64,000 bases of DNA from an uncultured Dechloromonas sp. (lineage in GTDB: Bacteria; Pseudomonadota; Gammaproteobacteria; Burkholderiales; Rhodocyclaceae), in contig NZ_CAMFKO010000009.1 of NCBI RefSeq assembly GCF_945957265.1, forward strand, positions 45,868 through 109,867, read 5' to 3'. Made by a program: the position numbers and the translations under genes. This document shows positions 1 through 64,000 of the stretch, piece after piece. Under the pieces are notes generated by a model. The model made no database searches and was not told the DNA's origin. It was given only the letters and a program-made list of their open reading frames with translations. Every line of letters begins with the position of its first letter. Position 1 is the stretch's first letter.

Positions 1-419
1 GGGGCCAGGGCCTCGACCGTCAGGCTGCGCAAGCCGTGGGCGCTTTGCCACCAGGCCAGGGTGGCGGGCGGGGTGCGGAAGCTGCTGGTCCAGTTCACCG
101 TGGTCGAGCCGCCGACGCAGCGGCCCTGCAGGATGTTGATCGCCTTGTCGGCGGTCTTGCGCGCCGCCGATTCCTGGTAGAGCGCCGGGTAGGCCTCGCT
201 TTCGCGCAGGTGGAAATCGCCGGTGGTGCGCAGCGGGCCTTCTTCGACGATGACCACGCTCAAGCCGGCGTTGGCCAGGATTTCGGCCGTCACGCCGCCG
301 CCGGCGCCGCTGCCGACGATGACGACATCGGCTTCGACATCCTGCGTGCCGCCCAGCGTCGAGGCATCGATGTGGCGCCAGCCGGCAGCCAGGCCTTCAC
401 GGAAGGGATCGTTCATCAT
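1..419 (-). CDS. GMC-family oxidoreductase (FAD-binding N-terminus), truncated by window edge
   Basis: Reverse-strand reading gives MMNDPFREGLAAGWRHIDASTLGGTQDVEADVVIVGSGAGGGVTAEILANAGLSVVIVEEGPL...GRCVGGSTTVNW: Rossmann GxGxGGG and GMC GGSTTVNW motif; open to window start. Confidence 0.85.
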   Translation of the reverse strand, partial: MMNDPFREGLAAGWRHIDASTLGGTQDVEADVVIVGSGAGGGVTAEILANAGLSVVIVEEGPLRTTGDFHLRESEAYPALYQESAARKTADKAINILQGRCVGGSTTVNWTSSFRTPPATLAWWQSAHGLRSLTVEALA

Positions 420-895
420 CTCACCTTGGGCGGGCCGGGGTAGCCGATGGCCGGCCAGTTTTCGGGGGCGGCATACCAGGCGCCGAAAATCAGGTCGTGG
501 AGCGCGGCGTAGCCCGATTTGAGCAGGTCGAAGCGACTGTGCCGCCAGCTGTCGAGGAAGGCGCCGATCTCGCCGGGCGTGGCCTGCGGCCAGTCCGTCC
601 ACAGCCCGGCGGCGAGCGCGCGGGTCGGGGCGAAGGCGAGCAGGTCGAACAGCTCGCCGATCTCCTTCTGCGCGGGCAGGGCGAGCCCGGCAATCGCCGT
701 TTCGACGGCGGCGACGGTACGGGCGATGCTGGCAACCTGGTTCTCCTGGCCGAGGGCGCCGGCCAGCATGACCGGAACGATGGCGGCGATCACGGTGCCG
801 CGGCGGCCGTCGGCTGACGGCCGGGTGCAGCCGGCGACGCCGAGCAGGAGCCCGCCGGCCAGGCCGGTCTGCAGGAACTGGCGGCGGCTGGTCAT
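416..895 (-). CDS. TAT-signal protein, gluconate 2-dehydrogenase subunit 3-like
   Basis: MTSRRQFLQTGLAGGLLLGVAGC (SRRxFL twin-arginine plus Cys) start inside ORF 416..1573; stop/start overlap with the downstream GMC gene. Confidence 0.65.
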   Translation of the reverse strand: MTSRRQFLQTGLAGGLLLGVAGCTRPSADGRRGTVIAAIVPVMLAGALGQENQVASIARTVAAVETAIAGLALPAQKEIGELFDLLAFAPTRALAAGLWTDWPQATPGEIGAFLDSWRHSRFDLLKSGYAALHDLIFGAWYAAPENWPAIGYPGPPKVR

Positions 896-2313
896 CGCAG
901 CAGGACCTTCAGGAGGCGATCGAAGCGCGCCCCGTAGGGCGGGTCGAACAGGCGCATCGCGTTGAGGCGCGACTGGTGAAACACCGGTTTCAGTTTCGAG
1001 AAGGCATCGAAGCCGGCCCGGCCGTGATAGTGGCCCATGCCGCTCGGCCCGACGCCACCGAAGGGCAGTTCGTCCTGGGCGATGTGCAGGATGGTGTCGT
1101 TGATCGTGATGCCGCCGGCCATCGTTGTGTCGAGTACGCGCCGGATGCGGGCCCGGTCGCGGTCGAAGAGGTAGAGCGCGAGCGGCCGGTCGTGGCGGTT
1201 GATGTAGGCGAGCGCTTCGTCCAGCCTGCGGTAGGTCAGCACCGGCAGCAAGGGGCCGAAAATCTCTTCCTGCATCACCCGCATGTCGTCCCGCGGGTCG
1301 AGGATCAGCGTCGGCGGCAGGCGGCGCCTTTCCGCGTCGCCGCCGGCGCTGAGCGGGACGATCTCGGCCCCCCGGGCGCGGGCGTCGTCGAGCAGGGCGT
1401 TCAGCCGTTTCCAATGGCGCTCGTTGACGATGGCCGAGTAGTCGGGATTGGCCGCCAGGTCGGGATAGCGGGTGCCGACCAGGTGGCGGGCGGCATCGAT
1501 GAAGGCCGGCAAGGCAGCGGCGGGCAGCAGCACGTAGTCCGGCGCGATGCAGGTCTGGCCGGCATTCAGGCACTTGCCGGCGAGGATGCGGGCGGCGGCG
1601 GCAGCGACCGGGTAATCGGGAGCCACCAGCGCCGGCGACTTGCCGCCGAGTTCGAGCGTCACCGGCGTCAGGTTGGCCGCCGCAGCCTGCATGACCTGGC
1701 GGCCGACCGCCGTCGAACCGGTAAACAGCAGGTGGTCGAAAGGCAAGGCCGCAAATGCGGCGGCCAGCGCCTGATCGCCGCCGACGACGGCGAGTTCGTC
1801 GGCGCTGAAATAGCGGCTGACCAGGTCGGCCACGGTGGCCGCGGTCGCCGGCGTGAATTCGGACATTTTGAGCAGGGCCCGGTTACCGGCCGCGAAGGCG
1901 GCGGTCAGCGGCCCGGCTGCCAGGTAGATCGGATAGTTCCACGGGCTGATGATGCCGACGCAACCGAGCGGCTGCGGCCGCAACTCGGCCCGCCCGGGCT
2001 GGAACCAGAGCGCTACCGGTCGCCGGCGCGGCGCCATCCAGCGCTGCAGATGCCGGCGGGCATGGCGGATTCCCTCGAGTGTCGGGAAAAACTCCAGCAG
2101 ACGGGTCTCATGCCGCGAACGGTGGCCGAAGTCGGCGGCCACGGCATCGGCGAGCCGGTCGCGATGATCCTGCAGCAGCGCTTCGAGCGCATCGAGGCGG
2201 CGCCGGCGCTCGGCCAGGGGAGGCATCATGTCCCGCCGGCTTGCCGCATGCGTGCGGTCGAAAGCCGCCTGCAGGCCTTCCGGCGTGGCGATCGGGCTGG
2301 GGTGGTCGGGCAT
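892..2313 (-). CDS. calB: coniferyl aldehyde dehydrogenase (ALDH superfamily)
   Basis: 473 aa; GIISPWNYPIYLAAGPLTAAFAAGN, ELGGKSPALV, NAGQTCIAPDY ALDH motifs; overlaps downstream gene by 4 bp. Confidence 0.85.
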   Translation of the reverse strand: MPDHPSPIATPEGLQAAFDRTHAASRRDMMPPLAERRRRLDALEALLQDHRDRLADAVAADFGHRSRHETRLLEFFPTLEGIRHARRHLQRWMAPRRRPVALWFQPGRAELRPQPLGCVGIISPWNYPIYLAAGPLTAAFAAGNRALLKMSEFTPATAATVADLVSRYFSADELAVVGGDQALAAAFAALPFDHLLFTGSTAVGRQVMQAAAANLTPVTLELGGKSPALVAPDYPVAAAAARILAGKCLNAGQTCIAPDYVLLPAAALPAFIDAARHLVGTRYPDLAANPDYSAIVNERHWKRLNALLDDARARGAEIVPLSAGGDAERRRLPPTLILDPRDDMRVMQEEIFGPLLPVLTYRRLDEALAYINRHDRPLALYLFDRDRARIRRVLDTTMAGGITINDTILHIAQDELPFGGVGPSGMGHYHGRAGFDAFSKLKPVFHQSRLNAMRLFDPPYGARFDRLLKVLLR

Positions 2314-2450
2314 CGGATTTCACCTGCGGGAAAAGATCGTGACGGATGCAAGGGGCAGGAGGGCTGCCGGTTTCAGTGTAGCCGGCGGGCCCCGGCGCGG
2401 TTAGGCAATTGCTTCTAAACCCGGGCGGGCCGCAGGCGGATAATGGCGCC

Positions 2451-3182
2451 ATGAGCCACCACGATCACGATGCCGCCGATCGTGCGGCCTGTGCCGCCGA
2501 ATTGGCGCGATTCCTCAACGAAGCCCGCAGCCTGCGGCGCGCAGCCGCCGCCGATCCGCTCCTCGCCGCGCGCCGGGATCGCCTGCGCGCCTTCCAGTCG
2601 GCGCGCCTGGCGCGCACCCATGCCGATCTGCTTGCCGATGCCGATTCGCGGCAGGCCGCCGCTTTTTTCCTCAGCGATCTGTACGGCCCCAAGGATCTCA
2701 GCGAGCGCGACGCCGAGGTCGAGCGCATCCTGCCGCTGATGAGCTCGATGTTGCCGCTGTCGGGGTTGCGCACGCTGTTGCTGGCGGTCGAGGTCGATGC
2801 GCTGTCCGAGCGTCTCGACGCGGCCATGGTTGGCGCCCTGGGACGCAGGCTCGACGGCGAAGTGGACGAGGCCAGCTACGCGGCGGCGTATCGCCAGGTC
2901 GGCGAGCGCCCGGCGCGCCTGGCGCAGATTCGCCTGATCGGCGAAACCGGCGCCGCACTGGAGGCCCTGGCCCGGAAGCCCCTGCTGCGCGGCCTGTTGA
3001 AGATGATGCACGGCCCGGCGCAGATGGCCGGGTTGGGCGAACTGCACGCCTTTCTCTGCCGCGGTTTCGAGGCGTTTCGCAGCCTGCGCGATGCCGAGGC
3101 CTTCGTCGAGGCCGTGGTCAGCCGCGAAGGGGCGCTGGCGCTGGCCTTGTTCGACGGCGCCGCAACGCTGGGCGCCGGCTGA
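2451..3182 (+). CDS. conserved hypothetical protein (FFLEE/FFLEELY-motif-like: AAFFLSDLYGPKDL)
   Basis: In-frame Met at 2451 in ORF 2409..3182; strong coding character; FFLxDLYG motif. Confidence 0.6.
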   Translation: MSHHDHDAADRAACAAELARFLNEARSLRRAAAADPLLAARRDRLRAFQSARLARTHADLLADADSRQAAAFFLSDLYGPKDLSERDAEVERILPLMSSMLPLSGLRTLLLAVEVDALSERLDAAMVGALGRRLDGEVDEASYAAAYRQVGERPARLAQIRLIGETGAALEALARKPLLRGLLKMMHGPAQMAGLGELHAFLCRGFEAFRSLRDAEAFVEAVVSREGALALALFDGAATLGAG

Positions 3183-3197
3183 GCGCCGCGTTGCGGT

Positions 3198-3905
3198 TCA
3201 GGCCTCGGCCTTGGGCAGCCAGAGGCAGGCGCCTTTCGATTCCTTGTCAATGGCGGCGAGGACGCGGTCGTGTTCGGCCAGTTCCTCCTCGCTGGCGCGG
3301 CGCACGAGCAGCGGCTTGCGCTCGCGAACCTGGCCGTCGGCGCCGATGTTCGGACGCGGCGCGGCATCGGGCTCGATCATCAGCGTGTTCTGTCCCCGAG
3401 TCATGGCCAGGAAGACGTCGGCCAGCAGTTCCGTGTCGAGCAGCGCGCCGTGCAGGGTACGCGTCGAGTTGTCGATCTCGTAGCGTTCGCACAGGGCGTC
3501 CAGGCTGTTGCGCTTGCCCGGATGCAGTTCCTTGGCCATCCTCAGCGTATCGGTCACGCCATCGCAGATGGTCTCGACCGGAACGCGGTCGAGGCGGCGC
3601 AATTCGGCATTGAGGAAGCCGATGTCGAAGGGCGCGTTGTGGATGACCAGTTCGGCGCCGCTGATGAATTCGAGGAACTCGTCGACGATGTCGGCGAACT
3701 TCGGCTTGTCGGCCAGGAACTCCAGCGTGATGCCGTGCACCGCCTGGGCGCCGGCGTCGATCTCGCGCTCCGGGTTGACGTACTTGTGCAGGTGGCGGCC
3801 GGTCAGCCGCCGGTTTTCCATCTCGATGCAGGCGACTTCGATGATGCGGTGACCCGAGCGCGGGTCGAGGCCGGTGGTTTCGGTATCGAGAACGATCTGG
3901 CGCAT
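3198..3905 (-). CDS. dnaQ: DNA polymerase III subunit epsilon
   Basis: MRQIVLDTETTGLDPRSGHRIIEVACIEM..., HNAPFDIGFLNAEL, LHGALLDTELLADVFLAMTRGQ. Confidence 0.95.
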   Translation of the reverse strand: MRQIVLDTETTGLDPRSGHRIIEVACIEMENRRLTGRHLHKYVNPEREIDAGAQAVHGITLEFLADKPKFADIVDEFLEFISGAELVIHNAPFDIGFLNAELRRLDRVPVETICDGVTDTLRMAKELHPGKRNSLDALCERYEIDNSTRTLHGALLDTELLADVFLAMTRGQNTLMIEPDAAPRPNIGADGQVRERKPLLVRRASEEELAEHDRVLAAIDKESKGACLWLPKAEA

Positions 3906-3914
3906 GGTGTTTCC

Positions 3915-4361
3915 TTATTTCTTCAAGTCGTCGATGCCGCGATTGGCCAGGGCATCGGCACGCTCGTTTTCCGGGTGGCCGGAATGGCCCTTGACCCAGA
4001 TCCATTCCAGTTTGTGCTGGCGGACGAGGGCGTCGAGGGTCTGCCACAGGTCGGCATTCTTGACCGGCTTCTTGTCCGAGGTCTTCCAGCCGTTGCGTTT
4101 CCAACCGTGTATCCACTCGCTGATGCCTTTCAGCACGTATTGCGAGTCGGTATAGACCTTGCCGACGACCGGTCGTTTCAGCGCTTCCAGCCCGCGAATC
4201 ACGGCAGTCAGCTCCATCCGGTTGTTGGTGGTTTCCTTCTCGCCGCCCCACAACTCCTTTTCATGCGGTCCGGAGCGCAGGATGGCGCCCCAGCCGCCGG
4301 GGCCGGGATTGCCCTTGCAGGCGCCGTCGGTAAAAATTTCTATGCTGTCTTCAGTGGCCAT
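3915..4361 (-). CDS. rnhA: ribonuclease HI
   Basis: [22 protein letters not shown]...[11 protein letters not shown]...DSQYV...[17 protein letters not shown]. Confidence 0.97.
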
Positions 4362-5067
4362 GTGTTTCTTTTTGCGTAATGGGGCGCAACGCCTTGGCGC
4401 GCACCGGTTTTTTCTTCCAGTTCGGAGTGATCAGCCGCATGCCGTGCATGCGCTTGATCGCGTGCAGCACGTAAACGCCGCCCGAAACGTTCCACCAGCG
4501 GTCGCCGGGCTGGTCGACCGTCGGCCATTGCTGGAGCCAGCGCAGCCGCTCGAGCGGGGGAATGAAACAGCCCAGCTTGCCCTGGGCGACCTCGAACCCC
4601 AGCAGTTTCAGCCAGTCCTTCAGGCGGTTCATCGACAGGTAGCTGCCATTCCACGGATATTCGCCACTGCGGTCGAAGCGACGCTTCAGGCCCCACAGCG
4701 ACAGCGGATTGAAGCCGATGACGACGACCTGCCCCTCGGGGATCAGGACGCGTTCGACCTCGCGCAGGATCTGGTGCGGTTCGTCGCTGAACTCCAGGAC
4801 ATGCGGCAGGACGAGCAGGTCGGTGCTGTTCGAGGCGATCGGCAAGGCGTGGAAATCGCACAGGAAATCGCCGCCGGGCATGTCGCCGCCCTTCTGGCGA
4901 AGGGGAATGCGGTTGGCGCGCAGGTAATCCACCTGTTGCAGGCCGATCTGCAGCGCATGGTAGCCGAAGATGTCGGTCAGCATGCGGTCGACCTGCGCCT
5001 GTTCCCAGTCGAGCACGGAGCGGCCGGCGGCCGACGCGAGCCAGCGGTCGAGCCCGGGAATTGACAT
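4351..5067 (-). CDS. class I SAM-dependent methyltransferase
   Basis: [46 protein letters not shown] opens at 5133 but MSIPGLDRW at 5067 is a likelier start. Confidence 0.8.
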
Positions 5068-5095
5068 CCGGGGCGAGTCGCTCGATAGTTCCGGC

Positions 5096-5851
5096 ATGTT
5101 TGACGTGTCGTTCATTCCCGCATTCAAGGACAATTACATCTGGCTGCTCACCCAGGGCAAGCGCGCGGTCGTCGTCGACCCCGGCGACGCGGCTCCCGTG
5201 CTCGCCAGGCTGGATGCCGACGGTCTGCGTCTCGAAGGCATCCTGATCACGCATCACCACGCCGATCACCAGGGGGGCGTTGCCGAACTGTCAGCGCGCG
5301 GGCCGCTCTGGGTCCATGCGCCGGGCAACGAGTCTATCACAGGCTGCACCCACCCCCTGTACGGTGGCGAAAGCATCGAGATTCTCGGCCAGCCCGTCAG
5401 CGTGCTGGCGGTGCCCGGGCATACCCTCGGGCATCTGGCCTACCGGGCCGGGGGAGCCCTGTTTTGCGGCGACACCCTGTTCGGTGCCGGCTGCGGGCGG
5501 CTGTTCGAAGGGACGCCAGCGCAGATGTCGGACTCCCTCGAGCGCATCGCCGCCTTGCCGGACGCGACACGGGTCTACTGCGCGCATGAATACACCGAGA
5601 TGAACCTGCGTTTCGCGCTGGCCGTCGAGCCGGACAACGCCGCCGTGCAGGCGCGGGTGGCGCAGGTGGCATCGCTGCGCGCCGCCGGCCTGCCCAGCGT
5701 TCCCTCCACCCTGGGCGAGGAGAAGGCGACCAATCCCTTCCTGCGCTGCGGCGAGCCCGCCGTGATCGAGGCCGCATTGCGGCATGGCGCAACCGCCCGC
5801 GACCGGGTTTCGGTCTTTGCGGCAATACGCGGCTGGCGAAACGGTTTCTAG
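5096..5851 (+). CDS. gloB: hydroxyacylglutathione hydrolase (glyoxalase II)
   Basis: MFDVSFIPAFKDNYIWLL...THHHADHQGGV...GHTLGHLAY...CGDTLFGAGCGRLFEG. Confidence 0.95.
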   Translation: MFDVSFIPAFKDNYIWLLTQGKRAVVVDPGDAAPVLARLDADGLRLEGILITHHHADHQGGVAELSARGPLWVHAPGNESITGCTHPLYGGESIEILGQPVSVLAVPGHTLGHLAYRAGGALFCGDTLFGAGCGRLFEGTPAQMSDSLERIAALPDATRVYCAHEYTEMNLRFALAVEPDNAAVQARVAQVASLRAAGLPSVPSTLGEEKATNPFLRCGEPAVIEAALRHGATARDRVSVFAAIRGWRNGF

Positions 5852-6240
5852 GGTTTTCTCTGCAGGATGCGGCTGCTGGCCCTGGCCAGCGTATCGAGTA
5901 CCCGGGCCGCGTTGAACGGCTTGATGATGAAGCCGCTGGCCCCGTTTTGTATCGACTCCTGCACCGTTTCCGGATCGGAGCTGCTGGTCACCATGATGAC
6001 CTCGACGTTCGGCTGTGTTGCCTTGATCTCGACAAGCGCCTCGATGCCGTTCTTTTCCGGCATCATCACGTCCATGCAGACGACGTCGGGCTTCAGGCGG
6101 CCGACGATGTCGACGGCGGCCGAGCCGTTGCGCGCCTCGCCGACGACGTCGTATTCCTCGCCGCGCAACATCCCGCGCAGGATGGCGCGCATCATGTCGT
6201 TGTCGTCGGCAATGACGATGGAGATCCGGCGTTTGTCCAT
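5848..6240 (-). CDS. single-domain CheY-like response regulator
   Basis: MDKRRISIVIADDNDMMRAILRGML...VCMDVMMPEKNG...VMVTSSS...IIKPF. Confidence 0.9.
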   Translation of the reverse strand: MDKRRISIVIADDNDMMRAILRGMLRGEEYDVVGEARNGSAAVDIVGRLKPDVVCMDVMMPEKNGIEALVEIKATQPNVEVIMVTSSSDPETVQESIQNGASGFIIKPFNAARVLDTLARASSRILQRKP

Positions 6241-6245
6241 GTGGT

Positions 6246-7187
6246 TCAGGCGGCGTCGGCGCGGCAGATGCGGTCCCGCCCGTCCTGCTTCGCTCGATAA
6301 AGGGCCTTGCTGGCAGCCTGGACCAGGTCGTCCGGCGGATTGTCGAAACCCGGTGCGGCGGAGGCGATGCCGATACTCAGGCTGACCTGGCCGAACGGCG
6401 AGGAGACATGGGGAATCGTCAACTCCTGGACGCCGCCGCGGATTTTCTCGGCGACCATCAGCGCGCCGCCGATGGTCGTCTCGGCCAGGATGACCGCAAA
6501 TTCTTCGCCGCCGTAGCGGGCGACGGTATCCGAGGGGCGCTCCGAGTAGCGGCTGATGGTCGCCGCCAGCGTGCGCAGGCAAGCGTCGCCGGCCGTCCGG
6601 CCGTAGGTGTCGTTGTACAGCTTCAGGTAGTCGACGTCGCACATCAGCAGGGCGACCGGATTGGAGTGGCGACGGGCGCGCCGCCATTCGACCGACAGGG
6701 CTTCGTCGAAATGGCGCCGGTTGGCGATGCCGGTCAGGCTGTCGCTGGACGAGATGCGGGTCAGTTCCTGGTTGGCGGCATCGAGCTTGCGCGTCAGCGA
6801 AAGGAGCGATGTGCGCATCAGGACCAGGCGCTGCATGGCGCGAATCTTGGCGCCCAGGGCAATCTCGCTGATCGGGCTGAGCAGGTAGTCGTCGCCGCCG
6901 GCGGCGATGCCCTTCTCGATCTCGTCGTCCTGCCCGGTCGAAGACAGGAAGATGATCGGCGTCCATTCGCCCGGTTTCTCGGTGGCCCGTATCTGCCGCG
7001 TCAGCGCCAGGCCGTCGATGCGGGGCGAGGCAATGTCGAGCAGGATGAGATCGGGCGCTTCGCCGGCGAACAGCCCGAGCGCGGCTTCGCCGCTGGCGGC
7101 GCCGACGGCGAGCGCGCCGCAACGTTCGACATACTGCCTGAGCAGGGAAGGGGTGGATCGGCTGTCTTCGACAATGAGTATTTTCAT
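6246..7187 (-). CDS. response regulator with GGDEF (diguanylate cyclase) domain, PleD-like
   Basis: N-terminal receiver (ILIVEDSRST...LILLDIASPRIDG) and RYGGEEFAVILAET. Confidence 0.92.
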   Translation of the reverse strand: MKILIVEDSRSTPSLLRQYVERCGALAVGAASGEAALGLFAGEAPDLILLDIASPRIDGLALTRQIRATEKPGEWTPIIFLSSTGQDDEIEKGIAAGGDDYLLSPISEIALGAKIRAMQRLVLMRTSLLSLTRKLDAANQELTRISSSDSLTGIANRRHFDEALSVEWRRARRHSNPVALLMCDVDYLKLYNDTYGRTAGDACLRTLAATISRYSERPSDTVARYGGEEFAVILAETTIGGALMVAEKIRGGVQELTIPHVSSPFGQVSLSIGIASAAPGFDNPPDDLVQAASKALYRAKQDGRDRICRADAA

Positions 7188-7216
7188 GGAGAGGCCGCGA
7201 ACGCTATCGTCTCAGT

Positions 7217-7615
7217 CTAACGGCAATACTGGCTGAAGAAAACCAGTGCGCCCATTGCAATGCTCACCGCGACCATGCACCAGACGACGCCCCACACCAG
7301 GGACTGCCGGGTTTGATGGTGGGCGGCGCGTTGCCTGTATTGCAGGTAGCGCTGCACTTCGCCCAGGGTCAGGATGGTCGAGAAGGCAAAGAAGATCATG
7401 CCGAAGAACATGGCGATGATGGTGCCGTTGGTCATTTCGCGGCAGGAAGCGCCGGTACGGTGCATGAAGACGAGGATGGCGTCGGTCTTGAAGGCAAAGG
7501 TCGCCACCAGGTAGGCAAGCCCGGCAAACAAGCCGATCAATCCGATTCCCAGCCAGGTCTGCCAGCGCTGCAGCTGGCTTAGTACGGCACCGATTTCGTC
7601 AATCAACCACTTCAT
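7217..7615 (-). CDS. hypothetical membrane protein
   Basis: 132 aa with multiple hydrophobic segments. Confidence 0.65.
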   Translation of the reverse strand: MKWLIDEIGAVLSQLQRWQTWLGIGLIGLFAGLAYLVATFAFKTDAILVFMHRTGASCREMTNGTIIAMFFGMIFFAFSTILTLGEVQRYLQYRQRAAHHQTRQSLVWGVVWCMVAVSIAMGALVFFSQYCR

Positions 7616-7689
7616 ACATTTGTGCTTATGCGGGTGTGGGTTACTGGTATGCTAGATTCAGGAATCCAGAGCAATAGAGGCAGAATATC

Positions 7690-10600
7690 ATGGGGCAGCA
7701 GGGGGCGAATAATTCAGTAGCAATGTCACGACTTTCTGATGCGCTCAAATCCCGGCGCAGCCTGAATATCGGAAAGTGGCTGCTGATATTTCTGCTTGTT
7801 TTCGGCGCTTTCGGTTATTTTGCCGCGCCGCCGCTGGTAAAAAGCATTTTGCTCAAGCAGCTCGCGCAGCAGCTGCACCGCGAAGTCAGCATCGAACAGA
7901 TCGCCATCAACCCTTACGCGCTGTCGGCCCGGGTGAACGGGCTGTCGATCAAGGCCGAGGGCGGCAGGGAAGTGGCCGGTTTCGACGAGCTTTTCGTCAA
8001 CCTGTCGTCGGCGTCGCTGTTCAAGCTGGCCGCCGTCGTCGACGAAATCCGTCTCCAGGGCTTGCGCGTTGCCGTGACCCGGGTGGCCGACGGCCGCTAC
8101 GACATTTCGGACCTGCTTGACGAGTGGATGAAGCCCAAGGACGAGCCGGACACCGGCACGCCGCGTTTTTCGCTGAACAACATCCAGCTGATCAACGGCA
8201 AGATCGTGTTCGACGACCAGCCGAAGGGCAAGGTGCATACGATCGGCGACATCAACCTGGCGCTGCCCTTCGTGTCCAGCCTGCCGTACCAGGCCGAGGT
8301 GCTGCTCAGCCCGTCGTTCTCGGCCAATATCAACGGCGCGCCGCTGGCCTTGACTGGTGAGACCAAGCCGTTTTCGACGACCCACGAAAGCCACCTGAAT
8401 CTCGACCTGGATCGCTTCGACCTGGCCGTCCTGCAGCCCTACCTGCCCGAGTCGCTGCCCTTCAGGCTGGCCGCGGGAACGCTCGACACGGAAATGAAAG
8501 CCATGTTCAAGGAGGTTTCCGACCAGGTCTATTCCGTGTCCATCGTCGGCGCCGCGCATGTGTCGGGCCTCGATCTGACCGAGGCCAACGGGGCCCCGCT
8601 GCTCGCCTGGAAGCGGCTCGATATCGAACTCGACAACATCGATCCGATCAATCGCCTGGCGGCGGTCAGGCGCGTCGGGCTCGACGGCCCGGTGGTCAGC
8701 CTGGCGGTGAGCAAGCAGGGCGAGTTCAACGTTTTCCGGGTGCTGGAAAAAATGGCCGCCAAGGCGCCGGAAAAAGCGGAACAGCCGGCAGAACCGGGCA
8801 AGCCCTTCGCCTGGACGCTGGGCGAGTTCGCGCTGAGCAACGGCCTGCTGCGCTGGCAGGATGAGTCGAACGCGGTGCCGGTGGCCGGCGAGGTGCGGAA
8901 TCTCCACGTGGCGGTCGGCAAGGTGGACAGCAAGCTGGTCGATCCGATAGAGATTTCCGAGGTGGGCTACCAGGTCGATCTCGGCGATCGTTTCCGCGTC
9001 GAGAACATGTCGGTGAAAGGCATCCGGATCGATTTGCCCGGGCGGCGCATCGACATCGCCGAGGTGCTCAATGCCGGCGCGCGGGCCCGCATGGTGCGCA
9101 ACAAGGCGGGCAAGATCGAATGGGTCAGTTCGCCGATCCTGAAAACGATCCGCGAGAGCGATGCCAAAGCCAGGGATGAGAAACCCTGGATCGGCAAGGT
9201 AGGCAAACTGGCCGTCGAGGATCTCGGCTTCCGCTTCGAGGACCAGGCGACCCAGCCGAACGCCGTGCAGGAAATCGATGGTTTCAGCCTCCATGGCGAA
9301 GGCTTGACCAACGAGCCCAACCAGAAGGGGCGGATCGCGCTGAAGACCCGGGTCAACAAGAAGGGCAGCCTGAACGTCGATGGCAGCCTGCAGGTCTTTC
9401 CGCTCGACGTCGCGGTCAAGGTCGAGACCCTGGCGGTGCCGCTGACCCCGCTCGAGCCTTATCTCAGCCAGTTCCTCAACGTTTCGGTCAATCGCGGGCA
9501 GATATCGAACAAGGGCGAGGCCACGGCCAAGCTCGATACGGTCGGGCTGAAAGCCGGCTACAAGGGCAATTTCACGCTGGGCGACTTCGTGGCGGTGGAC
9601 AAGGCGAACAGCGCCGACTTCCTGAAGTGGAAGTCGCTGTATTTCGGCGGTATCGATTTCAGGCTGGAGCCGATGGCCGTCAATATCGGCGAAATCGCGC
9701 TCAGCGATTTCTACTCGCGCCTGATCCTCAACAAGGAAGGCAAGCTGAACGTTGCCGACATCGTCAGGAAGCCGGAAGGCGAAGCCGCGGCCAAGCCGGC
9801 CGAGCCGCCCGTCGCGGCCAAGGGCGAGGCGAAACCGGCCGCCGCGCCGGCCAAGCCCGCCGTCCCGATCAAGATCGCCAAGATCACCTTGCAGAACGGC
9901 ACGGTCAATTTCTCGGATCTTTTCGTCAAGCCGAACTACACGGTCAATCTCGCCAAGCTGGGCGGGCGGATCAGCGGCCTGTCGTCGGCCGCCGACACGG
10001 TCGCCGACATGGAGTTGCGCGGCCGCTATGCCAATTCGGCCCCGGTCCAGATCCTGGCCAAGCTGAATCCGCTGGCCGCCAAGTCCTATCTCGACCTGAA
10101 GGCCGATATCACCGGTGTCGACCTGACCGGCTTTTCTCCCTACGCGGGCAAGTACGCCGGCTACGCCATCGAGAAGGGCAAGCTGTCGCTGAACGTTGCC
10201 TACAAGCTGGAAAACAACCAGCTGGCCGCCGAGAACCGCCTGTTCATCGACCAGTTCACCTTCGGCGACAAGGTGGAAAGCCCGGATGCGACGAAGCTGC
10301 CGGTGAATCTGGCCATCTCCCTGCTCAAGAACAACCGCGGCGAGATCGACCTGAACCTGCCCATCGCGGGCTCGCTCGACGATCCGCAGTTCTCCATCGG
10401 CGGCCTGGTCGTCAAGGTCATCGTCAACCTCTTCGTCAAGGCGGTGACTTCGCCGTTCGCCTTGCTCGGTTCGATGTTCGGCGGCGGCGAAGAGTTGTCG
10501 ACCATCGAATTCGCCGCCGGACGGGCGGGCTTCGATGCCGCGGCCACGAAGAAGCTGGAAAGCCTGTCCAAGGCGCTGGTCGAACGCAATTCGCTGAAGC

Positions 10601-11043
10601 TGGACATCACCGGCCGCGCCGACCCGGAAGCCGACAAGGAAGGCGTCAAGCGGGTTGCCATCGAGCGGGCCATGAAGGCCGAGAAACTGAAGGACCTGAA
10701 AAAGGCCGGCGAAGGCAAATCGCTCGAGGAAATCGACATTGCCGCCGAGGAATACAAGACCTACCTGACGCGGGCCTACAAGGAAGCCAAGTTCCCGAAG
10801 CCGCGTAACGTCGTCGGCATGCAGAAGGACCTTCCGGTCGAGGAAATGGAGAAGCTGATGCTGACCAACCTGCCGGCAAGCGACGACGACATCAAGACCC
10901 TGGCCGGCCGTCGCGCCGAAGCCGTGCAGTCCTGGCTGGTCGAGCAGGGCAAGGTGCCGCCCGAGCGGGTCTTCCTGCTGCCGCCCAAGGTCGAGCATGA
11001 CGACAAGGGCAAGGGTAGTCGTGCCGATTTTTCCTTGAGGTGA
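7690..11043 (+). CDS. DUF748 / AsmA-like large envelope protein
   Basis: 1117 aa; N-terminal TM followed by AsmA-like repeats (ALSARVNGLSIKAEGG...), C-terminal OmpA-like region. Confidence 0.85.
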   Translation: MGQQGANNSVAMSRLSDALKSRRSLNIGKWLLIFLLVFGAFGYFAAPPLVKSILLKQLAQQLHREVSIEQIAINPYALSARVNGLSIKAEGGREVAGFDELFVNLSSASLFKLAAVVDEIRLQGLRVAVTRVADGRYDISDLLDEWMKPKDEPDTGTPRFSLNNIQLINGKIVFDDQPKGKVHTIGDINLALPFVSSLPYQAEVLLSPSFSANINGAPLALTGETKPFSTTHESHLNLDLDRFDLAVLQPYLPESLPFRLAAGTLDTEMKAMFKEVSDQVYSVSIVGAAHVSGLDLTEANGAPLLAWKRLDIELDNIDPINRLAAVRRVGLDGPVVSLAVSKQGEFNVFRVLEKMAAKAPEKAEQPAEPGKPFAWTLGEFALSNGLLRWQDESNAVPVAGEVRNLHVAVGKVDSKLVDPIEISEVGYQVDLGDRFRVENMSVKGIRIDLPGRRIDIAEVLNAGARARMVRNKAGKIEWVSSPILKTIRESDAKARDEKPWIGKVGKLAVEDLGFRFEDQATQPNAVQEIDGFSLHGEGLTNEPNQKGRIALKTRVNKKGSLNVDGSLQVFPLDVAVKVETLAVPLTPLEPYLSQFLNVSVNRGQISNKGEATAKLDTVGLKAGYKGNFTLGDFVAVDKANSADFLKWKSLYFGGIDFRLEPMAVNIGEIALSDFYSRLILNKEGKLNVADIVRKPEGEAAAKPAEPPVAAKGEAKPAAAPAKPAVPIKIAKITLQNGTVNFSDLFVKPNYTVNLAKLGGRISGLSSAADTVADMELRGRYANSAPVQILAKLNPLAAKSYLDLKADITGVDLTGFSPYAGKYAGYAIEKGKLSLNVAYKLENNQLAAENRLFIDQFTFGDKVESPDATKLPVNLAISLLKNNRGEIDLNLPIAGSLDDPQFSIGGLVVKVIVNLFVKAVTSPFALLGSMFGGGEELSTIEFAAGRAGFDAAATKKLESLSKALVERNSLKLDITGRADPEADKEGVKRVAIERAMKAEKLKDLKKAGEGKSLEEIDIAAEEYKTYLTRAYKEAKFPKPRNVVGMQKDLPVEEMEKLMLTNLPASDDDIKTLAGRRAEAVQSWLVEQGKVPPERVFLLPPKVEHDDKGKGSRADFSLR

Positions 11044-11050
11044 GTTGTTG

Positions 11051-12376
11051 ATGAGTGAAGCGATGGGGCTGGCCGTACTGGTCGGCGTGGTGGTGGTCAT
11101 CCTGCTGCAGGTGGCCGTGTTGCTGCGCGGGGGGCGCAGGCAGGACGACGAGGCGCGTTTCCGCGCCCAGCAGGAGGCCCAGGAAAAGGGGCTGATGCGC
11201 CTGGAGCGGGAGTTGCGGGAGGAACTGGCGCGCGGCCGCCGGGAGGATGCCGAGGAGGCTTTCCGCGACCGCGAGGAGCGCGCCCAGTCGTCGAACCTGC
11301 TCAGCCAGGCCGTGACCACCCAGGTCGGCCAGTTCGGCGCCCTGCAGGCGGAACGCCTGGAAGCCTTCGCCCGCGAGCTGAACCGTTTCTCGCTGGGGCT
11401 CGACGAACGTTTCGAGCGCCTGAAGCTGACGGTCGAGGGCCGACTGACGGCGATGCAGGCCGACAATGCCAACAAGCTGGAGGAAATGCGCCGGACCGTC
11501 GATGAAAAGCTGCACGCCACGCTGGAGCAGCGCCTCGGCGAATCGTTCAAGCTGGTCAGCGACCGGCTCGAGCAGGTGCATCGCGGCCTGGGCGAAATGC
11601 AGACCCTGGCGGCCGGCGTCGGCGACCTCAAGCGGGTGCTGACCAACGTCAAGACGCGCGGCATGTGGGGCGAAGTGCAGTTGTCGGCCCTGCTCGAGCA
11701 GGTGCTGACCGGCGAGCAGTTCGCCGCCAACGTGGCGACCCGGCCGGGCAGCGGCGAGCGCGTGGACTTCGCGATTCGCCTGCCCGGCAAGGACGACGGC
11801 GCGGTCGTCTGGCTGCCCATCGACGCCAAGTTCCCGATCGAGGATTACCAGCGCCTGGTTGACGCGCAGGACCCGGCGGCCATCGAGGAGGCCGGCAAGG
11901 CCATCGAGCTGCGCCTGCGCAACGAGGCGAAAAGCATCCGCGAAAAATACGTGTCGCCGCCGCATACCACCGATTTCGCCATTCTCTACCTGCCCATCGA
12001 GGGCCTGTACGCCGAGGCGCTGCGCCGCCCCGGGCTGGCCGAGGCGCTGCAGCGCGACCAGCGCGTCAGCCTGGCCGGTCCGACGACCCTGGCGGCGATG
12101 CTCAACAGCCTGCAGATGGGTTTCCGGACGCTGGCCATCGAGCAGCGCTCGGCCGAGGTGTGGGCCGTACTGGGAGCGGTCAAGACCGAATTCGGCAAGT
12201 TCGGCGAAGCGCTGGCGCATACGAAAAAGAAGCTCGACGAAGCGAGCAACAGCATCGCCAAGGCGGAAACCCGGACCCGGCAGCTGTCGCGCAAGCTGAA
12301 GGAAGTCGAGGCGCTGCCGGTGGCGGATACGGAACAACTGATCGGCGTGGCGGATTTCGATGGCGAAGACGAGTGA
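11051..12376 (+). CDS. rmuC: DNA recombination protein RmuC
   Basis: RGMWGEVQLSALLEQVLTGEQF, WLPIDAKFPIEDYQRLVDA, FAILYLPIEGLYAEAL. Confidence 0.93.
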   Translation: MSEAMGLAVLVGVVVVILLQVAVLLRGGRRQDDEARFRAQQEAQEKGLMRLERELREELARGRREDAEEAFRDREERAQSSNLLSQAVTTQVGQFGALQAERLEAFARELNRFSLGLDERFERLKLTVEGRLTAMQADNANKLEEMRRTVDEKLHATLEQRLGESFKLVSDRLEQVHRGLGEMQTLAAGVGDLKRVLTNVKTRGMWGEVQLSALLEQVLTGEQFAANVATRPGSGERVDFAIRLPGKDDGAVVWLPIDAKFPIEDYQRLVDAQDPAAIEEAGKAIELRLRNEAKSIREKYVSPPHTTDFAILYLPIEGLYAEALRRPGLAEALQRDQRVSLAGPTTLAAMLNSLQMGFRTLAIEQRSAEVWAVLGAVKTEFGKFGEALAHTKKKLDEASNSIAKAETRTRQLSRKLKEVEALPVADTEQLIGVADFDGEDE

Positions 12377-12791
12377 GCTTGACGCGGCCTACAAGGCAAC
12401 GACCTACCGGGTGTTCCTGCCCGGCGGCATGTGCGACCTGCGCGTCGGCGAGGCCTGCGAGGCATTGCGCTGCTGGCTGGAAACCGCCGGTTGTACGCAG
12501 TTCGCGGTGATCACCGCCTACAACCCGGGTTCCGTGACGACCGACGAGGCGATCAACGCCGAACGGCAGGCGGCGCTCGAGTGCGATCTGCTCGAGGGGA
12601 ACTACGAGCCCTATGCCGCGCAGAACCTGCCGGATGCTGCCGGTGCGCCGCAGGAGGAAAGCTGCTTCGTTCCCGATCTGGCCGTGGAAGATGCCTGTGC
12701 ATTGGCCGGGGATTACGGGCAGAATGCGGTTATCAGCGGAGGCCTCGACGGTGTGCCGCATCTGGTCTGGATTGAAGAAATCGAAGAATGA
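12360..12791 (+). CDS. DUF3293 domain-containing protein
   Basis: 143 aa, FAVITAYNPGS motif; overlaps rmuC end and kinase start. Confidence 0.7.
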   Translation: MAKTSELDAAYKATTYRVFLPGGMCDLRVGEACEALRCWLETAGCTQFAVITAYNPGSVTTDEAINAERQAALECDLLEGNYEPYAAQNLPDAAGAPQEESCFVPDLAVEDACALAGDYGQNAVISGGLDGVPHLVWIEEIEE

Positions 12792-15166
12792 GCCGAAAGA
12801 TCGGGCGTTTCGAAGTCAGGGGCGAGTTGGGACGCGGTGCGCAGAGCGTCGTCTATCTGGGGTTCGATCCCCAGCTGCAACGCGAGATCGCCATCAAGAC
12901 CCTGCATTTCGCGCGTCCCGACCCGGTTCATAACCAGACCCTGCTGGCCGAGGCGCGGGCGGTCGGGCGCATGCGCCATCCCGGCATCGTGCCGATTTTC
13001 GAGGCCGGCGAGGAGGGGGGCGACCTCTACCTCGTGTTTGAATACGTGCCGGGCAAGAACCTCGCCGAGTTTCTGGCGCAGAGCGGCGCCTTGCCGCCGG
13101 TCAAGGCGGTCAGCATCCTCCGCCCCATCCTCGACGCGGTGTCCCATGCCCATGCGCAGGGGATCATCCACCGCGACCTGAAACCGTCGAACATCCTGCT
13201 CGACGACGACGGGACGCCCCGGGTCATGGATTTCGGCATCGCCGCGCGTGTCGATGCGGCGGGGGACGCGGCGGGGCAGATCACCGGGACGCCGGCCTAC
13301 ATGGCGCCCGAGTACATCCTGAATCGCGAAATCAGCGCGCGTTCCGACGTTTTCTCGGCGGGCGCGATTTTCTTCGAAATGCTGGTCGGCCGGCGCGCTT
13401 TCGCCGGCGACAGCCTGCAGGCGGTGCTCAAGCAGATTACCGGCGTCGATCTGACGCTGCCGGAGGGAACGGGCGTCGACGATCGCCTGCGCCCCATCCT
13501 GTTGAAGGCGGTGGCGCGCGACCCGGCGCTGCGCTTCCAGACGGCCGCCCAGTTCGCCGAGGCGCTCGACAACTATCTCGACCCGGAAGACGAGGAGCCG
13601 GCGACCGGCAACCGGCAGTCGACCATCGACTTCCTGCTCCGTCGGATGCGCCACAAGAGCGATTTCCCGGCGCTTTCCGAGTCGGTCACCGCGATCAACC
13701 GGATCGCCAACAGCGAAACGGAGAGCATCGACAAGCTGTCGAACACCATCCTCAAGGATTTCGCGCTGACCAACAAGCTGCTGCGCCTGGTCAATTCGGC
13801 CTACTTCAGGCCGGCCGGCGGCGGCAGCATCAGCACGGTGTCGCGGGCGGTGGTCGTGCTCGGCTTCGAGGCCGTCCGCAACATCGCGATCACCGTGCTG
13901 CTGTTCGAACACCTCCAGAACAAGGGCAACGCCAACCAGTTGAAGGAGGACTTCCTGCGCGCCAACCTGGCCGGCGTGCTGGCCAAGGACATCGGTGCCG
14001 CAGCGCAGATGCGCGATCTCGAGCAGTCCTTCATCTGCTCGCTGTTCCACAGTCTCGGCCGCCTGCTGTCGCAATACTATTTCCCCGAGGAGTCCGACGA
14101 GATTCGCCGGATCATCGCGCAAAAGACGTGCGCCGAGGAGGTCGCGGCCCGCCAGGTCCTCGGCATCTCGTTCGAGGAGCTGGGCGTCGCCATCGCGCGC
14201 CAGTGGGGCTTCCCGCCGCTGATCGTCAGCACCATGCGCCGCCTGCCGAGCGGCCCGGTGCGCAACCCGACGCAGCAGGAGGATCGCCTGCGCGTCCTGT
14301 CCGGGTTCGCCAACGAATTGTGCGACGTCATCGCCCAGGCCACGCCCGAGGCGCGCGACCGGGAGCTGAAGCGGACCATGGCGCGCTTTGCCGAGGCCAT
14401 CGCCCTCGACCAGACGGAAATACTGCGCACGGTGCAGCGCGCCGTCGAGGAGGTCGCCGATTTTGCCCGTGTCGTTCATCTCAACCTGCAGCAGACGACC
14501 TTCGGCAAGCAGATGCGTCTTTTCGCCAAGGGGGCGGCGGCCGATTCGGCCGGCGGAGCGGGGGGGCACGACACCGACTACGCGGACAGCACCGTGTTGC
14601 TGGAAACCGACCCGCTGGCCGGCGGCGGGGGCGGCAAGGGCGAGCCGCAGGTCGATGCCCAGGCCGTCCTGACGGCGGGAATCCAGGATATCAGCAACAC
14701 CCTGATCGACGGTTTCCAGCTCAACGACATCCTGCGCATCATTCTCGAAACGATGTACCGGGCGATGGGTTTTCGCCGCGTCGTGCTGTGCATACGCGAC
14801 GCCAAGGCCGGCGTCATGCAGGGGCGTTTCGGATTCGGTCCGGATGCCAACGAGGTGGCCCGCGCCTTCCGCTTTCCGCTGAGCTTCACGCCGGACATCT
14901 TTCACGCCGCGACGTCGAAGGGGGTCGATATCCTGATCAGCGACATCGACGATCCGAAGATCGCCAGCCGGATTCCCGACTGGTATCGCAAGGCGGTGCC
15001 CGCGCATTCCTTCGTGCTGTTCCCGCTGAACATCAAGAGCAACCCGGTGGCGCTGATCTATGCCGACCGCGACGAGCCGGGCGGCATCGCGATTCCGGAA
15101 AAGGAGCTGCAGTTGCTGCGCACCTTGCGCAATCAGGCGATCCTGGCCATCAAGCAGGGCAGTTAG
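12788..15166 (+). CDS. Ser/Thr protein kinase - HDOD - GAF fusion
   Basis: GRGAQSVVYLGFD, HRDLKPSNILLDDDGTPRVMDFGIA (kinase); LSNTILKDFALTNKLLRLVNSAYF (HDOD); C-terminal GAF-like region from about 14680. Confidence 0.9.
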   Translation: MSRKIGRFEVRGELGRGAQSVVYLGFDPQLQREIAIKTLHFARPDPVHNQTLLAEARAVGRMRHPGIVPIFEAGEEGGDLYLVFEYVPGKNLAEFLAQSGALPPVKAVSILRPILDAVSHAHAQGIIHRDLKPSNILLDDDGTPRVMDFGIAARVDAAGDAAGQITGTPAYMAPEYILNREISARSDVFSAGAIFFEMLVGRRAFAGDSLQAVLKQITGVDLTLPEGTGVDDRLRPILLKAVARDPALRFQTAAQFAEALDNYLDPEDEEPATGNRQSTIDFLLRRMRHKSDFPALSESVTAINRIANSETESIDKLSNTILKDFALTNKLLRLVNSAYFRPAGGGSISTVSRAVVVLGFEAVRNIAITVLLFEHLQNKGNANQLKEDFLRANLAGVLAKDIGAAAQMRDLEQSFICSLFHSLGRLLSQYYFPEESDEIRRIIAQKTCAEEVAARQVLGISFEELGVAIARQWGFPPLIVSTMRRLPSGPVRNPTQQEDRLRVLSGFANELCDVIAQATPEARDRELKRTMARFAEAIALDQTEILRTVQRAVEEVADFARVVHLNLQQTTFGKQMRLFAKGAAADSAGGAGGHDTDYADSTVLLETDPLAGGGGGKGEPQVDAQAVLTAGIQDISNTLIDGFQLNDILRIILETMYRAMGFRRVVLCIRDAKAGVMQGRFGFGPDANEVARAFRFPLSFTPDIFHAATSKGVDILISDIDDPKIASRIPDWYRKAVPAHSFVLFPLNIKSNPVALIYADRDEPGGIAIPEKELQLLRTLRNQAILAIKQGS

Positions 15167-15215
15167 GGCCAGCCTCGGCCGGGAGGCCGGCGGCCATGGG
15201 CCGCCGGCGCCGCGC

Positions 15216-15824
15216 TTACTTGATGAAGCTGAGCTGCTTGCTGATGCGCTCGAGGACCGGCTTCTTCTTTTCGTTGAAACCGGCCTTGTTCTGCGAAATC
15301 AGGTTCTTGCCCTTGGTGTCGATGGAGATGATCAGCGGGCCGAATTCCCTGACCCGGTTGATCCACAGCGTTTCCGGCATGCCCAGGTCCTGCCATTCGG
15401 CGCCTTCGATCTCTTCGACCTGCGTCGCCGCCAGCACGGCGCAGCCGCCCGGGAAGATGGCGTGCACCGCCTTGTTCTCCTGGCAGCCGGCGGCCGTTTC
15501 CGGCCCCATGCCGCCCTTGCCGACGATCAGCTTGACGCCGGTCTGCCTGATGAACTCGCGCTCGAATTTCTCCATGCGCATGCTGGTTGTCGGGCCGATG
15601 GAAACCATCTCGAAATTGCCGTCGTCCTTCTTGCGGACGATGGGGCCGGCGTGGAAGATGGCGCCGCCTTCGAGATCGACCGGCAGCGCGCGGCCCTGTT
15701 CGATCAGGCGGCGGTGCGCCACGTCGCGGCAGGTGACCAGGCGGCCGGTGAGGTAGACCACGTCGCCGACATTGAGGTTTTCGAGGTCTTCGTCCCTGAT
15801 GGGGGTCGTCAGAATCTTTTTCAC
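15216..15824 (-). CDS. ttdB: L(+)-tartrate dehydratase subunit beta
   Basis: [42 protein letters not shown]...[10 protein letters not shown]...[12 protein letters not shown]. Confidence 0.88.
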
Positions 15825-16720
15825 AGCACCACTCCTTCGTGGGAAATGATTTCGTAGGACATGTCGGCGTTGATCTTGATCTTGCCGCGGCGATGGGCCC
15901 AGCAGCCGGTATTGACGGCGACGCCGATGGTCGAGGGATGGCGGGCCGACGATTCGATATTGACGCCCATCACGCTGTTGTTGCCGGTCAGGCCCTGCGG
16001 GCCGATGCCGATTTCGTTGAGGCCCTGTTCGAGCAGTTCTTCCATCAGCGCGGCGCGCGGGTTGGCGCTCTTCGAATCGACCGGCCGCATGATCGCCAGC
16101 TTGGACAGGCGGGCCGCGGTTTCGACCGAGGTCGACACGCCGACGCCGACGAGCAGCGGCGGGCAGGCATTGACGCCGCGCTCGGTGATGACGTCCATGA
16201 CGAACTCGGCGACGCCCTCGTAGCCCTGGCCCGGCATCAGCACCTTGGCGGCGCCGGGCAGCGTGCAGCCGCCGCCGGCCATGTAGACGTCGATGGTGCA
16301 GCTGTCGAGCGTCGGCACGATGCGCCAGTCCAGCCAGGGAATGTTGGTGCCGGTGTTGGTGCCGGTGTTCTTCTCGTCGAAAGTCTCGACCGCGTTGTGG
16401 CGCAGCGGCCCCATGCGGGTCGCCCCGGCCGTCGCGTCCTTGAGGATGTCTTCCAGTTCGCCGAGCAGCGGGAAGTTGGCGCCGGCCTCGACGAAATACT
16501 GGATGACGCCGGTGTCCTGGCAGCTCGGGCGGTCGAGCCTGTCGGCCGCCTCCTGGTTGCCGGCCATCGAATCGTAGATCGACTTGGCCAGCGGGTTGGT
16601 TTCCAGCGTGCGCAGTTCGGCCAGCTTGTGCTTGACGTCCTTGGGCAGGCGCTTGCCGATGTAGGCCGTGAATTTGGCCATGGTGTCCGTCAGCGACTGG
16701 ACGGCGATTTCCTTGTCCAT
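15821..16720 (-). CDS. ttdA: L(+)-tartrate dehydratase subunit alpha
   Basis: [73 protein letters not shown]; in-frame Met at 16720. Confidence 0.88.
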
Positions 16721-16761
16721 GATTGGCTCCTTGAAGAAACTGTTGGGGTGGGGGTGTTGCG

Positions 16762-18063
16762 TCAGTGAGCCGCGGCTTCGGCGGTCACCAGATCGGGTTT
16801 TTGCGAGCGGGCCAGTAGCAGGGTCAGCACCGCCGAGAGCACGAGCAGGCCGGCGACGAAGTAGAGGCCGCCGGCATAGCTGCCGGTCTGGTCCTTGACC
16901 CAGCCGATCATCGCCGGGCCGGCGAAGCCGCCGAGGTTGCCGATCGAGTTGATGGTGGCGATGCCGGTGGCGGCCGCGGCGCCGGACAGGAACATCGTCG
17001 GCATGCTCCACAGCGGCGGCTTGGCGCAGCTGATGCCGATATTGACCAGGGTCAGCGCGGCGATCAGGCCGACGACGCTGTTGGCGCCGGCGGCGACGAT
17101 CAGCCCCACGGAGGCCGCAACGCAGGCCAGCACGACGTGCCAGGTGCGTTCGCCGGTGCGGTCGGAATGACGCGACCAGAGCACCATGGCGACGACCGAG
17201 ACGATGGGCGGGATGGCGTTCAGGAAACCGACGGTCATCGATGACACGCCCAGCTGCTTGATGATCTGCGGCGCCCAGATGCCCAGCGTGTACAGGCCGG
17301 CCGAGGTGCCGAAGTAGATCATCGCCAGGGCCAGCACGCGGGGATTGGCCAGGCCGCTCAGGATGCCGTGCTTGGCGCTGTCGGCCTTGCTGGCGTTTTC
17401 GTCGGCCATCGCCTTGACCAGCCAGGCGCGCTCGTCATCCTTCAGCCATTTGGCCTGTTCCGGCTTGTCGGTCATGTGGAAGAAGACGACGACGCCGAGG
17501 ATCAGGGCGGGGATGGCCTCGAGGATGAACATCCATTGCCAGCCGTGCATGCCCATGACGCCGTTCATTTCGAGCAGCGCGGCGGAAATCGGCGAACCGA
17601 GCGCGGTGGAGATCGGCGCGGCGGCCATGAAGAAGGCGGTGACGCCGGCGCGGTGGCGGGCCGGGAACCAGTAGCTGAGGTAGAGGATGATGCCGGGGAA
17701 GAAGCCCGCCTCAGCCGCGCCGAGCAGGAAGCGCATGACGTAGAAGCTGGTCGGCCCCTCGACGAAGGCCATGGCGCCGGAGATGATGCCCCAGGTCACC
17801 ATCACCCGGGCGATCCACAGCCGGGCGCCGACCTTGTGCAGGATGATGTTGGACGGCACCTCGAACAGGAAGTAGCCCCAGAAGAAGATGCCGGCGCCGA
17901 AACCGAGCATGGAGGCGGTGAAGCCCAGGTCGTTCTTCATGGTCAGGGCGGCGAAGCCGATGTTGACCCGGTCCAGGTAGGCGATGAAATACAGCAGCAT
18001 GATGAATGGCACGATGCGCCAGGTGATGCGGCGCAGGGTCCGCTTTTCGATATCCAGTTCCAT
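16762..18063 (-). CDS. MFS transporter, anion:cation symporter family (probable tartrate transporter)
   Basis: [42 protein letters not shown]...; placement beside ttdAB. Confidence 0.88.
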
Positions 18064-18185
18064 AAGGTGTCTCCTCCTTTTTTCATGGTTGCCGACCAAT
18101 GCCGGTAACGTGGAACGGAGGTTAAAACCTGGGAAAAAAATATGAATCGCTGTAAAGTTAATTCATCATTGCAAAAAACTGACTA

Positions 18186-19109
18186 ATGAACGCCGATTCC
18201 GAACTCGCCTTCTTCTGCCTGCTGGTCAAGCAGGGGAGCCTCGCCGCCACGGCGCGCGAGCTGAACCTGACGCCGCCGGCTGTCTCGCGCCGCCTGGCGC
18301 AACTGGAGGAGCGGCTCGGCGTCAGGCTCCTTAACCGGACGACGCGGCGCATCAGCCTGACCAGCGAAGGCGAGGTCTATTTCGAGAACGCGCAGCGCAT
18401 CCTCGGCGACATCGACGAAATGGAGCGCCTGGTCTCCAGCAGCCGGGCCGCCCCGAAAGGCCTGCTGCGGGTCAATGCGCCGCTCGGTTTCGGGCGCTCC
18501 TATATCGGCCCGGCCATCTCGGCGTTTACCAAAACCTACCCGGATGTCGATGTTCAGCTGCACCTCACCGACCGTCCGGTCAGCCTGCCGGACGAGGCGA
18601 TCGACGTCTCGATCCGCTTCGGCGACCTGCCCGATTCGCGGCTGATCGCCAAGAAGATCGCCGTCAACCGCCGCCTGCTGTGCGCCTCGCCGGCCTATCT
18701 GCGCGCGGCCGGCACCCCGGGCTATCCCCATGACCTGACGCAGCACCAGTGCATCGTGCTGCGCCAGAACGAATCGGCCTATGGCAACTGGCGCCTGAGC
18801 CGGGGCAAGCAGCTGGATACCGTCAAGGTCCATGGCAAGCTCAGCACCAACGATGGCGAGGTGGCGCTGAACTGGGCGCTGGAGGGGCACGGCATCCTGA
18901 TGCGCGCCGAGTGGGATGTCGCCAAGTACCTGCGCAGCGGCCGCCTGGTCCAGGTGCTGGCGGATTACGCGACGCCCGCCGCCGATATCTATGCCGTCTA
19001 TCTCGAGCGTCTGAACCTGTCGGCCAAGGTCGCCTGTTTCGTCGATTTCCTGCGCAGCTACCTGAGCCAGCACGCCGACGGCCCGCGCCAGGATCGCTCC
19101 AACTGGTAG
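18186..19109 (+). CDS. LysR-family transcriptional regulator
   Basis: FFCLLVKQGSLAATARELNLTPPAVSRRLAQLEERLGVRLLNRTTRR. Confidence 0.95.
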   Translation: MNADSELAFFCLLVKQGSLAATARELNLTPPAVSRRLAQLEERLGVRLLNRTTRRISLTSEGEVYFENAQRILGDIDEMERLVSSSRAAPKGLLRVNAPLGFGRSYIGPAISAFTKTYPDVDVQLHLTDRPVSLPDEAIDVSIRFGDLPDSRLIAKKIAVNRRLLCASPAYLRAAGTPGYPHDLTQHQCIVLRQNESAYGNWRLSRGKQLDTVKVHGKLSTNDGEVALNWALEGHGILMRAEWDVAKYLRSGRLVQVLADYATPAADIYAVYLERLNLSAKVACFVDFLRSYLSQHADGPRQDRSNW

Positions 19110-19111
19110 CG

Positions 19112-20026
19112 CTAGCTACCTTCGTTCATTCCGGTCTGGGCGAACCACTGTTCCAGAAATTCGACGCACACCTTGACCTTGGCGGAGACCGATAGCCGCG
19201 AGGGATAGACGGCCCACACGTCGGCCTGCTGGAAATACTGCGGCAAGACCGGAACCAGCACGCCGGATTCGATTTCCCGGCTGACGTCCCAGGTCGAGCG
19301 GAGGATGATGCCGTGTCCGTCGATGGCCCATTGGCGGACGATTTCACCGTTGTTGGCCGACAGCGGCCCGCTGACCTTGATGGCGACCAGGCCTTCCGGC
19401 CCCGCCAGCTCCCAGTGTCCGAAGTCCTGGTCGCGTTCGCGGATGGGAATGCAGCGATGGCCTTGCAGGTCGGCCAGCGACAGCGGTGTTCCGCAGCGTT
19501 CCAGGTAGGCCGGCGACGCGCAGAGCACGCGCCGGTTGCGGGCGATCTGCCGCTTGATGACGTTGCCTTCGCGCACCGCGCCGATCCGGATGTCGAGCTG
19601 GAAGCCTTCGTCCACCAGGTCGACCGGGCGGTCGAACAGTTCGACCTGGATTTCCAGTTGCGGAAAGCGGCGGGCCAGTTCCGACAGGGCGGGAGCCAGG
19701 CGGTTGCGGCCAAAGCCCGTGCTGCTGCATATCCGCAGCAAGCCGCTCGGGGCCGCCTTTTCGCGCGAGATGGCCTCGCCCATCAGGTCGACATCCTCGA
19801 GGATGCGCAGCGCCCAAATGTGGACGATCTCGCCTTGCGCGGTCAGTTGCACGCTGCGCGTGGTCCGATGGAACAGCTGTTCCATGATGGCCGCTTCGAG
19901 CAAGGCGATCCGCTTGCTGACGACGGCTTTGGACAGGCCGAGTTCGCGGGCGGTGGCGGCAAAGCTGCGATTGCGCGCGACGACGCAGAACAGGCGAAGG
20001 TCTTCAAGCTGGGGTTTGATGTTCAC
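19112..20026 (-). CDS. LysR-family transcriptional regulator
   Basis: LRLFCVVARNRSFAATARELGLSKAVVSKRIALLEAAIMEQLFHRTTR. Confidence 0.95.
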   Translation of the reverse strand: MNIKPQLEDLRLFCVVARNRSFAATARELGLSKAVVSKRIALLEAAIMEQLFHRTTRSVQLTAQGEIVHIWALRILEDVDLMGEAISREKAAPSGLLRICSSTGFGRNRLAPALSELARRFPQLEIQVELFDRPVDLVDEGFQLDIRIGAVREGNVIKRQIARNRRVLCASPAYLERCGTPLSLADLQGHRCIPIRERDQDFGHWELAGPEGLVAIKVSGPLSANNGEIVRQWAIDGHGIILRSTWDVSREIESGVLVPVLPQYFQQADVWAVYPSRLSVSAKVKVCVEFLEQWFAQTGMNEGS

Positions 20027-20127
20027 GAATCGTATCCACCGGATTCACATTTTGATGGATTGTAAATAATTTCGTCGCCTATAAGCTAAGCCGATCTGAA
20101 AACCCTTCATTTGCGCAGGAGATCGAC

Positions 20128-21228
20128 ATGGGACACAAAATTGCAGTCATCGCGGGCGACGGCATCGGCCAGGAAGTCATGCCCGAAGGGCTGCGCGTGC
20201 TCGAGGCGGCGATGCGCAAGTTCGGCCTCGATCTCGAATTCACCGCCTTCGACTGGGCGCACTGCGACTATTACCTCGAACACGGCCAGATGATGCCGGA
20301 CGACTGGTTTGCCCAGCTCAAGGACTTCGACGCCATCTACTTCGGCGCCGTCGGCTGGCCGGCGACCGTGCCGGACCACATCTCGCTGTGGGGCTCGCTG
20401 CTCAAGTTCCGCCGCGAATTCGACCAGTACGCCAACGTTCGCCCGGTGCGCCTGATGCCGGGCATTCCCTGTCCGCTGGCCGGCAAGCAGGTCGGCGACA
20501 TCGACTTCTACGTCATCCGCGAGAATACCGAGGGCGAGTATTCCTCGATCGGCGGCCGCATCTTCGAAGGCAGCGAGCGCGAAACGGTGATCCAGGAGTC
20601 GATCTTCACGCGCAAAGGCACCGACCGCATCCTGAAATTCGCCTTCGACCTGGCGCAGACAAGGCCGAAGAAGCATGTCACCTCGGCCACCAAGTCGAAC
20701 GGCATCGCCATCAGCATGCCCTACTGGGACGAGCGCCTGGAGGCCATGGCCGGCAATTACCCCGAGGTGCGCTGGGACAAGTACCACATCGACATCCTGA
20801 CCGCCCGCTTCGTGCTCAGCCCGGAGCGCTTCGACGTCGTCGTCGCCTCCAACCTGTTCGGCGACATCCTGTCCGACCTTGGCCCGGCGTGCACCGGCAC
20901 CATCGGCATCGCGCCGTCGGCCAACCTGAATCCGGATCGCACCTTTCCCTCGCTGTTCGAGCCGGTGCACGGCTCGGCTCCCGACATCGCCGGCCGGGGC
21001 ATCGCCAATCCCATCGCCATGATCTGGTCGGGCGCCATGATGCTGGATTTCCTGGGGCAGGGCGACGCCCGCTACAAGGCTGCCCACGATGCCATCATGC
21101 AGGCCGTCGAGCACGTGCTGGTCGCCGGGCCGCGCACGCCGGACATGGGCGGCACGGCCGGCACGGTGGAACTCGGCAGCGCGATTGCCGAGGCCCTGGC
21201 GCAAGCGGGAGCCCGACCCGACCGATGA
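20128..21228 (+). CDS. ttuC: tartrate dehydrogenase / decarboxylating D-malate dehydrogenase family
   Basis: IAVIAGDGIGQEVMPEGLRVLE...IRENTEGEYSSIGGR...VVASNLFGDILSDLGPACTGTIGIAPSANLNP...EPVHGSAPDIAG. Confidence 0.9.
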   Translation: MGHKIAVIAGDGIGQEVMPEGLRVLEAAMRKFGLDLEFTAFDWAHCDYYLEHGQMMPDDWFAQLKDFDAIYFGAVGWPATVPDHISLWGSLLKFRREFDQYANVRPVRLMPGIPCPLAGKQVGDIDFYVIRENTEGEYSSIGGRIFEGSERETVIQESIFTRKGTDRILKFAFDLAQTRPKKHVTSATKSNGIAISMPYWDERLEAMAGNYPEVRWDKYHIDILTARFVLSPERFDVVVASNLFGDILSDLGPACTGTIGIAPSANLNPDRTFPSLFEPVHGSAPDIAGRGIANPIAMIWSGAMMLDFLGQGDARYKAAHDAIMQAVEHVLVAGPRTPDMGGTAGTVELGSAIAEALAQAGARPDR

Positions 21229-22166
21229 ATGCCTTCCTCCATCAGCTCGCGCTCGGCGTGCCCCTGTTCGCGCTGATCCTGCTCGGCTATCTGCTGATGC
21301 GGGTCGGCGGCTGGCCGAAGGCGATGTCGCATCACCTGACCACCTTCGTGTTCAGCGTCGGCTTGCCGGCCATGCTGTTCCGGATGATGAGCGACCTGTC
21401 GAAACTGCCGCCGGTGGACGGCCGGCTGCTCATCGCCTTCTTCGGCGCCTGCCTGATCGTTTTCGTGGTCGGCCGGCTGGTCGCCTGGAAGCTGTTCGGC
21501 CTCGACGGCATCGGGCAATCGGTGTTCGGCGTCGGCTGCATCTTCTCCAACAACATCATGCTCGGCCTGCCGCTGGCCAAGGCCTCGCTGGGCGACCAGG
21601 CCATCCCGTCCGTCGCGCTGGTGCTGGTCTTCAACGCGCTCGTCCTGTGGAGCCTGGTCAGCCTGTCGGTCGAATGGCACCGGCACGGCAGCCTGTCGTT
21701 CAAGGGCATTCGGGATACGCTGAAAGGCGTGCTGCGCAATCCGATCATCCTCTCCATCCTGGCCGGCAGCGCCTTCGGCCTGACCGGTGCCAGCCTGCCG
21801 GAAATCGTCGATAGCCCGCTCAGGATGGTCGGCCAGACCGGCATGCCGCTGGCGCTGGTGGCGCTCGGCATGAGCCTGGCCGACTACGATCTCAAGGACG
21901 AATGGCGGCTCAGCCTGGGCATCGCCGGCCTCAAGCTCCTGCTCCTGCCGCTCCTCGTGTTCGGCCTGGCCCGGCTGATCGGCCTGCCTGAGCAGGAAAC
22001 CCGGGTCATCGTCCTGCTCGGTTCCATCGGTTTGGGCGCCAATGTCTTCCTGATGGCCCGCCAGTTCAAGGCCGTGGAGGGGGGCATGGCCGGCGCGCTG
22101 ATCATCTCCACCATGTGCTCGGCCGTCACCACGCCGCTTTTCATGGCGCTGCTCAGTCACTTCTGA
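21225..22166 (+). CDS. AEC (auxin efflux carrier) family transporter
   Basis: MNAFLHQLALGVPLFALILLGYLLMRVGGWP..., in-frame Met at 21225 overlapping the upstream stop. Confidence 0.85.
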   Translation: MNAFLHQLALGVPLFALILLGYLLMRVGGWPKAMSHHLTTFVFSVGLPAMLFRMMSDLSKLPPVDGRLLIAFFGACLIVFVVGRLVAWKLFGLDGIGQSVFGVGCIFSNNIMLGLPLAKASLGDQAIPSVALVLVFNALVLWSLVSLSVEWHRHGSLSFKGIRDTLKGVLRNPIILSILAGSAFGLTGASLPEIVDSPLRMVGQTGMPLALVALGMSLADYDLKDEWRLSLGIAGLKLLLLPLLVFGLARLIGLPEQETRVIVLLGSIGLGANVFLMARQFKAVEGGMAGALIISTMCSAVTTPLFMALLSHF

Positions 22167-22225
22167 AATCGGGCCGGGGTGCGATACGCATCCCGGTTTG
22201 CGCAAGGGGCGGTGCGTTGCGCCGC

Positions 22226-22258
22226 AAAAAAAATGCCCGCGTTGTGCGGGCATTTTTC
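22226..22258. terminator. bidirectional intrinsic terminator between AEC transporter and bamD
   Basis: AAAAATGCCCGC-gttgt-GCGGGCATTTTT hairpin with flanking A/T tracts. Confidence 0.85.
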
Positions 22259-22276
22259 TTGATCAGCGTCGTTCGC

Positions 22277-23098
22277 TTACCAGAGCTTCCACCAGGCGGT
22301 CTTGCGCTCCAGACCGTCCTTGTAGAAACGGCTGTCCGGGAAGTTCTTCTTCAGCACGCGGTTGGCGTCGTCGCGCAAATCCGTCATGCCCAGCTTGTCG
22401 TAGGCGGTGACCATGACGTACATGGCTTCTTCTATCGCCGGGGCCTGCGGGTAGGTCTTGATCGCGTACTGGGCGCGGTTGGCCGCCGCGATGTAGGCGC
22501 CCCGCTTGACGTAGTAGCGCGCGACGTGGACTTCGAGCGAGGCCATGGCATTGACCAGGTAGTTCATGCGCAAGGTCGCATCCGGCGCGTATTTGCTGTT
22601 CGGGAAGCGGTTGACCAGTTCCTTGAAGGCTTCGAACGATTCGCGGGCGGCCTTCGGGTCGCGCTCGGTCGGGTCCTGCGAACTGACGTAGGCGGTCAGG
22701 CCGAGGTCTTCGTTGAAGTTGATCAGGCCCTTCAGGTAATAGACGTAGTCGACCGTCGGGTGGCTGGGGTGCAGCTTGATGAAGCGGTCGCAGGCGGCGA
22801 GGGCGGAACCGGGCTCGTTCGCCTTCCAGTACACGTAGCCCAGTTCGAGCTGGGCCTGCTGGGCGTAGCGGCCGTACGGGAAACGGGCTTCGAGCTTTTC
22901 CAGGTACTTGGCCGATTTGTCCCAGGCGCCTTCGCCCTGGGCATCCTTGGCTTCGGAGTAAAGCTTGCCGGCGGACCAGCCGCTGGTCTCGTCGTATTTT
23001 TCCGAAGAACCGCATCCTGCGATGAGGGCTGCCACAAATAGTGCCAGCAATGTGCGGATGAGGGCGGGGAAAGACGGGAATGCGGGTAAACTTCGCAT
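22277..23098 (-). CDS. bamD: outer membrane protein assembly factor BamD
   Basis: Lipoprotein signal (AALIAGCGSS), LYSEAKDAQGEGAWDKSAKYLEKLEARFPYGRYAQQAQLELGYVYWK. Confidence 0.93.
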   Translation of the reverse strand: MRSLPAFPSFPALIRTLLALFVAALIAGCGSSEKYDETSGWSAGKLYSEAKDAQGEGAWDKSAKYLEKLEARFPYGRYAQQAQLELGYVYWKANEPGSALAACDRFIKLHPSHPTVDYVYYLKGLINFNEDLGLTAYVSSQDPTERDPKAARESFEAFKELVNRFPNSKYAPDATLRMNYLVNAMASLEVHVARYYVKRGAYIAAANRAQYAIKTYPQAPAIEEAMYVMVTAYDKLGMTDLRDDANRVLKKNFPDSRFYKDGLERKTAWWKLW

Positions 23099-23100
23099 CT

Positions 23101-24057
23101 ATGAATGATCCTATTGAAGATTCCGGCGATTATAGCCGAACTGAACCGCTCCGCCTGACCGTCCCCGAAGCATCTACCGGTCGTCGCCTCGACCAGGTGC
23201 TGGCCGACCTGTTGCCGCAGCATTCGCGCAATCGCCTCCAGGGCTGGGTCAAGGATGGCTGCGTGCTGGTCGATGACAAGTTGGAAACCGAGCCCAAGCG
23301 GAAACTGCTGGGCGGCCAGGTGCTGCTCGTGGAGGAGCCGGAAGAGGCGCGCAACCAGGTCGATCAACCCGAAGACATTCCGCTCGACGTCGTTTACGAG
23401 GACGAGACGCTGCTGGTGATCAACAAGCCGGCCGGCCTGGTCGTCCATCCCGGCAGCGGCAACTGGAGCGGAACGCTGATGAATGCCCTGCTGCACCACG
23501 TGCCGGGCATCGACCAGATTCCCCGCGCCGGTATCGTCCATCGCCTGGACAAGGACACCAGCGGCCTGATGGTGGTCGCCAAGACCCTGGAGGCGCAGAC
23601 CGATCTGGTGCGCCAGTTGCAGGCACGGACCGTCAAGCGCATTTACCTGGCCTTCGCGGCGGGCGTGATCAAGAAGGATGGCGGCGTCGATTCGCCCATC
23701 GGCCGGCACCCCACGCAGCGCATCAAGATGGCGGTGGTTCCCGAGAACCGGGGCGGCAAGCCGGCCTTGACCTGGTATCGCGTGCTCGATTCCTTCCCCT
23801 ATTGCACCTTCGTCGAGTGTTCGCTGGAAACCGGGCGAACCCACCAGATTCGCGTCCACCTCGCGTCGATCAACCATCCCCTGGTCGGCGACCCGGTCTA
23901 CGGCAAGAACAACCCCAAGCTGCCGGAGTTCCCGCGGCAGGCGCTGCATGCTACGCGCCTCGGCCTCGTTCATCCGCTGACCGGCCTCAAGATGCAGTGG
24001 GAGGTGCCGATGCCCGAGGACATGAGGAACCTGCTCGATACCCTGCGCTATGGCTGA
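23101..24057 (+). CDS. rluD: 23S rRNA pseudouridine synthase RluD
   Basis: S4-like N-terminus; GIVHRLDKDTSGLMVVAKT, ETGRTHQIRVHLASINHPLVGDPVYG. Confidence 0.95.
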   Translation: MNDPIEDSGDYSRTEPLRLTVPEASTGRRLDQVLADLLPQHSRNRLQGWVKDGCVLVDDKLETEPKRKLLGGQVLLVEEPEEARNQVDQPEDIPLDVVYEDETLLVINKPAGLVVHPGSGNWSGTLMNALLHHVPGIDQIPRAGIVHRLDKDTSGLMVVAKTLEAQTDLVRQLQARTVKRIYLAFAAGVIKKDGGVDSPIGRHPTQRIKMAVVPENRGGKPALTWYRVLDSFPYCTFVECSLETGRTHQIRVHLASINHPLVGDPVYGKNNPKLPEFPRQALHATRLGLVHPLTGLKMQWEVPMPEDMRNLLDTLRYG

Positions 24058-24790
24058 GTTGCTGGTTCCCGACTGGCCGGCCCCGGCTGCGGTGCGCGCC
24101 TTGCAAACGACGCGCCTCGGCGGCTGCAGTGCCGCGCCATGGGATAGCCTGAATCTCGGCGATCATGTCGGCGACGATCCGGCCAGCGTCCTGGCAAACC
24201 GCGCCCGCTTGCGCAGCGGCTTGCCGGGCGAGCCGGCCTGGTTGAAACAGGTGCATGGCACGCGGGTGGTCGATGCGGCCTTGCGCAGTTCCGACGCCGT
24301 CGAGGCGGATGCGGCGTATGCCCGCCAGGCCGGGGCTGTCTGCGTTGTCATGACGGCCGACTGCCTGCCGGTGCTGTTCTGCAACCGTGCCGGAACGGTC
24401 GTGGCGGCGGCCCATGCCGGCTGGCGCGGTCTGCAGGCCGGCGTGCTGGAGGAGACCATCGCCGCCATGGCCGAAGCGCCGGGCAATTTGCTGGCCTGGC
24501 TGGGGCCGGCTATCGGGCCGGCTCGCTTCGAGGTCGGCGACGAGGTGCGGGCGGCGTTCGTCGCCGGCGACCCGGAGGCCGCGCAGGCATTCGTGCCTGC
24601 GTCGCCGGGCAAGTGGCTGGCCGACATCTACCGGCTGGCGGAGCGCCGCCTGCGCGCAGCCGGCCTGGCGTCGATTCACGGTGGGGGGCTATGCACGGTC
24701 AGCGACGGCGAGCGATATTTCTCCTACCGCCGCGACGGCGTGACCGGTCGCATGGCGACGCTGATCTGGCTGGCCGCCGACGGCGTATAA
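24050..24790 (+). CDS. pgeF: peptidoglycan editing factor PgeF (YfiH family)
   Basis: LKQVHGTRVVD, VMTADCLPVLFCNRAGTVVAAAHAGWRGLQAGVLE. Confidence 0.93.
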   Translation: MAELLVPDWPAPAAVRALQTTRLGGCSAAPWDSLNLGDHVGDDPASVLANRARLRSGLPGEPAWLKQVHGTRVVDAALRSSDAVEADAAYARQAGAVCVVMTADCLPVLFCNRAGTVVAAAHAGWRGLQAGVLEETIAAMAEAPGNLLAWLGPAIGPARFEVGDEVRAAFVAGDPEAAQAFVPASPGKWLADIYRLAERRLRAAGLASIHGGGLCTVSDGERYFSYRRDGVTGRMATLIWLAADGV

Positions 24791-24818
24791 TCCGGCGCTT
24801 TTCATCAGGCCGACATTC

Positions 24819-25586
24819 GTGAGCACATTATCCTGGATCATTGCCGTATCGCTGGCCGGCGGCGCGCTGAGCGTTGCTGCCGCGGCGGCACTGAGCCTCT
24901 CGGTCGGGGTGCATCGGGTCAATATCCTGATCTCGTACGCCATCGGCGCCCTGCTTGGCGCGGCATTCCTGGAGATCCTGCCGCATGCGCTTGAGCATGG
25001 CGATCCGCACAAGATGGCGGCCACCGTGCTGTTCGGGATCATGGTGTTTTTCGTCCTTGAAAAACTGGTCCTCTGGAGGCATTGCCACCACGATCACTGC
25101 GAGGCCCACGAAGCCCATGCCCCGGCGCACGACCATGGACGCTCGGGCCTGCTGATCCTGGTCGGCGATACCTTCCACAATTTCGTGGACGGCATCCTCA
25201 TCGCCGCGGCCTTCCTCGAAAACACCGAGCTCGGGATCGTCACGGCGCTGGCCATCATCGCCCACGAAATTCCGCAGGAAGTCGGCGATTACCTGATCCT
25301 CCTGCATTCCGGCTACAGCAGGCTCAAGGCGCTGGCCTTCAACCTGTTGTCCAGTCTGGCCACGCTGGCCGGCGCGATGCTGGCCTATTTCGCCCTGTCG
25401 GAACTGACCGAGTGGATTCCGACCCTGCTCGGCCTGGCGGCGGCGAGCATGATCTATGTCGCGGTCGCCGACCTGATACCGGGGCTGCACAAGCGAACGG
25501 AACTGAAGGCGACCCTGCAGCAGGTCCTGCTGATCGGCTCGGGCATTGCGTCCATCGCGCTGGTCAGGGCGCTGGTCGGCGAGTAA
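24819..25586 (+). CDS. ZIP family metal transporter
   Basis: GTG start; His-rich loop HCHHDHCEAHEAHAPAHDHG; DTFHNFVDGILIAAAF, IIAHEIPQEVGDYLIL. Confidence 0.92.
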   Translation: MSTLSWIIAVSLAGGALSVAAAAALSLSVGVHRVNILISYAIGALLGAAFLEILPHALEHGDPHKMAATVLFGIMVFFVLEKLVLWRHCHHDHCEAHEAHAPAHDHGRSGLLILVGDTFHNFVDGILIAAAFLENTELGIVTALAIIAHEIPQEVGDYLILLHSGYSRLKALAFNLLSSLATLAGAMLAYFALSELTEWIPTLLGLAAASMIYVAVADLIPGLHKRTELKATLQQVLLIGSGIASIALVRALVGE

Positions 25587-25617
25587 CTGCCGCCCGGCCC
25601 GGGGCGGCGAGCTCGCC

Positions 25618-25836
25618 CTAGGTGCCCGTGTCCTGGCGGTTCTTCTCCGCCATCATCTCCTTGAAGCGCCGGCGCTCCCGGCGTACCCGTGATCCGGCAA
25701 AGTAGAGCAGGAGGCCGCAGGGCAGGGCGCCATAGAACAGGAACGAGATGATCCCGGATATGACGGTCGGCTCGTTGGCGGCGACCAGGACGGTGACGTA
25801 AAGCCACCCGATGACGATGATCAGTACGAGCGACAT
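25618..25836 (-). CDS. small hypothetical membrane protein
   Basis: 72 aa, two hydrophobic segments and basic C-terminus. Confidence 0.55.
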   Translation of the reverse strand: MSLVLIIVIGWLYVTVLVAANEPTVISGIISFLFYGALPCGLLLYFAGSRVRRERRRFKEMMAEKNRQDTGT

Positions 25837-25963
25837 GGCATGGCGTCGCGGCTAGGCGAGTAAATCATTTCAAGAGTCCGGCTGATTGCAACAATGTACG
25901 GCGCGAGGGCGTCCGCGACGCCAGAATTATGCATGCAAATGCATTGACAGCGCCGAAGCGGGT

Positions 25964-27745
25964 ATGGAGAATCCAGAGGCTCAAGCCCCCGAAACTACAG
26001 ATACGAGACTTCCCATGGCGCAGGGATCGAACAACAACGACGCTTTCATGGGTTCTGCCGCGCAGTTCATGCAGGCAGGGCAGAACATGATGCAGCAGTT
26101 CATGGATTATCTCGGCAAGTCGGGCGCTCAGTCCGCTGCCATGCCACCGCCGGTTGCCGATCCGCAGGCGCTGACTACGCTGCAGAAACAGTTCATGGAC
26201 CAGCAGATGTCGCTGTGGCAGTCGGTACTCGCCAAGCAGCAGGGCCAGGAACCCGCCTTCAAGGTGGCGCCGGAGCCGGGCGATCGGCGTTTTTCGGCAC
26301 CGGAGTGGAAGGAAAGCCCGATCTACGATTACCTGCACCAGGCCTACCTGCTCAATACCCAGTACCTGAAGCAGATGGTCGAGGTGATTCCGGCCCAGGA
26401 CGACAAGGCCAAGGAGCGCATGCGTTTCCTGGCACGCCAGATGGCCGATGCCATGGCGCCGTCGAATTTCGCCGCGACCAATCCTGAGTTCATCAAACTG
26501 GCCCTCGAAACCAAGGGGCAGAGCATCACCGACGGCATCAACAACCTGATCAAGGATTTCGAAAAAGGCCGTATTTCGATGACCGACGAGTCGGTGTTCG
26601 AGGTCGGCAAGAACATCGCGACGACGGAAGGTGCCGTCGTTTTCGAAAACGACCTGATGCAGTTGATCCAGTACGCGCCGCTCACCCCCAAGGTCGGAAC
26701 CCGGCCGCTGGTCGTCGTGCCGCCGTGCATCAACAAGTTCTACATCATGGACCTGCAGCCGGACAATTCGTTGATCCGCTACGCTGTGGAGCAGGGCAAC
26801 ACGGTATTCCTGGTTTCCTGGCGCAACCCGCAGGAAGAACTGGGACATCTCGGCTGGGACGACTACCTCGAGCAGGGGCCGATCGCCGCCTTGCAGGTGG
26901 CCCGGGAAATCACCAAGGTCAAGCAGGTCAATGCGCTGGGCTTTTGTGTCGGCGGCACCGTTCTCACCTCGGCCCTGGCCGTGCTCAAGGCCCGTGGCGA
27001 GAGCCCGGTGGCGTCGCTGACCCTGCTCACGACGCTGCTCGATTTCTCCGATACCGGCGAAATCGGCCTGTTCATCGACGAGCAAGGCGTGGCGACACGC
27101 GAGTCGACGATCGGCCAGGGCGGACTGCTGCCGGCGCGCGACCTGCAGAATACCTTCTCCTTTCTGCGCGCCAACGACCTGGTCTGGAACTACGTGACCG
27201 GCAACTATCTCAAGGGACAGAAGCCGCAGGCTTTCGACCTGCTCTACTGGAACTCCGATTCGACCAACCTGCCGGGACCGTTCGCCGCCTGGTACATGCG
27301 CAACATGTATCTGGAAAACAGCCTGCGCGTGCCGGGCAAGCTGACCATGTGCGGCGAGCAGGTCGACCTGGGCAAGCTCGACATGCCGGTCTATCTGCTG
27401 GCCACCCGCGAGGATCACATCGTGCCGTGGCAGTCGGCCTACCAGAGCACACGCCTGCTGGGCGGCAAGATTCGCTTCGTGCTGGGCGCTTCCGGCCACA
27501 TCGCCGGGGTGATCAATCCGGTCAGCAAGAACAAGCGCAGCTACTGGGTGAACGATGAGGTGAAAACCGATGCCGAGGGCTGGCTGGCCGCGGCGGAGGA
27601 AAGGAAGGGAAGCTGGTGGGCCGACTGGGCCGGCTGGCTGAAACCGTTGTCAGGAGAGCAGCGGGCACCGCGCAAGCCGGGAAATGCCAAATACAAGGCC
27701 ATCGAGCCAGCGCCCGGACGCTACGTCAAGGAACGCGCGGTATAA
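25964..27745 (+). CDS. phaC: class I poly(3-hydroxyalkanoate) synthase
   Basis: VNALGFCVGGTVLTSALAVL (lipase-like box with Cys), FYIMDLQPDNSLIRYAVEQGNTVFLVSWRNP, REDHIVPWQSAY, LGASGHIAGVINP. Confidence 0.95.
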   Translation: MENPEAQAPETTDTRLPMAQGSNNNDAFMGSAAQFMQAGQNMMQQFMDYLGKSGAQSAAMPPPVADPQALTTLQKQFMDQQMSLWQSVLAKQQGQEPAFKVAPEPGDRRFSAPEWKESPIYDYLHQAYLLNTQYLKQMVEVIPAQDDKAKERMRFLARQMADAMAPSNFAATNPEFIKLALETKGQSITDGINNLIKDFEKGRISMTDESVFEVGKNIATTEGAVVFENDLMQLIQYAPLTPKVGTRPLVVVPPCINKFYIMDLQPDNSLIRYAVEQGNTVFLVSWRNPQEELGHLGWDDYLEQGPIAALQVAREITKVKQVNALGFCVGGTVLTSALAVLKARGESPVASLTLLTTLLDFSDTGEIGLFIDEQGVATRESTIGQGGLLPARDLQNTFSFLRANDLVWNYVTGNYLKGQKPQAFDLLYWNSDSTNLPGPFAAWYMRNMYLENSLRVPGKLTMCGEQVDLGKLDMPVYLLATREDHIVPWQSAYQSTRLLGGKIRFVLGASGHIAGVINPVSKNKRSYWVNDEVKTDAEGWLAAAEERKGSWWADWAGWLKPLSGEQRAPRKPGNAKYKAIEPAPGRYVKERAV

Positions 27746-27765
27746 AACTTCCCGAGGAGATAAAA

Positions 27766-28506
27766 ATGTCCCGAGTTGCACTGATTACCGGCGGTATGGG
27801 CGGGCTTGGCGAAGCCATCTGCATCAAGATGGCAGCGCTGGGCTACAAGGTCGTGACCACGTATTCGCCGGGCAATGCCAAGGTGGATGGATGGCTGAAG
27901 GGCATGAACAACATGGGCTATGGCTTCAAGGCCTACCCGTGCGACGTGACCGATTTCGATTCGGCCAAGGCCTGTGTCGATACGGTGACCCGGGAGGTCG
28001 GCCCGGTCGACGTGCTGGTCAACAACGCCGGCATCACCCGCGACATGACCTTCAAGAAGATGACCAAGGCCGACTGGGATGCGGTCATGAACACCAATCT
28101 CGATTCCGTCTTCAACATGACCAAGCAGGTCATGGACGGCATGATCGAGCGCAAGTGGGGGCGCGTGGTCAACGTATCCTCGGTCAATGGCCAGAAGGGC
28201 GCCTTCGGCCAAACCAACTATTCGGCGGCCAAGGCAGGCATGCATGGCTTCACCAAGGCGCTGGCCCTGGAAGTGGCGAAGCAGGGCGTGACCGTGAACA
28301 CCATTTCCCCGGGTTATATCGGTACCAAGATGGTGACCGCCATTCCGCAGGAAATCCTCGATTCGAAAATTCTGCCGCAGATCCCGGTCAACCGCCTGGG
28401 CAAACCGGAAGAAATCGCCGGCCTCGTTGCCTATCTCGCTTCCGATGAAGCGGCATTCGTCACCGGGGCCAATATTTCCATCAACGGCGGCCAGCACATG
28501 TTCTGA
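27766..28506 (+). CDS. phaB: acetoacetyl-CoA reductase
   Basis: SDR fold: ALITGGMGGLGEAIC, NNAGITRD, NYSAAKAGMHGFTKALALE; RBS before 27766. Confidence 0.92.
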   Translation: MSRVALITGGMGGLGEAICIKMAALGYKVVTTYSPGNAKVDGWLKGMNNMGYGFKAYPCDVTDFDSAKACVDTVTREVGPVDVLVNNAGITRDMTFKKMTKADWDAVMNTNLDSVFNMTKQVMDGMIERKWGRVVNVSSVNGQKGAFGQTNYSAAKAGMHGFTKALALEVAKQGVTVNTISPGYIGTKMVTAIPQEILDSKILPQIPVNRLGKPEEIAGLVAYLASDEAAFVTGANISINGGQHMF

Positions 28507-28556
28507 CCGACGTACTTTTTACCCCGCTCTATTTAAATCAAGGAAGGAAAAATACT

Positions 28557-29300
28557 ATGACGCAACGTATTGCTCTCGTTACTGGCGCTATGGGTGGTCT
28601 TGGAACCGCAATCTGTCAGCAACTGGCTGCTGCCGGCCACAAGGTGGTTGCTTCTTACCACCCGCAATTCGACAACAAGGAAGAGTGGCTGAAGGATATG
28701 GCTGCCGCCGGTTTCAACGATTTCGTCTGTGTCGCTGGCGACGTTTCCTCGCTGGAAGACTGCCAGAAGATGGTTGCCGAAGCTGAAGCCGCTGCTGGCC
28801 CGATCGACATCCTGATCAACAACGCCGGTATCACCCGCGACCGCATGTTTGCCAAGATGGAAAAGGATGGCTGGGATGCCGTCATCGCCACCAACCTGAC
28901 CTCGCTGTTCAACATGACCAAGCAAGTCTCCGCCAAGATGGCCGAGCGCGGCTGGGGTCGCATCGTGAACATCTCCTCCGTCAACGGCGTCAAGGGTCAG
29001 GCTGGCCAGACCAACTACTCCGCTGCCAAGGCCGGCGTCATTGGCTTCACCAAGGCACTGGCCGCCGAACTGGCAAACAAGGGCGTGACCGTCAACGCCA
29101 TCTGCCCGGGCTACGTCGCCACCAAGATGGTCATGGCCATCAAGCCGGAAGTGCTGCAGACCATCGTCGACTCCGTGCCGATGAAGCGTCTGGCCAAGCC
29201 GGAAGAAATCGGCTACGCCTGCGCCTACCTGTCGAACGAACTGTCCGGCTTCACCACCGGCGCCACCATCAACATCAACGGCGGCCTGTACTACCAGTAA
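28557..29300 (+). CDS. phaB: acetoacetyl-CoA reductase (second tandem paralogue)
   Basis: ALVTGAMGGLGTAIC, NNAGITRDRMFAKM, NYSAAKAGVIGFTKALAAE. Confidence 0.92.
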   Translation: MTQRIALVTGAMGGLGTAICQQLAAAGHKVVASYHPQFDNKEEWLKDMAAAGFNDFVCVAGDVSSLEDCQKMVAEAEAAAGPIDILINNAGITRDRMFAKMEKDGWDAVIATNLTSLFNMTKQVSAKMAERGWGRIVNISSVNGVKGQAGQTNYSAAKAGVIGFTKALAAELANKGVTVNAICPGYVATKMVMAIKPEVLQTIVDSVPMKRLAKPEEIGYACAYLSNELSGFTTGATININGGLYYQ

Positions 29301-29351
29301 CCGTAGATTGATGCTTTCCCATGTGTCGCAGTAAGACGCATGGGGTTAGGT

Positions 29352-29377
29352 AAAGCCCTGTAAATCAGGGCTTTTTT
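29352..29377 (+). terminator. intrinsic terminator after phaB
   Basis: AAGCCCTG-taaat-CAGGGCTTTTTT. Confidence 0.85.
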
Positions 29378-29468
29378 ATTGCCTGTAAGTTGCCATTGGT
29401 CGGGAAAAGTGAGCAGCCGTGCGATGGCAAGAGAACTGCGCAGATTTGCAATCTTGGAAGGTTCAGTT

Positions 29469-29508
29469 CGCAGCCCGGAGGGACTCGAACCCCCGACCCT
29501 CTGCTCCG
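29469..29508 (-). other. tRNA 3'-half fragment (tRNA-Arg-like), candidate att-site remnant
   Basis: Reverse strand CGGAGCAGAGGGTCGGGGGTTCGAGTCCCTCCGGGCTGCG: T-arm/TTCGAGTC and acceptor 3' strand without a matching 5' half. Confidence 0.6.
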
Positions 29509-29547
29509 CGATTGGTGTGGTTGTAGTGTGTAGCGCATCGCGCTACA

Positions 29548-29835
29548 ATGTCTGCCATGATCAAACACTTCAAACATAAGGGTCTGAAGCTGTTTTTCGA
29601 GACTGGCAACAAATCGGGAATTCGCCCGGATCACGCTGCTCGATTGGCTCGTCAGCTACGCCAGTTGAACGACGCGCGGTCGGCCAAGGAAATGAATATG
29701 CCGGGCTGGAAGCTGCATCCGCTGGCCGGCGATCTTGCCGATCACTGGTCGGTGACGGTCAACGGAAACTGGCGCGTGACTTTCACGTTTGAAGGCGAGG
29801 ACGCCATCCTGGTCGATTACCAGGACTATCACTAG
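29548..29835 (+). CDS. higB: type II toxin, RelE/HigB family
   Basis: KGLKLFFETGNKSGIRPDHAARLARQLRQL...WRVTFTFEGEDAILVDYQDYH. Confidence 0.9.
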   Translation: MSAMIKHFKHKGLKLFFETGNKSGIRPDHAARLARQLRQLNDARSAKEMNMPGWKLHPLAGDLADHWSVTVNGNWRVTFTFEGEDAILVDYQDYH

Positions 29836-29844
29836 GAGAATCGC

Positions 29845-30138
29845 ATGGGACGCATGTATAACCCGCCGCACCCCGGCGAAACCTTGAAGGAAGATGTTCT
29901 GCCGGCGCTTGGTCTGACGGTGACGCAGGCGGCCGAAGAGTTGGGTATCAACCGGGTAACGCTGTCGCGCGTGCTGAACGGTAAGGCCGGGGTCAGTATC
30001 GACCTGGCTCTGCGTCTGGAAGCATGGCTCGATGGACCGACTGCCGAGAACTGGCTTAAGGGACAGCTTGCCTATGATTTGTGGCAGGCTGAGCAGTGCC
30101 GCCCGGTGGTTAGTGTCAGGCATGCCAAGGCTGCTTAA
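29845..30138 (+). CDS. higA: HigA-family antitoxin (HTH, XRE)
   Basis: PPHPGETLKEDVLPALGLTVTQAAEELGINRVTLSRVLNGKAGVSIDLALRLE. Confidence 0.92.
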   Translation: MGRMYNPPHPGETLKEDVLPALGLTVTQAAEELGINRVTLSRVLNGKAGVSIDLALRLEAWLDGPTAENWLKGQLAYDLWQAEQCRPVVSVRHAKAA

Positions 30139-30294
30139 AAACTGCCAAGCATTGTTGAAACGAGTAGCCCAGTGAGTAGCTTGATCAATGATCGGAATGA
30201 GGAATCATTGTGCTGCAATCGATAGAGGCTTATTGATGTACTACAGTAACGATGTTGGTTGCCGGCGCCTGTCGCTGGTAATCGCAACGCCTTG

Positions 30295-30320
30295 AAAAGC
30301 CCGGTTTTCCGGGCTTTTTT
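30295..30320 (+). terminator. intrinsic terminator
   Basis: AAAAGCCCGG-tttt-CCGGGCTTTTTT. Confidence 0.85.
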
Positions 30321-30361
30321 CTATTGAAAGAAATACGTGAGCGGCTTGTCGAGGTAGAAAA

Positions 30362-30586
30362 ATGAACCGTTTGTTATCGCTCTCCGTGGCTGCGCTCTTG
30401 CTGTCAGCCTGTTCAATTCTCGCGCCGAAGTGGCACTGGGAAAAGCCTGGCGGTAACTACGAGCAGGATGAACGCTTCTGCAAGGCGCAGACCTACAGCG
30501 GCACCGATGGCATGGTCACCCATGCCAGCGTACGGAGGATGCATGCTTGCATGGAGGGCAAAGGGTGGCGGAAGATCGAGAACTGA
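30362..30586 (+). CDS. small putative lipoprotein
   Basis: MNRLLSLSVAALLLSACSILAP lipobox; 74 aa. Confidence 0.6.
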   Translation: MNRLLSLSVAALLLSACSILAPKWHWEKPGGNYEQDERFCKAQTYSGTDGMVTHASVRRMHACMEGKGWRKIEN

Positions 30587-30759
30587 GTACGCCACCGAGT
30601 TGCATGGGGTGCATGCATCACTATGTGACGCATGATCCGAACTTCCGCTATGGCTGCAGGGCTTTCGGTTTCAAAAGCCAACAATCGCCGATTCGTCTGG
30701 TTCAGAAGGCATCGGCGCAGCCGTGTCGATTGTTCGAGAAGAAGACAACTGTCCGCTGA
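30565..30759 (+). CDS. small Cys-rich conserved hypothetical protein
   Basis: PPSCMGCMHHYVTHDPNFRYGCRAFGFKSQQSP...QPCRLFEKK; GTG start at 30565 within ORF 30547..30759; overlaps the lipoprotein end. Confidence 0.55.
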   Translation: MAEDRELSTPPSCMGCMHHYVTHDPNFRYGCRAFGFKSQQSPIRLVQKASAQPCRLFEKKTTVR

Positions 30760-30763
30760 GCCA

Positions 30764-30925
30764 TCATGCCCTGCGGTCGCCACCTGTTCGCTGGCCTTTT
30801 CGGCGGTCATTGCCGTGAGAATTCCTCACGCCACGGCCGCGCAAAAGCAGGGCTGGCACCAGGAACAGGACAAGCAGGATGAGGATGGAAAGCAGCAGGT
30901 GGTTGTCGAGAATGGCGTCTAGCAC
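30764..30925 (-). CDS. putative small single-TM protein (not in supplied ORF track)
   Basis: GTG-start reverse reading VLDAILDNHLLLSILILLVLFLVPALLLRGRGVRNSHGNDRRKGQRTGGDRRA*. Confidence 0.35.
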   Translation of the reverse strand: MLDAILDNHLLLSILILLVLFLVPALLLRGRGVRNSHGNDRRKGQRTGGDRRA

Positions 30926-31161
30926 GGGTTTCTTCTCCGGCGTGTTGCTGCGGGTTGGACATGGGTCGGAGGCAAGGGTTGCATGGCTTGGGGTGCCGTC
31001 AATTCCCCGGATTGTTGCCGAACCGCCGGTACACCAGTGTGGATTTCAGCATGAAATATTGCTGAAATTTTGCATCGCAGCAGCAAACGGGCGCCTGTGG
31101 GGGCTCAGTTTTTTCGTATAATGTTGCGCTGCACACAAACCAATGTTTTGAGGATCGCAGC

Positions 31162-31704
31162 ATGTCGGAACCGGTACGCCTGATCAAGAAATACCCCAAC
31201 CGTCGTCTTTACGATACCAAGACGAGTGCGTACATCACCCTTGGCGACGTCAAGGATCTGGTGCTCAAGTTCGAGGTTTTCATGGTGGTCGATGCCAAGA
31301 CCGGTGACGACCTCACCCGCAGTATCCTGCTCCAGATCATCCTCGAGGAGGAAACCGGCGGCGTACCGATGTTCTCCAGCGAACTGCTCTCCGGCTTCAT
31401 CCGTTTCTACGGCAGCACCATGCAGGGCATGCTGGGCAAGTACCTGGAAAACAACATGAAGACCTTCGTCGATTTCCAGCAGAAGCTGCAGGATCAGTCG
31501 CGAACCATTTATGGTGCCGCTGACAACACGCATCTGCAGACCGATTTCTGGAACCAGTTCCTGAATTTCCAGCAGCCGGCCATGCAGAGCATGATGACTG
31601 CCTACATGGACCAGTCCAAGAAGATGTTCCAGTCGATGCAGGATCAACTGCAGAGCCAGACGCGCAACATGTTCACCGGTTTCCAGGACAAGCCCGAAAA
31701 GTAG
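31162..31704 (+). CDS. phaR: polyhydroxyalkanoate synthesis repressor PhaR
   Basis: VRLIKKYPNRRLYDTKTSAYITLGDVKDLVL...DLTRSILLQIILEEE. Confidence 0.95.
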   Translation: MSEPVRLIKKYPNRRLYDTKTSAYITLGDVKDLVLKFEVFMVVDAKTGDDLTRSILLQIILEEETGGVPMFSSELLSGFIRFYGSTMQGMLGKYLENNMKTFVDFQQKLQDQSRTIYGAADNTHLQTDFWNQFLNFQQPAMQSMMTAYMDQSKKMFQSMQDQLQSQTRNMFTGFQDKPEK

Positions 31705-31734
31705 GGTTTCCCGCCGGCGCCTGTCGCCGATGAA

Positions 31735-31765
31735 TAAAAAATGGCCGTTTCGACGGCCATTTTTC
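31735..31765. terminator. intrinsic terminator with TTCG loop between phaR and efflux operon
   Basis: AAAAAATGGCCGT-TTCG-ACGGCCATTTTT, usable from both sides. Confidence 0.88.
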
Positions 31766-31810
31766 GTTGGCGGGCGGCGCTACTAAGTCGCCGCCCGTTT
31801 TTCCTGGCGA

Positions 31811-33238
31811 TCAGCTCTGGCTGTCGGCCTTCCAGCCGCCACCCAGGGCCTTGAACAGTTCGACCGAGGTACTCAGGCGGGCCTGGCGGACGCCGATCGC
31901 GGACAGTTGCGCCTCGTTCAGGGTGCGCTGGGCATCGAGCACTTCCAGGTAGCCGGCATGGCCGGCTTCGTAGCGCAGGCGGGAGACGGCCATGGCCTTT
32001 TCGGCGCGGTCGACCCGGGTGCCTTGCGCCTTCTCCTCCTCGCCGTACTCGCGCAGGCTGACCAGCGCATCGCGGACTTCCTTGTAGGCGGTCTGCAGGC
32101 TGTTCTGCCAGGCGACCAGCGATTGCTGGTTGAGGGCCTTGGCCTGGTCGACACGGGCCGAGGTGCGGCCGAAATCGAGGATGGGCATCAAGGCCGACAG
32201 GCCGAGCGACCAGGTGCTGGAGCCGGCGCTGAACAGGTCGGACAGCGTCTTGCTCTCGCTGCCCAGGCTGCCGGTGAGCGTGAATTTCGGGAAGTAACCG
32301 GCCTTGGCGACGCCGATGCTGGCATTGGCGGCGATCAGTTCCTGCTCGGCCTGGCGCACGTCCGGGCGGCCTTCGACGAGGTCGGCTGGCAGGCCGGCCG
32401 GCGGTTCGGGCAGGATCGGCAACTGCTTGAGGTCGCCGGCCGCAATCTTCAGTGTCGGATTGCCGGTGAGCAGGGCGAGCTGGTGCTCGGCCAGCGTGCG
32501 CTGACGACGTTGCTCGGCCAGTTGGGCCTGCGCGGCCGCCAGCAGGCCTTCTGCCTGGTAGCCGTCGAGCGGCGAGGCCAGGCCGGCGTCGACGCGGGTC
32601 TTGACCAGCTTGAGGCTTTCCTCGCGCGTCTTCACGGTTTCGGCGGTGACGGCGAGCTGGGCATCGTAGGCGCGCAGGGCGAGGTAGGTGTCGGCAACCA
32701 GGCCGGCGACGCTCAGGCGAATCGAGTCGTGGGAATACTGGGTGGCCAGGATGCTGGCCTGAGCCGCTTCGTTGGTGCGCCGGATGCGGCCCCAGACATC
32801 GAGCTCGAACGATGTGCTCAGCCCGGCGCTGCGCGCCTGGCGAATCCGCGGTTGGGTGGCGACATAGGTGGCTGTCCTGGTGCTGGCCTTGGTGTTGCTG
32901 ACGCCGGCCGAGCCGTCGATTTGCGGGAAGAAGGAAGCGCCGGCCTCGCGGGCCACGGCATCGGCCTGCTCGACGCGGGCGATGGCCTGGCGCAGGCTGG
33001 CGTTGCCGGTCAGCGCCTGATCGACCAGGTCGTTCAGGGTCGCATCGTTGAACAGCGTCCACCACGCCGGGTTGATGGCCGGGTTGCTGGCGACGGCGAC
33101 GTTTTCGGCCGGCTTGGCTTCGCTGAAGACGGCCGGCAGCAGGGATGCCGGGCGCAGGTAGTCCGGGCCGACGGCGCAGCCGCTCAGGGCGAGTGCGAAA
33201 GCGAGCGGGGTCAGACGGATGAGGGTGCGGGAATTCAT
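31811..33238 (-). CDS. RND efflux outer membrane lipoprotein, NodT/OprM family
   Basis: LALSGCAVGPDYLRP lipobox; ASFFPQIDGSAGVSN; duplicated OMF repeats. Confidence 0.93.
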   Translation of the reverse strand: MNSRTLIRLTPLAFALALSGCAVGPDYLRPASLLPAVFSEAKPAENVAVASNPAINPAWWTLFNDATLNDLVDQALTGNASLRQAIARVEQADAVAREAGASFFPQIDGSAGVSNTKASTRTATYVATQPRIRQARSAGLSTSFELDVWGRIRRTNEAAQASILATQYSHDSIRLSVAGLVADTYLALRAYDAQLAVTAETVKTREESLKLVKTRVDAGLASPLDGYQAEGLLAAAQAQLAEQRRQRTLAEHQLALLTGNPTLKIAAGDLKQLPILPEPPAGLPADLVEGRPDVRQAEQELIAANASIGVAKAGYFPKFTLTGSLGSESKTLSDLFSAGSSTWSLGLSALMPILDFGRTSARVDQAKALNQQSLVAWQNSLQTAYKEVRDALVSLREYGEEEKAQGTRVDRAEKAMAVSRLRYEAGHAGYLEVLDAQRTLNEAQLSAIGVRQARLSTSVELFKALGGGWKADSQS

Positions 33239-36200
33239 GCCTTTTCCTCCTCGTTGTTTTCGAGGTGCGAAGGGTCGATCTGCTTGCCGCGCTCCAGCCA
33301 CTTGAAGAAAAGCGGGATGAACAGCGTGGCGATGAAGGTGGCGGCGAGCATGCCGCCGAAGACGCCGGTGCCCATCGACTGGCGGGCCGCAGCGCCGGCG
33401 CCGGTGGCCTTGACCAGCGGGAAGACGCCGAGCACGAAGGCCAGCGAGGTCATGATGATCGGCCGCAGGCGCAGGCGGGCGGCTTCGACGGCAGCTTGCG
33501 CCGCAGTCATGCCCTCGGCGTACTTCTGGGCGGCGAACTCGACGATCAGGATAGCGTTTTTCGACGCCAGCCCGATCAGCACGACGAGGCCGATCTGGAA
33601 GTAGATGTCATTCGGCATGCCGCGCAGCCATATCGCGGTCAGCGCACCCATCAGGGCGAAGGGCACGGCCATCACGACGGCGACGGGCAGCGACCACTTC
33701 TCGTACTGGGCCGCGAGGATCAGGAAGACCATGACGATGGCGAAGCCGAAGGCCTGCAGCGACGAGCCGGAACTGCGCTTTTCCTGGAAGGCCTGGCCGG
33801 TCCACGCGATGCCGTAGCCGTCGGGCAGGGTCGCGGCGGCGACTTCCTCGACGATCTTGATCGCGTCGCCCGAGCTGACGCCCGGCTTCGAGTCGCCCAT
33901 CACCTTGGCGGCGATGAAGCCGTTGAAGCGCTCGACCTGTTCCGGACCGACGACGTTCCGGACCTTGCTCACCGCCGACAGCGGGATCATGGCGTTGCTC
34001 GTCGCGCTGCGCACATAAACCTTGCCGATGTCGTCCGCCTTCATGCGGTAGTTGGCCTCGGCCTGCAACTGCACGCGATAGACGCGGCCGGCCTTGTTGA
34101 AGTCATTGACGTAGAGGGCGCCCATCGTGCTTTGCAGCGTCGAGTAGATGTCGGCTACGGGAATGCCCAGGGCCAGCGCCTTCTGCTCGTCGACCTCGAC
34201 GTACAGTTGCGGCACGGTCGGACGGAAGAAGGTCGACACGCGGGTGAATTCCGGATGCTTCTGCAACTCGGCCATGAAGGCCTGGGTGACCTCGTTCAGC
34301 TTGCGCGCATCCCCGTCCACGCGGTTCTGGACATACACTTCGAAACCGCCGGCGGTGCCCAGGCCCATGATCGGGGGCGGGTTGAAGACCAGGCCCATGC
34401 CGTCCGGCTGCATCATGCCGAAGCCCATGAACTTGCCGGCCAGGTCCTGCGCCTTGCCCTGCCGCTCGGACCAGTCCTTGAGCGGGATGAACATGGTGCC
34501 GGCGTTCGGCTTGTTGCCGCCGCCGATCAGGTCGAAGCCGGAGACGATGAAGGTGTGCTTCACCGCCTCGTCCTTGGCGATCATCTGGCGCATGCCTTCG
34601 CCGGTCTTCTCGGTGCGCTTCAGCGTGGCACCGTCCGGCAGCATCAGCGCCGAGATCAGGTAGCCCTGGTCCTCGGCCGGCACGAAACTGCCCGGGATGA
34701 CGCGGAAGAAGAGGGCGGTGCCGCCGATGATCACGGCGAACACCAGGGCGCCGACGATGCCGTGCTTGAGGGTGAAGCCGACAGCCCTGGTGTAGCCTTC
34801 GGTCAGGCGCTCGAAGGCCCGGTTGAACGGGGCGAACAGCTTGTTCTCGGTGTGCTGGGCCTTGAGCAGCAGGGCGCACAGGGCCGGCGTCAGGGTCAGC
34901 GCGACGACGCCGGAGAGCACCACGGCCACCGCCACGGTGACGGCGAACTGCTTGTACAGCTGGCCGGCGATGCCGCCGAGGAAGGCGACCGGCACGAACA
35001 CCGCGCACAGCACCAGCACGATGGCGATCAGCGCGCCGGTGACCTGGTGCATGGCCTTGATCGCCGCCTGCTTGGGCGGGAGTTTCTCTTCGGCCATCAG
35101 GCGTTCGACGTTTTCCAGCACGACGATGGCGTCGTCAACCACGATACCGATGGCCAGCACCATGGCGAACAGGGTCAGCGTATTGATCGAGAAGCCGAAC
35201 AGCCACAGGCCGGCGAAGGTGCCGATCAGCGAGATCGGCACGGCGACCATCGGGATCAGCGTGGCGCGCCAGCTCTGCAGGAAGATGAAGACCACGGCCA
35301 GCACCAGGATCATGGCCTCGATCAGGGTATGCACGACTTCCTTGATCGAAGCCGACACGAACAGGGTGGTGTCGAACGGAATGACGTAATCCATCGCCTC
35401 CGGGAACTTGCCCTTGAGCTCGGCCATCTTGGCCTTGACCGCATTGGACACTTCCAGCGCATTGGCGCCGGTCTGCAGGAAGACGCCCATGGCGATGGTC
35501 GGCTGGCCGTCCAGCGTCACGCGCTGGTCGTAGCTGTAGGCGCCGAGCTCGATGCGGGCGATGTCCTTGAGGCGCAGCAGGCCGCCCGGGCCGCTGGCGC
35601 GAATGACGATGTTGCCGAATTCCTCCTCGCTTAGCAGGCGCCCCTTGGCGGTCACCGTGTAGACCAGTTGCTGGTCGTTCGGCGCCGGCTCCTGGCCGAT
35701 CTTGCCGGCCGCGTTCTGGGCGTTCTGGGCGCTGATGGCGGCGGCAATTTCAGTCGAGGTCAGGCCAAGCTGGGCCATGCGGTCAGGCTTCAGCCAGACG
35801 CGCATCGAATAGTCCTGGGCACCGAAAATGGTCACGTCGCCGACGCCCTTGACCCGCTTGAGTTCATCGACGATGTTCAGGCTGGCGTAGTTGGAGAGAT
35901 ATAGCGTGTTGTACCTGCCGCCCTCCGACTTCAGCGCGACGACCTGCAGGATGTCGTTGGAGCGCTTCTGGACGATCACGCCATTGCGCCGCACGGCTTC
36001 CGGCAGGCGCGGCTCGGCCGCCTTGACGCGGTTGTTGACGTTCACCGCGGCCATGTCGACGTTGGTGCCGACCTCGAAGGTGGCGGTGATGGTCACCGAA
36101 CCGTTGGCGCTGGCCGAGGAGGTGAAATACACCATGTTCTCGACCCCGTTGAGCTGCTCCTCGATCGGCGCGGCGACGGTCTTGGCCAGGGTTTCGGCCG

Positions 36201-36357
36201 AGGCGCCCGGGTAGGTGGCGGTGATCAGCACGGTCGGCGGGGCGATCTGCGGGTATTGCGCGACGGGCAATACCTGCGAGGCGACCAGCCCGGCAATGAC
36301 GATGATGATCGAGATGACCGACGCGAAGATCGGCCGGTTGATAAAGAATTTAGCCAT
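33235..36357 (-). CDS. RND efflux inner membrane permease, HAE1 (AcrB/MexB) family
   Basis: 1040 aa; MAKFFINRPIFASVISIIIVIAGL...GIVVDDAIVVLENVERLM. Confidence 0.95.
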   Translation of the reverse strand: MAKFFINRPIFASVISIIIVIAGLVASQVLPVAQYPQIAPPTVLITATYPGASAETLAKTVAAPIEEQLNGVENMVYFTSSASANGSVTITATFEVGTNVDMAAVNVNNRVKAAEPRLPEAVRRNGVIVQKRSNDILQVVALKSEGGRYNTLYLSNYASLNIVDELKRVKGVGDVTIFGAQDYSMRVWLKPDRMAQLGLTSTEIAAAISAQNAQNAAGKIGQEPAPNDQQLVYTVTAKGRLLSEEEFGNIVIRASGPGGLLRLKDIARIELGAYSYDQRVTLDGQPTIAMGVFLQTGANALEVSNAVKAKMAELKGKFPEAMDYVIPFDTTLFVSASIKEVVHTLIEAMILVLAVVFIFLQSWRATLIPMVAVPISLIGTFAGLWLFGFSINTLTLFAMVLAIGIVVDDAIVVLENVERLMAEEKLPPKQAAIKAMHQVTGALIAIVLVLCAVFVPVAFLGGIAGQLYKQFAVTVAVAVVLSGVVALTLTPALCALLLKAQHTENKLFAPFNRAFERLTEGYTRAVGFTLKHGIVGALVFAVIIGGTALFFRVIPGSFVPAEDQGYLISALMLPDGATLKRTEKTGEGMRQMIAKDEAVKHTFIVSGFDLIGGGNKPNAGTMFIPLKDWSERQGKAQDLAGKFMGFGMMQPDGMGLVFNPPPIMGLGTAGGFEVYVQNRVDGDARKLNEVTQAFMAELQKHPEFTRVSTFFRPTVPQLYVEVDEQKALALGIPVADIYSTLQSTMGALYVNDFNKAGRVYRVQLQAEANYRMKADDIGKVYVRSATSNAMIPLSAVSKVRNVVGPEQVERFNGFIAAKVMGDSKPGVSSGDAIKIVEEVAAATLPDGYGIAWTGQAFQEKRSSGSSLQAFGFAIVMVFLILAAQYEKWSLPVAVVMAVPFALMGALTAIWLRGMPNDIYFQIGLVVLIGLASKNAILIVEFAAQKYAEGMTAAQAAVEAARLRLRPIIMTSLAFVLGVFPLVKATGAGAAARQSMGTGVFGGMLAATFIATLFIPLFFKWLERGKQIDPSHLENNEEEKA

Positions 36358-36366
36358 GGCGATTCC

Positions 36367-37500
36367 TTATTGCTTGGCCGGGGCGCCAGCCGCCATGCCC
36401 GCCGGCGCATCGTTCGGCCCCTTGGGCGCGACCGGCGCGCCGGGACGGAGCTTGATCAGGTTGTCCACGATCACCTTGTCGCCGGCATTGAGGCCGCCGA
36501 GGATGACCCAGTCCTTGCCATACCATTCGCCGGCCTTGACCGGGCGCGGCGCGACCTTGTCCTCGGGGCCGGCGGTCATCACCAGCGTGCCCTGCTCGGT
36601 CTGCATCACCGCCGATTGCGGCACCAGGAAGACACCGTCGCGCTCGCCGGTCAGGATGCGGACGCGGACGAACTGGCCGGGCAGCAGCTGGCCGCCGGCA
36701 TTATCGAATTCGGCGCGCAACTGCTGCGTGCCCAGCGTGGTGTCGATATTGGTGGCGAGGAAATTCAGCTTGCCGCGCTTTTCGTAGGTCTGCCCGTTCG
36801 GCATGACCAGTTCGACGCCCTTGATGTCCTTTTGCGTCATGCGCCCGTTGGGGAACTTGGCCAGGTCGCTTTCGCCGAGGCTGAAGCGCACCCAGATCGG
36901 GTTGGTCTGGTAGATCGAGGTGAGCAGGCTGTCGGCGGTTGAAATCAGGTTGCCGTCCGACTTGATGGCGCGGCCGGTGGTACCGGCCACCGGGGCGGTG
37001 ACGGTGGTCCATGACAGGTTCAGTTCGGCCTGGCGCAGCGCGGCCTGGGCCATCGCATTGGCCGACACGGCATCGTCGTAGTCCTTCTGGGCGATGGCTT
37101 TTGCTTCGGCCAGGCCCTTCAGGCGACCGGCTTCGCGCGCCGTCTGCTCGGCCTTGGCCTTGGCTTCGGCCAGTGCGATCTCATAGGGCGCACGGTCGAT
37201 CTGGAACAGCGGTTGCCCAGCCTTGACGGTATCGCCTTCCTGATACAGGCGCTTGACCAGGATGCCGCCGACCCGGGCGCGCACCTCGGTTTCGCGGGCG
37301 CCTTCGGTTTGCGCCATGATTTCGATGCTGGTCGGCACTTTCTGCGGCTGCATCTCGATCACGGTGACCGGCATCGGTCCCTGCTTCGGCGGGCCGCCCG
37401 CCTGCTTGTCGCCGGAGCATCCGGCTGCGCCAAAGGCGCCGATCAACGCCGAAACAATGAAAGGCAGCGCCTTGCGCTGAAAAATAGCGGTCGGGTTCAC
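36367..37500 (-). CDS. RND efflux periplasmic adaptor, AcrA/MexA family
   Basis: Lipobox GAAGCSGDK; VRARVGGILVKRLYQEGDTVKAGQPLFQID. Confidence 0.93.
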   Translation of the reverse strand: MNPTAIFQRKALPFIVSALIGAFGAAGCSGDKQAGGPPKQGPMPVTVIEMQPQKVPTSIEIMAQTEGARETEVRARVGGILVKRLYQEGDTVKAGQPLFQIDRAPYEIALAEAKAKAEQTAREAGRLKGLAEAKAIAQKDYDDAVSANAMAQAALRQAELNLSWTTVTAPVAGTTGRAIKSDGNLISTADSLLTSIYQTNPIWVRFSLGESDLAKFPNGRMTQKDIKGVELVMPNGQTYEKRGKLNFLATNIDTTLGTQQLRAEFDNAGGQLLPGQFVRVRILTGERDGVFLVPQSAVMQTEQGTLVMTAGPEDKVAPRPVKAGEWYGKDWVILGGLNAGDKVIVDNLIKLRPGAPVAPKGPNDAPAGMAAGAPAKQ

Positions 37501-37605
37501 GTGGATTCTCCTTGATTATTTTCGCTGCGATGATTATAAACATTCATGAATGTATGTAAATAATTTTTTGTGTAAAATTGCACTGTCAGATGTAACTGAC
37601 GGTAA

Positions 37606-38253
37606 ATGGTTCGCCGGAGAAAGATCGTGGTCAGAAAGACAAAGGAAGAAGCGGAGCAGACGCGCAAGGAGATCATCCATGCGGCGCGCCGGGTATTCCA
37701 TGAATGCGGCGTCAGTCGTTCGACGCTGGAAAAGATAGCCAAGGCGGCAGGGGTGACGCGTGGCGCGGTGTATTGGCATTTCCAGGACAAGGCGGAATTG
37801 TTCTTCGCCATGCGCGAGGACGTCTTCGCCCCGCTGGTCGAGCGCACCGATGCCTATCTGCTGTCGGAGTGCTTCGACAATCCGCTGGATGCGATCGAAG
37901 CGTCGATTAGCGAGTTCTTCAGGGTGCTCGAGGACAGTTCGGTGGTACGCGAAGTCTTCGAGATCATGATTTCGCGTTGCGAATACGTTGGTGAATTCAC
38001 GTCGGTGGAGGAGGAGATCGGCCGCCCGGCACAGGATTTCCTGGCCAAGATCGAGCGGGTTTACCGGCAGGCGGCGGAGCGGGGCACCTTGCGTCCGGGG
38101 ATCGATCCGCTCGATGCGGCACGCGATACCTGGGCTTTTACCAGCGGCTTGCTGCACTTGTTGCTGAGTTGCCAGCGCGCTTCCGATCTTTCCCAGAAAG
38201 TGTCGGCCATGATCCGCGTGCATATGGCGATGCGGCGCATCGCCCCTGCCTGA
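37606..38253 (+). CDS. TetR-family regulator (AcrR-like), divergent from efflux operon
   Basis: TRKEIIHAARRVFHECGVSRSTLEKIAKAAGVTRGAVYWHFQDKAELF. Confidence 0.93.
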   Translation: MVRRRKIVVRKTKEEAEQTRKEIIHAARRVFHECGVSRSTLEKIAKAAGVTRGAVYWHFQDKAELFFAMREDVFAPLVERTDAYLLSECFDNPLDAIEASISEFFRVLEDSSVVREVFEIMISRCEYVGEFTSVEEEIGRPAQDFLAKIERVYRQAAERGTLRPGIDPLDAARDTWAFTSGLLHLLLSCQRASDLSQKVSAMIRVHMAMRRIAPA

Positions 38254-38268
38254 GCGCCGAGTTTCTTC

Positions 38269-39249
38269 CTAGTTGCCGGGCGGCGCGAAAGCGCCTGCGG
38301 CGTACGGCGTAAACCCGAGGCCGGGGCTGGCGGGGAGCTGCATCCTGCCCTTGCAAACCGGGTAGGGGGTTCCGCTGTCGGCGGCAAACCAGACGGCGGT
38401 GCTCAGCCCGTGTACGCTTTCCGGGGCGACGGCGGCGGCCAGTTGGGCGCAGGCGGCGAGGCCGCAGGCGCTTTCCAGGGCGGACGTGACGATCGTTTCG
38501 ATGCCCGCGGACCGGGCACGCAGCGCCAGTTCGACGCTGCCCAGCAGCCCGCCGTGCCGTGCGGGTTTGACGACCAGGCGGCGGACGAACGGATGGCGAA
38601 AGAAATCGTCGTCGATCAGTTGTATCGATTCGTCGAGCGCGATGGGCCAGGGCGCCATCGATTGCAGGCGTCCGAGCGCCGCCCGCCCGGGGTCGGCCAG
38701 CGGCTCCTCCAGGCCTTCGATGGGCAGGTCGGCGCAGCCCGATACGAAAGCCTGCGCGTCGGCGAGAGGCCATGCGCCGTTGGCGTCGAGTCGCCATGCG
38801 ATATCCGGCGGGGAGACAGCGGCCAGTTGATGCAGTCGGGCGATTTCCTCGGCCACCGGCTTGACGCCGACCTTGAGTTTGACGACCGCATAGCCTTGCG
38901 CCGCTGCCATCGCGAGCAGGACCGGCGTGTTGTCCGACAAGGCCCCGAGATTGTCGTTGACGGCCAGGCTGGCGACCGGCGCATCGCCGCACAACCATTG
39001 ATGCAGGGGCTGGCCGGCATGCCGGGCGACGAGATCGAGGTGGGCGGTTTCTTCGGCGAAGGCGTCGGCCGCCGAGGCGGAAATGCCGAACTCGGGCAGC
39101 GGAGCCGAATCGCCCCAGCCGCACCGGCCGTCGCTCGTTCGCAGCCGCAACAGGCGGCCCCTGCGCTCGGTGATTTCGCCACGGCTGGTCAGCCACGGGC
39201 GCTTCAAGGGCAGCGCGTAGGGCAACCAGTCGGCGGCAACGATCCTCAC
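38269..39249 (-). CDS. menC: o-succinylbenzoate synthase (MenC-like, enolase superfamily)
   Basis: [51 protein letters not shown] start at 39249 overlapping menB stop. Confidence 0.78.
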
Positions 39250-40070
39250 GGGCGCTTGCGATACTTGCCGAAGTCGGGGGGGCGGCGTTCGAGCCAGGCG
39301 TTGCGGCCCTCCTGGCCTTCGTCGCTCATGTAGAACAGTCCGGTGGCGTTGCCGGCGAGTTCCTGGATGCCGGCCAGGCCGTCGGTGTCGGCGTTGAAGC
39401 CGGCCTTGATCATGCGCAGCGCCATGGGCGACAGTTTCAGCATGTCGCGGCACCAGCTCACCGTTTCCTCTTCCAGCCTGTCGACTGGTACGACGGCATT
39501 GACCAGTCCCCAGTCGAGCGCCGTGGCGGCATCGTACTGACGGCAGAGCAGCCAGATTTCCTTGGCCCGTTTCATGCCGATGGTGCGCGCCATCAGCCCG
39601 GCGCCGAGGCCGGCGTCGAAGCTGCCGACGCGCGGCCCGGTCTGGCCGAAGCGGGCATTGTCGGCGGCGATCGAGAGGTCGCAGACCAGGTGCAGGACAT
39701 GACCGCCGCCGATGGCGAAGCCGGCAACCATGGCGACCACCGGCTTGGGCAGGCGACGAATCTGCATCTGCAGGTCGAGGACGTTGAGGTGCGGGGTGCC
39801 GCCTTCGTCGATGTAGCCTTCCTCGCCGCGCACCTTCTGGTCGCCGCCGGAGCAGAAGGCTTCGCTGCCGGCGCCGGTCAGGATGATGGCGCCGATGGCG
39901 TTGTCGTGGTGGGCGCGGTGGAAGGCGTCGATCAGCTGCTTGACGGTTTCCGGGCGAAAGGCATTGCGTCGCTCGGGCCGGTTGATGGAAATCTTGGCGA
40001 TCCCCTCGGCGGTTTCGTAAAGAATGTCGGAGTAGGCGTGGGCGCTTTGCCAGCGGATGCTTGTCGTCAT
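39246..40070 (-). CDS. menB: 1,4-dihydroxy-2-naphthoyl-CoA synthase
   Basis: [72 protein letters not shown]. Confidence 0.9.
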
Positions 40071-40201
40071 GATTCGGCTAGTGGTTGCGATGAGCCGAAG
40101 TATAGCGTCGGCAGGCAGTTGCCGATTTGATGTGCCGCGTGGGAATCGGCGCGGGAGAGCGTGCCGGCCGAAGGCCTGGCGCGCTTTCCCGGCGGTGTGG
40201 C

Positions 40202-40684
40202 TCAGCGGAAGAAGCGGCCGAGCAAACCCGAAATGAAACCGGCGCGCGCTTCTGCCTTGGGTACCGCGACTTCGTGGTGCGCCGCTTCGGGGCCGACCAT
40301 TTGCTTCACCGAATCGGCATAGTCCCGGTCTTCGTTGGCAATGTGGTTGAGCAGCCACTTGGCCAGCATGGAGTGCAGTTCGTCGGCGATATCCTCGCCC
40401 TTGGCGGCGCGCATCGTGAAGTCGGTGACCCGCTTGATGAACAGTTCGTGGACTTTCTTGTGCGGCTTGATGAACTTGTAGCCGGCTTCTTCCATCATCG
40501 ACTCTTCGAAACCGAAGTGGGATTGCGTGTAGTCGATCAGTTGCTCGATGACATCGGTGACCATGGCCTTGTCGCCCTTGGCCTTGGCGATTTCCAGGTC
40601 GTTGATGTAATCGACGATGCGTCGGTGCTGGGAATCGATGACGTCGATCCCGGTGTCCAGCTTGCTTTCCCAAATGATGGGCAT
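40202..40684 (-). CDS. bacteriohemerythrin
   Basis: [44 protein letters not shown] iron-ligand pattern; Met at 40684. Confidence 0.92.
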
Positions 40685-40992
40685 GTCGGTTCTCCCGTAG
40701 TCACAATTCTGGTGCCCTTGGTACCTTGCGAAGGGCTGTTTTCTGGTGAGCCAACAGTGAAGCGACGGCCTGGTGCGATGTGCTCTGAAACGATGTTGGC
40801 GAAATTGTGGCAACACTTTCCGCTATTTCCAGGGGTGTATTATTGATTTGGGTCAATTTTTGGCCAGTTCGCCGGTGGCCCCGGGGGCTTGGATATGCCT
40901 TTGAAATATTTGGGGATTTGATTGCCCGACCGGCTTGCCCCGGTTTTCCGGAGCACGGCACGACTGTACGTTGCGGCGCTGCTCGTGTGAGA

Positions 40993-41373
40993 ATGCAGTT
41001 TCGCCAGTTCGATTGGAATGCCACCGTGAAAGAACGTCGCCGCTCTCCCCGCGTTCGCCTGCTGGGAGAAATTCACCTCAGCCTGGGCGGGAAAAACCTC
41101 CGGCTGCCGGCCTCGGATATTTCGGTATCCGGCGTCGGGGTGCTGATCGAGGAGCGCGTTCTGGGGGCCAAGCCCAGCGGCGAGGTGGGCGTGTGCCGCA
41201 TCGAGTCGCCGGATTTGGGCGGCGTCATCGAGGCCTACGTCAGCGTGATGCGGATACGCCGCGTCGGGAGCCTGCGCCTGGTGGGTTTGCGTTTCGAGTC
41301 GATCAGCGACGAGGAACTCGAGCTGATCAGCGAATACAAGCGGAAGTGCCGGCTTGCGCCGGCAACTTCCTGA
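40993..41373 (+). CDS. PilZ domain-containing protein
   Basis: KERRRSPRVRLLGEIHLSLGGKNLRLPASDISVSGVGVLIE. Confidence 0.82.
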   Translation: MQFRQFDWNATVKERRRSPRVRLLGEIHLSLGGKNLRLPASDISVSGVGVLIEERVLGAKPSGEVGVCRIESPDLGGVIEAYVSVMRIRRVGSLRLVGLRFESISDEELELISEYKRKCRLAPATS

Positions 41374-41381
41374 TCGCTTCC

Positions 41382-41693
41382 TCAGCTCCGGAAAAACCCC
41401 TCCAGGTTCTGGAAGACCGCATGGTCGGCGTTGTGGCGTCGAATGCCGATCACGTCTTCGAGTTTGTCGACCTGCTTCATCATCTGCGGCAGGCGCTGGT
41501 CTTCGTTGACCAGCAACCAGATCCGGCTGCGGCTGCCGTCGCCCAGCGGCAGGCAGAGAATCCCTTCGACGTTGTAGGCGCGGCGCGAGAACAGGCCGAC
41601 GACGTGGGACATGACGCCGGGGTGGTTATTGACGTCGATTTCCAGAACGGCGCGAGACAGCGCATTTTGTTCGTGGCGGTTGATGGCATTCAT
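41382..41693 (-). CDS. ilvN: acetolactate synthase small subunit (ACT domain)
   Basis: AVLEIDVNNHPGVMSHVVGLFSRRAYNVEGILCLP; Met at 41693. Confidence 0.9.
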   Translation of the reverse strand: MNAINRHEQNALSRAVLEIDVNNHPGVMSHVVGLFSRRAYNVEGILCLPLGDGSRSRIWLLVNEDQRLPQMMKQVDKLEDVIGIRRHNADHAVFQNLEGFFRS

Positions 41694-41695
41694 GT

Positions 41696-43366
41696 TCAGG
41701 CTCCGATCATGTCGCGGTTGGCAGCGCCCGGCGGCACCATGGGATAGACTTTTTGCTCGGCATCGATGCTGGCGTGGATGAGGCATGGGCCGGGGCGGTT
41801 GATGGCTTCGACCAGTGCGGCGCAGGGGTTGGCGGCCTGATCGAGGTCGACCGCGGCGATTCCGAAACCCTGGGCCACCTTGACGAAGTCGGGCGTGGAC
41901 TTGAATTGCGAGGCGAACAGCCGCTCCCCGTAGAACAATGTCTGCTGTTGATGCACCAGGCCGAGGGTCGCGTTGTTCATCAGCACGATCTTGACGTTCG
42001 CCCCTTCCTCGGCGGCAGTGACCAGCTCCTGGATGTTCATCAGGATCGAACCGTCGCCGGTGAAGCACACCACCGTCCGCTCCGGTTCGGCCAGCGCCGC
42101 GCCGATGGCGGCGGGGACGCCGAAGCCCATGGTGCCCAGGCCGCCGGAGGTCAGCCACTGCCGGGGGCGGCGCAAGGGATAGGCCTGGGCGACCCACATC
42201 TGGTGCTGGCCGACGTCGGTGGCGATGGTGGCTGCGTCGTCGAGGCAGGCGGCGACGGTGCGGATCAGGCCGAAATGTGACAGCGGATTGTCCAGGTCGG
42301 GCATCGCCAGCGGGTTCTCCGCTTTGAGGTCGGCGACGCGCTGCAGCCACTGGGGCCGCCGGTTCTCGGCAACCGCCGGCATCAGCCGGAGCAGCGCCGC
42401 TTCGACGTCGGCGGTGATGCCGATATGGGCGGTCTTGATCTTGTCCAGCTCCGCCGGGTCGATGTCGATATGAATGATCTTTGCCTGCGGGCAGAAGGCG
42501 GCGACCTTGCCGGTGGCGCGGTCGTCGAAGCGGGCACCGACGGCGACCAGGAGGTCGCACTCGTCGAGCGCCAGGTTCGTGTAGCGGGCGGCGTGCATGC
42601 CGAGCATGCCCAGCGACAGCGCATGGTCGACCGGCATGGCGCCCAGCCCCATCAGGGTCATCACGGTCGGCAGGCCGGCCTTTTCGGCGAGTTGGACGGC
42701 CAGCCCGGAGGCGCCCGAATGCACGACGCCGCCGCCCAGGTAGAGGATCGGACGCTTGGCGGCGTTGATCATCGCCGCTGCTTCGGACAGCGCCCAGCCG
42801 TCGGCCTGCGGCGGTGCCTGGCGCTGGCCGGGAGCAGGCCAGGCGCCGATCTCGATGGCCTGCATCTGCACATCCTTCGGAATGTCGACCAGCACCGGGC
42901 CGGGGCGGCCCGAGGCGGCGAGCTCGAAAGCGCGGGGGATCACTTCCAGCAATTCCTCGGCCGAAGAGACGAGGAAATTGTGCTTGGTGATGGGAATCGA
43001 CAAGCCGTAGGTATCGACTTCCTGGAAGGCGTCGGTTCCGATCATGGCCTTGGGCACCTGGCCGGTGATGGCGACCAGCGGAATCGAATCGAGCTTGGCA
43101 TCGGCGATGGCGGTCAGCAGGTTGGTCGCCCCGGGGCCGGAGGAGGCCAGGCAGACCGCGGTCTGGCCGGTGGCGCGGGCCATGCCCTGGGCCATGAAGC
43201 CGGCGCCCTGTTCATGCCGGGCCAGCACGTGATGGATGATGGACGATTGCCCGAGGGCATCGTAGATCGGCAGGATGGCGCCGCCGGGGATGCCGGCGAC
43301 GGTGCGGATGCCCTGGCGTTCAAGCAGTCGCACGGTGATCTGGGCGCCGTTCAGTGTTTCTGTCAT
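41696..43366 (-). CDS. ilvB: acetolactate synthase large subunit
   Basis: GIRTVAGIPGGAILPIYDAL, GPGATNLLTAIADAKLDSIPLVAITGQV, GDGSILMNIQEL; Met at 43366. Confidence 0.94.
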   Translation of the reverse strand: MTETLNGAQITVRLLERQGIRTVAGIPGGAILPIYDALGQSSIIHHVLARHEQGAGFMAQGMARATGQTAVCLASSGPGATNLLTAIADAKLDSIPLVAITGQVPKAMIGTDAFQEVDTYGLSIPITKHNFLVSSAEELLEVIPRAFELAASGRPGPVLVDIPKDVQMQAIEIGAWPAPGQRQAPPQADGWALSEAAAMINAAKRPILYLGGGVVHSGASGLAVQLAEKAGLPTVMTLMGLGAMPVDHALSLGMLGMHAARYTNLALDECDLLVAVGARFDDRATGKVAAFCPQAKIIHIDIDPAELDKIKTAHIGITADVEAALLRLMPAVAENRRPQWLQRVADLKAENPLAMPDLDNPLSHFGLIRTVAACLDDAATIATDVGQHQMWVAQAYPLRRPRQWLTSGGLGTMGFGVPAAIGAALAEPERTVVCFTGDGSILMNIQELVTAAEEGANVKIVLMNNATLGLVHQQQTLFYGERLFASQFKSTPDFVKVAQGFGIAAVDLDQAANPCAALVEAINRPGPCLIHASIDAEQKVYPMVPPGAANRDMIGA

Positions 43367-43412
43367 GGAGGTTCCTTTGGGTTGTTGGCTCAACCGGCGG
43401 GCTCCAAAACAA

Positions 43413-43442
43413 AACCCCCGCCGGTTTGGGCCGGCGGGGGTT
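43413..43442 (-). terminator. ilvB attenuator terminator
   Basis: Reverse strand AACCCCCGCCGG-CCCAAA-CCGGCGGGGGTT followed by TTGTTTT; between leader peptide and ilvB. Confidence 0.85.
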
Positions 43443-43463
43443 GGTGAATTCCTGGTGTTTCGT

Positions 43464-43574
43464 TTACCTGACCCGCGACGGCGCGTGCGTTACGACGCCT
43501 ACTTTAATTACGCGTACGACGACCGGCGACACTGCGTGGGCAGCGGCGGAGCGGAAGAGTCGGGTAGCGTTCAT
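43464..43574 (-). CDS. Val-rich leader peptide of the ilvB attenuator (IvbL-like)
   Basis: MNATRLFRSAAAHAVSPVVVRVIKVGVVTHAPSRVR*, 36 aa with 9 Val, immediately upstream of terminator and ilvB. Confidence 0.82.
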   Translation of the reverse strand: MNATRLFRSAAAHAVSPVVVRVIKVGVVTHAPSRVR

Positions 43575-43693
43575 CGGGGTCTGGTTCAGGTAAATTTGTA
43601 GTGATCCTGAACTATCGCCGAGTCGTTCGGGAAAATCAAGCGCGCTGACAGTAGGGGTATTGGGTGGTGTTCTATCGGTCGGTGGTTTGCCGC

Positions 43694-43954
43694 TCAGGCC
43701 GCGACGGCCAGTCCCTTGACCTGGTGACGTTCCAGGCGCCGCATCTCGGCACGGAAAGCGACCTGTTGCCCGGCGGTGATCATGCGCTGGCCCGAGCTGC
43801 CGTTCCACTCGAACTGCACGCCGTTGAGGTGAACGCCGGCATGGATCAGCGCATCGGCCAATTCACGCAATTCGGCTTTCTGTATGCGGCAACCATCGCT
43901 CAATGTGGCTACGAATTCATTCTTGAACAGGATGATGCTGGCAGTGGTCGTCAT
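43694..43954 (-). CDS. hypothetical protein
   Basis: 86 aa, ATG with upstream GGAGGAAAACGAC-type RBS. Confidence 0.6.
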   Translation of the reverse strand: MTTTASIILFKNEFVATLSDGCRIQKAELRELADALIHAGVHLNGVQFEWNGSSGQRMITAGQQVAFRAEMRRLERHQVKGLAVAA

Positions 43955-44236
43955 GTCGTTTTCCTCCTGACGCTAAGGTAGCGCGATGCCAGCTGGGTAG
44001 TGTGTGGCGTATTCCACATTTTGCCGGAAATAGCCTTGGCGTTGCGCCCGGGAGGGTGATGGCAAATTCGCCAAATACTACAAAATAGTTCAGCTCGATC
44101 AATTACTTGCATTCGTCGGTCAAGCGGAATTTACATCTTCGATCCTTGACGGGGGGCACTGTCTCTCGCTTACACTCCCATTTCTAAGAATGAAATGGGC
44201 CGAGCGTTTGAAACGGCCCGGAGTGCAGACAAAAGG

Positions 44237-45523
44237 ATGACAGTGAAGCGGAAAGTTCTGGTTGCCGATGCCTCGAAGGTGGTGCGTGCCTCGCTGTCCA
44301 AGCAGCTGGCCGAGCATTTCGAGGTTCGCGAGGAGGCAAGCGGCGAGTCTGCCTGGCAAACGCTGGTTCTCGACAGCGCCATTGTCGGCGTCGTCTCCGG
44401 CGTCAGCCTGACGAAGCTCGATGGCCTCGATCTGCTGGAGCGGATTCGCGAGAGCAAATTGTCGCGCCTCAAGTCGCTGCCGTTCTTTCTCGTCGTCTCG
44501 AATTCCTTTGGCGAGTCGGAGCGGATGCATGCCCGTGCGCGCGGTGTCACCGATTTTGTTGCCAAGGACTCCAGCAATGCCTCGCTGGATGGCGTGACCG
44601 CCATGCTGTTGGGCCTGGCGCCCGAGGCCTTGGAGGCCGCCGACGCGGCGGCGCCCGTAGCGTTTCCGGTGCTCGTCGCGGCCGCCGAAATCCAGCCGGA
44701 CGACCTGGCGACGCGCACCGATGTCGGGGTCAGCGACGTTCTTGGAACGCTGGGCGGAATGGCGGGGCTTGAGCCCTCGGGTTTCGATGCGGCAGGGCCG
44801 ATCGATGAGGACCTGGGGCACGACAGTCCGGTGTATGCGCAGGATAGCCTGGAGGCGGCGTTGGCGAAAATGCTTCCCGGCGCCCTCGAAGGGCGCGGGG
44901 TCGGCGTTCTGGCCTTTGGCCTGGATAACTACCGGGAGCTGATCGCGCAGCACGGCGAGGAGCTCGTCGCGCGAACGGTCGAGAAATTCTCCTTCATGGT
45001 CGCCAGGAAAATCAGGCCGGAGGATGTCATCAGCCAGCTTCCGGGCGGGCGCATCGTCATTGTCGCACCGGCGACGACGACCGCCATCTGCTCGGGGTTC
45101 GCGAATCGCATCTGCAAGGCGATGGCGACGGCGCAAATCGCGGTTCGCGGCCAGCGCATCGACCTGACGGTCAGTGCCGGCGTGGCCGTGATTCCCGAGG
45201 ATGGCGTTTCTCTTTCCGGGCAGGCCTTGCTGAACCTGGCCGATGCCCGCCTCGACGATGCGCAGCGTGCGGGCGGCAACCGGGTTGTCGCCAAAGTCAA
45301 TGCCAGAGGGAGTGGCGTCGGCAGTTGCGAGGCGTTTGTGCCTCAGCTCAAGGAACTGCTCGCATCGGTCGACCCGGCGGTCTTGCGTCCCTGTCTCGGT
45401 ACTGTCGGCTTGCAGTTGATTCCGCTGCTCAAGGAGATCGAAAGCAGCTTCCGCCTCGGCTTGCCGATCGACGACCTGAAGCGCCGCCTGTGGGATAAGG
45501 CGCGGGCCGAGCGCATGCTCTGA
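44237..45523 (+). CDS. response regulator with degenerate GGDEF-like domain
   Basis: VLVADASKVVRASLSKQLAEHFEV receiver; C-terminal GGDEF-fold sequence lacking the GG(D/E)EF motif (SQLPGGRIVIVAP). Confidence 0.8.
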   Translation: MTVKRKVLVADASKVVRASLSKQLAEHFEVREEASGESAWQTLVLDSAIVGVVSGVSLTKLDGLDLLERIRESKLSRLKSLPFFLVVSNSFGESERMHARARGVTDFVAKDSSNASLDGVTAMLLGLAPEALEAADAAAPVAFPVLVAAAEIQPDDLATRTDVGVSDVLGTLGGMAGLEPSGFDAAGPIDEDLGHDSPVYAQDSLEAALAKMLPGALEGRGVGVLAFGLDNYRELIAQHGEELVARTVEKFSFMVARKIRPEDVISQLPGGRIVIVAPATTTAICSGFANRICKAMATAQIAVRGQRIDLTVSAGVAVIPEDGVSLSGQALLNLADARLDDAQRAGGNRVVAKVNARGSGVGSCEAFVPQLKELLASVDPAVLRPCLGTVGLQLIPLLKEIESSFRLGLPIDDLKRRLWDKARAERML

Positions 45524-45573
45524 GCGGTACGCCCTGAGGTGCTCGTGGGCCTTGCTCTGGCGGCAAGCCGGGG

Positions 45574-46350
45574 TCAGCGTTCGGGGCGCAGCAGGCCGAT
45601 TTCCCTTGCCGTATCCGGGCCGATGACCGTTTCTGCCAGGCTGGCCGGTATTTCGGAGGTGCTTTCGTCGATCGGGGTGCGTCCCCCCATGATTTCAGCG
45701 CGAACTTGCGGCAGTCGCGGGGAGCGCTGCGGCTCGGCGTAGCCTTGCGGGTGGATGGGCTGCAGCGTGGCGGGGTCGTATTTGTCGGTTGCGCCAAAGG
45801 TGTGCAGCAGTTCGTGGGCAATGACCACGTTGTTCTGCCGTCGTTGCTGGCGGCTGGCGTAAGCGTGGATGAGGCCGAGCTGGCCCTTGGCGAGGCCGGT
45901 GGAATGCGGGGCCCTGCCGTTCAATTCGGGGTCGTGGAACAGCACGAACAGGCGGACCTGCGGCTTGGGTCCGGCGATGGCGTCGTGCCGGGAAGCCCAC
46001 CAGCGTAGTTGCAGGCTCCACAGGATGGCTTCAAGCGCGCCGGCGCGGTTCGGCGGGAGAGGCGGCCTGTCGCTCAAGGGCGGCGCCAGTTGCAGCACGA
46101 CGGGCTGCAGGACCGGGCGTCCGTGACGATTACTCTCGGTTTGCAGCCATTGCGCGATGTCGTCGAAGCTGTCGGCGCTCAGATTGTTCAGGTAGTTGCG
46201 TGTGGCCGGCGAGTCATCGGCGGCAATCGGGTAGATCGCCACGTGCACCGAGTGCTCCCATGCGGTCAGCCTGGCGTTGGCCCGCCACGCGCCCAGGCCG
46301 ACGGTGGCCAGGACGAGGATGAGGATGGCGATGCGAAATTTTCGGAACAT
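45574..46350 (-). CDS. hypothetical membrane-anchored protein with HExxH-like motif
   Basis: N-terminal TM; VVIAHELLHTFGATDKYDP zinc-metalloprotease-like motif. Confidence 0.7.
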   Translation of the reverse strand: MFRKFRIAILILVLATVGLGAWRANARLTAWEHSVHVAIYPIAADDSPATRNYLNNLSADSFDDIAQWLQTESNRHGRPVLQPVVLQLAPPLSDRPPLPPNRAGALEAILWSLQLRWWASRHDAIAGPKPQVRLFVLFHDPELNGRAPHSTGLAKGQLGLIHAYASRQQRRQNNVVIAHELLHTFGATDKYDPATLQPIHPQGYAEPQRSPRLPQVRAEIMGGRTPIDESTSEIPASLAETVIGPDTAREIGLLRPER

Positions 46351-46392
46351 GTCCTGAATCGGAGTCGGCTATCGGTCGTGAACGAAGGCGGA

Positions 46393-46420
46393 TGAAAAAA
46401 CCCGGCCGCAGCCGGGTTCT
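46393..46420 (-). terminator. intrinsic terminator of fumarase gene
   Basis: AACCCGGC-cgca-GCCGGGTT; T-tract on the reverse strand. Confidence 0.8.
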
Positions 46421-46436
46421 CATGCATGCCGTGCAA

Positions 46437-47969
46437 TCAGGCCTTGAGCGGGATCTTGCCGATCTTGACTTGCCATTCCTTCGGGCCGGTTTCATGCACG
46501 CTGGTGCCGGAAGAATCGACGGCCACGGTGACCGGCATGTTCTCGACATCGAACTCGTAGATGGCTTCCATGCCGAGGTCGGCGAAGCCGACGACCTTGG
46601 CCGACTTGATCGCCTTGGCGACCAGGTAGGCGGCGCCGCCGACGGCCATCAGGTAGGCCGACTTGTTGTCCTTGATCGCCGCGATGGCGGTCGGGCCGCG
46701 CTCGGACTTGCCGACCATGGAGATCAGGCCGGTCTGCTCCAGCATCATGCGGGTGAACTTGTCCATGCGGGTGGCGGTGGTCGGACCGGCCGGGCCGACG
46801 ACTTCGTCGCGCACCGGGTCGACCGGCCCGACGTAGTAGATGACGCGGTTGGTGAAGTCCACCGGCAGCTTCTCGCCCTTGGCCAGCATGTCGGAAATGC
46901 GCTTGTGGGCGGCATCGCGGCCGGTCAGCATCTTGCCGTTGAGGAGCAGCTTCTGGCCGGGCTTCCAGGAGGCGACTTCTTCCTTGGTCAGGGTGTCGAG
47001 GTTGACCGGGGTGGCCGACTGGAGATCGGGCGTCCAGGTCACGGCCGGCCAGTCTTCCAGCTTCGGCGGCTCGATTTTGGCCGGGCCGGAGCCGTCCAGG
47101 TGGAAATGGCAGTGGCGGGTCGCGGCACAGTTCGGCACCAGGGCGACCGGCAGGTTGGCGGCGTGGCAGGGGTAGTCGAGCACCTTGACGTCGAGCACGG
47201 TGGTCAGGCCGCCCAGGCCCTGGGCACCGACGCCCAGCGCGTTGATCTTTTCCATCAGCTCGAGGCGCAGTTCTTCCGGACGGCTCAGCTTGGCACCGGA
47301 GGCGGCCTTGGCCTTCAGTTCGTGGATGTCGACAGGCGCCATGATGGATTCCTTGGCCAGCAGCATGGCCTTCTCCGGCGTGCCGCCGATACCGATACCG
47401 ATGATGCCCGGCGGGCACCAGCCGGCGCCCATTTCCGGAATCTTCTTGAGTACCCAGTCGACCAGGTCGTCGGACGGGTTGAGCATGGCGAACTTGGACT
47501 TGGCTTCCGAGCCGCCGCCCTTGGCCGCGCAGATGACCTCGACGTGGTGGCCTTCGACGATCTCGAAGTGCACGACGGCCGGGGTGTTGTCCTTGGTGTT
47601 CTTGCGGGTGCCGGCCGGGTCGGCGAGCACGGAGGCGCGCAGCGGATTGTCCGGGTTGGCGTAGGCGCGGCGGACGCCCTCGTTGATCATCTCCTGGATG
47701 CTCATCGTCGCATCCGGCCAGCTGACCTGCATGCCGACCTTGATGAAAACCATGCCGATACCGGTGTCCTGGCAGATCGGGCGATGACCTTCGGCAGCCA
47801 TCCGGGAGTTGGTCAGGATCTGGGCGATGGCGTCCTTGGCGGCGGGGTTTTCCTCGCGCTCGTAGGCTTCACCCAAGGCCTTGATGTAATCCAGCGGGTG
47901 ATAGTAGCTGATGTACTGGAAGGCATCGGCGACGGACTGGATCAGGTCTTCCTGTTTGATGGCGGTCAT
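46437..47969 (-). CDS. fumA: class I fumarate hydratase (single chain)
   Basis: HRPICQDTGIGMVFIKVG, AAKGGGSEAKSKFAMLNPSDDL, GWCPPGIIGIGIGGTPEKAMLLAKE. Confidence 0.92.
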   Translation of the reverse strand: MTAIKQEDLIQSVADAFQYISYYHPLDYIKALGEAYEREENPAAKDAIAQILTNSRMAAEGHRPICQDTGIGMVFIKVGMQVSWPDATMSIQEMINEGVRRAYANPDNPLRASVLADPAGTRKNTKDNTPAVVHFEIVEGHHVEVICAAKGGGSEAKSKFAMLNPSDDLVDWVLKKIPEMGAGWCPPGIIGIGIGGTPEKAMLLAKESIMAPVDIHELKAKAASGAKLSRPEELRLELMEKINALGVGAQGLGGLTTVLDVKVLDYPCHAANLPVALVPNCAATRHCHFHLDGSGPAKIEPPKLEDWPAVTWTPDLQSATPVNLDTLTKEEVASWKPGQKLLLNGKMLTGRDAAHKRISDMLAKGEKLPVDFTNRVIYYVGPVDPVRDEVVGPAGPTTATRMDKFTRMMLEQTGLISMVGKSERGPTAIAAIKDNKSAYLMAVGGAAYLVAKAIKSAKVVGFADLGMEAIYEFDVENMPVTVAVDSSGTSVHETGPKEWQVKIGKIPLKA

Positions 47970-47982
47970 GCGGGACTCCGGT

Positions 47983-48519
47983 TTAGTGGCTCTTGTGTTG
48001 CAAGGCGAGGGTCTGGGTCATCATCTTGTCGACCAGCGCCATGGCGAGGGCCGAGACAAGGAAGACCAGATGGATGACAACCTGCCAGAGCAGGGTGTGC
48101 TCGGACAGGTTGGCAGCATTGATGAAGCTTTTCAGCAGGTGGATCGACGAGATGCCGATGATCGCCGTGGATAGCTTGATCTTGAGTACGCCGGCATTGA
48201 CGTGCGACAGCCATTCCGGCTGGTCCGGATGGTCGTCCAGGTCGAGGCGCGAGACGAAGGTCTCGTAGCCGCCGACGATGACCATGACCAGCAGGTTGGC
48301 GATCATCACCACGTCGATCAGGCCGAGGACGATCAGCATGACGTCGGTTTCGGTCATGTGGTGCGGGCCGAAGGCGCCGGTGACCAGGTGGCTCAACTCG
48401 ACCATGAACAGCCAGCAGTAAACCACCTGGGCGACGATCAGGCCGACGTAGAGCGGGGCCTGAATCCAGCGGCTGGCAAAGATGAACGATTCGAGGGATT
48501 TGACGGGCGAACTCATCAT
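47983..48519 (-). CDS. TIGR00645 / YqhA-family membrane protein
   Basis: [23 protein letters not shown]..., [34 protein letters not shown]. Confidence 0.88.
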
Positions 48520-48791
48520 CGGGAGGGCGGTTGGTTGGGGGCGTCGAGTTTACCACGGGGGGCGCGTCTGCCGGGGTGGGCTGAGGGTTGTCATGGAAAG
48601 TTACTGAATTGCTGCGGCGCAGCGTGATTTCGTAAGTCCTTTGTAAGATTATCCGGGTCTAATGCCGCCTCAACGCTGGCGAGGGGAATGAGGTGTTCTC
48701 CAGCTTGCGCGGCTTTAAACGTCCCGGGGGAAAGCCCGAGATCCGATCGGTTGTTTCAACATAATTGCGAAGTACCGCAGAGGAGAAAAAT

Positions 48792-50756
<1,965 letters not shown>

Positions 50757-50944
50757 GGCGAACGTGCCGGGTTTTGCCTACGGTGAAACCCGGTCGCCGG
50801 CCGGCAATCTTCGGGTTGCCGGCCTGACACGATCAACAGGGATGATGGCCTTGCCACATCATCCTGACAGAACAAGGGGCAAGGAGGAGACAATGGTCGC
50901 CCATAAGGTGACTTCCCGTGTGGTCGCACATGACTGCATTCCCG

Positions 50945-50984
50945 AACGGCTGGCACGCTTGGCGTGCCGGCCGTTTTTATTTTT
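50945..50984 (+). terminator. intrinsic terminator after acs / upstream of the SSS-kinase operon
   Basis: AACGGC-T-GGCACGC-ttg-GCGTGCC-G-GCCGTT followed by TTTATTTTT. Confidence 0.88.
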
Positions 50985-50996
50985 GCGGGGTGGGAC

Positions 50997-51191
50997 ATGA
51001 AACGGGCGAGCCCGACCCGCCAGCGGCTGGCCGCGCTCGGCCTGCTCGGCATTCCGTTGCTGACCTATCCCTTGCTCAGCCTGCCAGGCGGCAGCCTGTG
51101 GGGGATTCCGGCCGGCTACCTCTACCTTTTCGGCGTGTGGGCCGGACTGATAGTCCTGGCGGCCTGGGTCGCCGAGAGGCGGAGCAAGTAA
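50997..51191 (+). CDS. small two-TM protein directly preceding the SSS-histidine kinase (CbrX-like position)
   Basis: MKRASPTRQRLAALGLLGIPLLTYPLLSLPGGSLWGIPAGYLYLFGVWAGLIVLAAWVAERRSK; stop abuts kinase ATG. Confidence 0.75.
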   Translation: MKRASPTRQRLAALGLLGIPLLTYPLLSLPGGSLWGIPAGYLYLFGVWAGLIVLAAWVAERRSK

Positions 51192-53906
<2,715 letters not shown>

Positions 53907-53924
53907 CAAAGGGAGACTAAACGC

Positions 53925-54296
53925 ATGACCAAAAAAATACTCATCGTCGATGACGAACCCAACATCGTCATCTCGCTCGAATTCCTGATGAAAAAGGAAG
54001 GTTTCGAGGTTGCCGTGGCCGTCGATGGCGAAGAAGCGCTCGCCAAGGTCGACAGCTTCCGGCCCGATCTCGTCCTGCTCGACGTCATGATGCCGAAGAA
54101 ATCCGGCTTCGAGGTCTGCGAAGCCCTGCGTGCCGATCCGGAAAAGGCCGGCCTGCTGGTCATCATGCTCACCGCCAAGGGGCGGGAGACCGAGGTCGCC
54201 AAGGGGCTGGCCATCGGTGCCGACGCCTACGTGACCAAGCCCTTCTCGACCAAGGACCTGGTGGTCAAGGTCAAGGGCATGCTCGGCACGGCCTGA
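53925..54296 (+). CDS. single-domain response regulator
   Basis: [20 protein letters not shown]...[17 protein letters not shown]...[10 protein letters not shown]. Confidence 0.93.
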
Positions 54297-54363
54297 TTCA
54301 GGACCTTTCCGGCCTGGCGCCGGAGCCCCTGCAACGATAACCAACCATCCTGGGATGCCTGCC

Positions 54364-56514
54364 ATGAAGGCAAAACATCGTTTCATCCTCGCCGTGCTCG
54401 TTCTCGGTCTGTTGATGACCGGGCCTTTTGTCGTCACCTCCTTCCTCGTCTGGCTGGACATGAAGGAGGCCGAGCGCAACATGCTGACCGAGCTGCTGGT
54501 CTCCCGCCTGCCGGTCGGCACGATGATGACGCTGTTCGGTTTCGTGATCGGCGTGCTGGTCCTGCACAAGCTGTTCAAGCAATACGTCGAAGGCTTGTTG
54601 CGCATGGCCGAGACGCTGCGCCTGATGCTCGGCGCCAACCGCAATTTCCGCGTGGCGCCGGAAGGTCCGCCGGAGGTGCAGCAGCTGGCGCAGGCCGCCA
54701 ACGACCTGGCGCAACAGCGCGATGCGCTGATGGACGACGTCGATTCGCAGATCGCCCGCGCCAAGGCCTCGGTCGAGGAGGAAAAGAACCGGCTGGCGGC
54801 GCTGATGTCGGAACTGGCGCAGGCGGTGGTCGTCTGCAACCTCGATGGCCGCATCCTGCTCTACAACAACCGCGCCCGCCTGCAGTTCAAGGCGCTGTCG
54901 CAGGGGCCGACTTCGGTGGCCGGCGGGGCGCTGATCGGGCTCGGGCGTTCGATCTTCTCGATCCTGGAAAAGAGCCAGGTCGAGCATTCCCGCGAGGTCA
55001 TCGACCAGCGCCTGGCCAACGGCAAGACGGCGATCGCCAATTTCATCACCACCACGCGCGGCGGCCAGTTGCTGCGCGTCCAGATGGTGCCGGTGCTCGG
55101 CGGGGCGGGGGAGGCGACGATGTCGGGCTACGTGCTGACCGTCGAGAACATCACGCGCAGCATCGAGGAAGAGGAGCGCCGCGACCAGGCGCTGCATACG
55201 CTGACCCAGGGCAGCCGTTCGGCGATCGGCAACATCCGGGCCGCGGTGGCCAACCTGATCGATTATCCGGACATGGAGCCGGAGCTGCGCCAGCGTTTCC
55301 TGCACGTCATCGACGACGAGGTCGCCCGGCGCAGCCAGGTCATCGACCAGACCATGAACCAGTTTTCCGATGCCATCAAGACGCGCTGGCCGCTGGAGGA
55401 CGTGCTGGGCATCGACATCGTCGCCGCCGCCCAGCGCCGCATCGACGACAAGCTCAAGCTGCCGACCAAGACGGAGGAAATGGACGATGCGCTGTGGATC
55501 AAGGCGGACAGCTTCTCGCTGGTTTTCGCCCTGGTCTCGCTGGCTTCCAAGCTGCAGGATCATTATGCGCCGCGCGAATTGCGCTTCCGCCTGACCTCCA
55601 ATGGCAAGCTGGCCTATCTCGACCTGATCTGGGCCGGCCCGGCCATGTCGTCGGAAACCTTCTACACTTGGGAAATGGAGTCCATGCAGGTCGGCACCGA
55701 AAGCTCGCCGCTGACCCTGCGCGACGTCATCGACCGCCATGGCGGCGAAATCTGGTACGAGCGCGAGAAGGCGGCGCACCGGGCCTTCTTCCGCTTCGTG
55801 CTGCCGGTGGCCACCCCGGAAGCCGAACAGGTGATCGAGGAGCGCCACGTCACCGGCCGCCCGGAATACTACGATTTCGACCTGTTCAAGTTCGAGGACA
55901 AGTCCATCGACCTCGATCGCAAGCTGTCCGAGCTGACCTATACGGTGTTCGATACCGAGACCACCGGCCTGGAGCCCTCGAACGGCGACGAGATCATCCA
56001 GGTCGGCGCCGCGCGTATCGTCAATAACCGCCTGCTGCGCCAGGAAACCTTCAACCAGATCGTCGATCCGGAAATCCCGCTCAAGCCGGAATCCATTCCC
56101 ATCCACGGCATCACCGAGGACATGGTGCGCGGCCAGCCGAACATCGACGTCGTGCTGCCGGCTTTCCACGAATTCTGCGAAGACACGGTGCTGATCGCCC
56201 ACAACGCCGCCTTCGACATGCGCTTCCTGCAACTCAAGGAGGGGCGCACCGGCATCCGCTTCACGCAGCCGGTGCTCGATACGCTGCTGCTGTCGGCCGT
56301 GGTGCATCCGAACCAGGAATCGCACAAGCTGGACGTGATCCTCGAACGCCTCGGCATCACCATCGGCACCCGGCACAATGCGCTGGAGGACGCGCTGGCG
56401 ACCGGCGAGGTCTTCCTGAAACTGGTCAGGCTGCTGGAGGACAAGGGTATCGTCACGGTGCGCCAGGCGCTGGAAGCGGCCGAGAAAACCTATTTCGCCC
56501 GGGTGAAATACTGA
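54364..56514 (+). CDS. membrane sensor with degenerate kinase region fused to DnaQ-like 3'-5' exonuclease
   Basis: Two N-terminal TMs, PAS-like LMSELAQAVVVCNLDGRILLYN, no recognisable H-box, C-terminal FDTETTGLEP/HNAAFDMRFL/RHNALEDA. Confidence 0.88.
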   Translation: MKAKHRFILAVLVLGLLMTGPFVVTSFLVWLDMKEAERNMLTELLVSRLPVGTMMTLFGFVIGVLVLHKLFKQYVEGLLRMAETLRLMLGANRNFRVAPEGPPEVQQLAQAANDLAQQRDALMDDVDSQIARAKASVEEEKNRLAALMSELAQAVVVCNLDGRILLYNNRARLQFKALSQGPTSVAGGALIGLGRSIFSILEKSQVEHSREVIDQRLANGKTAIANFITTTRGGQLLRVQMVPVLGGAGEATMSGYVLTVENITRSIEEEERRDQALHTLTQGSRSAIGNIRAAVANLIDYPDMEPELRQRFLHVIDDEVARRSQVIDQTMNQFSDAIKTRWPLEDVLGIDIVAAAQRRIDDKLKLPTKTEEMDDALWIKADSFSLVFALVSLASKLQDHYAPRELRFRLTSNGKLAYLDLIWAGPAMSSETFYTWEMESMQVGTESSPLTLRDVIDRHGGEIWYEREKAAHRAFFRFVLPVATPEAEQVIEERHVTGRPEYYDFDLFKFEDKSIDLDRKLSELTYTVFDTETTGLEPSNGDEIIQVGAARIVNNRLLRQETFNQIVDPEIPLKPESIPIHGITEDMVRGQPNIDVVLPAFHEFCEDTVLIAHNAAFDMRFLQLKEGRTGIRFTQPVLDTLLLSAVVHPNQESHKLDVILERLGITIGTRHNALEDALATGEVFLKLVRLLEDKGIVTVRQALEAAEKTYFARVKY

Positions 56515-56519
56515 TCGCC

Positions 56520-57575
56520 GTGAGCACCGCGCCCTTGCTGCTTTGCCGACAGCGCATCGACCTGTTTGCCGCGATCGATGCGCTGCCCGCCCTGGACGGG
56601 GCGCCGGCGCTGGCCGCGGCCGTCCGTGCGCACCTGCAGGGGGCGCTGGCCGGCGGCATGGATGGCGTGGCCGCCACCCGCCTGATTTCGCTGTTCAACG
56701 ACCGCCTGACGATGCGGGTTGTCGACCTGACGGCGCGCCGCCATCGCCTGCCGCAGGTGGCGTGGTGCTGGCTCGCCCTCGGCTCCGAGGGGCGGCACGA
56801 GCAGACTTTCGTCACCGACCAGGACAACGGGCTGCTCTTCCATGCCAGCAGCGAACAGGAGGCCGGCGCCTTGCGCGAGCTGTTCCTGCCTTTTGCGCAG
56901 GAAGCGAATCAGCGCCTGGCCGACTGCGGTTTCACCCTGTGTCCGGGCAAGATCATGGCCGGCAATCCGGCCTGGTGCCTGTCGCTCGACGAATGGCGGG
57001 AGCAGTTCATCGAATGGGTGCGTCGTCCCGAGCCCGAAGCGCTGCTCAACGCCAGCATCTTCTTCGACCTGCGCCCGCTGCATGGGGATCTCGCGCTGGG
57101 CGAGCAGTTGCGTACCCTGCTGCTGTCCCTGACGACCAGTACGCCGGCATTCCAGCATCTGATGGCGGCGAATGCGCTGCACGCCGAGGCCCCCCTGAAT
57201 TTCCGCGGCGAGGTCGCGGTCAACGGCGAGGGCGAAGTGGATCTCAAGAAATTCGGCAGCCGGATCTTCGTCGATGCGGCCCGCATCTTCGCGCTGACCG
57301 CCGGCACGCCGAGCGTCAACACCTCGGAACGCCTGCACCAGGCCGGCAGGGCGGTCGGTTTGCCGGAGATCGAGCTGGCCAGCCTCGACGCGGCGTTCTC
57401 CCATATCCTGCGCCTGCGCCTGGTCCAGCAGATTGCCGCTGCCGCCGCGGGAACGGCGGCGGGTTCCGGTCTGAAACCCGCCGCATTGAACGACATGGAT
57501 CAGGCCATCCTGCGCGAGGCGCTCAAGCAGGCCAAACGCCTGCAACAACGTCTCAAGTTAAACTATGCACTCTGA
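56520..57575 (+). CDS. DUF294 putative nucleotidyltransferase (no CBS or cNMP domain)
   Basis: GTG start; LGSEGRHEQTFVTDQDNGLLF nucleotidyltransferase motif; ASIFFDLRPLHGD; DLKKFGSRIFVDAARIFAL. Confidence 0.88.
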   Translation: MSTAPLLLCRQRIDLFAAIDALPALDGAPALAAAVRAHLQGALAGGMDGVAATRLISLFNDRLTMRVVDLTARRHRLPQVAWCWLALGSEGRHEQTFVTDQDNGLLFHASSEQEAGALRELFLPFAQEANQRLADCGFTLCPGKIMAGNPAWCLSLDEWREQFIEWVRRPEPEALLNASIFFDLRPLHGDLALGEQLRTLLLSLTTSTPAFQHLMAANALHAEAPLNFRGEVAVNGEGEVDLKKFGSRIFVDAARIFALTAGTPSVNTSERLHQAGRAVGLPEIELASLDAAFSHILRLRLVQQIAAAAAGTAAGSGLKPAALNDMDQAILREALKQAKRLQQRLKLNYAL

Positions 57576-57593
57576 AGAAGAAACGAGGTTGTC

Positions 57594-59564
57594 GTGACTA
57601 CGCAACAGCAAACAGGGCAGGACATGGTCGTTGGCCAGGTGGAAATGACGCTGCGCGAAAAGGGGCGTACTCGCATGGCCGGCAACACCATCGCATTTCT
57701 TCGCAACCATGCGCCGTTCAACAAAATGCAGCCGGATGCGCTGCAGCGTTTCGCGGAAAAGGCGCAGATTGCGTTTTACCCTGCCGGCAGCGAGATCATC
57801 GGCCCCGATGCGGGTAACGTCCGCTACTTCTACCTGATCGAGTCGGGCAAGGTTCAGGCGCGGCAGGCCGGCGAGGTGACGGTGACCGAGTATTCCATCC
57901 TCAGCCTGGGCGCCGGGGAGGGCTTCCCGATCGGCGCGGTCACCGCCGGGCGGCCGTCCACCAATGTCTATCTGGCGGTCGAAGACAGCTTCTGCTACCA
58001 GTTGCCGGCCGAGGATTTCCTGGCGCTGGTCGCCTCCAGTCCCGAGTTCAACCTGTTCTGCACGCAGTACATCGCCAGCCTGCTCGACCAGTCGCGCCGG
58101 CAGTTGCAGCTCCAGTTCGCACAGCGCGCCAGCGAGCAGCAGACCCTCAATTCCCCGCTGGCCGGCATCGGCTCGCGTTCGCCGATTACCGTGACGCCGG
58201 ATACGCCGCTGCGGGCCGCGCTGGAAACCATGTCGCAGGCCGGAGTCGGCTCGCTGGTCGTGGCCGGCGAGGACCGCAAGGCGGTTGGCGTGTTCACCCG
58301 CAGCGATCTGCTGGACCGCGTGGTGCTGGCCGAGTTGCCCTTGGGCACGCCGGTCGGCGAGGCGATGACGGCGAGCCCGTTCATGCTCGAGGAGCATGCC
58401 ACGGCGTACGACGCGATGTTCGCCATGGCCACCCACGGCATCCGCCACGTGCTGGTGACCGATGCCGAAGGCCGCCTGACCGGCGTGGTCTCGGAGCGCG
58501 ACCTGTTCTCGTTGCAGCGTGTCGGCCTGCGCCAGATTCGGCAGGCCATCGACGGGGCGCACAATGTCGAAGCCCTGCAACAGGCTGCCGCCGACGTGCG
58601 CCAGCTGGCCTTCAACATGCTGGCCCAGGGGGTGGGGTCGGAGCAGCTCACCCAGTTCATTTCGGCGCTCAACGACGCCTTGACCCGCCGTGTCATCCAG
58701 CTCAACCTGGAAAAGCACGCTTTCGACGGCATCGAGTGGGCCTGGCTGGCTTTCGGTTCGGAAGGGCGCGACGAACAGACCTTCAGCACCGACCAGGATA
58801 ACGGCATCGTCTTCCAGCCGCCCGAGGGCGCCTCCGTCGACGCGCTGAAACAGCGTTTCCTGGCCTATGCCCTGGATGTGAACAAGGATCTCGATCGCTG
58901 CGGTTTCCCGCTGTGCAAGGGCAACATCATGGCCAGCAATCCGCAGTGGTGCCTGACGCTCGACGAGTGGAAGGAGCAGTTCGGCAGCTGGATTCGCCAG
59001 CCGCATCCCGATGCCTTGCTCAACGCCACGATCTTCTTCGATTTCCGGCCCTTGTTCGGCAAGGCCGAGCTGGCCGAGGCCATGCGCCGCCATTTGCTGG
59101 CCCTGACGGCCTCCAACCCGATGTTCCTGCGCGCCATGGCCAAGAATGCACTCGATGTCGAGCCGCCGCTCGGCAAGATTCGCGATTTCCTGACCGACCT
59201 CGAAGCCGACCATCCCGGCAAGATCGACCTGAAGAAATACGGTTCGCGCATCTTCGTCGATGTGGCGCGCATCTATGCCATGGCCAGCGGCGTGCACAAC
59301 ACCAATTCCATCCAGCGCCTGCGTCTGGCCGCGCAGCGCCTGAACATACGTTCCGACGAAATCAACGCGGTGCTCGAAGGGCTCAATTTCATCCAGTTGC
59401 TGCGCCTGCAGCACCAGTACCTGGAAGGCGAGCCGGGCAAGCAGGGCGACAACCTGATTGATCCGGAAACCCTGAACGAGCTGGATCGCCGCATCCTCAA
59501 GGAATCCTTCCGTCAGGCGCGCAAGATACAGACCCGTCTCAAACTCGATTACCAGGTGAACTGA
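57594..59564 (+). CDS. cyclic nucleotide-binding / CBS pair / DUF294 nucleotidyltransferase protein
   Basis: cNMP-like YPAGSEIIGPDAGNVRYFYLIESGKVQ; CBS repeats; FGSEGRDEQTFSTDQDNGIVF; DLKKYGSRIFVDVARIYAM. Confidence 0.9.
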   Translation: MTTQQQTGQDMVVGQVEMTLREKGRTRMAGNTIAFLRNHAPFNKMQPDALQRFAEKAQIAFYPAGSEIIGPDAGNVRYFYLIESGKVQARQAGEVTVTEYSILSLGAGEGFPIGAVTAGRPSTNVYLAVEDSFCYQLPAEDFLALVASSPEFNLFCTQYIASLLDQSRRQLQLQFAQRASEQQTLNSPLAGIGSRSPITVTPDTPLRAALETMSQAGVGSLVVAGEDRKAVGVFTRSDLLDRVVLAELPLGTPVGEAMTASPFMLEEHATAYDAMFAMATHGIRHVLVTDAEGRLTGVVSERDLFSLQRVGLRQIRQAIDGAHNVEALQQAAADVRQLAFNMLAQGVGSEQLTQFISALNDALTRRVIQLNLEKHAFDGIEWAWLAFGSEGRDEQTFSTDQDNGIVFQPPEGASVDALKQRFLAYALDVNKDLDRCGFPLCKGNIMASNPQWCLTLDEWKEQFGSWIRQPHPDALLNATIFFDFRPLFGKAELAEAMRRHLLALTASNPMFLRAMAKNALDVEPPLGKIRDFLTDLEADHPGKIDLKKYGSRIFVDVARIYAMASGVHNTNSIQRLRLAAQRLNIRSDEINAVLEGLNFIQLLRLQHQYLEGEPGKQGDNLIDPETLNELDRRILKESFRQARKIQTRLKLDYQVN

Positions 59565-59566
59565 CC

Positions 59567-60232
59567 ATGCTCGGCCTGAAGAAATTCCTGTTTCGCGGCG
59601 GCGCACCGAGCGGCTTGCCGGAGGACGTCAGGGCGTCGCTGGAGGCCTGGCGCAGCAGTACGGCGCCGGGGCTGGACGATCTGCATTTCCATACCCGCTA
59701 CCTGGTCGTCGATATCGTGAGCAGCGGCCTCGATCCCGAAAAGGACCAACTGCTGGCCATTGCCGCCAGCAGCATCTGGCAGGGGGCGATCCAGCCGGAC
59801 GACACCTTCTATGTCGATTTCTCGACATTGGACGGCGAGGGCGCGGCCGTCGACCGCCAGTTGATGGCTTTCCTGCTCTTCGCCGCCAAGGCGCCGATGG
59901 TGACCTATCACGTTCCGTATGTCGGCGGCTTTCTGCAGCGCGCCTACAAGGAGCGTCTCGGCCTCGATTTCCAGCCGCAGTGGGTGGATATGGCCTGGCT
60001 CATGCCGTCGATGTTCGAGGACAAGGGGCATACCGTGATGCCGCTCGACCACTGGCTCGAGCTGTTCGGGATGGGAGGCGGGGAAGGGCGGCGCGACGCG
60101 ATGGCCAACACGCTGCTGCTCGGCCGTCTTTTCCAGATGTTGCTGGTGCGGGCGGTCGGCAAGCAGATCGACACCGCGGCCAGGCTGGTCGACGAGTCGC
60201 GCGCCAGCAGCTTCCTGCGGCGTACCCACTAG
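59567..60232 (+). CDS. exonuclease-fold protein with degenerate active site
   Basis: YLVVDIVSSGLDPEKDQLLAIAA aligns to DnaQ ExoI; VTYHVPYVGGFLQRAYKERL at ExoII position; GEGRRDAMANTLLLGRLF at ExoIII position. Confidence 0.75.
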   Translation: MLGLKKFLFRGGAPSGLPEDVRASLEAWRSSTAPGLDDLHFHTRYLVVDIVSSGLDPEKDQLLAIAASSIWQGAIQPDDTFYVDFSTLDGEGAAVDRQLMAFLLFAAKAPMVTYHVPYVGGFLQRAYKERLGLDFQPQWVDMAWLMPSMFEDKGHTVMPLDHWLELFGMGGGEGRRDAMANTLLLGRLFQMLLVRAVGKQIDTAARLVDESRASSFLRRTH

Positions 60233-60240
60233 TTTTCCCG

Positions 60241-62277
60241 ATGTTGAGGTCGCTGACCCGCCTGCAGCGCTATTACCTGTATTACACAGGCGGCTTTCTC
60301 GCGTTCATCGGGGCGCTGGCCGTTCTCGAGCAGCATGGCATGCCGCCGCGCTGGATCGGTTACGCCTTCCTGATGTTCACCATCGCGATGTATGCGCTGA
60401 TCGGCATCATCAGCCGGACCTCCGACGTGTCGGAGTACTACGTGGCCGGCCGGCGCGTGCCGGCCTTCTTCAACGGCATGGCGACCGGCGCCGACTGGAT
60501 GAGTGCCGCATCGTTCATCGGCATGGCGGGAACGCTCTATCTGTCAGGGTTTCAGGGCCTGGCCTATGTCATCGGCTGGACCGGCGGTTTCGTGCTGGTG
60601 GCGCTGCTGCTGGCGCCGTACTTGCGGCGTTGCGAGCAGTACACCATCCCGGATTTCCTCGGCGCGCGCTACGGCGGCAATTCGATACGCCTCGTCGCCG
60701 TCGGGGCGGCCATCCTCGCCTCCTTCGTCTATGTGGTGGCGCAGATCTATGGCGTCGGCGTCATCACCAGCCGCTTTGTCAGCCTGCAGTTTGAAATCGG
60801 CGTGTTCGTCGGCCTGGCGGGGATTCTCGTCTGCTCCTTCCTGGGCGGCATGCGGGCAGTGACCTGGACGCAGGTGGCGCAGTATCTGATCCTGATCGTC
60901 GCCTACATCACGCCCGTCGCCATCCTGTCGTACAACGTCACCGGCAACCCGATTCCGCAACTGGTCTATGGCGAGGTACTGCAAAAGGTGACGCATCTGG
61001 AGAACCGGCTGTTCGATTCGCCGGCCGAGATCGAGGTGCGTCAGCTGTTCCACGAGCGCGCCGACGTGTACGCCCAGAAAATCATGCAACTGCCGCAATC
61101 GCTGAACAACGAGCGCGAGCAGCTATCCACCCAGATCAATCAACTCAAGGCCAGCGACGCGCAAATGCGCGACATCGTCGCCCTCGAGCGTCAGCGCCGG
61201 GAGTTGCCGCACGACCCGGAGCAGGCCAAGGTGCGCTGGGAGGCGGCGATGTTTTCCGCCGTCGAGCGGAGCCGCAAGCCGATCCATCATGCCGAGGCCT
61301 TTCCCGGGGATACGGAGGCGGAGCAGAATATCCTGCGCATCAATTTCCTGGCCCTGATTTTCTGCCTGACCGTCGGTACCGCTGCGCTACCGCACGTGTT
61401 GGTTCGTTACTACACGACTCCCACCGTACATGAAGCGCGCGAATCGGTGTTCTGGTCGCTGCTGTTCATTCTTCTGCTTTACATTACGGCGCCCGCCTAC
61501 GCCGTGTTCGCCAAGCACGAGGTGCTGTCCCATCTGGCGGAAATCCCCATCGCCAAGCTGCCCGGCTGGGTGACTGCCTGGGCCAAGGTTGGCTTGGTCA
61601 GCATCGAGGACATCAATCTCGACGGGGTGCTGCAACTGGCGGAACTGTCGCTCAATCCGGACGTGATCGTCCTGGCGACGCCGGAAATCGCCGGCATGCC
61701 CTACGTCATCTCCGGACTGGTCGCGGCGGGCGGCCTGGCGGCCGCGCTATCCACCGCCGACGGCTTGCTACTCACCATCACCAGCGCCCTGTCCCACGAC
61801 GTCTACTACCGCATCATCAGGCCGGACGCCTCGACGCAGTTCCGCCTGGTCATCTCCAAATCCATGCTGCTGGTGGTGGCGGTGCTTGCCGCCACGGTGG
61901 CCGCCGAAAAGCCGGGCACCATCCTGTCCATGGTGGCCTGGGCGTTCTCGATTGCCGGGTCGGCATTCTTCCCGGCCCTGGTGCTCGGCATCTTCTGGGA
62001 GCGAGCGACCCGCAAGGGCGCGCTGGCCGGCATGGTGGTCGGCGTATCCTTGTCGCTCTACTACATCCTGCGTGTCGAGTTCGACAGCATTCCCTGGCTC
62101 GGCATCAGCGGCTTCGGGATGGAACCCTGGTTCCACGTGCAGCCCACGGCGGCCGGCTTGTTCGGCGTTGTCGCCGGCTTTGCCACCATCATCGTGGTGT
62201 CGCTGATGACGCAGCCCGAACCGGGCGCAGAAGATTTCCTCACCAAGATTCGTCTGTCGAACGGCAAGGACGCATGA
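60241..62277 (+). CDS. sodium:solute symporter (ActP-like, long-loop SSS)
   Basis: ISRTSDVSEYYVAGRRVPAFFNGMATGADWMSAASFIGMAGTLYLSGFQGLAYVIGWTGGF; LAAALSTADGLLLTITSALSHDVYY. Confidence 0.93.
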   Translation: MLRSLTRLQRYYLYYTGGFLAFIGALAVLEQHGMPPRWIGYAFLMFTIAMYALIGIISRTSDVSEYYVAGRRVPAFFNGMATGADWMSAASFIGMAGTLYLSGFQGLAYVIGWTGGFVLVALLLAPYLRRCEQYTIPDFLGARYGGNSIRLVAVGAAILASFVYVVAQIYGVGVITSRFVSLQFEIGVFVGLAGILVCSFLGGMRAVTWTQVAQYLILIVAYITPVAILSYNVTGNPIPQLVYGEVLQKVTHLENRLFDSPAEIEVRQLFHERADVYAQKIMQLPQSLNNEREQLSTQINQLKASDAQMRDIVALERQRRELPHDPEQAKVRWEAAMFSAVERSRKPIHHAEAFPGDTEAEQNILRINFLALIFCLTVGTAALPHVLVRYYTTPTVHEARESVFWSLLFILLLYITAPAYAVFAKHEVLSHLAEIPIAKLPGWVTAWAKVGLVSIEDINLDGVLQLAELSLNPDVIVLATPEIAGMPYVISGLVAAGGLAAALSTADGLLLTITSALSHDVYYRIIRPDASTQFRLVISKSMLLVVAVLAATVAAEKPGTILSMVAWAFSIAGSAFFPALVLGIFWERATRKGALAGMVVGVSLSLYYILRVEFDSIPWLGISGFGMEPWFHVQPTAAGLFGVVAGFATIIVVSLMTQPEPGAEDFLTKIRLSNGKDA

Positions 62278-62525
62278 AAGGGAAACGCCATCTCTATTGG
62301 CGGCGGACCAGGCGCCTGACCTTTGTCCTGCTCCTGCTCTGGTTCTGCGTGACCTTCGGCACGACCTGGTTTGCGCGGGACATCAATCAGATCGTCATCT
62401 TCGGCTTCCCGCTGGGCTTTTACATGGCGGCGCAGGGCGGATTGGTGCTCTTCCTGGTCATCATCTGGTGGTACAACCGGCAGATGAAGAAAATCGATAT
62501 CGAATTCGGGCTGGAAGACGAATAG
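62274..62525 (+). CDS. DUF4212 domain-containing protein (SSS small subunit)
   Basis: YWRRTRRLTFVLLLLWFCVTFGTTWFARDIN...GFPLGFYMAAQGGLVLFLVIIWWYNRQM. Confidence 0.93.
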   Translation: MKGKRHLYWRRTRRLTFVLLLLWFCVTFGTTWFARDINQIVIFGFPLGFYMAAQGGLVLFLVIIWWYNRQMKKIDIEFGLEDE

Positions 62526-62530
62526 CCCGG

Positions 62531-62797
62531 ATGACCCTGTTTCTGATCAGCGCGGCTCGCGCCGTCATCGAGATGCTGGGCCTCTGCCTGATCGGCCAGG
62601 GAGCGCTGCATGTTCTGGCCGGGCGCGGCAGGGAGAGCAACAGGATATATCAGCTGTTCGCACTGATCACCCGTGCACCAAGGCAACTCGTCGCCGCGAT
62701 CATGCCGGGCTTCACGGGCCGGGCCACAGGCGTGGCCTGCTTCGTGATCCTGCTCCTGCTCTGGCTCGGACTCGCTTTTCTCCGAAAGATTATTTGA
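62531..62797 (+). CDS. hypothetical membrane protein
   Basis: MTLFLISAARAVIEMLGLCLIGQGALHVLAGRG..., two hydrophobic segments; Met at 62531. Confidence 0.7.
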   Translation: MTLFLISAARAVIEMLGLCLIGQGALHVLAGRGRESNRIYQLFALITRAPRQLVAAIMPGFTGRATGVACFVILLLLWLGLAFLRKII

Positions 62798-62833
62798 CCA
62801 TTACAGGGATTCTGCTAGAATGCACGGCTTCCC

Positions 62834-62924
<91 letters not shown>

Positions 62925-62935
62925 GGATTCTGCAA

Positions 62936-62983
62936 GGCCTGATTTCTTAATCTAATCAATAGGTTACGAAGTCAGGCTTTTTG
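62936..62983 (+). terminator. terminator after tRNA-Ser
   Basis: AGGCCTGATTTC...GAAGTCAGGCTTTTT near-perfect stem. Confidence 0.65.
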
Positions 62984-62986
62984 CAT

Positions 62987-63022
62987 TTAACCCAACAATT
63001 AACCCAAGTCTTAACCCAACTG
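62987..63022. repeat. three tandem 12-bp units TTAACCCAANNN
   Basis: TTAACCCAACAA TTAACCCAAGTC TTAACCCAACTG. Confidence 0.85.
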
Positions 63023-63170
63023 GAACACGCTGGGGACAGTCAATAATTCTTGGTCTTGGGGCTGTGTCTGACTAGTAGTCACGTTGCTACGGAATCCTCA
63101 GACCAACTGAAGATATTTACCGGACCACTACAGAGCCTACACAACAGGACAGCCTGTAGGTCATCCGGTA

Positions 63171-63319
63171 GGACATCTTCAGACGTCTACAGGTAACTTC
63201 TCTACTGATACTGCTTATCAGGTCTTACCTTACCTAGGCATCTTCCTGGGGCATCTATAGAGTCCCTAAAGGGGCATCTTCAGATGATCTGTAGGGACAT
63301 CTTTAGGTGTATCTATAGG
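63171..63319. repeat. degenerate ~23-26 bp repeats GG(A/G)CATCTT(C/T)AG...TCTRYAGG
   Basis: GGACATCTTCAGACGTCTACAGG; AGGCATCTTCCTGGGGCATCTATAGAG; GGGGCATCTTCAGATGATCTGTAGG; GGGACATCTTTAGGTGTATCTATAGG. Confidence 0.6.
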
Positions 63320-63467
63320 TATATGTAACCGGGGGAGAGGGAAGGGCCTCCCTTCTATAGGTGGGTTTTACTTAGTTGAATCTGCGTAATGCATTGAATA
63401 TAAACAATAAAACCCCATTTCCGGGTGTCTTTGTTTATGCGTTTGTCTTTGCCTGCTGACACGAAAA

Positions 63468-63538
63468 AATAGCCCCGGAAGGCCGTCTGAAGGGTGCCCT
63501 ATGGGCTTCCTCGTTTGACGGCTTCCAGGGCTATTAAC
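63468..63538. terminator. long imperfect hairpin
   Basis: AATAGCCCCGGAAGGCCGTC ... GACGGCTTCCAGGGCTATT. Confidence 0.6.
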
Positions 63539-63545
63539 GTGCGTC

Positions 63546-63866
63546 CTAGCGGCTGTTTTGCTTCTTCGCCTGGGCCAAGTATTGGCTGGCAATCTCCTGG
63601 ACGTTCTGAAGGCGCTCAGGGCATGGGATGACGACAAACCGGCCTACGACTTCCCGCAACTGTTCTCGCCACCAATCCTCAGGCCGGGAGGTGTCTTGAA
63701 CGCCTCCAGGAAGTCCTACAGGTGCCTCCAGTCCGCCCATTATGGCGGCTAGGTAGCCCTCCAGGACTACCAATAGCGCCTCCTTTGTGGCTGCACCGGG
63801 AGCCTCGTAGAATCGCTCCCTAGTGTTGCAGATGGCTGATAGCCAGTAGGGCAAAGGGTGTGGCAC
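63546..63866 (-). CDS. hypothetical protein of probable mobile element
   Basis: 106 aa, GTG start overlapping upstream stop (TAGTG). Confidence 0.55.
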   Translation of the reverse strand: MPHPLPYWLSAICNTRERFYEAPGAATKEALLVVLEGYLAAIMGGLEAPVGLPGGVQDTSRPEDWWREQLREVVGRFVVIPCPERLQNVQEIASQYLAQAKKQNSR

Positions 63867-64000
63867 TAGACGCCACTCCTGGGGTCTTCCGGGGGCTTCA
63901 TCCTGGGACCCTTCCGTTTCTTGCGTCGCCCACTGCCCAACAGCTTAACAGGCTGCTGAAATACTGCACCATCCTGTAGACGAAACGGTGGGTAGAAGCG
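63866..64000 (-). CDS. hypothetical protein, truncated by window edge
   Basis: Reverse frame ...RFYPPFRLQDGAVFQQPVKLLGSGRRKKRKGPRMKPPEDPRSGV*, open to window end. Confidence 0.45.
   Translation of the reverse strand, partial: RFYPPFRLQDGAVFQQPVKLLGSGRRKKRKGPRMKPPEDPRSGV

Follow-up and report, generated by a model that had tools for sequence, protein, structure and literature searches.

Our analysis of the window (the whole 64,000-nt stretch of DNA analysed) reveals a gene for a membrane protein in which a histidine kinase-like module that has lost its catalytic residues is fused to a DEDDh exonuclease that has kept its own. The fusion protein appears to form the output end of a signalling module of three genes, in which a phosphorylated single-domain regulator acts on the dead DHp hairpin, in the manner of DivL, and thereby controls the tethered exonuclease; we put the chance that this reading is correct somewhat above even. 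The sequence-only reading had proposed a sensor with nuclease output. A free-standing sensor it probably is not: the gene is the third of a kinase/single-domain-regulator module, and the regulator, acting on the dead DHp, is indicated as an important input.

Table 1. Genes of the acs-linked run and domains of the fusion protein (positions in the window)
Feature	Position	Strand	Evidence
acs, acetate-CoA ligase	48765..50756	+	NCBIfam TIGR02188 over cut-off, E 1e-291
Symporter (SSS)-fused histidine kinase, 904 aa	51192..53906	+	HisKA E 1e-18, HATPase_c E 2e-30
CheY-like single-domain response regulator, 123 aa	53925..54296	+	Response_reg E 2e-29, no other domain
Pseudo-histidine kinase / DEDDh exonuclease (fusion protein)	54364..56514	+	ORF opens at 54355, Met4 likelier start
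Two membrane helices and HAMP-like segment, residues 4-135	54364..54759	+	helices in AlphaFold model; HAMP by eye
PAS domain, residues 150-268	54802..55158	+	PAS family matches in relatives
Dead DHp hairpin, residues 269-341	55159..55377	+	acceptor His = Gln285; Arg288 (His+3) kept
Dead CA/HATPase-like domain, residues 345-488	55387..55818	+	G1 Asp = Trp426; N and G2 boxes lost
Signature linker RPEYYDFDLF, residues 502-511	55858..55887	+	used as search pattern
DEDDh 3′-5′ exonuclease domain, residues 528-700	55936..56454	+	RNase_T match; PolC exonuclease fold; DEDDh residues kept
DUF294 putative nucleotidyltransferase	56520..57575	+	DUF294 E 4e-44, DUF294_C E 1e-33
cNMP-binding/CBS/DUF294 protein	57594..59564	+	DUF294 E 1e-47, CBS E 6e-25, cNMP_binding E 4e-6
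DnaQ-like protein without DEDDh residues, 221 aa	59567..60232	+	sequence and AlphaFold model
VC_2705-family sodium/solute symporter, ActP-related	60241..62277	+	TIGR03648 762 bits, cut-off 321

Domains of the fusion protein

The ORF of the fusion gene encodes 719 aa, and homologues align from Met4 onward, making 54364 a likelier start than 54355. The AlphaFold model of the protein, built from 58 relatives, has a mean pLDDT of 77 and contains helices at residues 6-35, 38-94, and 106-152; its pTM of 0.43 means that the domain arrangement is not reliable. The periplasmic part is almost nil, comprising two TM helices joined by a loop of about 20 residues. As many as 15 of 20 relatives match PAS families, with a best E of 7e-8, whereas the match of the window protein is weak (E 0.01); PAS positions Y170, N171, and G195 are conserved among members. 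In the linker that precedes the exonuclease, residues R502, D507, F508, and L510 are at least 90% conserved across 58 non-redundant members.

The middle of the protein has the fold of a histidine kinase. A Pfam search of the window protein returns no HisKA and no HATPase match. When its profile is compared with that of the neighbouring kinase, 216 columns align at 99.4% probability (E 2e-21), with the DHp and CA parts each matching separately (E 2e-11 and E 7e-12, respectively), and Foldseek places the middle of the model among histidine kinases (WalK 9a5d, E 4e-19; VicK-like 4i5s, E 1e-13). Profile match and Foldseek agree on the DHp-CA fold of sensor histidine kinases, in line with the PAS/histidine kinase-like membrane protein of the sequence-only reading.

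The residues needed for catalysis are gone. In particular, the profile alignment sets VTHELRTPLTSIR against LTQGSRSAIGNIR of the neighbouring kinase, which places Gln285 at the phospho-acceptor His position. Across 148 full-length relatives, this column holds Glu (79), Asp (42), or Gln (12) and never His, so the phospho-accepting His of sensor histidine kinases is absent; the segment earlier picked out as an H-box without an acceptor motif had been rightly placed. The ATPase region, described there as having no clear N or G boxes, has indeed lost them: the G1-box Asp is replaced by Trp in 147 of the 148, and the N and G2 boxes are absent from the pseudokinase in the alignment. A HisKA/HATPase pair with catalytic residues, which would have contradicted the earlier description, was searched for and not found. 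Judged by its defining residues, the fusion protein is not a functional histidine kinase.

Judged from the same alignments, the loss of kinase residues is more than chance or decay. The Arg at His+3 is retained in 146 of the 148 full-length relatives, no DHp positions other than Arg288 and Glu322 reach 90% conservation in the 58 non-redundant members, and the dead ATP domain has near-invariant residues of its own (W426, W439, H462, and W467). A decaying pseudogene is ruled out by the intact ORF, the conservation across classes, and the new conserved residues.

The C-terminal part matches Pfam RNase_T over residues 531-687 (E 4e-34, 118.9 bits against a cut-off of 24), and Foldseek returns PolC/DnaQ exonucleases for the end of the model (9qrn, rmsd 1.7 Å, 37% identity). 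All five DEDDh residues of the window protein are present (D533, E535, D621, H674, and D679), confirming the earlier statement that the exonuclease keeps all its motifs, and they are intact in all members except three of one family and two that are broken or truncated. The exonuclease is by far the best-conserved domain of the fusion protein among the 58 non-redundant members. By sequence and predicted fold, the fusion protein is a DEDDh exonuclease. It resembles PolC/DnaQ-type enzymes (PolC exo, DinG exo, and Pol III epsilon) in fold and in having all catalytic residues, with 37-38% identity to the PolC exonuclease; in contrast to them, it is membrane-anchored on a pseudokinase, with no polymerase or helicase.

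Several relatives depart from this layout. Reduced alphaproteobacterial forms of about 470-500 aa consist of the membrane part and the exonuclease only and probably reflect a basic role of the nuclease for which no regulator is needed; the PAS domain persists in DHp-short forms. In a 369-aa paralogue from a genome of the same genus (G024, L080:8891-9928), the exonuclease follows the membrane part directly; PAS and kinase-like domains are both missing, and no regulator of this group lies nearby. One gammaproteobacterial family (L064, L066, and L067; genomes G091, G230, and G335) has lost both exonuclease and kinase residues; the three genomes have no symporter-kinase orthologue, and the L067 relative lies inside a cluster that looks, by eye, like lexA-imuA-imuB-X-M16 peptidase-dnaE2.

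Gene neighbourhood and linkage of the module

In the window, acs is followed by genes for the symporter-kinase, the regulator, the fusion protein, the DUF294 protein, the cNMP-CBS-DUF294 protein, the DnaQ-like protein, and the VC_2705-family symporter (Table 1). About 60-70 bases separate the end of the regulator gene from the fusion gene, and the gaps from the fusion gene through to the symporter are 2-20 bases. The partner kinase has its H, N, G1-D, and G2-G invariant in 95 relatives. In 103 relatives of the regulator, the Asp pair, phospho-Asp, and Lys never vary, and the Thr position holds Thr in 101 and Ser in 2. The symporter-fused kinase is the presumed phosphate source.

Co-occurrence was scored in 369 genomes of the class, with thresholds of >700 bits for kinase orthologues and E ≤1e-15 for the fusion protein. 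The kinase is present in 20 genomes, the fusion protein in 19, and both in 14, with about 1 expected by chance. The regulator is near the kinase in 18 of the 20, the remaining two being at contig ends or split over contigs, and the fusion protein is linked in 15 of the 20, one more divergent member counted in. Three gene orders occur (kinase-regulator-fusion; regulator-fusion-kinase; and regulator-kinase-DUF294-fusion, convergent), indicating that the linkage of the module has survived rearrangement, and kinase, regulator, and fusion protein stay together across several gene orders and two classes. Of 80 named loci, most have the order acs-kinase-regulator-fusion. The three module genes of Paracoccus denitrificans PD1222, PDEN_RS25405, PDEN_RS25410, and PDEN_RS25415 on plasmid 1, overlap, which suggests translational coupling.

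A signature scan of GTDB genomes yielded at least 573 relatives of the fusion protein, and a phylum survey found relatives in 46 of 399 genomes; among the matches listed, the nearest named relatives are from Dechloromonas and Azonexus. Thirteen loci, mostly from Accumulibacter, are without kinase/regulator partners; the partner-less Accumulibacter copies were rejected as counter-evidence, being second paralogues in genomes that have a kinase/regulator-linked copy (7 of 7 tested). Many alphaproteobacterial members have the regulator beside them and not the symporter kinase. At one locus (L299, G547), where the usual neighbours are missing, the 1513-aa ORF that precedes the full-length relative has matches of kinase and receiver type and possibly encodes a hybrid kinase that replaces kinase and regulator.

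The run recalls CrbS/CrbR (MxtR/ErdR), the acetate system of Vibrio and Pseudomonas (PMC5715377, PMC8402216, PMC9927547). In both, a symporter-fused kinase is found near acetate genes, and acs, actP, a PP_0354-like CBS gene, and a PP_0353-like RNase_T gene belong to the same functional circle. The window kinase differs in belonging, at 904 aa, to a tighter orthologue group (48-60% identity), whereas the 1171-1342-aa proteins stand at 43-46%, and the regulator, judged by the linked 123-aa gene, is receiver-only and has no DNA-binding domain.

The genes for the two DUF294 putative nucleotidyltransferases (56520-59564, +) follow directly 3′ of the fusion gene, and reduced alphaproteobacterial loci, too, have a DUF294 protein along with the exonuclease; speculatively, an enzyme that adds nucleotides and one that removes them might share a substrate. 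The DnaQ-like protein (59567-60232) appears to be a pseudo-exonuclease: D-I-V replaces D-x-E in motif I, R/N replaces H/D in motif III, and the motifs are degenerate in relatives too; its model (pLDDT 90) has DEDDh-like strand/helix order. It sits where P. putida has PP_0353, and we infer that the association of a nucleotidyltransferase, an exonuclease-like protein, and an acetate symporter is wider than the pseudokinase arrangement.

Kinship and joint loss of regulator and DHp

A pseudokinase profile run against its own genome gives the DHp of the neighbouring kinase as second-best match (E 4e-10); the other matches are weak and fall mostly in the HAMP/PAS region. The pseudokinase DHp and the partner kinase probably share a recent origin. 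Since its DHp is the closest relative in the genome of the DHp of the partner kinase, the pseudokinase may have retained a regulator-docking surface on its dead hairpin.

The DHp is complete wherever a regulator lies nearby, and none of the loci with a shortened or lost DHp has a regulator nearby. Specifically, a full DHp was defined by a PAS-to-CA spacing of at least 60 residues and a short one by a spacing of 0-47, spacing being used in place of the DHp HMM score because the HMM is too insensitive in alphaproteobacteria; regulator presence was scored locally, within 5 kb of the locus. The spacing is full at 124 of the 124 loci with a regulator within 5 kb, and a nearby regulator is found at 0 of the 32 DHp-short or kinase-less loci. 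Full-length members without a nearby regulator comprise 15 second paralogues, 4 at contig ends, and 5 others. Fisher's test gives p 1.5e-20 for every locus and p 7.5e-29 with paralogues and contig edges left out, values that cannot be taken as true probabilities, because the loci are related. "Short" requires four changes on the exonuclease tree and "lost" also four, of which strongly supported branches force at least 4 and at least 3, respectively; shortening or loss of the DHp has occurred about seven independent times. Within one genus, two genomes have neither regulator nor DHp, and four relatives have both. This joint loss supports the regulator as the partner that the DHp reads; a shared pathway in which the two do not touch could also account for the linkage and the joint loss.

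A second DHp-bearing neighbour occurs in some alphaproteobacteria that have the kinase and regulator but no adjoining fusion protein, in which the adjacent gene encodes an HTH, a DHp-like hairpin, and ScfRs. Such HTH-ScfRs transcription factors with an embedded hairpin (L312, L314-L317) have His at the acceptor position. Profile comparison with the partner kinase matches the hairpin to its DHp (94% probability, E 1.5e-7) and gives no CA-domain match. These proteins, found beside the same kinase/regulator pair, are like the ScfR/RamB family, in whose similarity network Pden_1785 clusters with a two-component system (PMC10370305). They are unlike the fusion protein in having a DNA-binding output rather than a nuclease and His at the aligned position. 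We count the shared DHp-type neighbour in favour of the regulator reading the DHp. It is a serious possibility, to which we give a little less than an even chance, that the nuclease is the direct post-translational output of a two-component system whose one regulator has at least two "DHp receiver" targets, the exonuclease and the ScfRs transcription factor; the dead DHp would then be a portable docking module for phosphorylated regulators.

Proposed mechanism and alternatives

Among dead histidine kinases that read a regulator, DivL has been studied best. In Caulobacter, this pseudo-histidine kinase reads DivK~P, and the substitution R553A strongly weakens DivK~P binding (PMC4211667). DivL and the fusion protein both have a histidine kinase fold with PAS input, a replaced acceptor His, and no kinase activity (predicted here), both have an Arg at acceptor+3 (R553 in DivL, R288 here), and a single-domain regulator is the presumed partner in our case. 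They differ in that Glu, Asp, or Gln stands for His here, whereas DivL has Tyr, in the Trp at the G1 Asp position, and in output, which is a fused exonuclease here and control of another kinase in DivL; as far as tested, the two are not orthologues. By analogy, the fusion protein would work most like DivL, with predicted regulator docking and an enzyme as output. A further precedent is EpsW, a single-domain regulator that activates the enzyme EpsZ (PMC12802240): post-translational control of an enzyme by a one-domain regulator is the putative arrangement here too, whereas EpsW is proposed to act on the transferase directly, not via a dead DHp.

In the mechanism that we propose, the symporter-fused kinase, with its intact catalytic residues and gene linkage, would phosphorylate the CheY-like regulator, and the phosphorylated regulator would dock on the dead DHp of the membrane-anchored pseudokinase, as DivK~P does on DivL. 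Docking would alter the DHp/CA arrangement, with the dead DHp/CA acting as either a brake or a switch, and would turn the DEDDh 3′-5′ exonuclease on or off at the membrane. More speculatively, the nuclease might trim a single-stranded 3′ end, perhaps of RNA or a short oligonucleotide, and trimming might tune the use of acetate and short-chain acids. The mechanism draws on the fold, the loss of kinase residues, the retention of nuclease residues, the three-gene linkage, the DHp kinship, and the joint regulator/DHp loss. The conserved Arg at His+3, a residue needed for regulator binding in DivL, argues for a regulator reading the dead DHp, and the DivL and EpsW precedents count in favour of a path from kinase through regulator and DHp to exonuclease. 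Counting against it are the full-length members without a nearby regulator, the lineage that keeps the protein with dead exonuclease residues, and the alphaproteobacterial members without an adjacent symporter kinase.

Full-length copies without a nearby regulator would fit a self-contained sensor, the idea of the sequence-only reading, in which a metabolite, redox, or membrane state is sensed by the PAS/HAMP/membrane part and only relayed to the nuclease by the pseudokinase, with no direct regulator contact, as would the retention of the PAS domain with its conserved residues and of the HAMP-like and membrane parts. We consider this unlikely, since it leaves the tight linkage to a single-domain regulator and the joint loss unexplained, and the PAS domain stays in DHp-short forms. 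Signal might also flow in reverse, with the pseudokinase serving as scaffold, sink, or allosteric partner that controls the regulator or active kinase, for instance by forming heterodimers with the kinase or by protecting regulator~P; the nuclease would then be a second function under separate control. The DHp kinship to the kinase and the three members that keep the rest of the protein with a dead exonuclease are consistent with reverse flow; however, the exonuclease is the most conserved domain and is what survives loss of the kinase part, and the dead-exonuclease lineage has no kinase orthologue, making this quite improbable. The about 470-500-aa forms and the 369-aa paralogue, having only membrane part and exonuclease, would suit a constitutive membrane-tethered nuclease, for which the pseudokinase is a dimerisation or anchoring stalk and linkage reflects co-expression with acetate genes. 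That we hold to be very unlikely, as every locus with a nearby regulator has a complete DHp and near-invariant Trp and His residues persist in the dead ATP domain.

If DivL-like control of the exonuclease is correct, there is a direct path from a two-component phosphate signal to nucleic-acid turnover. It would also give a likely input for a family whose annotation goes no further than "exonuclease domain-containing protein" or "DNA polymerase III subunit epsilon", and add a layer of acetate/short-chain-acid control in Dechloromonas/Azonexus, Accumulibacter, Thauera, Aromatoleum, Zoogloea, and Paracoccus, genera of environmental importance. The arrangement points to a nuclease, and not solely a gene switch, as recipient of a phosphate signal. 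It offers an enzyme-fused protein comparable to DivL in hundreds of genomes, with a natural loss series that points to domain-partner pairs.

We found no described PAS/kinase-DEDDh fusion in the open-access literature, and two scans of viral contigs, bearing on a mobile or viral origin of the gene, found no relatives of the fusion protein. Anti-phage defence was rejected: PADLOC matches are confined to the generic DEDDh stretch (DEDDh, E 2e-41; candidate PDC-S48, E 1e-31), and the neighbours are acetate genes. A second fusion elsewhere in the genome was likewise rejected, as the other long-ORF RNase_T match (L003) looks, by eye, like an ordinary exonuclease-GIY-YIG protein of UvrC/Cho-like type.
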